Below the pieces are notes generated by a model. That model had not been told where the DNA came from and searched no databases. It worked only from the letters and a program-made list of their open reading frames with translations. Of a DNA stretch of 36,336 nt, positions 1-36,336 are shown piece after piece; positions within the stretch are counted from its first letter, which is position 1, and the number at the start of each line of letters is the position of its first letter. Location: NCBI RefSeq assembly GCF_001038455.1, contig NZ_LDUY01000015.1:1-36336 (forward strand). The letters run 5' to 3'. The stretch comes from Fructobacillus sp. EFB-N1. GTDB taxonomy: Bacteria; Bacillota; Bacilli; Lactobacillales; Lactobacillaceae. Both the position numbers and the translations under genes were made by a program.

Positions 1-33
1 ACCACGGTCATAAGATGATAAAATTAAATGGCT

Positions 34-100
34 CAAAGAATTTCTCCTTTTGGTTGGTCTAATCAACTACCATTGTAAAGAAATTCTTTGGGTTTTTATT
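34..100 (+). terminator. Possible intrinsic terminator of an upstream gene
   Basis: CAAAGAATTTCT (34-45) is perfectly complementary to AGAAATTCTTTG (79-90), followed by GG and a T-rich tract. The 33-nt loop is long for a terminator, so an attenuator ahead of alsS is an alternative. Stop codons in two frames at 11-18 fit a gene ending just inside the left edge. Confidence 0.45.
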
Positions 101-171
101 TTAAATTTTCTCGTTCGAATTAATTATAGAATCTGCCATTTAAATAAAAATTTGATAATTTTTGAACTAAA

Positions 172-200
172 TTGACTTTTATTGTTTTAAAGCATAGACT
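172..200 (+). promoter_or_regulatory. Promoter of alsS
   Basis: TTGACT (172-177), a 17-bp spacer and TAGACT (195-200) match a sigma-A promoter. The start would fall near 207, giving a leader of about 33 nt that contains the AGAAGGA ribosome binding site (224-230) before the ATG at 240. Confidence 0.6.
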
Positions 201-239
201 AAAAATTGTAATATTAATAAAAAAGAAGGAAAATTTAAA

Positions 240-1919
240 ATGAAAAAACATGGTGCTGACATCGTCACAGATTCCCTGGTGAATCACGGGGTTGATCTCG
301 TTTTTGGAATTCCGGGAGCGAAGATTGACCGTTTGTTCGAGACACTGGAGCACCCACAACCAGGACAGCGGGTACCAAAGTTGATCGTGACTCGTCATGA
401 GCAAAATGCCGCCTTTATGGCCCAGGCATTTTCGCGGATTACTGGTAAGACTGGTGTTGTGATTGCCACTTCTGGTCCTGGGGTTGGAAACTTGGTAACG
501 GGCTTGATGACTGCTAATGCCGAAAGTGATTCAGTTTTGGCCATCGGGGGTCAGGTTCCTCGTCGTGACTTGTATCGGTTGACGCACCAATCGACAAATT
601 CGGCCGCTTTGTTTCAAAGCGTGACCCGGTTTAGTTCTGAGATTCAAGATTCAAACAATATTTCTGAGATTATCGCTAATGCCTTTGGAGCAGCGAACGG
701 AACGAAGCGTGGAGCAGCCTTTGTTTCTTTGCCACAGGATGTCGATGATGTTGAAGTGACCAGCCCTGCATTGCCGGTTGTCAACCAACCGCGCCAGGGG
801 GCAGCGGCCTTAACTGATTTAGACTGGTTGGCCGAACAAATTAAGAATGCCAAGTTGCCCGTCTTGCTTGTTGGTGCCCGTGGCTCAGACGACGATACAG
901 TGGCGGCTTTGCACACATTGTTGAAGCAAACGTCTTTGCCTGTCGTTGAAACCTTCCAGGGCGCTGGTGTGATTTCCCGTGAACTGGAGGCCCAATCATA
1001 TTTCGGTCGGGTTGGTCTTTTCCGTAACCAGACAGGGGACAAGTTACTCAAGCAATCTGATTTGGTTGTGACGGTTGGCTACGATGCCATCGAGTACGAA
1101 CCACGAAATTGGAACAAGGAAAACGATTTGAAGATTGTCGCAATGGATGTTACGCCAGTTCAAATTGACAATAACTTTGTGCCAACGCGCCAATTAGTTG
1201 GTAATTTGGCCCAATCATTGACGCTTTTGACGGAGAAGGTTGCGAGTTATCAGGTGCCGGCAGAAAGTCATGGCACTTTGCAAGAGTTAAAGGCTGATTT
1301 GAAGGCGTCGGATGAACCATCTTACACGCCGGCACAAGCCAACTTGAACCATCCACTGAATGTCATCAAGGCTCTGCAAAATCACGTGACCGATGACATG
1401 ACGGTTTCGACTGATATTGGCTCACATTATATTTGGATGGCCCGTCACTTTAAGTCATACGTCGCTCGTCACTTCTTGACGTCGAATGGCATGCAGACAC
1501 TTGGGGTCGGCCTTCCTTGGGCAATGGCCGCTGCGATGGTTCGTCCAAATGCTAAATCAGTTTCCGTTTCTGGCGATGGTGGCTTCTTCTTCTCCGCAAT
1601 GGAATTGGAGACGGCTGTCCGCTTGCAGTTGAACACGGTGCATATCGTTTGGAACGATAATGCCCATTACGACATGGTCAAGTTCCAAGAAGAAATGAAG
1701 TATGACGGCCAAGCCGCCGGTGTTGACTTTGGTAATATTGATATCGTGACGTATGCCGAAGCCTTTGGTGCTAAGGGACTGCGGGTTGAAACGCCAGCTG
1801 ACCTTGATGCTGTTTTGACAGAAGCCTTTGCAACAGAAGGACCGGTTGTTGTTGATGTACCAGTTGATTATTCACATAATTTTGAATTAGGATCTCAGTT
1901 GATTGAATCTGAGGGCTAA
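240..1919 (+). CDS. alsS: Acetolactate synthase, catabolic type
   Basis: ThDP-dependent enzyme that condenses two pyruvates to 2-acetolactate, the entry to acetoin and 2,3-butanediol. The 559 residues are full length. The N-terminal ThDP domain has VFGIPGAKID at 21-30 and the catalytic glutamate E54 in RHEQ. A central domain covers roughly 190-330. The C-terminal ThDP domain has the GDGGFFFS motif starting at G445 and the Asn-containing WNDN downstream. The AGAAGGA RBS lies 9 nt from the ATG. The gene is monocistronic, with its own promoter and terminator. No acetolactate decarboxylase or ilvN-type regulatory subunit follows, which favours the FAD-independent catabolic enzyme over the biosynthetic IlvB. 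The paired butanediol dehydrogenases at 5.2-7.5 kb could act later in the same route (inference). The assignment is firm; the anabolic alternative is unlikely. Confidence 0.93.
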   Translation: MKKHGADIVTDSLVNHGVDLVFGIPGAKIDRLFETLEHPQPGQRVPKLIVTRHEQNAAFMAQAFSRITGKTGVVIATSGPGVGNLVTGLMTANAESDSVLAIGGQVPRRDLYRLTHQSTNSAALFQSVTRFSSEIQDSNNISEIIANAFGAANGTKRGAAFVSLPQDVDDVEVTSPALPVVNQPRQGAAALTDLDWLAEQIKNAKLPVLLVGARGSDDDTVAALHTLLKQTSLPVVETFQGAGVISRELEAQSYFGRVGLFRNQTGDKLLKQSDLVVTVGYDAIEYEPRNWNKENDLKIVAMDVTPVQIDNNFVPTRQLVGNLAQSLTLLTEKVASYQVPAESHGTLQELKADLKASDEPSYTPAQANLNHPLNVIKALQNHVTDDMTVSTDIGSHYIWMARHFKSYVARHFLTSNGMQTLGVGLPWAMAAAMVRPNAKSVSVSGDGGFFFSAMELETAVRLQLNTVHIVWNDNAHYDMVKFQEEMKYDGQAAGVDFGNIDIVTYAEAFGAKGLRVETPADLDAVLTEAFATEGPVVVDVPVDYSHNFELGSQLIESEG

Positions 1920-1990
1920 TGTTGGTTCGGTTATCGTTCAAAATACCCTTTCGGTTGAACGCATGCCGGCCTCAAACCTTCCTTAATAAC

Positions 1991-2030
1991 AAAAACCTTT
2001 CAGAAATGTTTTTCTGAAAGGTTTTTTTGT
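1991..2030. terminator. Bidirectional intrinsic terminator
   Basis: A perfect 16-bp stem, AAAAACCTTTCAGAAA (1991-2006) with its complement at 2011-2026 and a TGTT loop, is flanked by T runs on both strands. It lies between convergent alsS and the TetR gene and can serve both. Confidence 0.9.
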
Positions 2031-2068
2031 TTGGTGGTGGAATAACGGCCCGCAGGCCAATGCTGATT

Positions 2069-2677
2069 TTACTGCTGGTTGGCTAACCAAGCTGGTAAAA
2101 CAATTTGGTCAATTAATTCTTCGGGGTCAGGCGCTTGCTGGGTAGCGATAAAGGAGTAGTAGCGGCGAATATTACCCAAGAGCATGAGAACCTCTTTGCT
2201 GGGAACTATCTTTAATTCACCGCGCTTGATGGCCCTAGTAGCTAACAAAGTTCCAAGCTCAACGGCACCTTCCTCGGCTTTTTTCAAAAAATCATCATTG
2301 ATAGTTTCACCGTTGACAGCTTGGTAGAGTGTAAATTTAATTAAATATTGGTTGATTCGTTCATGCAGGCCTTCGATTTTCCTGGCGTTTTCAATCAGGT
2401 CGCCACGAAGGCTACCAGTATCGGGAAAGGATTGCGTATCCAAATCCTCTGGGAATCCAGAATTTTCGTGTGCCCAATGGTGGACGGCATCCACTAAGAG
2501 GGCAGATGGTGAATCCCAACGGCGATACAAGACACTGCGGGATGTTTTGGCGTAGTGCGCAACATTTTTAAAAGTGACCGCATCAATGCCCTTTTGATCA
2601 AAGAGACGTAGTGCCACTGCGTAAATTGTCTGCTCGAGGGCTAACCCACGTTTTCTTGTTTGCGTTTCTTTTTCCAT
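2069..2677 (-). CDS. TetR/AcrR-family transcriptional repressor
   Basis: A 202-residue protein. Residues about 15-60 form a TetR N-terminal domain with a helix-turn-helix (FKNVAHYAKTSRSVLYRRWD around 36-55). The remaining helical part is the ligand-binding and dimer domain. It is divergent from a DHA2 efflux pump 145 bp away. The intergenic region carries two copies of one 25-bp inverted repeat, so local repression of the pump, and probably of itself, is the natural inference. The ATG at 2677 has no visible Shine-Dalgarno sequence (ACTATTTTT precedes it) and an in-frame stop lies four codons upstream, so it may be translated from a nearly leaderless transcript. The inducing ligand cannot be predicted. 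Confidence 0.88.
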   Translation of the reverse strand: MEKETQTRKRGLALEQTIYAVALRLFDQKGIDAVTFKNVAHYAKTSRSVLYRRWDSPSALLVDAVHHWAHENSGFPEDLDTQSFPDTGSLRGDLIENARKIEGLHERINQYLIKFTLYQAVNGETINDDFLKKAEEGAVELGTLLATRAIKRGELKIVPSKEVLMLLGNIRRYYSFIATQQAPDPEELIDQIVLPAWLANQQ

Positions 2678-2696
2678 AAAAATAGTTTAACACAAA

Positions 2697-2721
2697 AATA
2701 AGGAACGTTATGTTTCTTATT
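2697..2721. promoter_or_regulatory. Operator 1 for the TetR regulator
   Basis: AATAAGGAAC-N5-GTTTCTTATT is an inverted repeat with 9 of 10 positions matching. It ends on the -35 box of the efflux-pump promoter (2720-2725), so occupancy would block RNA polymerase. The same pattern recurs at 2763-2787. Confidence 0.7.
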
Positions 2722-2748
2722 GACTTTTAGTTAGCAGCCAAGTATATT
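2720..2748 (+). promoter_or_regulatory. Promoter of the DHA2 efflux gene
   Basis: TTGACT (2720-2725), a 17-bp spacer and TATATT (2743-2748). The promoter is bracketed by two copies of the inverted-repeat operator. Confidence 0.75.
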
Positions 2749-2762
2749 AATCAGCGGATTGA

Positions 2763-2787
2763 AATAGAGAACAAATTGTTCCTTATT
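2763..2787. promoter_or_regulatory. Operator 2 for the TetR regulator
   Basis: AATAGAGAAC-N5-GTTCCTTATT has the same length, spacing and half-site sequence as operator 1, 66 bp away. It lies just downstream of the predicted transcription start of the efflux gene, a roadblock position. Confidence 0.7.
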
Positions 2788-2822
2788 TCCTCAAATAAAT
2801 TAAACAGAGTGGAAATGGAAAA

Positions 2823-4208
2823 ATGGAAATTAAAAAAATACGCAATGTTGCGCTAATTTTGGCTTTTGGCCTTTTGGCGCCCATGCTTGATACGACCATG
2901 ACCAATATCGCCATTAATGATATCGGTCGTGATTTGCATACCACGCTAGCGCATGTGCAGTGGATTATTACGGCCTACGTTTTGGCTATGAGTATTGCTG
3001 TCCCATTCTCTGGCTGGTTAACGCAGCGCTTTAATGGGAAATGCGTTTTTTTGGCAGCACAGATTTTCTTTGGTTTGTCTTCGGTGGGGGCTGCATTGAG
3101 TCATGATATCAATGCTTTGATTCTGTACCGAAGCGTCCAAGGCTTTGCGGCCGGCTTGATCATTCCGTTGGTGACAACGATGTTAGTGAATATTGCGCCA
3201 CGCGAACATTTGCAAAAGCTGATGATGGTAGTGATGTTGCCGATTATGGTTGGTCCCATCTTTGGGCCAATTATTGGAGCACTTGTTGTTGAATATGGTA
3301 ACTGGCAATGGATTTTTTGGATTAATGTGCCGATTATGATTATTGCAGCCGGTTTGAATTTTTGGAAGGTGCCGGATATTCCGGCCTTTAATAAATCAGC
3401 ACGCATCGATGCCTTCGGTATTGCCTTGCTGGGCTTGGGTTCGGCTGCTGTTATTTATGGCCTTTCCCGTGCAGGCGATTTAGCCAGCTTTAACAATCCC
3501 GATACCCGTCTCTATGTGATTGCTGGTTTGTTGGCCTTTGTTGTCTACTGGATTTGGGGGCGGTACAAAAAGGACCAGACGGTCTTGCCACTTGCTTTGT
3601 TTAAGTCACCGGTTTATTCAGCGACGACGATTAACTTGATCTTGGCTGGGATGGTCACCAATGGACCGATGCTGATTTTGCCATTGTACTTCCAGCAGGG
3701 TCGGTCGATGTCCGTTTTGGAAACGGGGCTCTGGCTGTTGCCTCAAGGAATTGGGATGTTGTTGATTCGTCCGGTTTTGCTGAAATTACTCGATCGCATT
3801 GGTGTTCGCTACGTGGTTTGGTTGGCCCTTTCATTGGCATTAATTGGGATGATTCCGTTTGGTTGGATTAATGCCAGCACGAACATGGTCATTGTCAGTA
3901 CTGCGCTTTTCGTTCGTGTCCTTGGAGTCGGTGGTATGATTATGCCACTGATGACGACGATTCTCTTGGGTATGGAAAAGGAATTGATTCCGCAAGCCAA
4001 CATTGGCGCACGGATCTTCCAAAACGTTGGCGGTGCTTTTGGTTCTGCCTTGGTAGCGACTGTCGTTGCTGCTTACGTTTCAACGCACCGTGTTTTGGGT
4101 GCTAACATTGTTGCTTATCAACATGCCTTTTGGTGGTCCGTGGCCATCACCATTGTGATGTTTATTCCGGCAATCTTTTTGCCAAAGCAAGTTGAGCCAA
4201 AGGATTAA
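2823..4208 (+). CDS. MFS multidrug efflux transporter, DHA2 (EmrB/QacA) family
   Basis: A 461-residue polytopic membrane protein with the family motifs: LDTTMTNIAIN near residue 22 (motif D1), GWLTQRFNGK in the second loop (motif A-like), RSVQGFAAGLIIP, and GPIFGPIIGAL around 140-150 (antiporter motif C). DHA2 members export drugs by proton antiport; the substrate is unknown. No strong RBS is visible (GTGGAAATGGAAAA), and an out-of-frame ATG at 2815 precedes the start. It is monocistronic, divergent from the TetR gene, and likely repressed by it through the two flanking operators. Confidence 0.88.
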   Translation: MEIKKIRNVALILAFGLLAPMLDTTMTNIAINDIGRDLHTTLAHVQWIITAYVLAMSIAVPFSGWLTQRFNGKCVFLAAQIFFGLSSVGAALSHDINALILYRSVQGFAAGLIIPLVTTMLVNIAPREHLQKLMMVVMLPIMVGPIFGPIIGALVVEYGNWQWIFWINVPIMIIAAGLNFWKVPDIPAFNKSARIDAFGIALLGLGSAAVIYGLSRAGDLASFNNPDTRLYVIAGLLAFVVYWIWGRYKKDQTVLPLALFKSPVYSATTINLILAGMVTNGPMLILPLYFQQGRSMSVLETGLWLLPQGIGMLLIRPVLLKLLDRIGVRYVVWLALSLALIGMIPFGWINASTNMVIVSTALFVRVLGVGGMIMPLMTTILLGMEKELIPQANIGARIFQNVGGAFGSALVATVVAAYVSTHRVLGANIVAYQHAFWWSVAITIVMFIPAIFLPKQVEPKD

Positions 4209-4235
4209 AATGCTCACAGCAATTGAAGCGTAAAG

Positions 4236-4300
4236 AAAAAGTATCCGTCAGTTTGTCTGACATATTTTAAATCAGCGAGGCATTGGCGGATACTTTTTGT
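4236..4300. terminator. Bidirectional terminator between convergent genes
   Basis: AAAAAGTATCCG (4236-4247) pairs with CGGATACTTTTT (4287-4298). An inner hairpin GTCAG-TTTGT-CTGAC sits in the loop, making a branched structure. T runs lie on both strands. Confidence 0.75.
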
Positions 4301-4322
4301 GTTGGTTGAAATTTTGTCTAGC

Positions 4323-4790
4323 TTAGTTTTTAGCTGGTGCAACGGGCCCTTGGGCCTTTGCTAAAACAGCGCGAGCGATTGGGCCGACCACCAAGATTTG
4401 CATAGGTAAAGCCAAAAGCAGGTTAAAAATCCAAGCCTTTGGATAAGCTGACAGTGAGTGACCGTTGATTAAAACACCAAAGAGGGACATGCAAGTAACC
4501 ATGCCCAGAACCATGAGCATGGAAATGGTCAGAGGAATCTGAAGACCATCAGTTGCTTTGAAGCGGGGGATGATGTGTTTAAAGGCCAGCATCTTAGCTA
4601 ATGGACCAACGAGGAAACCGTCGCAAGCCATGGCGACGATTAAAGCGACGGGGTAGCCGACAACGACTTCGTGCCAGAAACCATCCGTCAGTCCCTGAGC
4701 GAGGTAAATATTGTAAATGGACATGCCTAAGACCATCAGGCCAGCCATCATCAACATGAAAATCAGTTCTTCTTTAAAATTACGTGGCAT
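4323..4790 (-). CDS. Tandem DUF2798 membrane protein
   Basis: A 155-residue hydrophobic protein with about four membrane segments. Two similar halves are visible: FLVGPLAK at 59-66 and LVVGPIAR at 133-140, each closing a two-helix unit, with an FW or AW pair before each second helix. This matches the DUF2798 arrangement found in many Firmicutes. No function is established. The RBS is AAGGAGC, 9 nt before the ATG. A candidate promoter on the minus strand is TTACTT-16-TATGCT. It is convergent to the efflux gene and shares its terminator. Confidence 0.75.
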   Translation of the reverse strand: MPRNFKEELIFMLMMAGLMVLGMSIYNIYLAQGLTDGFWHEVVVGYPVALIVAMACDGFLVGPLAKMLAFKHIIPRFKATDGLQIPLTISMLMVLGMVTCMSLFGVLINGHSLSAYPKAWIFNLLLALPMQILVVGPIARAVLAKAQGPVAPAKN

Positions 4791-5184
4791 TCATCAATGC
4801 TCCTTTTCTTAGTAATTCCAACTTAGCATATAAAGTTTTTTCTCGTAAGTAAGGATTTGATGAGAATTAATAGAAAAGCATGGTGAAAGTGAGAGGTGTT
4901 AAAATGTTCAATCTAAATTAATGACTTATTTTGTTCAAATGGGTAATCAATACTAAAAAAGTGGAATGGGGAATGATGCACTGTTTTCACTGCCAGTGGG
5001 GTGATAGTCGGAGTGGCAATCATTTTTCAGCTTTTTTGATGAGGTAGCATTCTAAATTGTCATTTAGAAAATAACCAGCGTCAAAGTGATGACAAATATC
5101 CGATTTCCTGTTATGCTGTAACTAATTTGGAATATTAATGCAATCATATTGCGGTAAATTCGTTGATTTTTACAGGAGTTTTAC
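4791..5184. other. Intergenic region between divergent genes
   Basis: It holds the promoter of the DUF2798 gene on the left and that of the first dehydrogenase on the right. A GCAAT-CAT-ATTGC palindrome (5140-5152) and a TATGCT (5112-5117) -10 candidate lie just before the dehydrogenase. A 24-codon reading frame at 4973-5047 is too short to call. No RNA gene is seen. Confidence 0.4.
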
Positions 5185-6237
5185 ATGAAGGCAGCTGTTT
5201 GGCATGGAGCCAAAGATATCAGAATTGAAGAAGTGAATCTTAAACCACTGGCCAGCGATGAAGTGACGATTAAGGTGGCTTATGCTGGGATTTGTGGCAG
5301 TGACCTTCATGAATACCAAGAAGGACCAGTCTTAATTCCAACGACTTTCCCTGATCCATTGACAAATGAAGCGGCACCGATTGTTCTTGGTCATGAATTT
5401 TCAGGAGTGGTTGAAGCTGTTGGAACCGATGTTTACGATTTTCAGGTGGGCGATCACGTGGCGGTCAATCCTGCAATTACCAAGAGAGAATCCCCTGACG
5501 ATGTCGATGTTTATGATGGTTATAGCTTTATTGGACTGAGTAATGATGGTGGTCTAGCGCCCTATGTGAATGTTTCGGTTCAAAACCTTTATCATTTGCC
5601 ACAGAACTTTTCGTTAAAATCGGCCGCAGTAATGGAACCAGCAGCTGTTGCCGTTCAAGCAGTCAAGGAAACGGACCTGTCTTTTGGTCAGACTGTGGTC
5701 ATTTTTGGTGCTGGTCCAATTGGCGTGTTGTTAGCAGAGGTCGCTCGTGCCGCAGGTGCTTCACGGATTGTTGTTGTTGACCTAGCAGAAGTTCGTTTGC
5801 AAAAGGCTCTTGAAATTGGGGCGACTGACACGGTCAACGCGAGTCAAGTAGTGGATGTTGAACAAAAAATTGCTCAGATTTTGCCGGACGGAGCGGATGT
5901 ATCTTTTGAGGTCGCGGGCGTTCAGGAAACCTTTGACAAAGCAGTTGCTGTAACAAAACCGCGTGGCTTTGTTGTGGTGGTTTCGATTTTTCCGCAGCCA
6001 ATTCGTTTAGATATCCGTAAGCTCATGAATGCGGGTGTGCGGATTGTGACTTCCATTGCTTATTCACGCCAAACTTTTCAACAAACGGTTGATTTAGTAA
6101 TCAGTGGCCAACTTAAGGTCGAACCGCTAATTACTTCTGAGATTCGCTTAGCTGATTTCTTGAAGAAGGGTTTATTACCGTTAATCGGTGATCCATCTGA
6201 AGAAAAAATCTTGGTGAACTTAACCAAAAGCAAATAA
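5185..6237 (+). CDS. Zinc-dependent dehydrogenase, (R,R)-2,3-butanediol dehydrogenase type (copy 1)
   Basis: A 350-residue medium-chain dehydrogenase that probably interconverts acetoin or diacetyl and 2,3-butanediol with NAD(H). Catalytic zinc ligands are C37 (GICGSDLHE), H70-E71 (GHEFSG) and a later Glu in MEPAAVAVQ. The HEY-x2-GP and PDPLT segment between them is typical of butanediol dehydrogenases. The Rossmann fingerprint GAGPIG lies near 171. The structural-zinc lobe with its four cysteines is absent; C37 is the only cysteine I see. The RBS is ACAGGAG, with the ATG at 5185. It is followed by its own terminator and then by a close paralogue. Sorbitol or threonine dehydrogenase are less likely alternatives. 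Confidence 0.85.
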   Translation: MKAAVWHGAKDIRIEEVNLKPLASDEVTIKVAYAGICGSDLHEYQEGPVLIPTTFPDPLTNEAAPIVLGHEFSGVVEAVGTDVYDFQVGDHVAVNPAITKRESPDDVDVYDGYSFIGLSNDGGLAPYVNVSVQNLYHLPQNFSLKSAAVMEPAAVAVQAVKETDLSFGQTVVIFGAGPIGVLLAEVARAAGASRIVVVDLAEVRLQKALEIGATDTVNASQVVDVEQKIAQILPDGADVSFEVAGVQETFDKAVAVTKPRGFVVVVSIFPQPIRLDIRKLMNAGVRIVTSIAYSRQTFQQTVDLVISGQLKVEPLITSEIRLADFLKKGLLPLIGDPSEEKILVNLTKSK

Positions 6238-6245
6238 ATCGTGCG

Positions 6246-6278
6246 AAAAAGCTTTCAACGATGAAAGCTTTTTTGTTT
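6246..6278 (+). terminator. Intrinsic terminator of dehydrogenase copy 1
   Basis: AAAAAGCTTTCA (6246-6257) pairs perfectly with TGAAAGCTTTTT (6262-6273) around an ACGA loop, followed by more Ts. Confidence 0.9.
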
Positions 6279-6348
6279 GTTCTAAGGTGAGGGAGAATGT
6301 TTAGATATTAGTTACGGTTTTCACATTAATTTGTTTGATAAAAAAAAA

Positions 6349-6392
6349 ATCAGCATAAAAACAGCGTTTTTACTGATAAACAGTGTTATAAT
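6349..6392 (+). promoter_or_regulatory. Extended -10 promoter of dehydrogenase copy 2 with upstream hairpin
   Basis: TGTTATAAT (6384-6392) is a TGn-extended perfect -10 with no good -35. The -35 region is occupied by an imperfect dyad: ATCAG/CTGAT and TAAAAAC/GTTTTTA between 6349 and 6377. The weak -35 with a dyad suggests activator or repressor control (inference). Confidence 0.55.
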
Positions 6393-6424
6393 GTACTTGT
6401 ATCATGATATAAAGTTCACAATAA

Positions 6425-6446
6425 TTAACTAACACTGGTTAGTTAA
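6425..6446. promoter_or_regulatory. Perfect inverted repeat before dehydrogenase copy 2
   Basis: TTAACTAAC-N4-GTTAGTTAA is a perfect 9-bp dyad ending two bases before the RBS region (AAGAGG, 6451-6456). It could be a repressor operator downstream of the promoter, or an RNA hairpin that affects ribosome access. The copy 1 gene lacks it. Confidence 0.6.
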
Positions 6447-6462
6447 TGGAAAGAGGTTGGTC

Positions 6463-7515
6463 ATGAAAGCAGCTATTTGGCACGGTAAAAAGGATGTAAG
6501 GGTTGAGGAAACTGATTTACCAGAGCCTAAAGAAAATGAAGTCCGGGTTAAGGTGGCCTATGCTGGTATTTGCGGTAGCGACCTGCATGAATATCTAGAG
6601 GGGCCGGTTTTTATTCCGACTGAGTTTCCTGACCCCTTAACTGGGGGGCAGGCACCTATCGCAATGGGGCACGAGTTTTCTGGTCAAATTGATCAGCTTG
6701 GTGCAAATGTCCATGATTTCCAAATTGGCGATCATGTGTCCGTTAACCCAACGATTACCAAGGGTGTGCTACCCGATAATGTGGATGTCTACGATGGTTA
6801 TAGCTTTATCGGACTGAGCACGGACGGTGGTTTTGCTGGTTACGTCAATGTCCCAGTTGAAAACTTGTATCCATTACCGAAGGATTTTTCCTTGAAATTA
6901 GCAGCGGTCATTGAGCCAACTGCGGTCGCTGTGCAAGCGATTAAGGAGGCCCATCTCACCTTTGGACAAACCGTTGTGATTTTTGGTGCTGGTCCAATTG
7001 GCGCGATGGTCACAGCTGCTGCGAAAGCGGCCGGTGCAACCAAAATTGTTGTTGTTGATTTATCGACCATTCGGTTGCAAAAAGCACTTAAAATGGGTGC
7101 TACTGATATTATTAATCCAAGTGAGGTCAGCGATGTCGTGGCAGCTGTCCGTCAGATACTACCGGAGGGGGCAGACACTAGTTTTGAAATTGCTGGTGTG
7201 CAAGCAACTTTTGATCAAGCCATCAAAACGACAAAAGCGCGTGGTTATATGGTTGTGGTCTCCATTTATGCTCATGCTATCCAATTTAATCCAATGGCGT
7301 TAACGAATAGTGGGGTCAATTTAACTTCGACGATTGCCTATTCGCGGCAAACTTTTCAGCAGACGGTGGACCTGGTAACAAGTGGCCAAATTAATGTGGC
7401 ACCGATTATTACCAGTGAGATTAAATTAGACGATATTATCACGGATGGTTTTGATGTTTTGACAACCGACCAATCGCAGGCGAAGATTTTAATTAACCTA
7501 ACGCAAGAAAAATAA
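6463..7515 (+). CDS. Zinc-dependent dehydrogenase, (R,R)-2,3-butanediol dehydrogenase type (copy 2)
   Basis: A 350-residue paralogue of the upstream gene, colinear along its length: C37, GHE near 70, GAGPIG and SRQTFQQTVDLV are all shared. It also lacks the structural-zinc cysteine loop. An in-frame TTG at 6457 would leave no spacing to the AAGAGG RBS, so the ATG at 6463 (6-nt spacing) is chosen; it also gives the same N-terminus as copy 1 (MKAA-WHG). The pair arose by tandem duplication and has separate promoters and terminators, suggesting different regulation or substrate preference. Confidence 0.85.
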   Translation: MKAAIWHGKKDVRVEETDLPEPKENEVRVKVAYAGICGSDLHEYLEGPVFIPTEFPDPLTGGQAPIAMGHEFSGQIDQLGANVHDFQIGDHVSVNPTITKGVLPDNVDVYDGYSFIGLSTDGGFAGYVNVPVENLYPLPKDFSLKLAAVIEPTAVAVQAIKEAHLTFGQTVVIFGAGPIGAMVTAAAKAAGATKIVVVDLSTIRLQKALKMGATDIINPSEVSDVVAAVRQILPEGADTSFEIAGVQATFDQAIKTTKARGYMVVVSIYAHAIQFNPMALTNSGVNLTSTIAYSRQTFQQTVDLVTSGQINVAPIITSEIKLDDIITDGFDVLTTDQSQAKILINLTQEK

Positions 7516-7549
7516 GGCTTGTATTAGCCATTAACCAATGATTAATCAG

Positions 7550-7583
7550 AAACATTTCCAAATTTGGGAATGTTTTTTTATTT
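7550..7583 (+). terminator. Intrinsic terminator of dehydrogenase copy 2
   Basis: AAACATTTCC (7550-7559) pairs with GGGAATGTTT (7566-7575), with one G-T pair, followed by a T run. Confidence 0.75.
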
Positions 7584-7588
7584 TACTA

Positions 7589-7642
7589 TTTACAAACGTA
7601 AACTATCAAGTTATACTCATTGTGTTGTTTACAAATGTAAAC
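7589..7642 (+). promoter_or_regulatory. Copper-operon promoter with two CopY boxes
   Basis: TTTACA (7589-7594), a 17-bp spacer and TATACT (7612-7617) form the promoter. Two cop boxes of the TACAnnTGTA type overlap or follow it: TTTACAAACGTAAA (7589-7602) coincides with the -35, and the perfect GTTTACA-AA-TGTAAAC palindrome (7627-7642) covers the transcription start. CopY repressors of Enterococcus and Streptococcus bind this motif. Confidence 0.9.
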
Positions 7643-7677
7643 ACGATTTGTTTTGATGAACGGAGGACAGGATTATC

Positions 7678-8109
7678 ATTAACATCACTGATACCGAACA
7701 AGCGGTTATGCGGATTATTTGGACGAAGAAACGGGCAACGGGTCGTGAAATTGTTGAAGAAGCTCAGTTATCGCATGACTGGTCAGCTTCAACCATTAAA
7801 ACGCTCATTCGGCGTTTGACAGATAAGGACATGATTGCAGTCGACAAATCAGAAAAGGTCTTTACCTACGTACCGGTTGTAGCTGAAAACGAGGCAACCG
7901 ACTATAACGCGAACCGGTTCTTTGATTCTGTTTGTGATGCCTATAAGGGGACGCTCTTAACGGCACTCATCAAAAAAGAACCATTGAGTAAAACGGATAT
8001 TCAAAATATCCGGGCGATATTAGATGAACGCGAAGCAAGTGCTCCGGACCAGGTTGCTTGTCATTGCCTTCATGAAGATGATGATTCTTGTGCAATGGCC
8101 CATCATTAA
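7678..8109 (+). CDS. copY: CopY-family copper-responsive repressor, apparent non-AUG start
   Basis: BlaI/MecI-like winged-helix repressor with a C-terminal metal site. The ideal RBS GGAGG (7662-7666) is followed by the in-frame codons ATT-ATC-ATT (7672-7680) and no ATG, GTG or TTG until 7708; an in-frame TGA lies at 7657. Starting at ATT 7678 gives 143 residues beginning NITDTEQAVMRIIW after the initiator, the usual CopY N-terminus. Starting at ATG 7708 (133 residues) would cut the first helix and has no RBS. The C-terminus is CHC-LHEDDDS-CAM-AHH, a variant of the family's CxCx4CxC copper/zinc site with a longer gap and Met for the last Cys. It heads copY-cupA-MBD-copA and represses it through the cop boxes. 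Function is firm; the exact start is uncertain. Confidence 0.85.
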   Translation: MNITDTEQAVMRIIWTKKRATGREIVEEAQLSHDWSASTIKTLIRRLTDKDMIAVDKSEKVFTYVPVVAENEATDYNANRFFDSVCDAYKGTLLTALIKKEPLSKTDIQNIRAILDEREASAPDQVACHCLHEDDDSCAMAHH

Positions 8110-8167
8110 AACAAAGACTGACGAACTAACAGGCGGTGTTCACAAAAACAAAAATCGGGAGTATTTT

Positions 8168-8539
8168 ATGGATAAAATTTTGATTATGCTGGCTGGTCTA
8201 GCGGCAATCGCCTTTATTATTTGGTGGTTCTTTGGTCAACATAAGGTTGAGAGTGCAGAAGCGACTCTTGATGACAACCAGCAAACGATTGACATTCATG
8301 TCGACGGTGGTTATTCACCTGAGCATATTGTTTTGAAGCAGGGAGTGCCAGCGACCTTGAATTTCACTCGCACCGATCCTTCTGGATGTTTGGATCACGT
8401 GGTATTTACTGATTTTGGCATTAACCAAGAGTTGCCACAGGGACAAAAAGTGTCGCTAAAAATTAATACTGCCCAACCAGGTCAATACCAATGGGCTTGT
8501 GGCATGGATATGTTCCATGGCCAGATAACTGTGGAATAA
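8168..8539 (+). CDS. cupA: CupA-like membrane-anchored Cu(I) chaperone (cupredoxin fold)
   Basis: 123 residues from the ATG at 8168 (RBS CGGGAG, 6-nt gap). One N-terminal membrane helix (about 3-22) is followed by a cupredoxin-like domain. Cu(I)-type ligands are C74 in PSGCLD and C111, M113, M115 in ACGMDM. This matches the pneumococcal CupA arrangement, in which a membrane-bound chaperone passes Cu(I) to CopA; the copY-cupA-copA order is also as in Streptococcus pneumoniae. No lipobox is present, so anchoring is by the helix. A longer in-frame extension to 8024 overlaps copY, has no RBS and is rejected. Confidence 0.85.
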   Translation: MDKILIMLAGLAAIAFIIWWFFGQHKVESAEATLDDNQQTIDIHVDGGYSPEHIVLKQGVPATLNFTRTDPSGCLDHVVFTDFGINQELPQGQKVSLKINTAQPGQYQWACGMDMFHGQITVE

Positions 8540-8593
8540 AATTTTTCATATCAATATAAAATTAATAAGTTTACTTATAAAAAGGAGATAATC

Positions 8594-8863
8594 ATGGCAG
8601 AAAAAGTAGAACAAACAGTCACAGTTGACGGACAATACCAACCAAACGTGGTGACTTTCCAAAAAGGAGATCAAGCAACCTTAACTTTTAAGCGCGTCAG
8701 CGAAAGTGGTTGTTTAGACACTGTTCAGTCACATGATTTTGGCTTCCAATCAAAGTTGCCATTAAACGAAGAAATCAGTTTTACCATCCCAACTGACCAG
8801 GCCGGCGAATTTGAATTTGCTTGTGGCATGAACATGGTCAAGGGAAAGGTCATCGTTCAATAG
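8594..8863 (+). CDS. Soluble CupA-like cupredoxin domain, detached CopA metal-binding domain
   Basis: An 89-residue protein without a signal or membrane segment, preceded by AAAGGAG with good spacing. It is a paralogue of the soluble part of the upstream CupA: SGCLD with C40, [10 protein letters not shown], and ACGMNM with C77, M79, M81. In pneumococcal CopA a domain of this kind forms the N-terminus of the ATPase. Here CopA starts directly with its membrane region 29 bp downstream, in another frame with its own RBS. The simplest reading is that the ATPase's metal-binding domain is a separate polypeptide delivering Cu(I) in the cytosol (inference). Confidence 0.82.
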
Positions 8864-8892
8864 GTTCAAAGGGTTTAAGAGGTAAAGAACAA

Positions 8893-10839
8893 ATGCAAAA
8901 ATTGACAACCAGTCGGCGCTTTATTATTGCTTTGATTTTTTCAGTGCCGATGCTTGTTAAGATGGTTTTGATGCCCTTTGGTTTTCACTTGCCGGGTGGC
9001 ACCATTACAGAATTTGGGCTGACGACGATTGTCATGGCGGTTTCTGCTGCACCATTTTTGAAGTCATCCTGGTCATCCTTTAAGAAGCACCATTCCAACA
9101 TGGATACCCTTGTGGCGATTGGGACAATGACGGCTTACCTATATAGTATTTATGCAATGACTGTTGGACAGCCAGTCTTCTTCGAAGGAGCGGCCTTGGT
9201 CGTAACCTTTATCCTGTTAGGACAAGTTTTTGAGGAACGGATGCGTAAAAATGCTTCCAGTGCCGTTGAAAAGTTGTTAGACCTTCAGGCGAAGAATGCT
9301 ATCGTCATTCGCGATGGGCAAGAAGTCACAATTCCATTAGGCCAAGTAGTCACTGGCGACTTAATCAAAGTCTTACCTGGACAAAAAATTGCCGTGGATG
9401 GGACCATTGTTGATGGTCAGTCAACGGTTGATGAGTCAATGGTAACTGGGGAAAGTATGGCAGTCGAGAAAAGGGCGGGCGATGCCGTCATTGGTGCAAC
9501 CATCAACACCAATGGTTCCTTTGTCTTTAAGGCCGATAAAATTGGTGAAGAAACAATGCTTTCTCAGATTGTGGAGATGGTGAAAAAGGCTCAAACCAGT
9601 CGGGCACCAATTCAGAATTTGACGGACCGGGTTTCGAGTATCTTTGTGCCGGTTGTCTTGATTCTGGCGATTGCGACCTTCTTGATTTGGTACGTCTTCC
9701 TTGGCTCCGCCTTGTCAACGGCGTTGGTCTTCGCTATTTCAATTTTAGTAATCGCTTGTCCTTGTGCATTGGGTCTGGCGACACCAACCGCCCTGATGGT
9801 TGGTACTGGCTTGAGTGCAAAGCACTGTATCTTAATTAAGAACGGTGAAGTACTGGAAGCCGTGAACCAAGTGAAGACGGTTATCTTTGATAAGACTGGG
9901 ACGATTACGGTTGGTCAACCAGTCGTGACTGATGTTATCGGTCCGGAAACAAAGATTATGACTTTGGCTGGGCAATTGGAAAAGAATTCAGAACATCCTT
10001 TGGCAATCGCCGTATTGGATTATGCTGAAAAATTAGGTTTGAATAACCAAGAGAGTGCGAAGAATTTTGCAGCGATTGAGGGACAGGGTGTTACAGGCGA
10101 AGTGAACGGTCAAACGGTCTTTGTTGGGAATACCCGGTTATTGGCCGAGCGCCAAATTGATCCTGACTTGCAAAAGAAGATGCAAGAATTACAGGCCGAA
10201 GCCAAAACCGTGGTCTTAGTTGGTGAAGCAGAGCGTGTGATTGGTTTGATTGCGATTCAAGATGCACCAAAGGCCAGCTCGAAGAAGGCGATTGCTGACT
10301 TGAAGGCACGTGGATTGAAGACCGTTATGCTGACTGGTGACAACCAATTGGTAGCAGAGGCAATTGCTGACCAAGTTGGTATCGACCAGGTGATTGCGGA
10401 AGTGATGCCAAACAATAAGGCGGATCATGTTCTGGCCTTCCAGCAAGAAGGTGCTGTTGCCTTTGTTGGTGATGGAATCAATGATGCACCGGCACTTTCA
10501 ACTGCCAGCGTCGGGATTGCAATGGGGTCTGGAACAGATGTTGCCATCGAATCTGGGGATATTATCCTAGTTAAGAACGATTTGCAGGATGTGGCGACAG
10601 CCATTGAGTTGAGTGCCAAAATCTTTAATCGGATTAAGCTGAACTTATTTTGGGCCTTTATTTATAACGTCTTGGGTATTCCCGTTGCAACGGGTCTCTT
10701 CTATGGCATCGGCTTTATTCTAAGTCCTGAATTAGCCGGGCTCGCCATGGCCTTTAGTTCGTTATCGGTTGTAACAAGTTCACTGCTATTAAACAGAACA
10801 AGGTTAAAAACTTTAACTGCCAAGAAATCTGTGGCATAA
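8893..10839 (+). CDS. copA: Copper-exporting P1B-type ATPase lacking an N-terminal metal-binding domain
   Basis: 648 residues from the ATG at 8893 (RBS AAGAGGT, 9-nt gap). The 24-residue extension to TTG 8821 is a frame-shifted reading of the preceding gene and is rejected. Motifs: TGES near 184 (actuator), CPC at 289-291 in the sixth helix (Cu-type), DKTGT with phosphorylated D333, SEHPLA, MLTGDN, and GDGIND near 526. It exports Cu(I) from the cytoplasm. The first residues lead straight into the first helix, with no CxxC heavy-metal-associated domain or cupredoxin domain. It is the last gene of the cop operon and is followed by a strong terminator. Confidence 0.93.
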
Positions 10840-10844
10840 AAATT

Positions 10845-10878
10845 AGGATGGTCATCGCTGAGATGACCATCCTTTTTT
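10845..10878 (+). terminator. Terminator of the copper operon
   Basis: AGGATGGTCATC (10845-10856) pairs perfectly with GATGACCATCCT (10862-10873), followed by a T run. Confidence 0.92.
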
Positions 10879-10918
10879 GCCTTTTTTTTATTTTTATGGC
10901 TACTTTTTTGTTTGGTAG

Positions 10919-10943
10919 ATGAACCCTAAAATTCGGGGTTCAT
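10919..10943. other. Isolated hairpin between copA and padR
   Basis: ATGAACCC (10919-10926) pairs with GGGTTCAT (10936-10943). No T tract follows on either strand, so it is not a standard terminator. It lies upstream of the padR promoter; its role is unknown. Confidence 0.4.
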
Positions 10944-10983
10944 ATCATTTTCAACCGTTTTTTTCTAAGTTGGTTTGAAAGCC

Positions 10984-11011
10984 TTGCCTTTTTTTGAAAT
11001 GGGTGTATAGT
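10984..11011 (+). promoter_or_regulatory. Promoter of the padR operon
   Basis: TTGCCT (10984-10989), a 16-bp spacer and TATAGT (11006-11011). The inverted repeat at 11025-11052 lies just past the predicted start site. Confidence 0.55.
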
Positions 11012-11024
11012 AATTTCGGTTGAT

Positions 11025-11052
11025 AAGTCGAAACGACCTGTCATTTCGACTT
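11025..11052. promoter_or_regulatory. Inverted repeat, candidate PadR operator
   Basis: AAGTCGAAA-N10-TTTCGACTT is a perfect 9-bp dyad at the start of the padR transcript. PadR repressors commonly autoregulate through such dyads. The same sequence would also form an RNA hairpin. Confidence 0.6.
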
Positions 11053-11084
11053 GTTAAAGGAAATTCATTAAAAGGAGGCTGTTG

Positions 11085-11627
11085 ATGTACGATCTGTTGA
11101 TTTTATCAATGTTGAGTTCACGAGACATGTCGGGCTATAAGCTCGCCATTGTTTTAGGCTCGACAGTGGTACCCAGACGCAAGATATCAAATGGTGTTCT
11201 ATACCCAGTTTTAAATCGGATGGAAAAGGCCGGTTTCATTCAAAGTGTCGACGGGAATGTCCGGAATTCAAAAATCTTTCATATTACCGAGTTAGGCCAC
11301 GAGCGACTAATCGAATTAATCAACGAGCCGGTCGCCCAGGATGCCAATCGTGATAATTCCTATCATTTTAAGTTCCGGTCCTTTTCGTATTTGGCAAAAG
11401 ATAAGAAAATAGAAATTTTAACCGATTATCGCAATGCCATTTTAACGGACCGTAATGTTTACCAGGACTTGTCCACGCACTATCGAAAAGAGACAAAAGA
11501 TCACCCCGAGCGGGCTGATTTTTACCGATGGGGGCTGAAAACAATTACCTTAAAGGATAACCTGGCGCTAGCCAAGCTGGCCTGGATTGATGAATCTCTG
11601 CAAGAATTAAAGGAGAAGAAAGCATGA
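11085..11627 (+). CDS. PadR-family transcriptional regulator
   Basis: 180 residues from the ATG at 11085 (AAAGGAGG with 6-nt gap; the in-frame TTG at 11082 is less well placed). An N-terminal winged helix has the PadR hallmarks: SGYKLAIVLG, ISNGVLYPVLNRMEKAGFI and ITELGHERL. The C-terminal half is an extended helical dimerization domain of the longer, Vir-type PadR subgroup. Its stop overlaps the start of the efflux pump (ATGA), so the two are translationally coupled. Likely a repressor of its own operon, relieved by a toxic compound exported by the pump. Confidence 0.88.
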   Translation: MYDLLILSMLSSRDMSGYKLAIVLGSTVVPRRKISNGVLYPVLNRMEKAGFIQSVDGNVRNSKIFHITELGHERLIELINEPVAQDANRDNSYHFKFRSFSYLAKDKKIEILTDYRNAILTDRNVYQDLSTHYRKETKDHPERADFYRWGLKTITLKDNLALAKLAWIDESLQELKEKKA

Positions 11628-13183
11628 ATAATACAAACGAGCGCTCGACGAAGCGCTGGTGGGCACTCTTAGCCTTATCTTTGGGTGTCTTCATGGGCTT
11701 GTTGGACGTGAATATCGTCAATGTTGCCTTGCCAACGATGGTGAAGAGCTTTCATACGACTTTCAGTAACGTTCAATGGGTCATTAGTGCCTATACCATT
11801 TCATATGCTGTCGTGATTTTAGTTTTGTCAAAATTGGCCGATATGTATGGTCGCAAGAAGATGTTTTTGACATGTATGATCATCTTCGTGGTTGCTTCCG
11901 GAGTGAACGGATTAGCACCAAGCTTGTTAGTCTTGGACATCGGCCGTGCCGTTCAAGCCTTTGGTGGTGGTGGATTGATGACCATCTCAATGGCTTTGGT
12001 CGCTTCCATTTTTGAAGGAAAGGAACGTGGCTTTGCCATGGGAATTCTAGGTTCTGTGATGGGACTTTCAACGGTTTCCGGTCCTTTGATTGGTGGTATC
12101 TTGTCTGAGGCCTTTGGTTGGCCAGCCATTTTCTACGTTAATGTGCCAATTGGTATTTTTGCAGCCATCTTAGTTTGTTTGACGGTAGCAGAAACACCAA
12201 GTTATGGTCAGGGACAAAAGATTGACTTTGCGGGTATGCTTCTTTCAGCTGTTGCCATCTTTTCAGCCGTCTTTGGTTTAATTCAAAAGGAAGATAACCC
12301 ACATTTGGCTTGGACGAGTCCTAAAATTGCGCTGTGGTTGCTAGCTGCAGCTGTCTTATTGGCAATCTTTATCTTTGTTGAATTGAAGATTGACAAGCCA
12401 ATGATGAATCTAGCACTCTTTAAGAACAAGAACTTTGTCGGAGCGGTTTTTGTTGCCTTTGCATTAGGGTCCGCTATTTATTCAAACAACGTTTTCTTGA
12501 CGTCTTTGATGCAAAACTATATGGGTTATTCAGCCTTTAGTACGGGTGTCCGTCAGATTCCATTAACGATGTGGGCGCTTTTTCTTGGCCCAGTGACGGG
12601 TTACTTGAGTAGCAAGTTTTCAACGCGGAAGCTGATTTCTGGCTCATTGTTATTGTCTGCCTTGTCTTTCTTGGCCTTCTTAAACGCAATGACAACCAAG
12701 TTAGCTTATACTGATTTGCTCGTGCCAATGGCTTTGTTGGGAATTTCAAACGCTTTGATTAACCCATTGTTGAATACTGCCGGTTTGGCCGGTGCCAAGC
12801 CAGAAGAAATCGGGATGACGTCTGGTTTGATTAACGTCTTCCGTCAATTGGGTGTTTCTTTTGGTGTCGTCATCCTTGGTTTGTCACAAACGAACCAGTA
12901 TGACAACTATTTGAACAACCACATGACCTTTACGGGTGTTCCGACAGAAGTTCTCGCTGCCATTAAGCATGCCTTAATCGATGCCGGTCCATTTGCCAGC
13001 CAAGCTTTTGTGACCAGTGCTAAGATGACGCACTTACCATTCCACTCGACATTGAAGGCCGTGACTGATAACGCCTTCTTTGCCGGCATGCGTGGTGTGA
13101 CGGTTGCTTCACTTTTGATTACTGCTGTTGGTGGTGTTTTGGCTTTCTGCTTGTTGCAAGATCCTGCTAAAAAAGAAAACTAG
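11624..13183 (+). CDS. MFS multidrug efflux transporter, DHA2 (14-helix) family
   Basis: 519 residues with about 14 membrane segments. LDVNIVNVALP near residue 27 is motif D1, KLADMYGRKKMF is motif A, and GLSTVSGPLIGGILSE is the antiporter motif C. Proton-coupled export of a drug or toxic metabolite is the family role. It overlaps padR by 4 nt, with a DUF2316 gene following after 21 bp, and all share one promoter. This is a second DHA2 pump in the window, longer than the TetR-linked one. Confidence 0.9.
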   Translation: MNNTNERSTKRWWALLALSLGVFMGLLDVNIVNVALPTMVKSFHTTFSNVQWVISAYTISYAVVILVLSKLADMYGRKKMFLTCMIIFVVASGVNGLAPSLLVLDIGRAVQAFGGGGLMTISMALVASIFEGKERGFAMGILGSVMGLSTVSGPLIGGILSEAFGWPAIFYVNVPIGIFAAILVCLTVAETPSYGQGQKIDFAGMLLSAVAIFSAVFGLIQKEDNPHLAWTSPKIALWLLAAAVLLAIFIFVELKIDKPMMNLALFKNKNFVGAVFVAFALGSAIYSNNVFLTSLMQNYMGYSAFSTGVRQIPLTMWALFLGPVTGYLSSKFSTRKLISGSLLLSALSFLAFLNAMTTKLAYTDLLVPMALLGISNALINPLLNTAGLAGAKPEEIGMTSGLINVFRQLGVSFGVVILGLSQTNQYDNYLNNHMTFTGVPTEVLAAIKHALIDAGPFASQAFVTSAKMTHLPFHSTLKAVTDNAFFAGMRGVTVASLLITAVGGVLAFCLLQDPAKKEN

Positions 13184-13204
13184 GAAAAATCAGGAGGGGA
13201 TTTG

Positions 13205-13510
13205 ATGTCATTAACAGTAGATGAGCAAGTCGCCACACGGGCAGAATTGCAGAAAAATTTTGCGATTCTGAATTGGTCGGTTGACCGGGTTGCGGCTGCA
13301 TTGCAAACAACGCCGGAACACTTACAAGCTGTTTTGTCGCTGGAATCGGCCTATATTGAAGAACCCTGGATTTTAAAGCGCTTTTTAGAAGAAAAAATTC
13401 GCTTAGCAGGTCGAGAACCGGTGCCGTTTACGGCCCTTATTGGTAATCCTGAAGATTATTGGTTTTTGAAACAACGTCGCATTCAAAGTGGTATTCTTGC
13501 CACTCAATAA
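13205..13510 (+). CDS. DUF2316 family protein
   Basis: A 101-residue protein that I place in DUF2316 by its pattern: a helical N-terminal segment resembling a helix-turn-helix (LNWSVDRVAAALQTTPEHLQ) followed by EEPWILKRFLEEKI, EPVPFTAL and the DYWFL block. No biochemical role is known. AGGAGG lies 7 nt before the ATG at 13205; the in-frame TTG at 13202 is less likely. Co-transcribed with the PadR-controlled pump and ended by a strong terminator, so a role linked to efflux or stress is possible but unproven. Confidence 0.8.
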   Translation: MSLTVDEQVATRAELQKNFAILNWSVDRVAAALQTTPEHLQAVLSLESAYIEEPWILKRFLEEKIRLAGREPVPFTALIGNPEDYWFLKQRRIQSGILATQ

Positions 13511-13512
13511 GT

Positions 13513-13557
13513 AAAAAAAGGCCAGCACTCAGATTTTGAGTGCTGGCCTTTTTTTAA
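13513..13557. terminator. Bidirectional terminator
   Basis: A long perfect stem with GGCCAGCACTCA on the left arm and its complement on the right around a short AT-rich loop, with A and T runs at the two ends. It separates the DUF2316 gene from the convergent small membrane protein. Confidence 0.93.
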
Positions 13558-13931
13558 TTTTTATGAGTGTGCCATTCGAGTAGGTATACTAGTGCCGCCG
13601 GCAGCAAGATTACTGCGATGAAGACTGGGTAAACGCTGACACTATTTTGTGTTGCCATTTGCCAATCGATTTCTTGCTGGTAAAGAAAATTACCCGAAAA
13701 GGCAAAGAGCCCAGTTAAAATCATGGTCATCAACTTGAAGTAGCGGGGACGAACCAAGTTATCGTTTTCGCTATTTTTCTGTAGTGGCAAAAGGGCAATT
13801 GCCACGGTAGCAACAAAAAGGCTAAAGGCCAAATTATACTCGATTGGACTGAGGTGCCTGGATAAGCCTGTCAACGCTAAGGGTATTAATGCCAGTAGGA
13901 ACAGTGGATTTCTTTTTTGATTTTTAAACAA
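13554..13931 (-). CDS. Hypothetical membrane protein with four predicted helices
   Basis: 125 residues with hydrophobic stretches at about 10-24, 33-49, 67-82 and 99-117, and charged tails. I do not recognise the family. The start is TTG at 13931, supported by AAGGAGAAG (13937-13945) with about 8-nt spacing. An extended -10 promoter lies upstream on the same strand. It is monocistronic. Function unknown; no catalytic motif is visible. Confidence 0.7.
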   Translation of the reverse strand: MFKNQKRNPLFLLALIPLALTGLSRHLSPIEYNLAFSLFVATVAIALLPLQKNSENDNLVRPRYFKLMTMILTGLFAFSGNFLYQQEIDWQMATQNSVSVYPVFIAVILLPAALVYLLEWHTHKN

Positions 13932-13975
13932 GTAATCTTCTCCTTAATTTTTTACTTCTCTTGAATCCAGGTACG

Positions 13976-14005
13976 ATTTTAACATGATTGCTCAACGAAA
14001 TGCAA
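13976..14005 (-). promoter_or_regulatory. Promoter of the small membrane protein gene
   Basis: On the minus strand: TTGCAT (14000-14005), an 18-bp spacer, and TAAAAT (13976-13981) with a TGn extension. Confidence 0.5.
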
Positions 14006-14173
14006 AGTCAACAAAATAACAATTGTACTGTGGCTGGATAAGAGGAAAATGGCGGTGGGTGATGACCTTGACCCCTTTAATGGGTGGAAGGAAGGTAGGG
14101 AACCGATCACTGATTTTATGAAGAAACTATGAAAGGGAGATTACAGCTGTCAAAAAATAATTAAAAATTAATG

Positions 14174-14230
14174 TTGCTATTTTGACAAAGCGTTGTATAA
14201 TTCAATTAAGGAAATGGCCGGCCGTTTCCT
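14174..14230 (+). promoter_or_regulatory. Promoter and 22-bp palindrome of the 46-codon gene
   Basis: TATAAT (14196-14201) with TTGCTA (14174-14179) at 16 bp; a TTGACA at 14182 is too close to serve this -10. A near-perfect 22-bp palindrome at 14209-14230 (AGGAAA arms around GGCCGGCC) covers the predicted transcript start. It could be an operator or a stable 5' hairpin on the mRNA. Confidence 0.6.
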
Positions 14231-14260
14231 AAAAGGATTAAGTTCTTGGAGGTACTGTCT

Positions 14261-14401
14261 ATGAAGAACAAGTTTTCTCTGAACACAAAGATGATGTTGG
14301 GCAAAAACTCAGCAATCGTAAACAATTCCTTGGCAAACGCCAAATCCTTGCAGGCATCGTTCTTTATGAAACGTGAGGCCAACTTGGTCAGTCCAGGTTA
14401 G
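14261..14401 (+). CDS. Small basic protein of 46 residues, unknown
   Basis: Too short for ordinary gene calling but with complete expression signals: TTGGAGG RBS (14246-14252) 8 nt before the ATG, a promoter upstream and a GC-rich terminator at 14469-14499. The sequence begins MKNKFSLNTKMMLGK, has an Asn/Ser/Ala-rich middle, then FFMKRE, and ends NLVSPG. It has seven Lys/Arg against one Glu, no cysteine and no clear membrane helix or leader cleavage motif. I do not recognise the family. Possibilities include a small regulatory or secreted peptide, or a coding part of a dual-function RNA; none is proven. Confidence 0.6.
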   Translation: MKNKFSLNTKMMLGKNSAIVNNSLANAKSLQASFFMKREANLVSPG

Positions 14402-14468
14402 GATGGAAGCGAAGTCACAAAAAATTCATCCTACAACAAGTTAAAATCTTGCAGTCGTATGGACTGTG

Positions 14469-14500
14469 CCCCGAAAGGCCTACACTTTCGGGGTTTTTTA
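14469..14500 (+). terminator. Terminator of the 46-codon gene
   Basis: CCCCGAAAG (14469-14477) pairs with CTTTCGGGG (14485-14493), followed by six Ts. A smaller hairpin CAGTC-GTATG-GACTG (14452-14466) precedes it. Confidence 0.9.
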
Positions 14501-14717
14501 GTGCTTAAAACTCAGCTGGACCATGGCGATTTTTTGGTTAAAAGAGCAAAAACCGATTTAGATGGACGGTTAGATTTCATAATTAGTGGGTACAATTGAA
14601 ACTGATTGTTTGAAAGGTCTTTTTTGAGTAAAAGTATCTATTTACCTAGGAATATGATAGCATAGTGGTGTTTTATTAGTCTTGATGAAGAAAAGATGAG
14701 AAGGAGTCTTTGAGACG

Positions 14718-15556
14718 ATGAAGAAAGATGGCCACACGCACACGCGCTTGTCACACCACGGAAGTCAGGAACCCCTTGATTTATATCTTGAACGAGCAAT
14801 CGAACTTGGTTTTACCGATTATGTGGTGACGGAGCATGCGCCCTTACCAGAGAGCTTTTTAGCTACTTATGCCGGACCGAGAAGTCAGGATGATGACTCG
14901 GCCATGCTTGCCAGTGAACTGGTCGCTTACAAAGAAGAAGTTGCTCGAGTGAAAGAAAAATACGGGGAAAAAATCCGTATCCATCAGGGATTTGAGGTTG
15001 ATTACTTACCGGGATACGAGGCTGAAACGCAGGCCTTTTTGCAAGAAAATGCTGACTGGATTGATGAAATTGTCCTATCGGTGCATTTTTTGGAAAATGA
15101 TTATGGTTTGATTGGACCGATTGATTACGATCCCGACCAGTTAAAACGTTTTTTTCAACGGGATTACAGGATCCGCAGGCCTTATTTAACAAGTACTTAA
15201 CTGCAGTTCAGCAAAGTATTGATTTTGACACGGGTTTGTCAACACCAGTTCGGATTGGTCATATTACATTGATTCGTAAGTTTCAAAAGTATTTTGACTT
15301 TCCTGGTTTTGACCAGGAAAACCAACAGAAAATCACTGCTATTTTGACGAGCATTCTAGAAAAGGGTTATGAATTAGACGTCAACGCCGCGGGTTTGCGC
15401 AAAGAATTTTGTGGTGAAAGCTATCCAAATTCAACAATTTTACGTCAGGCTGTTGATTTACAGGTGCCGATGACCTATGGATCAGATGCCCACGAGGTGG
15501 CCGATTTAGGCCTGGTCTATAACGAATTGTCGGCGATTATTAATGAAAAACAATGA
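14718..15556 (+). pseudogene. hisK: PHP-family histidinol-phosphatase, frame broken at a T7 run
   Basis: Hydrolyses histidinol phosphate, the step missing from the his operon downstream. The first part (14718-15200) has DGHTHTRLSHHGS, TEHAP, HQGFEVDYLPG and SVHFL. The rest of the domain (RIGHITL, LDVNAAGLR and YGSDAH metal-binding motifs) continues in the -1 frame to 15556. The frames join cleanly at seven Ts, 15149-15155: one more T, or a -1 slip on T-TTT-TTT, gives KRFFSTGLQDPQALF and a 279-residue protein of normal family length. AAGGAG lies 11 nt before the ATG. Possible explanations are a real mutation, a sequencing error, or recoding by polymerase slippage or -1 frameshifting. Without recoding the product stops at 160 residues and lacks several metal ligands. 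Confidence 0.85.
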
Positions 15557-15596
15557 GGATGTTTATTATTTGATTAAAAAATAATGATAAAAAGTA

Positions 15597-15624
15597 TTGA
15601 GAAAGGAAAATAAAGTTATAGAAT
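15597..15624 (+). promoter_or_regulatory. Promoter of the his operon
   Basis: TTGAGA (15597-15602), a 16-bp spacer and TAGAAT (15619-15624), placed so that the transcript begins at the T-box leader. Confidence 0.5.
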
Positions 15625-15639
15625 GAAAATAACTTAATA

Positions 15640-15906
15640 GTAATACGCAGAAGTTAGACAAGTAATTATTGGTTAACTGTACAGGGAGTGCTCAAGCTAA
15701 CGCATTGAGATGAGTGCCAGCACCAAGATGAAAACACACTAACGAGCAGATTAGTCCAAAAACTAACCCGGTTGTTTCCGATATCAAACAGGCCTTTGTT
15801 AGAAGGTTATTGAGCATTTTTTGCGTAAGCAAGAAGTGGAATGTAGGTGGGAACACGTGAAAACGTCCTTACAAACTCGATTCGAGTTTGTTTGGGCGTT
15901 TTTTTA
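15640..15906 (+). promoter_or_regulatory. tRNA-His T-box riboswitch of the his operon
   Basis: A leader of about 265 nt with stem I, a specifier and a terminator/antiterminator pair. The specifier candidate is CAC (His) at 15735-15737, followed by A as usual in T-boxes. The antiterminator is AGG/CCT (15845-15847 with 15867-15869), the bulge TGGGAAC, and the ACGT-GAAA-ACGT helix. The bulge TGGG would pair with an NCCA end whose discriminator is C, a special feature of tRNA-His. The competing terminator is AACGTCC with GGGCGTT around ACAAACTCG-ATT-CGAGTTTGT, then seven Ts (15899-15905). Uncharged tRNA-His should permit read-through into hisZG. Confidence 0.92.
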
Positions 15907-15938
15907 GTTGGTTGAACCAATCAGAAAGGGTACAAACA

Positions 15939-17555
15939 ATGAACAAAAAGATGTTAGCTGCAGGATCGCGTGATGAATATGGTGAAACGTTGAAAGAGAA
16001 GCAGGAAATTGAGCAAACCATTATTAATGTTTTGAACGATCAAGGTTATATCCCCGTCAGCACACCATTGATCGAGCAAGAGAATGTCTTTGACCAATAT
16101 CAGGAAAAGAAAGTTTTCCATCTGCTTGACCACATGGGTGAAAAATTAGTTTTACGGCCTGATTTGACCCTACCAATTGCTCGCTTTCTCGCGGCGAACC
16201 AAACGACGTTAACCGTAACCCGTTTGTACTACCTTGGTGATGTCTTCCACCAAATCGTTAATTTATCCGGTGATTACAACCAGGAAACACAGGCTGGGAT
16301 TGAAATTATTGGTGAGCAAAGCTTCGAGGCAGAAATTGAAGCCTTAGAAACGATGTTAGCCTTTGCCCAGCGCTTTGGCATTGTCGATGTTCAGGTTGTT
16401 CTGAGTGATGCCCGGTTAATTGACTTGATTTTGGAGCAATTTGATTTGGACGACCAGATTCGAAACGAAATGAAGCAGGCAATTGAGGAAAAAAACATTT
16501 CCCGCTTCGAACAGCTGAAGGCGCAAATTCCTGATTTTCCAGCTGAGTTAGCCGACTGGCCGTTGGCATTTGGCGAGAATGGTGAATCTGCCATGGAAAA
16601 GCTCCAACGAATTCCGGCAGTGAAGGCAATCATGGACGATTGGATTCGGTTAGCGAAATATACACACCGCCACTATCCTGATGTGGCAGTGACGGTCGAC
16701 CTGGCCGCCGTTTTACCGCAACCGTACTACACCGGCACCATTATTCGTGGCTTTGTCCCAAGTCTCGGTGACTATCTCTTTTCTGGGGGGCGCTACGACC
16801 GATTACTTTCAAAATCCGACCAAGAAACAGTTCCGGCCATGGGCATGGCCTTAAAGGTTGAAACAGTCTTAGCTGACCGGCAACGTGATTTGTCTTCCTT
16901 ATCGGCCCAAGACCCGATTGTCGTGGTTTTGGCCAAGGGACGGGTTGAGCAGGATGTGCGCCCATTACTAAAAAAGGCCGGTGTTGATACGAGTCAATTG
17001 GACAATCCGGCGCGTAAATTAGTCTTTGATACAGCCGACAACCGTTACCGTTTTATCCTAGTAAAGGCGAACGATGTGGTGAAGTACTTGGACCAGGGGA
17101 TTGGCGACGTCGGCATTGTCGGTTCGGATACGATAGCCGAACAGGAACAAAATCACTATGACGTCTTGGATTTGCAAACTGGAAAGGCAGAGTTCGTTTT
17201 AGCAGCTTGCAAGGACTTTGAACCGGAAAAAATAAGCCGACTCCGCATCGCCACGAAATACCCCAAGTTAGCCAGTCAATACTTTCACGACCAGGGCGAA
17301 GATGTCGAATTAATCAAGCTTGAAGGGTCCGTTGAATTGGGGCCGATTACCGGTCTGGCTGATGCCATTATTGATATTACTCAAACTGGTCGAACGCTGG
17401 TTGAAAATCATTTACAAATTTTCGATCGAGTTGGCCTGGTAGCGACTCACTTCCTGGTTCGTAAGGGTTCCTTACTCCAGTACCCAGATGAGTTGACGAC
17501 CGTTATTAAGCGCTTAGTAAACCTAGTTGCACCGAAAGAAGAGGTAAAAGAATGA
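15939..17555 (+). CDS. hisG: HisZ-HisG fusion: ATP phosphoribosyltransferase, regulatory plus catalytic parts
   Basis: 538 residues from the ATG at 15939 (GAAAGGG RBS). The longer in-frame reading from TTG 15888 lies inside the T-box terminator and is rejected. Residues 1 to about 320 are HisZ, a histidyl-tRNA synthetase-like subunit: FDQYQEKKVFHLLDHMGEKL, LRPDLTLPIAR, YYTGTIIRGF and LFSGGRYDRL. Residues about 326-538 are short-form HisG: LAKGRV, DVGIVGSDTIAEQ and the PRPP loop DAIIDITQTGRTL. In most bacteria with short HisG these are two proteins forming a hetero-octamer; here one frame joins them with almost no linker. It catalyses the first step, ATP plus PRPP to phosphoribosyl-ATP. The stop overlaps the hisD start. 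Confidence 0.92.
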   Translation: MNKKMLAAGSRDEYGETLKEKQEIEQTIINVLNDQGYIPVSTPLIEQENVFDQYQEKKVFHLLDHMGEKLVLRPDLTLPIARFLAANQTTLTVTRLYYLGDVFHQIVNLSGDYNQETQAGIEIIGEQSFEAEIEALETMLAFAQRFGIVDVQVVLSDARLIDLILEQFDLDDQIRNEMKQAIEEKNISRFEQLKAQIPDFPAELADWPLAFGENGESAMEKLQRIPAVKAIMDDWIRLAKYTHRHYPDVAVTVDLAAVLPQPYYTGTIIRGFVPSLGDYLFSGGRYDRLLSKSDQETVPAMGMALKVETVLADRQRDLSSLSAQDPIVVVLAKGRVEQDVRPLLKKAGVDTSQLDNPARKLVFDTADNRYRFILVKANDVVKYLDQGIGDVGIVGSDTIAEQEQNHYDVLDLQTGKAEFVLAACKDFEPEKISRLRIATKYPKLASQYFHDQGEDVELIKLEGSVELGPITGLADAIIDITQTGRTLVENHLQIFDRVGLVATHFLVRKGSLLQYPDELTTVIKRLVNLVAPKEEVKE

Positions 17556-18838
17556 AAATTATTGAAAAAATGACACCAACAGCCTTAGCCGAATTGAGAC
17601 AGCGGTCAGATACGAATCGGCAGGATGAAGTTTTGACGCAGCAAGTTCAAGATATCATCGCCACGGTCCAAAAAAAGGGGGATCAAGCTTTAAAGGAATA
17701 TAGTCAAGCCTTTGACCGCGTTCAATTAAACGACCTCCGGGTGCCAGCGGCTGAGATTCAAGCCGCCTTTGACCAAGTCGACGAAAAGGTCGTCACGTCG
17801 TTGAAAGAAGCCGCCGAAAATATTCGTTCTTTTCACCAGTTGGAACGGGCTCAGTCCTTTGAAGACAAAAGTCGTGCAGGTGTGATTCGGGGCACCAAGG
17901 TAACACCACTAGCTGCCGTTGGAATTTATGTTCCGGGCGGGACGGCCGCCTATCCATCTTCTGTTTTGATGAACGCCATTCCAGCTAAGATTGCCGGCGT
18001 AAACCAAATTGTGATGGTGACGCCACCACAAACGAAGGGAATTAATCCGGCGGTCCTCGTGGCTGCCTCGATTGCTGGCGTTGATGAAATTTACCAAATC
18101 GGTGGTGCCCAGGCCATTGCAGCGCTGGCATTTGGGACCGAAACGATTCCGCAAGTCGATAAAATTACAGGACCGGGGAATGCCTACGTCGCCGAAGCAA
18201 AGCGCCAGGTCTATGGGACCGTGGCCATCGACATGATTGCCGGCCCTTCAGAAATCGGCATCCTAGCCGATGAGACGGCCAATGCCAAGAATGTGGCCGC
18301 TGATTTATTATCACAGGCTGAGCATGATGTGCGTGCACAAGCCATGCTCGTGACCAATTCGACCGACCTGGCACAGGGGGTGATGAAAGAGGTCGATGAG
18401 CAATTGGCCAAACTACCTCGGCGCGAGATTGTCAGCCAATCAATTGCCAATAACGGCGTGATTTACCTGGTGGAAACGGTCCAAGAAATGCTGGATACGA
18501 TGAATAAGCTGGCCCCCGAGCACTTGGAAATTCAATTGGAGAACCCAAGTTCGTATCTCGATCAAATCCAAAATGCTGGTTCCGTCTTTTTAGGACCTTT
18601 AGCCTCTGAACCGCTCGGAGACTATCTGGCTGGACCAAACCACATCTTACCAACCGGAGGAACAGCTCGTTTTTCTTCGGCCTTGGGGGTTTGGGATTTT
18701 CAAAAGAAAATCCAATACTTAGAATATGACCAAGAAGCGCTCATAAAAGATGCGCCATTCGTAACGGCCATAGCACGAGAAGAGGGACTAGAAGGGCACG
18801 CACGAGCAATTGAAAGTCGGGTGAATGCAGATGACTAA
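17552..18838 (+). CDS. hisD: Histidinol dehydrogenase
   Basis: 428 residues, normal for the family. It oxidises histidinol through histidinal to histidine with two NAD+ and a zinc ion, the last two steps of the pathway. Conserved blocks in order: GIYVPGGTAAYPSSVLMN near 128-145, GGAQAIAALAFGT, KITGPGNAYVAEAKR near 205, MIAGPSEIGI, SQAEHD with zinc/catalytic residues near 255, and PNHILPTGGTARFSS near the C-terminus. It starts at ATGA overlapping the hisZG stop, indicating translational coupling. Confidence 0.96.
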   Translation: MKIIEKMTPTALAELRQRSDTNRQDEVLTQQVQDIIATVQKKGDQALKEYSQAFDRVQLNDLRVPAAEIQAAFDQVDEKVVTSLKEAAENIRSFHQLERAQSFEDKSRAGVIRGTKVTPLAAVGIYVPGGTAAYPSSVLMNAIPAKIAGVNQIVMVTPPQTKGINPAVLVAASIAGVDEIYQIGGAQAIAALAFGTETIPQVDKITGPGNAYVAEAKRQVYGTVAIDMIAGPSEIGILADETANAKNVAADLLSQAEHDVRAQAMLVTNSTDLAQGVMKEVDEQLAKLPRREIVSQSIANNGVIYLVETVQEMLDTMNKLAPEHLEIQLENPSSYLDQIQNAGSVFLGPLASEPLGDYLAGPNHILPTGGTARFSSALGVWDFQKKIQYLEYDQEALIKDAPFVTAIAREEGLEGHARAIESRVNADD

Positions 18839-19421
18839 ACGACAAGCGACGATTATTCGCAACACAAAAGAAACGCAAATTAGCTTGAAATTGGACCTGG
18901 ATGATCAAAGTCCCGCAACAATTTCCAGTGGGATTGGCTACTTAGACCACATGCTTAATTTGTTTGCTAAGCATGGTCGCTTTGGCCTTGAAATCAAGGC
19001 CACGGGCGACTTGGAAGTCGATAGCCACCACACGACAGAAGATATCGGTATCGCTTTGGGCCAGGCCTTTGCGGAAGCGTTGGGAGACAAAGTTGGCATT
19101 GAGCGTTATGGTGCCCAATTTGTGCCGATGGATGAAACGTTGACCCGGGCGGTGGTTGACTTATCTGGCCGTTCATATCTCGTCTTCCAAGCTGATTTAA
19201 CGGCCCAACGACTTGGAACCTTTGAAACGGAAGTCGTGGAGGACTTTTGGCAGGGCTTTAGCGACCAGCAACGGGCCAATGTCCACATCGAAGTGCTCTA
19301 TGGTCGCAATACTCACCACAAAATTGAAAGCATATTCAAAGCAATGGGGCGGGCGATGCGCCAAGCCGTGACGATTAATCCGGAAATCAAGGGTGTCAAT
19401 TCGACCAAAGGGACGATTTGA
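18831..19421 (+). CDS. hisB: Imidazoleglycerol-phosphate dehydratase
   Basis: 196 residues; monofunctional, without the phosphatase domain found in enterobacterial HisB. It dehydrates imidazole glycerol phosphate to imidazole acetol phosphate. Metal-binding motifs are GYLDHMLNLFAKH, DLEVDSHHTTEDIG and YGRNTHHKIESIFKA. The ATG at 18831 has a GGG element 9 nt upstream; an in-frame ATG at 18825 sits too close to it. The start lies inside the hisD 3' end, so the genes overlap by 8 nt. Confidence 0.94.
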   Translation: MTKRQATIIRNTKETQISLKLDLDDQSPATISSGIGYLDHMLNLFAKHGRFGLEIKATGDLEVDSHHTTEDIGIALGQAFAEALGDKVGIERYGAQFVPMDETLTRAVVDLSGRSYLVFQADLTAQRLGTFETEVVEDFWQGFSDQQRANVHIEVLYGRNTHHKIESIFKAMGRAMRQAVTINPEIKGVNSTKGTI

Positions 19422-19437
19422 GAAAGAAGAGGATCAG

Positions 19438-20055
19438 ATGACGATTGTGATTGTTGATTATGGAGCTGGTAATGTGTTGAATGTGGCCAAGGCCATTGAA
19501 TATACGGGTATGTCGGTCAAGATTTCAAAAGATCCGGCAGACATTGCCAGCGCGGATGGCCTGGTGGTGCCGGGCGTAGGGGCCTTTGCAAAGGCGGTGG
19601 ACCAACTCAAAGTAGCTGAATTAGTGGAGCCAATTAAGAACTATGCAAAATCAGGCCGCCCGCTGTTGGGCATTTGCTTGGGCATGCAGCTTTTGTTTGA
19701 TTCATCGACAGAGTTTGGTGAAACGGAGGGCTTGGGTTTGATTCCCGGTCAGGTGGTTGCTTTACCCCAGCAAAAAAATTATAAAGTGCCACAAATGGGC
19801 TGGAATAAAAACGAGGTTCGGTTGGAAAATCCGTTGACTAAGACGATTGATGATAAGTATACGTACTTTGTCCACGGCTATTATGCGGTAACAGACAAAA
19901 AATATATTGCGGCAACAGTTCCTTATGGTCAGGTTGCCGTGCCAAGCATTGTGGTGAACAAGAATGTGATTGGTGTCCAGTTCCACCCTGAAAAATCAGG
20001 ACTGGATGGGCTGTCACTTTGGCAAAGTTTCCAAGAAATGGTGGTGGGCGTATGA
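19438..20055 (+). CDS. hisH: Imidazole glycerol phosphate synthase, glutaminase subunit
   Basis: 205 residues from the ATG at 19438 (AAGAGG, 5-nt gap); the longer reading from 19393 would extend into hisB without an RBS. Class I glutamine amidotransferase that supplies ammonia to HisF. DYGAGN at the N-terminus, nucleophile C80 in GICLGMQLLF, and the His-Glu pair in GVQFHPEKSG complete the triad. The stop overlaps the hisA start (ATGA). Confidence 0.95.
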   Translation: MTIVIVDYGAGNVLNVAKAIEYTGMSVKISKDPADIASADGLVVPGVGAFAKAVDQLKVAELVEPIKNYAKSGRPLLGICLGMQLLFDSSTEFGETEGLGLIPGQVVALPQQKNYKVPQMGWNKNEVRLENPLTKTIDDKYTYFVHGYYAVTDKKYIAATVPYGQVAVPSIVVNKNVIGVQFHPEKSGLDGLSLWQSFQEMVVGV

Positions 20056-20804
20056 TTTTTCCAGCAATTGACCTGCTTGGCGGCGAATCGGTCCGCCTCT
20101 ATCAAGGTGATTACCAAAAGAAGATGGTGTTGGAAAAAGATCCACTCATCCAACTGCAGGCCATTGAAGCGGCAGGCATACGGCGGGTTCACTTAGTCGA
20201 CTTGGATGGCGCCAAGAAAGGGTTGTCCGTTAACGCTGATTTGATTCGACGCTTACGAGAAAATAGCGATATTTTCCTTGAATTGGGCGGTGGGATTCGC
20301 ACTTTGCAACAGATTGATGATTACCTGCAACTAGGGATTAATCGGGTTATTCTCGGATCGATTGCCGTGACGAATCCTGAATTGGTGCAGGAAGCGATTA
20401 CCCGCTTTGGCCCAGAAAAAATTGTGGTCGGTGTTGATGGCCAAGACGGTCAGGTGAAGACGGCTGGGTGGACTGAAGCCAGTCAACAAAGTTTTGCAGA
20501 AGTTGTTTCAGCCATGACTGCCCTTGGGGTGACAAACTTTATCGTGACTGATATTAGCCGTGACGGAACACTTTCAGGTCCAAATGTGGCTTTACTAAAG
20601 CACTTGCAGCAAGACTTTCCTGCAAGTCGGTTTGTTGTCAGTGGCGGTGTCAGCACACTAGCCGATATTGCAACACTACGGGAAAACGGGTTAGTCGATA
20701 TGATTGTCGGTCGCGCACTATACGACGGTGATTTGACGTTGGCTGATTTAAAGGAGGCAGAAGATGGGGTTAGCGAAACGAATTATTCCAGCCTTGGATA
20801 TTAA
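20052..20804 (+). CDS. hisA: ProFAR isomerase (phosphoribosylformimino-AICAR-phosphate isomerase)
   Basis: 250 residues from the ATG at 20052; the longer reading from 20019 is a run into hisH. TIM barrel with two phosphate-binding halves: FPAIDLLGGESVRLYQG with the first catalytic Asp (D7), GGGIRTL, DISRDGTLSG with the second Asp, and VSGGVSTLAD. Its 3' end overlaps hisF by 41 nt, adding a tail ([10 protein letters not shown]) that overlaps the hisF N-terminus in another frame. Confidence 0.94.
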   Translation: MIFPAIDLLGGESVRLYQGDYQKKMVLEKDPLIQLQAIEAAGIRRVHLVDLDGAKKGLSVNADLIRRLRENSDIFLELGGGIRTLQQIDDYLQLGINRVILGSIAVTNPELVQEAITRFGPEKIVVGVDGQDGQVKTAGWTEASQQSFAEVVSAMTALGVTNFIVTDISRDGTLSGPNVALLKHLQQDFPASRFVVSGGVSTLADIATLRENGLVDMIVGRALYDGDLTLADLKEAEDGVSETNYSSLGY

Positions 20805-21528
20805 AAGCGGCCAAGTCGTCAAGGGGATTTCCTTTGACCAGATTCGCGCCGTGGGCAATCCAGTGGCTTTGGCTAAACGTTATCAAGAAATGGGTGCCGA
20901 TGAACTGGTCTTCTTAGATATCACAGCCACGATTGAAGGCTGGGCCACGATGAAATCAGTTGTCGACCAGGTCTCAAAAGAAATTTTCATTCCGTTGACG
21001 GTTGGTGGTGGAATTCGCTCTCTGGATGAGATGACGAGTTTGATTCAGGCAGGTGCCGACAAAATCTTTCTGAATTCGGCTGCCGTCAAGGATCCAGGTC
21101 TAGTGGCGGCCGGGGCACAAGTCTTTGGTGCCCAAGCAATGGTCGGGGCGATTGATGCGAAGTGGGACCCCGTCAATGGCTTTTACCGGGTTTACAGTGC
21201 AGGAGGGGCGAAGCCAACGGAGCTCGATGCTATCAAATGGGCACAAGAGCTAGTTCAGGCTGGCGCTGGCGAGTTGTTGGTGACAAGTATTGATGCTGAT
21301 GGCCAGAAAAAGGGCTATGATTTGCGGCTCTATCAGCAATTAACCGCAGCTGTCGATGTTCCGATTATTGCCTCTGGCGGGGCTGGCACAACCAAGGATT
21401 TTGTTGATGTCTTTGAAGACGGTTCTGTTGATGCCGCTTTGGCTGCTTCGGTTTTTCACTATAACCAGATTGCCATTCCAGATTTGAAACGAAATTTGAG
21501 AGAAGAACAAGTGGAGGTCCGTCTATGA
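20764..21528 (+). CDS. hisF: Imidazole glycerol phosphate synthase, cyclase subunit
   Basis: 254-residue TIM barrel that, with HisH, converts PRFAR and glutamine to imidazole glycerol phosphate and AICAR. Motifs: [15 protein letters not shown] with catalytic D12, [24 protein letters not shown] with the second Asp, [13 protein letters not shown] and [18 protein letters not shown] lies 5 nt before the ATG. The stop overlaps the hisI start. Confidence 0.96.
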
Positions 21529-21896
21529 CCCAGGTAAGAGCTGATTTTAATAAGGCCAATCAGAACGGCTTGATTCCAGCAATTGTCGTTGATGCCAAGA
21601 CCAAGGTCGTGCTGATGCTCGCTTATATGAACCAGGAAAGCTATGAGAAGACGATTGTGACGCGCCAAACCTGGTTTTGGTCGCGCGAACGGCAAGAACT
21701 TTGGCACAAGGGCGCAACCTCGGGCAATACCCAAAAAGTGATTTCGATGACGTTGGATTGCGACCAAGATACGGTTTTAATTGAAGTTGAAACAGTAGGA
21801 CCGGCTTGCCACACGAATGCTTACTCCTGTTTCTTCAATCCAGTTGACTTACTGGAAAATCAGTTCAGTCAAGATACAGTGGGCAGTCAGTCGTGA
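21525..21896 (+). CDS. hisI: Phosphoribosyl-AMP cyclohydrolase
   Basis: 123 residues, monofunctional HisI without a fused HisE. It opens the adenine ring of phosphoribosyl-AMP. Metal-binding motifs are [43 protein letters not shown] and [11 protein letters not shown]. The start overlaps the hisF stop (ATGA). Confidence 0.95.
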
Positions 21897-21946
21897 GATA
21901 AGCTCGTCAAAACCGTCTATCGCTACTTGTTTGAAAGGAAAACAAA

Positions 21947-22261
21947 ATGGAACAAACAATATAAGAACTCTATGACCAAGTTTTGGAACGAAAGGAAAAC
22001 CCAGTAGAGGGGTCTTATACCGCTTACCTTTACGATAAAGGGCTGGACAAAATTTTGAAAAAGGTTGGCGAAGAAAGCACCGAGGTAATTGTTGGTGCCA
22101 AAAACAGCCAAGCAGAACTAACGTATGAAACCGCCGACCTGTTTTTCCACTTGATGGTCCTGTTGGTTAATCAGGGGATTAGCATAGCAGACATTCAAGC
22201 AGAACTTGGCTTGCGGGTCGGCCAGAAGTCCAAATTACACGAACGATCAGATTGGCGGTGA
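21947..22261 (+). pseudogene. hisE: Phosphoribosyl-ATP pyrophosphatase with a stop at codon 6
   Basis: The reading frame from ATG 21947 (RBS AAAGGA) is MEQTI, TAA at 21962-21964, then ELYDQVLERKENPVEG and the rest of a normal HisE: GSYTAYLYDKGLDKILKK, GEESTEV and DLFFHLMVLL. A single base change, for example CAA to TAA, explains the stop; without it the protein would be 104 residues. TTG 21983 could restart translation after the 5-codon leader and give 92 residues, losing about 12 N-terminal residues; no RBS supports it. HisE hydrolyses phosphoribosyl-ATP to phosphoribosyl-AMP, the second pathway step. The body of the gene is otherwise intact, so the lesion is recent or tolerated. Confidence 0.82.
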
Positions 22262-22265
22262 ACTT

Positions 22266-23354
22266 ATGAAAAAATCAGTTGCAGCATTAAAAGCCTATCA
22301 GGCAGAACAGCCCCTTGCAGCCATTAAAGACCAGTATCAATTGGAAACGTTGGCCCACTTGTCGGCTAACGAGTCGGTGTATGGTCCAACACCAAAAGTT
22401 AAAGAGGCGTTAGCGGCGGTGACCTTTGACCGGTTGAACTATTATCCAGATGGTTCCGCGCAAAAATTGCGCCAGGCGGTGGCTCAATTAAACCAAGTCG
22501 ATCCCAAAATGTTGGTTTTTGGTGTGGGTGCCGATGAATTGATTCAATTGTTAACTCGACTAGCGCTAGAACCGGGACAAAACATCATTGTCCCTGCACC
22601 AACTTTTGGTGAATATACCATTCATGCCCAAATTGAGCAGGCAGAAACGAAGTCGGTTGCCATTGATGCCAGCACTGGTCATGTGGACTTTGAGGGCATT
22701 TTGGCTGCAGTGGATGATCAGACATCGATGGTTTGGTTGTCGAATCCCAACAATCCGACAGGCGTTTTGGAATCTGCTACAGACATTCAAGGACTCTTGC
22801 AGCAATTACCAGAGTCCGTTTATTTAGTCGTTGATGAGGCCTACATCGATTTTGCCGATACAAGCGACAATACCGTTGTGCCACTTTTGGCTGATTATCC
22901 AAATCTGATTATCTTACGTACCTTATCGAAGGCTTACGGATTGGCCAACCTGCGGATTGGTTACGGCATGATGAACGCAGCATTAGCCCAAAAGTTGAAT
23001 GCTGTTCGTTTGCCCTATAATTTGTCTGATTTTCAAATTGAAGCCGGCACCGCTGCTGTTTTGGATCAAGATTACCTACAAAAGACGGTTGCCAAGGTTC
23101 AGGATGAACGCAACAAGTTTGAAGATTTTTTGCGAGCAAATCAGTTTGAATTTTACCCTTCACAAACAAACTTTTTATGGGTTCAAGTGGGTGATGCCAA
23201 GCGCTATGGACAAGCCCTCTTGAAAGAAGGTTTGCAAATCAGCCAGCGTTTGAGCCCAAGTTGGGTCCGAATTACCCTAGGCCAGCCAGCCGATAATGAA
23301 CGAATCCGACAATTGTTGGTTAAAATTCGAGAAGATTCTACAAGCAACGTTTAA
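22266..23354 (+). CDS. hisC: Histidinol-phosphate aminotransferase
   Basis: 362 residues from the ATG at 22266; the longer in-frame reading from 22206 overlaps hisE and is rejected. PLP-dependent fold-type I enzyme that converts imidazole acetol phosphate and glutamate to histidinol phosphate. Motifs: LSANESVYGP, YYPDGSAQKLR, SNPNNPTG, DEAYIDF, the PLP lysine K222 in LSKAYGLANLRIGYG, and SWVRITLG near the end. Last gene of the his operon, followed by a strong terminator. Confidence 0.94.
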   Translation: MKKSVAALKAYQAEQPLAAIKDQYQLETLAHLSANESVYGPTPKVKEALAAVTFDRLNYYPDGSAQKLRQAVAQLNQVDPKMLVFGVGADELIQLLTRLALEPGQNIIVPAPTFGEYTIHAQIEQAETKSVAIDASTGHVDFEGILAAVDDQTSMVWLSNPNNPTGVLESATDIQGLLQQLPESVYLVVDEAYIDFADTSDNTVVPLLADYPNLIILRTLSKAYGLANLRIGYGMMNAALAQKLNAVRLPYNLSDFQIEAGTAAVLDQDYLQKTVAKVQDERNKFEDFLRANQFEFYPSQTNFLWVQVGDAKRYGQALLKEGLQISQRLSPSWVRITLGQPADNERIRQLLVKIREDSTSNV

Positions 23355-23365
23355 GTTCTTCAGAT

Positions 23366-23404
23366 AAAAACACCGCTAACAATATTTGTTAGCGGTGTTT
23401 TTAA
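23366..23404. terminator. Bidirectional terminator at the his operon end
   Basis: A perfect 17-bp stem (AAAAACACCGCTAACAA at 23366-23382 with 23386-23402) around a TAT loop, with T runs on both strands. Shared with the convergent DUF1003 gene. Confidence 0.93.
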
Positions 23405-23417
23405 TGTCTAAGTGGAC

Positions 23418-24170
23418 TTATAATTTATCATCTTTTTGCTGTTTGCGAACCTCTGTTAGCTGGTTATTAATCGACGCAAGCATCTCCATTTGCATTTTTT
23501 GAATCTGCATATTATTCGGTTGATCTTGCTGGATGAGGTGGTCAATCTTTGAGTGGAGAATTCTGATTTCTTCTTCAGATTTCAAGTTGACGTGGTAATC
23601 GTTTTTTGATTCCATTCTGTCATAGGTACTTGACCGATTCTGGCTCATCATGATTAGGGGAGCCTGGATGGCAGCAATAATACTCAAGAAGAGGTTTAAA
23701 AGGATGAATGGGAAGGGATCAAAGTGGAGGCCAAAGAGGTGGACGGAATTAATAAAAATCCAGACAATAATGATACCAATAAAAGTAATCACAAAGGGCC
23801 ATGAACCACCAAAGCGGGCAACGGCATCGGCTACTTTTTGACCGAATGTTAAAGTTGTTTCCAATTGTTTTTCAACATCAATCACGCGATAACTGTCCTT
23901 GGACATTAACCGCGTCATTCGTTCGTTGATTTGCCGATTTTTGTGTGAATCCTCGCTAATCATCTTATCCATTTTTTGTAGCCGGTAACGCACAAGGTGT
24001 TCACTACAAATAAAGCTATTGTTGGCGACCTTCGGGTAATCTTTTTGAATCAGTGTTGCGATATAGGGATCCAGTTCATGGATAAAATTACCATCGATCA
24101 AATCGTATTCACGATGATCAACCAGGCACCAGAGTGCATCGTTTGCCTGTACTTTTTCGTTCTTTTTCAT
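23418..24170 (-). CDS. DUF1003 membrane protein
   Basis: 250 residues. The N-terminal third (1-110) is soluble and charged. The DUF1003 core follows: FGGSWPFVITF at 120-130, a first helix to about 143, FDPFPFILLNL at 150-160, a second helix, and the signature APLIMMSQNR at 170-179. The C-terminal 60 residues look coiled-coil-like (EEEIRILHSKIDHLIQQ). DUF1003 proteins are widespread in Firmicutes, with no settled function. RBS AGAGAGG (24178-24184). The upstream region can fold into a two-helix structure. Confidence 0.85.
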   Translation of the reverse strand: MKKNEKVQANDALWCLVDHREYDLIDGNFIHELDPYIATLIQKDYPKVANNSFICSEHLVRYRLQKMDKMISEDSHKNRQINERMTRLMSKDSYRVIDVEKQLETTLTFGQKVADAVARFGGSWPFVITFIGIIIVWIFINSVHLFGLHFDPFPFILLNLFLSIIAAIQAPLIMMSQNRSSTYDRMESKNDYHVNLKSEEEIRILHSKIDHLIQQDQPNNMQIQKMQMEMLASINNQLTEVRKQQKDDKL

Positions 24171-24190
24171 GATTCAGCCTCTCTAATATG

Positions 24191-24245
24191 TACTAAGTCA
24201 CTAGGCGATGTCAGAACGTCGCCATTTAATACGTGCTCATTAGTA
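24191..24245. other. Structured leader of the DUF1003 gene
   Basis: An inner helix GGCGATG (24204-24210) with CGTCGCC (24217-24223) closes a TCAGAA loop. An outer helix TACTAA (24191-24196) with TTAGTA (24240-24245) encloses it. It would lie in the 5' untranslated region of the minus-strand gene. No known riboswitch class fits. Confidence 0.4.
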
Positions 24246-24348
24246 TTATCTTAACATAGTAACAATTTGGCAGTTAACACTAAGAACTAATTTAACAAAA
24301 TTTAAAAAAACAGAATTTAGCCTTACAAGCAGTTGGTTAGCTTAAAAA

Positions 24349-24357
24349 TGCTATAAT
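24349..24357 (+). promoter_or_regulatory. Extended -10 promoter of the GT-C-like gene
   Basis: TGCTATAAT (24349-24357) is a TGn-extended consensus -10; there is no clear -35. Confidence 0.55.
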
Positions 24358-24406
24358 CTAGTTAAGAACTCCGCTTTTTAAAAAGGCGAGAATTTGAGGG
24401 GAATTG

Positions 24407-26434
24407 ATGTTTATTAAGCGTAGCTTTCAAATTGCTTTTTCTGCTTTTATCGTATTGTTACTGTTAAATCAGGCATTAAACCAGCAGCTTGAAAATCTCA
24501 TTGCTATTTTGCTGTTGATTCCAGCTTTGATGGCCGGCTATTCCGCGATTACGCGTCTTGATTTTGTTAAAAAACCGTCATTTTTGCTGACCGTCACGGT
24601 TATTTGTACCGGATTCAACCTCTTATTATTGCTTTACGTTGCCCTTCATTTTCAGATTAATGATGTTTCAGATCCATTGAACGTTCAAATTAAGGCAACC
24701 GAACTCTTACATGGCAATCAGAATTGGCATAGCAATTTTGACGGGGGTCAGGAATACTTTTATGTGTATCCCAACCTTGTTTTCTTTACTATTTTAATTA
24801 GTAAGGTCATGGCCTTCGCTAAGTCAGTTGGTCTTTCCATTCAATTGGCATTGCGGCTGATGAACTTTTTCTTGTTAGCCATGGTGACAATTTTCACCTT
24901 GCTAACGAGCTGGCGCTTAAGTAAAAATATCCGAGCGATTGCCTTGACGGCTGTCATCTTACTTTTTTACCCAGTGATGTATCTTTACCCCAATATGGTG
25001 ACCTATACCGATACTTGGGCGGTTGCTTGTACCACGGTTGTCTTTTATTTAGTGGCCGTCGTTCTCACAAGTCAACAACGAGTGGTATTGGTGGGGGCCA
25101 ATCTGGCCATGATCCTCGTGTATGGTTTGCTGTACGCCATTAAGCCAAATATGGTCATCTTACTGCCGGCGGTGGCAGTTCTGATTTTTATGACTTTTTT
25201 CTTGAAAATGCCCGAAAGGTGGCGGGTGGTGGTGATTACCTTTTCTCTAGTTTTGGGGGTTATCACAGCAACAGTGGCAACAAAGTCGATTGCCAGCTCA
25301 AACGGCTACAGCCAAAGTGCACAGAAGAAAATTGCCTTACCGGCAACTCATTGGATCAATATGGGATTAAACCCACTGGGATCGAGTGGCAAAGGAGCTT
25401 ATGATTTCGATGATGAAAGCCTTGATATTGAGCGCAAAATCGAAAAGAAAACCTATCTAACTACGGACTCCATCAAAGATCGACTACAAATGCTTGGTCT
25501 TGATGGTTGGTTCAAATTAGCTTTGGACAAGTCACAGACTTTGCTTGGAACGCCACTCTTTGGCTTTGGCCGTTATGCCAGTGGTTATGCTAAAGCGCCG
25601 GGATATTATCTCCACCATCAGATGATGCTAACGAGCTTTTTTGCCATCATTGCGACAACCACCGTCTTATTGGCAGGTGGCCAGCTATTAATTAAAGTTT
25701 GGCAACCTTATGGTGACCAACCAATTACATCAGTCCAAAGAGCCTTTTCCTACCTAGTGGGGATTGCAGCCATCGGTTTGACGATCTTTCATACTTTTAT
25801 TTGGGAAGTCGAACCACGCTACTTTTTGCCCATGCTCTACCCAATAGTAACCCTAATTGGCATGGTGGGGGGCGTTCAGCGCCTACCCGCATTGCAAATT
25901 GTCCGATCAAAATCAAACATTAATTGGACAAAACTCCTGGTTCTGTCTGTTACGAGTGTCCTTTTCTTAGGATTGACACTTTCCTCAGCGAAGAGTATTC
26001 CTGGAATTGCTTACGGAAACATGGAATATCCAATTCGCTTAGCCATCCTGCAACCAGTGAAGGCGCCAGCGGAATTGCGTTTTTCATTACCAGTGCCAGA
26101 GACGGTTAATGTCTTAAAGGTTGATATCCGGCCCGAACCTGGACAAAGTGTTTCGCTGAGTACCGGGCAGCAATTGACGCCTAGGAATGGTCACTATGTC
26201 TTAGAAAAGCGTTTTGTGGCCAACCAAAATGTTGAGGTCGTGATTCAGCGAGATGAGACCAAAGCTAGACGACCACTGATTTTGTATCGGCAACCGACAT
26301 TGTATAAGCAGCTTTTTCATGGTTCAAGCGTGACAATCGATGGTAAGCAATATTATCTGCCATACGAAATGGACATCTATGACCGGAAGCCGTTTGAACT
26401 TCTGGATGTGAATAATCAACCAGTGCTACGGTAA
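24407..26434 (+). CDS. Polytopic membrane protein, GT-C glycosyltransferase-like
   Basis: 675 residues from the ATG at 24407 (GAGGGGAA RBS; the in-frame TTG at 24404 is too close). About 11-12 hydrophobic segments span residues 5-510. Between the second and third groups is a large outer loop with acidic residues (NDVSDPLNVQIKATELL, NFDGGQEYFYVYPN), as in lipid-sugar-dependent GT-C enzymes. A second outer loop is at about 290-390. The final 150 residues form a beta-rich extracellular domain. It resembles the Firmicute family of large surface-glycan membrane proteins, but no signature residue proves catalysis. Monocistronic. Confidence 0.55.
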   Translation: MFIKRSFQIAFSAFIVLLLLNQALNQQLENLIAILLLIPALMAGYSAITRLDFVKKPSFLLTVTVICTGFNLLLLLYVALHFQINDVSDPLNVQIKATELLHGNQNWHSNFDGGQEYFYVYPNLVFFTILISKVMAFAKSVGLSIQLALRLMNFFLLAMVTIFTLLTSWRLSKNIRAIALTAVILLFYPVMYLYPNMVTYTDTWAVACTTVVFYLVAVVLTSQQRVVLVGANLAMILVYGLLYAIKPNMVILLPAVAVLIFMTFFLKMPERWRVVVITFSLVLGVITATVATKSIASSNGYSQSAQKKIALPATHWINMGLNPLGSSGKGAYDFDDESLDIERKIEKKTYLTTDSIKDRLQMLGLDGWFKLALDKSQTLLGTPLFGFGRYASGYAKAPGYYLHHQMMLTSFFAIIATTTVLLAGGQLLIKVWQPYGDQPITSVQRAFSYLVGIAAIGLTIFHTFIWEVEPRYFLPMLYPIVTLIGMVGGVQRLPALQIVRSKSNINWTKLLVLSVTSVLFLGLTLSSAKSIPGIAYGNMEYPIRLAILQPVKAPAELRFSLPVPETVNVLKVDIRPEPGQSVSLSTGQQLTPRNGHYVLEKRFVANQNVEVVIQRDETKARRPLILYRQPTLYKQLFHGSSVTIDGKQYYLPYEMDIYDRKPFELLDVNNQPVLR

Positions 26435-26452
26435 TTTGCCCGTTGTTAAGCC

Positions 26453-26489
26453 AGCCACTCCCCTAAATTTCAAGGGGAGTGGCTTTTTA
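26453..26489 (+). terminator. Terminator of the GT-C-like gene
   Basis: AGCCACTCCCCT (26453-26464) pairs perfectly with AGGGGAGTGGCT (26473-26484), followed by Ts. Confidence 0.92.
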
Positions 26490-26561
26490 GCTGTGTTTGA
26501 CGGTACCAAGCATCCATGCTATCCTGATTTTATATAACGTTTTCAAATCAGACTTTTTATT

Positions 26562-26575
26562 ATAAGCTAGCTTAT
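26562..26575. promoter_or_regulatory. Palindrome in the promoter region of the GNAT gene
   Basis: ATAAGCTAGCTTAT is a perfect 14-bp palindrome overlapping a -10 candidate (TATAAG, 26561-26566), 28 bp before the start codon. Possible operator; no regulator is adjacent. Confidence 0.35.
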
Positions 26576-26602
26576 GATGATAACGAAAATAAAGGAGAAA
26601 AC

Positions 26603-27115
26603 ATGCAATTTATCTCGCTAAATCAGTCCAATCATGATTATTGGCAAATAATCTATCGTGAGGCTTTTCCACCAAACGAACGAATTGCTTTTCAAGAGTT
26701 AAAGCAAAAAGCTACCGATAATCACCAAATCAAAATGGCAGTGATTACTGATGACGAACAAAACGTTGGGATTGCCTATTTCGTTGACTTAAAGGAGAAA
26801 GCTTTTGTCCTTTACTTAGCTGTTGATCAATCAATTCGTGGACAGGGGATTGGTGGCAAAACACTATCAGCTTTGAAGGAACGCTATCCAAAAGGGATTA
26901 TTTTGGAATCTGAAAGTACGATGGAGGATGCTGATAACCAGCAGCAACGTGAAGCCCGTTATCATTTTTACTTGAAAAATGGCTTTATTGACACTGAAAA
27001 AATTGCTCACAATATGGAAAGAGACTTTCATCTTTTGACAAGTAATTTGGATTGTTCCGTAGCCGATTATTTAAGTTCGATGAAAATATTAGGGCAGGAA
27101 ACCTCCGTCATTTAA
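26603..27115 (+). CDS. GNAT-family N-acetyltransferase
   Basis: 170 residues. A GNAT fold is shown by the core strands VGIAYFVDL and AFVLYLAVD and the acetyl-CoA loop RGQGIGGKTLSAL near 89-101, with HFYLKNGFI as the conserved C-terminal helix-strand. The AREAFPPNER-like N-terminus (YREAFPPNERIAF) is typical of a LAB subgroup. Substrate unknown. RBS AAAGGAG; own terminator. Confidence 0.85.
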   Translation: MQFISLNQSNHDYWQIIYREAFPPNERIAFQELKQKATDNHQIKMAVITDDEQNVGIAYFVDLKEKAFVLYLAVDQSIRGQGIGGKTLSALKERYPKGIILESESTMEDADNQQQREARYHFYLKNGFIDTEKIAHNMERDFHLLTSNLDCSVADYLSSMKILGQETSVI

Positions 27116-27138
27116 TTTTAATATTTGTTTGATAATTC

Positions 27139-27175
27139 ACGCTTTTATGCTAAAAACCGGCATAAAAGCGTTTTG
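27139..27175 (+). terminator. Terminator of the GNAT gene
   Basis: ACGCTTTTATGC (27139-27150) pairs perfectly with GCATAAAAGCGT (27160-27171); the T tail is short (TTTTG). Confidence 0.75.
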
Positions 27176-27213
27176 AATTTATAAATTAATTTAAATATAT
27201 GAATTTTTTCTGT

Positions 27214-27464
27214 TTGATTGTTCTAAATAACCATGATATTCTAGAAAAGTAGTTGGGGATTATCAACTAGCTGTGTCAGCCAAGAAGCAGCCAGTTGATA
27301 GTCCATCAATTTCAAAAAATAAAAACGTAAATGTTACGACGCACTACTTCGACTGTAGATTTTAAACGCGCCTTTTTTGCGTGCGAAAAGTTTAGGCTGA
27401 AAACAGAATATTTTAAAATCAATACTCGAATATATGCTAACTAGCATTAGGAGAGCAAAAGATT
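27214..27464 (+). promoter_or_regulatory. Promoter and structured leader of the manganese transporter operon
   Basis: TTGATT (27214-27219), a 17-bp spacer and TATTCT (27237-27242) place the start near 27249. The RNA then begins with two competing helices: TAGTTG/CAACTA (27250-27255 with 27264-27269) or GGATTATCAACT/AGTTGATAGTCC (27257-27268 with 27293-27304). Small hairpins follow: CGTAA-ATG-TTACG (27326-27338), and CGCAC (27340-27344) with GTGCG (27381-27385). A second promoter candidate is TTTAGG-17-TAAAAT (27391-27419). ATGCTA-AC-TAGCAT (27434-27447) abuts the RBS AGGAG. No known riboswitch class is recognised. Confidence 0.55.
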
Positions 27465-28208
27465 ATGATCAAAGTCCGCGATATGACGGTCGCCTATGAT
27501 AGCGCCCCCGTCTTCACGAACCTGTCAATCCAATTTGAACCTGGAAAAATCACCGGAATTATTGGCCCCAACGGTGCCGGTAAGTCGACGATGATTAAAG
27601 GGCTTTTAGGGTTGACCAGCAAGCAGTCCGGAACGGCCACTTTGGCAGACCAACCAATTGCAAAGCAACTCAAGCTCATCGCTTACGTTGAACAACGGGC
27701 AGCACTTGATTTGACGTTTCCAATTAACGTTTTGGATACGGTTTTAACTGGGACCTATCCGAACCTCGGTTTGTTTAAAGTGCCTGGAAAAAAAGAGGAA
27801 GAGGCCGCTTTAGCAGCCTTGACCGATGTTAAGTTAGCTGAATTTAATCACCGACAGATTAGTGAATTATCCGGTGGCCAGCTCCAGCGCGTTTTTGTCG
27901 CCCGAGCAATTGTTCAGGATGCCGATGTCATTATTTTAGATGAACCCTTCGTTGGTATCGATATGAAATCAGAAGCTGACATCATGGCAATTTTGAAAAA
28001 ATGGCGGGCTGCCGGCAAAACAATCATTGTTGTAAACCATGATTTGAATAAGGTCACAACATACTTTGATGACCTCGTCATTATTAACCACGGTGTTGTG
28101 GCTCAAGGTCAGACACAGGACGTGTTCACAAAAAAGAATATTACTACTGCCTTTAGTGGCGACCTATCAAATATTCTTTTTGACGAAGGGGAGGCCACAC
28201 ATGAATAG
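27465..28208 (+). CDS. Manganese ABC transporter, ATP-binding protein
   Basis: 247 residues. Walker A GPNGAGKST near 36-44, signature LSGGQLQR, Walker B VIILDEP, and the H-loop HD in VVNHDLN. The segment YVEQRAALDLTFPINVLDTV and the LFKVPGKK loop are typical of the SitB/PsaB/MntB metal-importer ATPases. Powers uptake through the permease encoded next; the stop overlaps the permease start by 8 nt. Manganese rather than zinc is inferred from the binding protein's ligands. Gene naming differs between species, so no symbol is given. Confidence 0.9.
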   Translation: MIKVRDMTVAYDSAPVFTNLSIQFEPGKITGIIGPNGAGKSTMIKGLLGLTSKQSGTATLADQPIAKQLKLIAYVEQRAALDLTFPINVLDTVLTGTYPNLGLFKVPGKKEEEAALAALTDVKLAEFNHRQISELSGGQLQRVFVARAIVQDADVIILDEPFVGIDMKSEADIMAILKKWRAAGKTIIVVNHDLNKVTTYFDDLVIINHGVVAQGQTQDVFTKKNITTAFSGDLSNILFDEGEATHE

Positions 28209-29049
28209 TATTGCGCTTTTTATTGATGGTTTAACGAAGTATAACTTCTTGCAGACGGCACTGATTACTGCCATCCTAGTCGGAATCATGTCCGGGATTG
28301 TTGGTTCCTTTATTATTTTGCGCGGCATGTCTTTAATGGGTGATGCTATTTCGCATGCGGTTTTACCTGGGGTGGCAGTTGCCTACATGCTTGGCATTAA
28401 CCTTTTGCTGGGGGCTTCAATTTTTGGTTTGTTGGCCGCTATGTTGATTGGTTTTGTGACAATGAAGTCGCAGTTAAAAAATGATACCGCGATTGGAATT
28501 GTTTTCTCTTCCTTTTTCGCGCTTGGTTTTATCCTGATTTCAATGGCAGAATCAGCCACTAATTTGCACCATATCCTATTTGGAAATGTTTTGGCTGTTT
28601 CTGACCAAGACCTGATTACTACGGCGATTGTGTTAGTGGTAGTTGTCCTGTTCGTCGTGCTTTTCTACAAAGAATTGTTGATTACGTCCTTTGATAATAC
28701 CTTTGCCCGAGCTTACGGTTTGAAAACGCAGGTCTTACACTACGGCTTGATGATGATTTTAACGTTAGTAACCGTGACCGCACTGCAAACGGTTGGAATT
28801 ATTTTGATTGTTGCAATGTTGATTACACCAGCCGCAACAGCTTACCTATTAACAAATAAAATGTCATCCATGATTATGATTGCAGCAACCTTTTCGGTTT
28901 TTGCATCCGTCATTGGATTGTACTTTAGCTTTACCTTTAACTGGGCTTCCGGTCCGGCGATTGTCTTGACTGCCGCAGTGTTCTTCTTATTGGCCTTTCT
29001 CTTTTCGCCAAAGCAGGGCATTTTCATTAAAAAACGAGCAGCGAACTAA
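28201..29049 (+). CDS. Manganese ABC transporter, permease
   Basis: 282 residues from the ATG at 28201 (AGGGGAGG, 6-nt gap); the longer reading from 28066 overlaps the ATPase gene. ABC-3 family metal permease with about eight or nine helices: GSFIILRGMSLMGDAISHAVLPGVAVAY is the hallmark block near residues 35-62, with later helices such as TVGIILIVAMLITPAATAYL. Forms the membrane channel of the importer. Confidence 0.92.
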   Translation: MNSIALFIDGLTKYNFLQTALITAILVGIMSGIVGSFIILRGMSLMGDAISHAVLPGVAVAYMLGINLLLGASIFGLLAAMLIGFVTMKSQLKNDTAIGIVFSSFFALGFILISMAESATNLHHILFGNVLAVSDQDLITTAIVLVVVVLFVVLFYKELLITSFDNTFARAYGLKTQVLHYGLMMILTLVTVTALQTVGIILIVAMLITPAATAYLLTNKMSSMIMIAATFSVFASVIGLYFSFTFNWASGPAIVLTAAVFFLLAFLFSPKQGIFIKKRAAN

Positions 29050-29114
29050 AATTTGTAGCGAAAGAAGATGATAAAAGGCGTATTAAACGCACTTGGAATT
29101 GAGGAAAATTGAAT

Positions 29115-30056
29115 ATGATTAAACGATTAACGATTATTGGGCTGGCAGCACTAGCATTGTTAGCAGGTGTCTTTTACTTTGTCAATGAAAGTCAGACGGG
29201 TAAAACTAGTCGAAGCGGTAAGTTACAGGTTGTTGCGACAAACTCAATTATTGGGAACATGGTTGAAGAGGTCGCTGGTAACAAGGTCAAGTTACACACG
29301 ATTGTTCCTCGTGGAACCGACCCCCATGAGTACGAACCACGACCACAAGATGTGAAGGCAACACAAGAAGCCGATGTTTTGTTCCATAATGGTTTGAACC
29401 TGGAAACTGGTGGTTCTGGTTGGTTTAAGAAAATGTACCAAAATGCAGGTAAGAAGGAAAACGAACAAGTCTTTGCTGTTTCGGATGGCGTTGCTGCTAA
29501 GCATTTGACGGATGCCGGTAAAGAAAACGAAATGGATCCCCATGCTTGGTTAGATATCCAAAACGGTATTAAGTATGTGCAAAACATTGAAAAGGTTTTG
29601 ATTGAAAAGGATCCAAAGAATAAGAGTACTTACCAAAAGAATGCTGCTGCATACATTGAAAAGCTAACTAAATTAGATGAAAGTGCCAAAACTAAGTTTA
29701 ACAATATTCCAGCAGATAAGAAGCTTTTGGTGACTTCCGAAGGCGCCTTTAAGTACTTCTCGGCAGCCTATGGCATCACACCAGCCTTTATTTGGGAAAT
29801 TAACACCGAGTCACAAGGGACACCAGAACAGATGAAGACTGTTTTGGAAAAGATTCGCGCAACCAAGGTACCCGTTCTCTTTGTTGAAAGTTCTGTATCA
29901 CCAAAGTCAATGGACAAGGTTTCTAAGGAAACTGGTTTGCCAATTTACGCTAAGATTTATACTGATTCATTAGCCAAGGAAGGCAAGCCCGGCGATACTT
30001 ACTATGGCATGATGAAGTGGAACTTGGACAAAATTTCAGAAGGTTTGTCCAAGTAA
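29115..30056 (+). CDS. Manganese-binding protein of the ABC transporter, TM-anchored
   Basis: 313 residues from the ATG at 29115 (TTGAGGA RBS, 9-nt gap; TTG 29109 is too close). Cluster A-I solute-binding protein. Metal ligands are H71 (DPHEYEP), H143 (MDPHAWLD), E209 (TSEGAFKYF) and D284 (YTDSLAKEG), the His-His-Glu-Asp set of manganese proteins like PsaA. The His-rich zinc loop is missing, and [12 protein letters not shown] near the end is also PsaA-like. The N-terminus has a hydrophobic helix with LLAGV at 15-19, where a lipoprotein would have a lipobox ending in Cys. No cysteine is present, so it should be anchored by an uncleaved helix or secreted. It follows the permease after 65 bp. 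Confidence 0.9.
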
Positions 30057-30136
30057 AATTAGTGACTTAACTGTCTTTGATGGCCAATTGTCGAGCAGAT
30101 TGTTAGGAATTCTAAAAGTAAAATGATTTTAATCGG

Positions 30137-30164
30137 TTGACAAATTAAAATTAAATGCTATTAT
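30137..30164 (+). promoter_or_regulatory. Promoter of the leader peptide / M20 operon
   Basis: TTGACA (30137-30142), a 16-bp spacer and TATTAT (30159-30164) with a TGC extension (30156-30158). One of the best promoters in the window. The transcript would begin near 30171. Confidence 0.85.
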
Positions 30165-30194
30165 TAAAGAAATATTAGAAAAGGACAAAAAAGA

Positions 30195-30236
30195 ATGATG
30201 ATGCAAATGTGCTGTTCTCGAATGTTGAAACAATAA
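30195..30236 (+). CDS. Met/Cys-rich leader peptide
   Basis: A 13-codon frame MMMQMCCSRMLKQ preceded by AAAAGGAC (30179-30186) and ended by TAA at 30234. Five of 13 codons are Met and two adjacent ones are Cys. It sits between a strong promoter and an intrinsic terminator ahead of an amidohydrolase / MetQ-like operon. The arrangement is that of a transcription-attenuation leader peptide, in which ribosome stalling at Cys or Met codons would alter downstream folding. The start could be any of three consecutive ATGs. Confidence 0.6.
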   Translation: MMMQMCCSRMLKQ

Positions 30237-30400
30237 ATGGGTACTTAATCTCGTGTTTGGTTCTCATTTATTGTCGAGCGTTATGTTCCATATTTGAGAA
30301 CCATCATTTGATTCGCACAACATTGTTATCGTAACAATTTTAGTTCTTTATGTCGGGGACTAGTGTCTATCAGGAATGGTGGATACTAGTCCTTTTTTCT
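30231..30400 (+). promoter_or_regulatory. Candidate ribosome-mediated attenuator
   Basis: CAATAAATG (30231-30239), which includes the leader stop codon, pairs perfectly with CATTTATTG (30265-30273). GGTTCTC (30259-30265) pairs with GAGAACC (30296-30302). The two helices cross and cannot both form freely. Next come ATTGTTA-TCG-TAACAAT (30322-30338) and a terminator GGACTAGTGTC (30357-30367) with GATACTAGTCC (30382-30392) plus a T run (30393-30398), ending 22 bp before the first structural gene. Confidence 0.6.
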
Positions 30401-30422
30401 TTGTTTTGAGAAGGGAGCATTA

Positions 30423-31589
30423 ATGAAATTAACTACTGCAACTGAAACAATTACTGATTTGAGTGCCATTCGGCACTACTTTCATCAGCATCCAGAACTT
30501 TCAAGCCAAGAATATCAGACAACGGCATTAATTAAGGCCTACTTAGCTGATTTAGGCTATATAATTATTACCCCAGAAGCCTTACAGACTGGCGTTATGG
30601 CTGAGATCGGCCCAGAAGACGCCCAATACACAGTTGCTTTGCGGGCAGATATTGATGCGTTGCCAATTCAAGAACAAACGAACTTAGACTTTGCTTCTGA
30701 AAATGCCGGTATCATGCACGCCTGTGGTCATGATTTTCACCTTACCTCTTTGCTGGGTGCCGCTGAAAAGATTAAAGAAAATGTTGACAAATTGACTGTT
30801 AAGGTGCGACTGATTTTTCAGCCCGCAGAAGAAACGCATGTTGGCGCAGAGCAAGTAATTGCAAGTGGTGGTTTAGAAGGTGTGGACGTGATCGTCGGTT
30901 ACCATAATCACCCGAATTTACCCGTTGGCCAAATCAGTGTTGGGAATGGTGGCCGCAATGCGGCTGTTGATCAATTCGCTGTCAAGTTAACGGGCGTTGG
31001 TGGTCATGCTGCGAAGCCACATGAAAACATTGATCCCATTTTAGCACTCGCTAATACCGTTACGGCTTTACAAAGTATCGTTAGCCGTTCACTTGATCCT
31101 TACCGGCAAAGTGTTTTATCGGTTACCCATATTGAAGGGGGTCAAACATGGAACGTTATTCCTGATTGTACCTGGTTTGAAGGAACAATTCGTACTTTTG
31201 GAGACCATGACCGTGAACAAGCCAAAGAGAAATTCTACCAAATTATTAATGGTCAAGCGGCAACGTATGGCGTTTCAACGGAAATTGAGTGGATTCCTGG
31301 TCCGCCAGTGCTCGAAAATGATCCAATCCTGACGGACATTCTGGCCGAAAATATTCAGTACCATGCTAATTTGGTGAACTTTCCGCCATCAGCTGGTGGT
31401 GAAGACTTTGCTTTTTATACGAGTAAAGTTCCCAGTGTGTTTGCAGAAATTGGCAGTGGTGGTAACTCGGGCTTGCACCATTCTGATTTAGTCCTAGATG
31501 ATGCAGGATTAGAGACCGCCATCATTTGGTACTATCAGTCTGTTTTACGGTTACAAGATTACTTTGCTGAAAAGGGAGAAAAAGCATGA
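30423..31589 (+). CDS. M20-family amidohydrolase (N-acyl amino acid deacylase type)
   Basis: 388 residues. Metallopeptidase fold with ligands in ACGHD (C101, H103), PAEE (E136-E137), YHNH (H161 or H163) and GLHHSD near the end; the dimerization lid contains GVGGHAAKPHENIDP. This is the hippurate hydrolase / N-acetyl-amino acid deacetylase subfamily (relatives: YxeP, DapL, AmaA). The 4-nt overlap with a MetQ/NlpA-type binding protein and the Met/Cys leader suggest it releases a sulfur amino acid from an N-acylated form (inference). RBS GAAGGGAG. Confidence 0.87.
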   Translation: MKLTTATETITDLSAIRHYFHQHPELSSQEYQTTALIKAYLADLGYIIITPEALQTGVMAEIGPEDAQYTVALRADIDALPIQEQTNLDFASENAGIMHACGHDFHLTSLLGAAEKIKENVDKLTVKVRLIFQPAEETHVGAEQVIASGGLEGVDVIVGYHNHPNLPVGQISVGNGGRNAAVDQFAVKLTGVGGHAAKPHENIDPILALANTVTALQSIVSRSLDPYRQSVLSVTHIEGGQTWNVIPDCTWFEGTIRTFGDHDREQAKEKFYQIINGQAATYGVSTEIEWIPGPPVLENDPILTDILAENIQYHANLVNFPPSAGGEDFAFYTSKVPSVFAEIGSGGNSGLHHSDLVLDDAGLETAIIWYYQSVLRLQDYFAEKGEKA

Positions 31590-32404
31590 AGAAAAGATAT
31601 TGGTTGACCGGTCTGATTCTAATTTTGATTGTAATTGCTGGAATTTGGTCCTTTTATCCGCACCAGTCAAATAGTAAAAAAGGAACGATTACATTAGCAA
31701 GTTCACCCGGTCCTTACAGTGAACTCTTTTTAAAGGGCGTGAAACCTATTTTGGAAAAAGAGGGTTACACGGTTGAAAACAAGTCATTTACTAACCTATT
31801 AAATGCCGACATTGCCCTTAATGAAGGACAGGTTGATTTAAATGTTGATCAGCACACCGCTTACTTGAACAACTTCAATAGGGAAAAGAATGGTAAGTTG
31901 ACGGCATTAACAAAGATTCCAACGGTTCCAATGGGGCTGTATCCTGCACAAAAGCACTCTTTGAAGTCTGTCAGTGATGGTGATACGATTGCGGTTCCAA
32001 ATGATCCATCCAATACGGCACGGGCTTATCAATTACTGGAAAAGGCAGGTTGGATTAAACTGCGTTCTGGGGTGAACCCAATTACCGCAACTAAAAATGA
32101 TATTGTAGAAAATAACTACAATTTAAACTTTAAGGAAATTGATTCGTCAACGATTCCACGGGTAACCAATGACTTTAGTTATGTCATTCTTCCAGGTTCA
32201 GTTGCTTACAATGCCAAGGTCTCTTCAAAGAAGATGCTGGTAGCAGAAAAAATTCAAAACGGCTACTATTTGGTAGCCACAACGACAAAAAAGAATGCAG
32301 ATACTAAGTGGGCAAAGGCTGTCAAAAAAGCCTATGAATCAAAGGAATTTGCCAATTATGTGAAGAAGCATAATGATGACAACTATTGGGTCATTCCACA
32401 ATAA
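31586..32404 (+). CDS. MetQ/NlpA-family substrate-binding protein, no lipobox cysteine
   Basis: 272 residues; starts at ATGA overlapping the amidohydrolase stop. NlpA/MetQ hallmarks: LASSPGPYSELF, NADIALNEGQVDLNVDQHTAYLN, ALTKIPTVPMGLYP, VPNDPSNTARAYQLLE. Known members bind methionine or related amino acids for a MetNI-type ABC importer; no ATPase or permease is encoded here, so the partner lies elsewhere or the protein is an orphan. The N-terminal helix contains VIAGI at 16-20, with Ile where the lipobox Cys would be. It is likely membrane-anchored by this helix. Confidence 0.87.
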   Translation: MKKRYWLTGLILILIVIAGIWSFYPHQSNSKKGTITLASSPGPYSELFLKGVKPILEKEGYTVENKSFTNLLNADIALNEGQVDLNVDQHTAYLNNFNREKNGKLTALTKIPTVPMGLYPAQKHSLKSVSDGDTIAVPNDPSNTARAYQLLEKAGWIKLRSGVNPITATKNDIVENNYNLNFKEIDSSTIPRVTNDFSYVILPGSVAYNAKVSSKKMLVAEKIQNGYYLVATTTKKNADTKWAKAVKKAYESKEFANYVKKHNDDNYWVIPQ

Positions 32405-32444
32405 CTAGATTTGATTCCCTAAAATCAAGGGATTCTTTTTAGAT

Positions 32445-32482
32445 AGAAGTCAACCTCGTGATAGTTTTGACTTCTTTTTATT
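32445..32482 (+). terminator. Terminator of the amidohydrolase / MetQ-like operon
   Basis: AGAAGTCAA (32445-32453) pairs with TTGACTTCT (32467-32475), followed by T-rich sequence. A weaker TCCCT/AGGGA hairpin with Ts lies just before it. Confidence 0.75.
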
Positions 32483-32576
32483 TGAGTCATCCTTCGTTTA
32501 ACCGCTATAATAGGTTTATGTAAGATTTCTGTTTGCTAGTTAATTGGCAACACGATTCATGACTGGAGAAATGCAA

Positions 32577-33485
32577 ATGGCCCCAAAGAGACAAGTAAGC
32601 ACGACCGGACGTCTGATGAAGTACATCCTGCAAGGTCTCCATGTTCTGCCTGATTTAACAAACGAGAGGGCCTATCAACGGGCGGTTATTGCCAGTCAAA
32701 AACCATATCGATTGGCCTTTTTGAACCGGTTACTGTTTGGTGCGACAGAATATAATGGTCGTAATGATGTTTTAGAAATCAGTCCGAAGTACGTAGACGA
32801 TCGACAGCTGATTTTTTACCTCCACGGTGGGGGTTATTGGGACCAGCCTTCAATCATGCACTACCGTTTGCTAAAAAAGTTGGCCGACCAAACACAACAC
32901 CGAATTATCATGCCAATTTATCCAAAGGCGCCCCAGCACCAGGCACAAGAAACCATTCAATGGACCAAGGAAGCTTTCCTAGAAACACTGGAAAAGGAAC
33001 AAATTGATGCTAATCAAATTGTGTTAATGGGTGATTCGGCCGGTGCCGGACTGGCGTTGTCTCTTTTGCAACAGCTACGCGATGAAAAACTTTCTTTACC
33101 AAAGCAACTAATTTTGATTTCACCATGGTTTGATATCAGTGATACCAACCATGAGATGAAGGCAGTGCAACCCTTCGACCCGATGTTCGAAGTCGCTGTC
33201 TTAGACATCATGGCTGCCGGTTACCAGGGTAAACTTGATTTGGACGATCCACTAATTAGCCCGCTCTATGCTGATTTTGCCAATATGCCGGCTATTAACG
33301 TGATTACGGGAACCTATGATGTCTTGCATCCTGATGCCGTGAAGTTTCAGGAGCTTGCTGATGATGGCGGTTGGGACGTGCACACGACCATTTATCCAGA
33401 AATGTACCACGATTTTCCCGAAATCCCAATTCCCGAGGGAAAAGCTGCTATCAGGCAGATGACCCAACTAATTAAAGAAAGATAA
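32577..33485 (+). CDS. Alpha/beta hydrolase, hormone-sensitive-lipase-like esterase
   Basis: 302 residues from the ATG at 32577 (GGAG at 32565-32568, 8-nt gap); in-frame starts at 32544, 32559 and 32571 are less well spaced. Oxyanion motif HGGG at 83-86, nucleophile S154 in GDSAG, D248 in TGTYDVLHPD and H278 in MYHDF complete the triad. Family members are carboxylesterases on short acyl esters; the substrate is unknown. Only 4 bp separate it from the SDR gene, so the two are co-transcribed. Confidence 0.88.
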   Translation: MAPKRQVSTTGRLMKYILQGLHVLPDLTNERAYQRAVIASQKPYRLAFLNRLLFGATEYNGRNDVLEISPKYVDDRQLIFYLHGGGYWDQPSIMHYRLLKKLADQTQHRIIMPIYPKAPQHQAQETIQWTKEAFLETLEKEQIDANQIVLMGDSAGAGLALSLLQQLRDEKLSLPKQLILISPWFDISDTNHEMKAVQPFDPMFEVAVLDIMAAGYQGKLDLDDPLISPLYADFANMPAINVITGTYDVLHPDAVKFQELADDGGWDVHTTIYPEMYHDFPEIPIPEGKAAIRQMTQLIKER

Positions 33486-33489
33486 ATGA

Positions 33490-34311
33490 ATGCCCAAAGT
33501 AATTCTTGTCACCGGCGCCACTAGCGGCATCGGTTATCAAACTAGCCAATTATTAGCAGAACAAGGGCACATTGTTTATGGTGCTGGCCGTCGAGTCGAG
33601 AAACTCACTGCCCTAGAAAAAGTGGGCGTCCATCCCCTCAAACTCGATTTAACTGACGAAGAATCCTGCCGACAAGCGGTCACGACCATCTTAGCCGACC
33701 AAGGTCGCATTGATGTGCTAATTAACAATGCGGGCTACGGCTCGTATGGTGCCGTTGAGGATGTGGCTCTCGAAGAGGCCAAACGTCAGTTCGATGTTAA
33801 TTTATTTGGTTTAGCCCAGTTAATCAAATTAGTTTTGCCAACAATGCGCCAACAAGAGTCCGGACGGATTATCAATGTTTCGTCGATGGCCGGACGAATG
33901 GCCAGCTACTTTGGCGCCTGGTACCATGCCACCAAGTTTGCTCTAGAGGGCTTTAGTGATTCTTTGCGAATGGAACTAAAGCCGTTTGGAATTGACGTTG
34001 TCTTGGTTGAACCCGGTCTGATTAAAACGGATTGGGGTCTGATTGCCGCCGACCATCTGGCCTCTTCAGCGGCTGGTGGCCCATATGAAGTAGCTTCCCA
34101 ACAAACAGCCAATGGCATGAAAAAGCAATACCAGGGGCAATTACTGTCTCAGCCAATCTTGATTGCGAAAACCTTGGTGAAAATTGTCAATCAGAAAAAG
34201 CCTCGGGCTCGTTACTTGCTTGGCTTTGCAGCCAAACCATTGGTTTTCTTGCGCACCATCCTACCAGCTCGGTGGTTTGATGCGTTGATGCGACAAGTTG
34301 TAAAAGGCTAA
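33490..34311 (+). CDS. Short-chain dehydrogenase/reductase
   Basis: 273 residues. Classical SDR: TGATSGIG at 8-15 binds the cofactor, NNAG at 79-82, S131-S132, Y145 and K149 form the catalytic set, and EPGLIKTDW follows. An Arg pair (GRR at 33-35) after the second strand hints at NADP(H). The C-terminal KKPRARYLLG block is common in ketoreductases of this subgroup. No clear RBS; probably translationally coupled to the hydrolase. Substrate unknown. Confidence 0.88.
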   Translation: MPKVILVTGATSGIGYQTSQLLAEQGHIVYGAGRRVEKLTALEKVGVHPLKLDLTDEESCRQAVTTILADQGRIDVLINNAGYGSYGAVEDVALEEAKRQFDVNLFGLAQLIKLVLPTMRQQESGRIINVSSMAGRMASYFGAWYHATKFALEGFSDSLRMELKPFGIDVVLVEPGLIKTDWGLIAADHLASSAAGGPYEVASQQTANGMKKQYQGQLLSQPILIAKTLVKIVNQKKPRARYLLGFAAKPLVFLRTILPARWFDALMRQVVKG

Positions 34312-34352
34312 ATCAGGACTGATTTAATCAACAAATGACTCTCAATATACTA

Positions 34353-34392
34353 AAAGGGCCTCAGCGTACATATGCGCTGAGGCCCTTTATAA
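34353..34392. terminator. Bidirectional terminator
   Basis: AAAGGGCCTCAGCG (34353-34366) pairs with CGCTGAGGCCCTTT (34375-34388) around an 8-nt loop. It separates the SDR gene from the convergent multicopper oxidase. Confidence 0.9.
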
Positions 34393-34410
34393 ATTATGAT
34401 GGAGTAGCTT

Positions 34411-35872
34411 TTAACACATATCCATGCCCATCTTTTTGTAGGAATCAAGACTTTTAATCTGCAAATCTTCGACGGTGCAACCACGTTCTTCTGCCAAGGC
34501 ATTCATCAGGGTATCCATGGCCATTAAGTCATACTTCTTTTCTGGCTCCTCTGGCGTGTAAACCTGCATCTGCGCCATCATGCCACCATCTTCGTGCTCA
34601 ATAATATGACAGTGGTACATAAAGACACCGGCGAAGTTGAACTTCATCTTAATCCGCACGGTTTCTCCAGGATTGACGGCGACAGTATCCTTGTACCCGA
34701 GTTCATTTGGGTAGGGGGATTCGCCGTTGCGAGAAACAATTTGGAAGGAACCGCCATGCATGTGGTAGGGGTGAATCATCCCCCCGCAGCAATCATTAGT
34801 ATTCGTAATGTCCCAATATTCTGTCTTGCCGATTTCTTGGCGGTCATCGATGCGCATCATGCCAAACTTCAAACCGTTAATAGTAATTTCTTCATCTGTT
34901 CCGGCCAAGACAACTTGGTGAACAAGTGCATTTGGATCAACATCTGGGTACAACGTTACCTGGTCGCCGGCCTTGTAATCACTAAAGTCGATGATAAACT
35001 CTGCTCGCTCAGCACAAGTTAGCATACACTTAGTCATCTGCACCGGCTCTGGTAAGAGACCGCCATCGGAAGCGATTTGCGTCATGATCAAATCATCTGA
35101 AAGGTGCAGCCGCCACTCTCGTCGGTTCGAACCATCCAAAAAGCGTAGGCGCAACTTTGGGGTTGTCACATCAAAGCTTGGGTTAACCGTTCCATTGATA
35201 AGGGCCGTTGGGCCAGCGGTCCCATCGGGATCATAGTCGGCATCATAGTCCCACTGGTTATCTTCGTGAAAGCGACGGTCTTGGAGAACGATTGGTAAAT
35301 CATCAACACCATAGTCGTGTGGGAGGGCTAAGCTGTCTTCGTGGTCATCTTCGACATAAACCATCGCAGCCAAACCATGCCAGACGTCCCAACCGGTTAA
35401 TGGGCAAGGGTGGGCATGCAGCCAAGTGGTTGCGGCTGGTTGGTTAACGGTAAAGGTAATCTCTTTTTCCTCACCGGGATAAATTGGCGCGTGACAACCA
35501 CCATCGATAAAGGGACCGGGCACATCCAAGCCATGCCAGTGGAAAGTCGTTAATTCAGGTAAACTATTCTTTAGCGTAACGTGATAGGTTTTACCGCTTC
35601 GGAAAACAATAGTTTGCCCCAATAAACTCTGGTTGTAGCCCCAGGTTTTGGTTTTAGCACCGGGTAAAATCTGTGTTTCGCCCGGTTGGGCATGGACTGT
35701 CAGCCAGACATCTGTATCCGTTTCTCGATCAGGCTTCAAGAGACTAGGAATCGTCAGTGGTACTCGGGGGGCATCGTAAACCTCTAAAGGTACGTAGCCG
35801 CCGTCATGATAGTCATAAGCTGTTTCATTAAAAAAAGTAATCCTGGTAAACAGGCTTTTCTTCCGTTGACAT
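34411..35872 (-). pseudogene. Multicopper oxidase, frame broken at a T7 run near the N-terminus
   Basis: Three-domain laccase/CueO-like oxidase with all four copper motifs: FHWHG, WLHAHP, HPYHMHG and HCHIIEHEDGGMM. No signal peptide is visible, so it is probably cytoplasmic, as in other LAB. The expected start is ATG 35872 behind AAGGAGG. After MSTEEKPVYQDYFF the frame hits TAA at 35828-35830, immediately after seven Ts (minus strand of 35830-35836). Dropping one T restores NETAYDYHDGGYVPLEVYD and a continuous 486-residue protein. Without correction only an internal TTG (35739, 442 residues, no RBS) could start the body. The protein ends in MGMDMC, a possible copper-binding tail. Likely role: oxidation of Cu(I) or phenolics. 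Confidence 0.85.
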
Positions 35873-35899
35873 GATACTTCCTCCTTCTATTTGTCTCTT

Positions 35900-35932
35900 A
35901 GTATACAAGACCCGGGTCGTTTTTTCTAACAA
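35900..35932 (-). promoter_or_regulatory. Promoter region of the multicopper oxidase with a GACCCGGGTC palindrome
   Basis: On the minus strand, TATACT (35900-35905) is the -10, with TTGTTA (35927-35932) 21 bp upstream; the overlong spacer contains the perfect palindrome GACCCGGGTC (35909-35918). MerR-type activators use dyads in long spacers, so metal-responsive control is possible. The region is shared with the divergent small membrane peptide gene. Confidence 0.5.
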
Positions 35933-35988
35933 TTGTGCTAAGCTTAATTTAGGCAGTCAATCAGTAGCCGCCAGAGGAGGAAGTAACA

Positions 35989-36150
35989 ATGACACGTAAT
36001 CGTATTTTTCACTTTCTCATGGCTTGTGTTTGGATTTACACCTTTTATCTACTCATGCACATGCAGGATATGTTAGCTATGTATGTCATGTCCGGTGGGA
36101 TGTTTGTTCAATCGTTCTATAGCATTATCTTTGATCAAAAAGGGTGCTAA
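35989..36150 (+). CDS. Methionine-rich small membrane peptide (53 residues)
   Basis: A short gene with the strong RBS AGAGGAGGAAG (35973-35983) before ATG 35989. A hydrophobic helix (about 6-22) is followed by MHMQDMLAMYVMSGGM (23-38), a second hydrophobic stretch, and a C-terminal Cys. Eight of 53 residues are Met, plus two Cys and two His. It is divergent from a multicopper oxidase, so Cu(I) binding at the membrane is a reasonable hypothesis. I do not recognise a named family. Confidence 0.6.
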   Translation: MTRNRIFHFLMACVWIYTFYLLMHMQDMLAMYVMSGGMFVQSFYSIIFDQKGC

Positions 36151-36266
36151 ACGGGAACACGTGAACGTTTGCTAAAAAACCAAAGAATTCTGAGTCATGT
36201 TCGCTTTCGTAATCGGTGCATGGTTGAAAATCCTGTGGGCTTTTTATTAATTGGCAGATTACAAGT
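36151..36266. other. Intergenic region before the transposase end
   Basis: Contains AAACG/CGTTT (a small dyad) just after the peptide stop and, further on, the end of an IS30-type element whose terminal repeat I cannot delimit from one side. No gene seen. Confidence 0.3.
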
Positions 36267-36336
36267 TTAATTCGAACAACCCCGAAAAACTTCTAGTGGC
36301 GTCTGGTAGTTATGTAACTTCATGGGTCGATTGTTG
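36267..36336 (-). mobile_element. IS30-family transposase, C-terminal end only
   Basis: The minus-strand frame entering at the right edge reads NNRPMKLHNYQTPLEVF and stops at 36267-36269. The NNRP-x-K-x6-TPLEVF pattern is the C-terminus of IS30-family DDE transposases. Only 22 residues lie in the window, so whether the element is complete cannot be seen. Confidence 0.7.

Follow-up and report, generated by a model that had tools for sequence, protein, structure and literature searches.

Attenuators built on polycysteine leaderless sORFs are known in mycobacteria (Canestrari 2020, cited in PMC9094748), and an earlier study, which saw no conserved terminator hairpins for Mycobacterium, covers Actinobacteria as a further group where leaders with Cys codons are known or have been proposed (PMC1262725). 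In the Rhodobacterales, the leader uORFC-8-2 precedes the cysteinyl-tRNA synthetase gene cysS and combines two tandem Cys codons with stems and a terminal U run, for which attenuation has been proposed (PMC8632094), and before hisS paralogs of bacilli a regular amino-acid leader peptide reading histidine is described as replacing the T-box, within the Firmicutes (PMC2965389). In lactobacilli, Met/Cys T-boxes bind tRNA directly, sense its charging and act by termination, with no ORF involved (PMC6004538, PMC2494555). For L. paracasei FAM18149, the cysK2-ctl1-cysE2 operon is reported to be expressed ~8-fold more strongly (log2 2.9-3.2) in the absence of cysteine than in that of methionine, and its cysK2 5'-UTR is described as having high read coverage (a pile-up), no T-box, and the palindrome AAGGGCGCGAAA-N16-TTTCGCGCCCTT inside a predicted terminator (PMC6004538). 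A near-identical hairpin upstream of the same operon had been presented as a possible regulatory motif (Liu 2012, as cited in PMC6004538), and control of the operon was called "yet to be discovered" (PMC6004538).

The window analyzed here, a stretch of 36,336 nucleotides from Fructobacillus sp. EFB-N1 (contig NZ_LDUY01000015.1), contains a leader that resembles the mycobacterial attenuators in its run of Cys codons within a short ORF, there placed ahead of cysteine-responsive operons, but that has a Shine-Dalgarno (SD) sequence, an intrinsic terminator and alternative helices where the mycobacterial systems, from another phylum and ahead of other genes, are leaderless by title. It shares its tandem Cys codons, stems and terminal U run with uORFC-8-2, which differs in its gene, in its alphaproteobacterial hosts and in the usual position of its Cys codons (14-15), and it is a regular amino-acid leader peptide like that of the hisS paralogs, which reads another amino acid before other genes. 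The T-boxes of lactobacilli regulate the same or neighboring genes, but the window has no match to them. Its features are as follows.

30137..30164, + strand: extended -10 promoter (TTGACA, 16 nt, TATTAT, with TG before the -10), 11/12 in the promoter scan
30180..30185, + strand: Shine-Dalgarno-like AAAGGA of the leader, read from the sequence
30195..30236, + strand: leader ORF MMMQMCCSRMLKQ, 13 codons, ATG at 30195, stop at 30234-30236
30214..30225, + strand: 5' arm of helix P0, within the leader from the second Cys codon onward, pairing with 30290-30301 (folding, helix ranking, arm swaps)
30230..30239, + strand: 5' arm of helix P1, over the stop codon, pairing with 30265-30274 (helix ranking, covariation)
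30258..30266, + strand: 5' arm of helix P2, TGGTTCTCA, which excludes P1 (helix ranking, covariation)
30265..30274, + strand: 3' arm of P1 (helix ranking, covariation)
30295..30303, + strand: 3' arm of P2, TGAGAACCA (helix ranking, covariation)
30301..30309, + strand: 5' arm of P3, the putative antiterminator, overlapping the 3' arms of P0 and P2 (shuffle p 0.16)
30355..30398, + strand: intrinsic terminator, hairpin 30355-30394 and T run 30393-30398 (terminator scan)
30374..30382, + strand: 3' arm of P3, in the terminator loop and 3' arm (helix ranking, arm swaps, state folding)
30423..31589, + strand: M20 amidohydrolase gene; best solved relative of the product YxeP (1ysj, E 3.8e-91)
31586..32404, + strand: gene for a MetQ/NlpA-family binding lipoprotein (family matches)

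An earlier note on this DNA had proposed a promoter, a ribosome-binding site, a 13-codon frame, mutually exclusive helices and a terminator, all of which we located in the window. The SD-like AAAGGA lies 9 bases before the leader ATG, the promoter -10 ends 30 bases before it, and the two Cys codons, TGC TGT, occupy 30210-30215 (codons 6-7); a short ORF with its own SD and with codons for the putative signal is a hallmark of ribosome-mediated (trp/his-type) attenuators, and the leader has both. The terminator and its T run do stand before the first gene, at a spacing of 24 bases from the M20 ATG at 30423 and not the 22 given previously. By count alone, promoter-like sites (2 seen vs 3.5 expected) and terminators (1 seen vs 1.4 expected, the hairpin in question having 18 pairs) were not above chance in the scanned region. 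An Rfam covariance scan of the window returned no family at gathering score, T-box, SAM/S-box and other riboswitches included, and the three hits at E up to 10 within 30100-30440 were unrelated eukaryotic or sRNA families, with no T-box among them; a T-box or riboswitch in the window was rejected on this absence of a covariance model match.

The transcript 30171-30400 folds at -73.6 kcal/mol, compared with -46.1 (sd 4.4) for its shuffles (z -6.3; 0/200 shuffles as stable), and when the perfect helices (at least 6 pairs) of the 204-nt leader are ranked, the first five places go to the terminator, P0, P2, P1 and P3. Both helices named earlier exist, CAATAAATG/CATTTATTG being P1, over the stop codon, and GGTTCTC/GAGAACC being P2; P0 and P3 (CCATCATTT/GAATGGTGG) were absent from that list. 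Covariation was assessed in an alignment of 13 leaders (A3, MAFFT) by comparison with 500 shuffles, which related sequences can beat, and with slid registers. In P1, 84.6% of cells were paired (shuffles 76.3; slid registers 24-55%) and 15 cells had changed on both sides; in P2, 88.5% were paired (shuffles 75.4; slid registers 31-55%) and 11 cells carried double changes, and none of the 500 shuffles reached any of these four values. The number of pairs with a double change was not above shuffles (58 and 220 of 500 for P1 and P2), and neither was the number of further pair types (377 and 245 of 500). When arms were swapped between species, each leader's own pairing was best or nearly so in most rows and clades separated, the arms having been pre-chosen for their own pairing; the exceptions were G001 (P1), G073 (P0 and P1), and G128 and G002 (P3). 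The alignment check suggested in the earlier note gave relatives that keep the Cys codons and have compensatory changes in both P1 and P2, which supports its reading of a leader peptide with an attenuator: to judge from these sequences, P1 and P2 are mutually exclusive helices of the attenuator type.

A blastn search for the leader covered 397 genomes of Lactobacillaceae, drawn evenly from a larger group, and found clear copies in 3 of them (4 places). In the closest relatives, G001 and G012, the leader is 92-93% identical over about 206 bases and encodes MMMKMCCSRMSKQ; a second copy of leader and M20 in G001 has decayed and lost its leader start codons. Although the leader is intact in G001 and G012 (L064, L065, L033), both proteins, M20 and MetQ, give split matches there. 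A weak match in another genus (L029) proved to contain a MetQ homolog preceded by the leader MKMCCCFMSKK, alternative helices and a terminator; the hits L024-L028 and L030-L032 were rejected as homologs, being matches of 19-41 bases.

The MetQ protein has matches in 54/397 genomes at 1e-40, and the locus set comprised 39 places, the window and the 38 further places that were closer. By eye and script, a Cys-run leader with an SD precedes MetQ or M20-MetQ operons at 16/39 loci, a leader with one Cys only (MRMCSS...) and the P1 helix at two (G050, G082), and a T-box at 15, while six have neither element directly ahead of metQ or M20. Thirteen of the 15 T-box loci were scanned with Rfam (16 sources), six reaching the gathering score and the rest being called by eye, and the specifier, likewise read by eye, is AUG in all 15. 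These metQ orthologs belong to other genera (L072, L074-L077, L081, L086, L088, L092-L094, L096-L099). Two other T-box hits lie on the other strand (L070) or ahead of the gene before metQ (L071). Outside the family, 11 distant MetQ loci, mostly of Clostridium and other non-Lactobacillaceae, were inspected over the 2,400 nt upstream, and at 0/11 was there a leader combining a Cys run with an SD.

A covariance model of the leader RNA (R1, 13 training rows) matched 17 places in 16/397 genomes at E 1.1e-7 or better, 13 of these being training genomes. The remaining hits begin at E 0.011 and were rejected; three that we inspected (L127, L128, L130) have no Cys leader. In the three new genomes (G229, G159, G136), a leader reading MKMCCCIMSK or MKMCCCLISV is followed by a terminator and then by the gene of a TcyP-like symporter, that of G229 being 44% identical to E. 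coli TcyP, a cystine/sulfocysteine symporter, and having just sub-cutoff matches to GltP, DctA and SstT in NCBIfam. The G229 protein matches 35/397 genomes, and 30 loci of the 35 places were retrieved: a Cys-run leader with an SD was identified at 17 of them by script and at 18 by eye, G060 being among the latter. A T-box-like core was seen by eye at 4 tcyP loci, one of which was confirmed and reads as AUG (L165). Over the MetQ and tcyP upstreams together, Cys-run leaders with an SD occur in 33/69 vs 1.9 expected in shuffles, and CCC runs in 23 vs 0.06 expected; the 33 are not independent events because many of the loci are mutually related. An Rfam scan of 15 loci with such leaders returned a tRNA only.

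In genus g26, MetQ is present in 9/10 species, always behind a Cys leader (eight with an R1 match, all in the training set, and G103 with a CCCC leader), and in the tenth species, G193, it is TcyP that lies behind a CCC leader. Three genomes, G116, G090 and G060, combine a Cys leader ahead of tcyP with a T-box, read as Met, ahead of metQ. On contig C8 of G377 (34615 to about 39438; L095, L156, L182), tcyP and M20-metQ are near neighbors with opposite orientations, and the Cys leaders that precede them differ in sequence. Group II intron domains lie near tcyP in G131 (L148:943-1265).

Because the cysteine response of the FAM18149 operon was in print (PMC6004538), we also searched cysE loci. Matches to cysE were found in 88/378 genomes (90 places). 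Among 60 retrieved loci, a Cys-run leader with an SD precedes the cysE-containing operon in 50 by eye; by script, 49 have a Cys leader no more than 400 nt from the next ORF vs 0.22 expected in shuffled upstreams, a count in which one locus is the wrong ORF (L217) and one true leader is missed (L227). A run of five T lies between leader and next ORF in 41 of these 49. At L213, L216, L217, L229 and L231, the leader precedes cysE itself and not cysK. Of the ten cysE loci that lack such a leader, an Rfam scan covered nine (all but L240) and gave no match.

A plasmid search gave 32 records, all from Lacticaseibacillus and including pFAM18149.25, and no close relative of the window's leader-M20-metQ DNA. 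On pFAM18149.25, the leader (M)MSQSMFNAINCCCRTTRFWRCSAC (…INCCCRTTRFWRCSAC) precedes cysK2-ctl1-cysE2, the order being leader, published motif (L273:3688-3727) with a T run, cysteine synthase, PLP enzyme and serine acetyltransferase. Read in this arrangement, the published palindrome is the predicted terminator of a Cys leader, so that the Liu 2012 motif (as cited in PMC6004538) would be part of an attenuator. An antiterminator can form here between the leader segment that directly follows the CCC codons and the 5' arm of the terminator itself. In transcripts of up to L=169, this pairing had a probability of 0.98-0.99 whichever of the three Cys codons the ribosome was stalled at, and of 0 with a ribosome at the stop codon; it was still 0.95-0.98 when stalled at L=176 and 0 in all states at L=187. 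Counting against the model, untranslated RNA behaved like stalled RNA up to L=169, its pairing being gone by L=176.

For the window leader and its relatives, the evidence on the antiterminator P3 is mixed. It recurs with changed sequence across leaders, its arms having been chosen for their own pairing, but is weak in shuffles: the linker-shuffle test was not significant for the window (p 0.16), and over 16 leaders gave p 0.004 for G103, 0.04-0.08 for five g26 leaders (0.04-0.05 for G211 and G227) and 0.11-0.90 for the other nine. We then folded nine leaders in different ribosome states, with ribosome-covered bases removed and with transcripts cut off at the P3 arm, when the 3' arm of the terminator does not yet exist. 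In the window, P3 had a probability of 0.98 for a stall at either Cys codon, compared with 0.12 for a ribosome at the stop codon and 0.41 without translation. G128 agrees (0.01/0.93/0.00 untranslated/stalled/stop), as does G002 (0.00/0.56/0.00, rising to 0.95 if the stall is placed four bases later) and, with the stall four bases later, G173 (0.94 vs 0.01), and the antiterminator is weak in G005b (0.30 at best). In G001, G242 and G211 the stalled state was not separated from that at the stop, contrary to what the mechanism requires, and in G073 none of the tested alternatives formed. In the full-length transcript the terminator wins in every state in 9/9 leaders modeled, and the switch would therefore have to act kinetically.

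The best solved relative of the M20 protein, YxeP, is reported in B. subtilis to deacetylate N-acetylcysteine to cysteine (PMC9706529). Elsewhere in the window genome, contig C2 carries a separate metQ-metQ-M20-metN-metI stretch (names read from ORFs), and contig C34 has three strong PF01053 matches together with metA-like and metE-like genes, before which stand two T-boxes (102.2 bits, above gathering, and 76.1, below) whose specifiers were both read by eye as AUG. The genome has no TcyP-like gene at E 1e-60, and its own cysE locus has no Cys-run leader. In the tcyP and cysK-ctl-cysE contexts, the genes downstream of such leaders serve the amino acid that would be sensed, and to judge from the YxeP activity the M20/MetQ operon would do so too.

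From the sequence, its conservation, the P1/P2 covariation and the gene contexts, all directly observed, we infer that the window leader is very probably a cysteine-sensing, ribosome-mediated transcription attenuator, in which translation, stalling, the switch and its direction, and the substrates would be as follows. A ribosome would begin translating the leader behind RNA polymerase and, when Cys-tRNA(Cys) is short, would stall at codons 6-7, covering the leader arm of P0. P1 could then form and P2 could not, leaving 30301-30309 free to pair with the terminator loop (P3), and polymerase would read into M20-metQ. With ample cysteine, the ribosome would reach the stop codon and cover the 5' arm of P1, allowing P2 to form and to capture 30301-30309, and the terminator would form; in the absence of translation, P0 would capture the same segment, so that the operon would also be off. 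The M20 enzyme would free cysteine from N-acyl-cysteine-type compounds, and the MetQ-like protein would import a sulfur compound. The original reading is thereby widened, with support from the surveys, in that such leaders recur across Lactobacillaceae and that P0 and the antiterminator would complete the switch.

That reading had left the signal as cysteine or methionine. Cysteine is the likely one because AUG T-boxes precede the metA-like and metE-like genes of the same genome, because 15 of 76 distinct leaders (from 84 loci) lack an internal Met codon while all 76 have Cys runs, and because leaders of this type stand before the gene of a cystine importer and before operons for cysteine synthesis; the cysteine response of the FAM18149 operon favors it further. 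The presence of Cys codons is partly built into this count, since the leaders were found by their Cys runs. The leader might instead sense methionine, or both sulfur amino acids, through its Met codons, the Cys codons being secondary: internal Met codons occur in 14 of the 15 distinct leaders of MetQ type (mean 2.3), and because metQ orthologs in other genera and the tcyP of L165 have T-boxes read as Met, MetQ may carry methionine and control by the two amino acids is not cleanly separate. Given the Met-less leaders and the cysteine-gene contexts, we consider methionine sensing unlikely, and retain cysteine as the likely signal.

Runs of Met and Cys resemble metal-binding sequences, and a Cys-rich nascent peptide could sense a thiophilic metal or an oxidant instead of charged tRNA; the operon directly upstream (27465-30056) is a manganese/zinc-type ABC importer, with genes for an ATPase, a permease and an EfaA-like lipoprotein. 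Cysteine acquisition genes follow such leaders in separate contexts, however, and the FAM18149 operon is reported to respond to cysteine (PMC6004538), which makes this reading very improbable. An RNA-only riboswitch or T-box relative with a fortuitous ORF would explain the strong structure and the ability of P0 to pair without translation, but is hard to reconcile with the Rfam results for the window and the 15 leader loci or with the recurrence of SD and Cys codons in leaders of differing sequence, and we regard it as very unlikely. About equally improbable is a constitutive terminator with chance helices that is now decaying, as the split M20 and MetQ genes of G001 and G012 and the second G001 copy without start codons might suggest: the compensatory changes, and the 92-93% identity of the leader in both relatives, speak against it.

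At some of these loci, a further short ORF follows the terminator of the attenuator and precedes metQ or tcyP. It encodes a conserved microprotein, 18-25 residues long, whose core reads GK(Y/H/F)RGGxxC and whose Cys codon TGT is terminal or nearly so (L078:3426 on, the L117:1380 region, L125, L126, L079, L080, L082, L083, L089, L090). Its pooled pN/pS is 0.26 (pairs of 9 sequences, one identical pair excluded). No family was found in Pfam or NCBIfam, a second form giving just PmrR at E 0.083, far below the cut-off, and the microprotein is absent between terminator and M20 in the window.

The mechanistic kind is known, but the class and its regulon are apparently new: among the matches listed, a literature search gave nothing on Cys leaders in Lactobacillaceae, subscription papers falling mostly outside its scope. 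The leaders offer a specific mechanism by which cysteine would switch cysK2-ctl1-cysE2 in L. paracasei, a question left open in the report on that operon (PMC6004538), and they add regular amino-acid leader peptides to a family whose described sensors of sulfur amino acids are T-boxes. An importer family that has Met T-boxes in some genera and Cys leaders in others amounts to a natural experiment in regulator replacement. The leaders also provide a way to predict cysteine genes, such as M20/MetQ for cysteine salvage and the TcyP-like symporters, and are relevant to sulfur flavor in cheese. On balance, we think it probable that much of the cysteine economy of Lactobacillaceae (synthesis, cystine import and N-acyl-cysteine salvage) is governed by dispersed polycysteine attenuators that share a logic and not a fold, that probably arose or were rewired several times, and that swap with Met T-boxes, and in some genera the microprotein may add a further cysteine-dependent layer.
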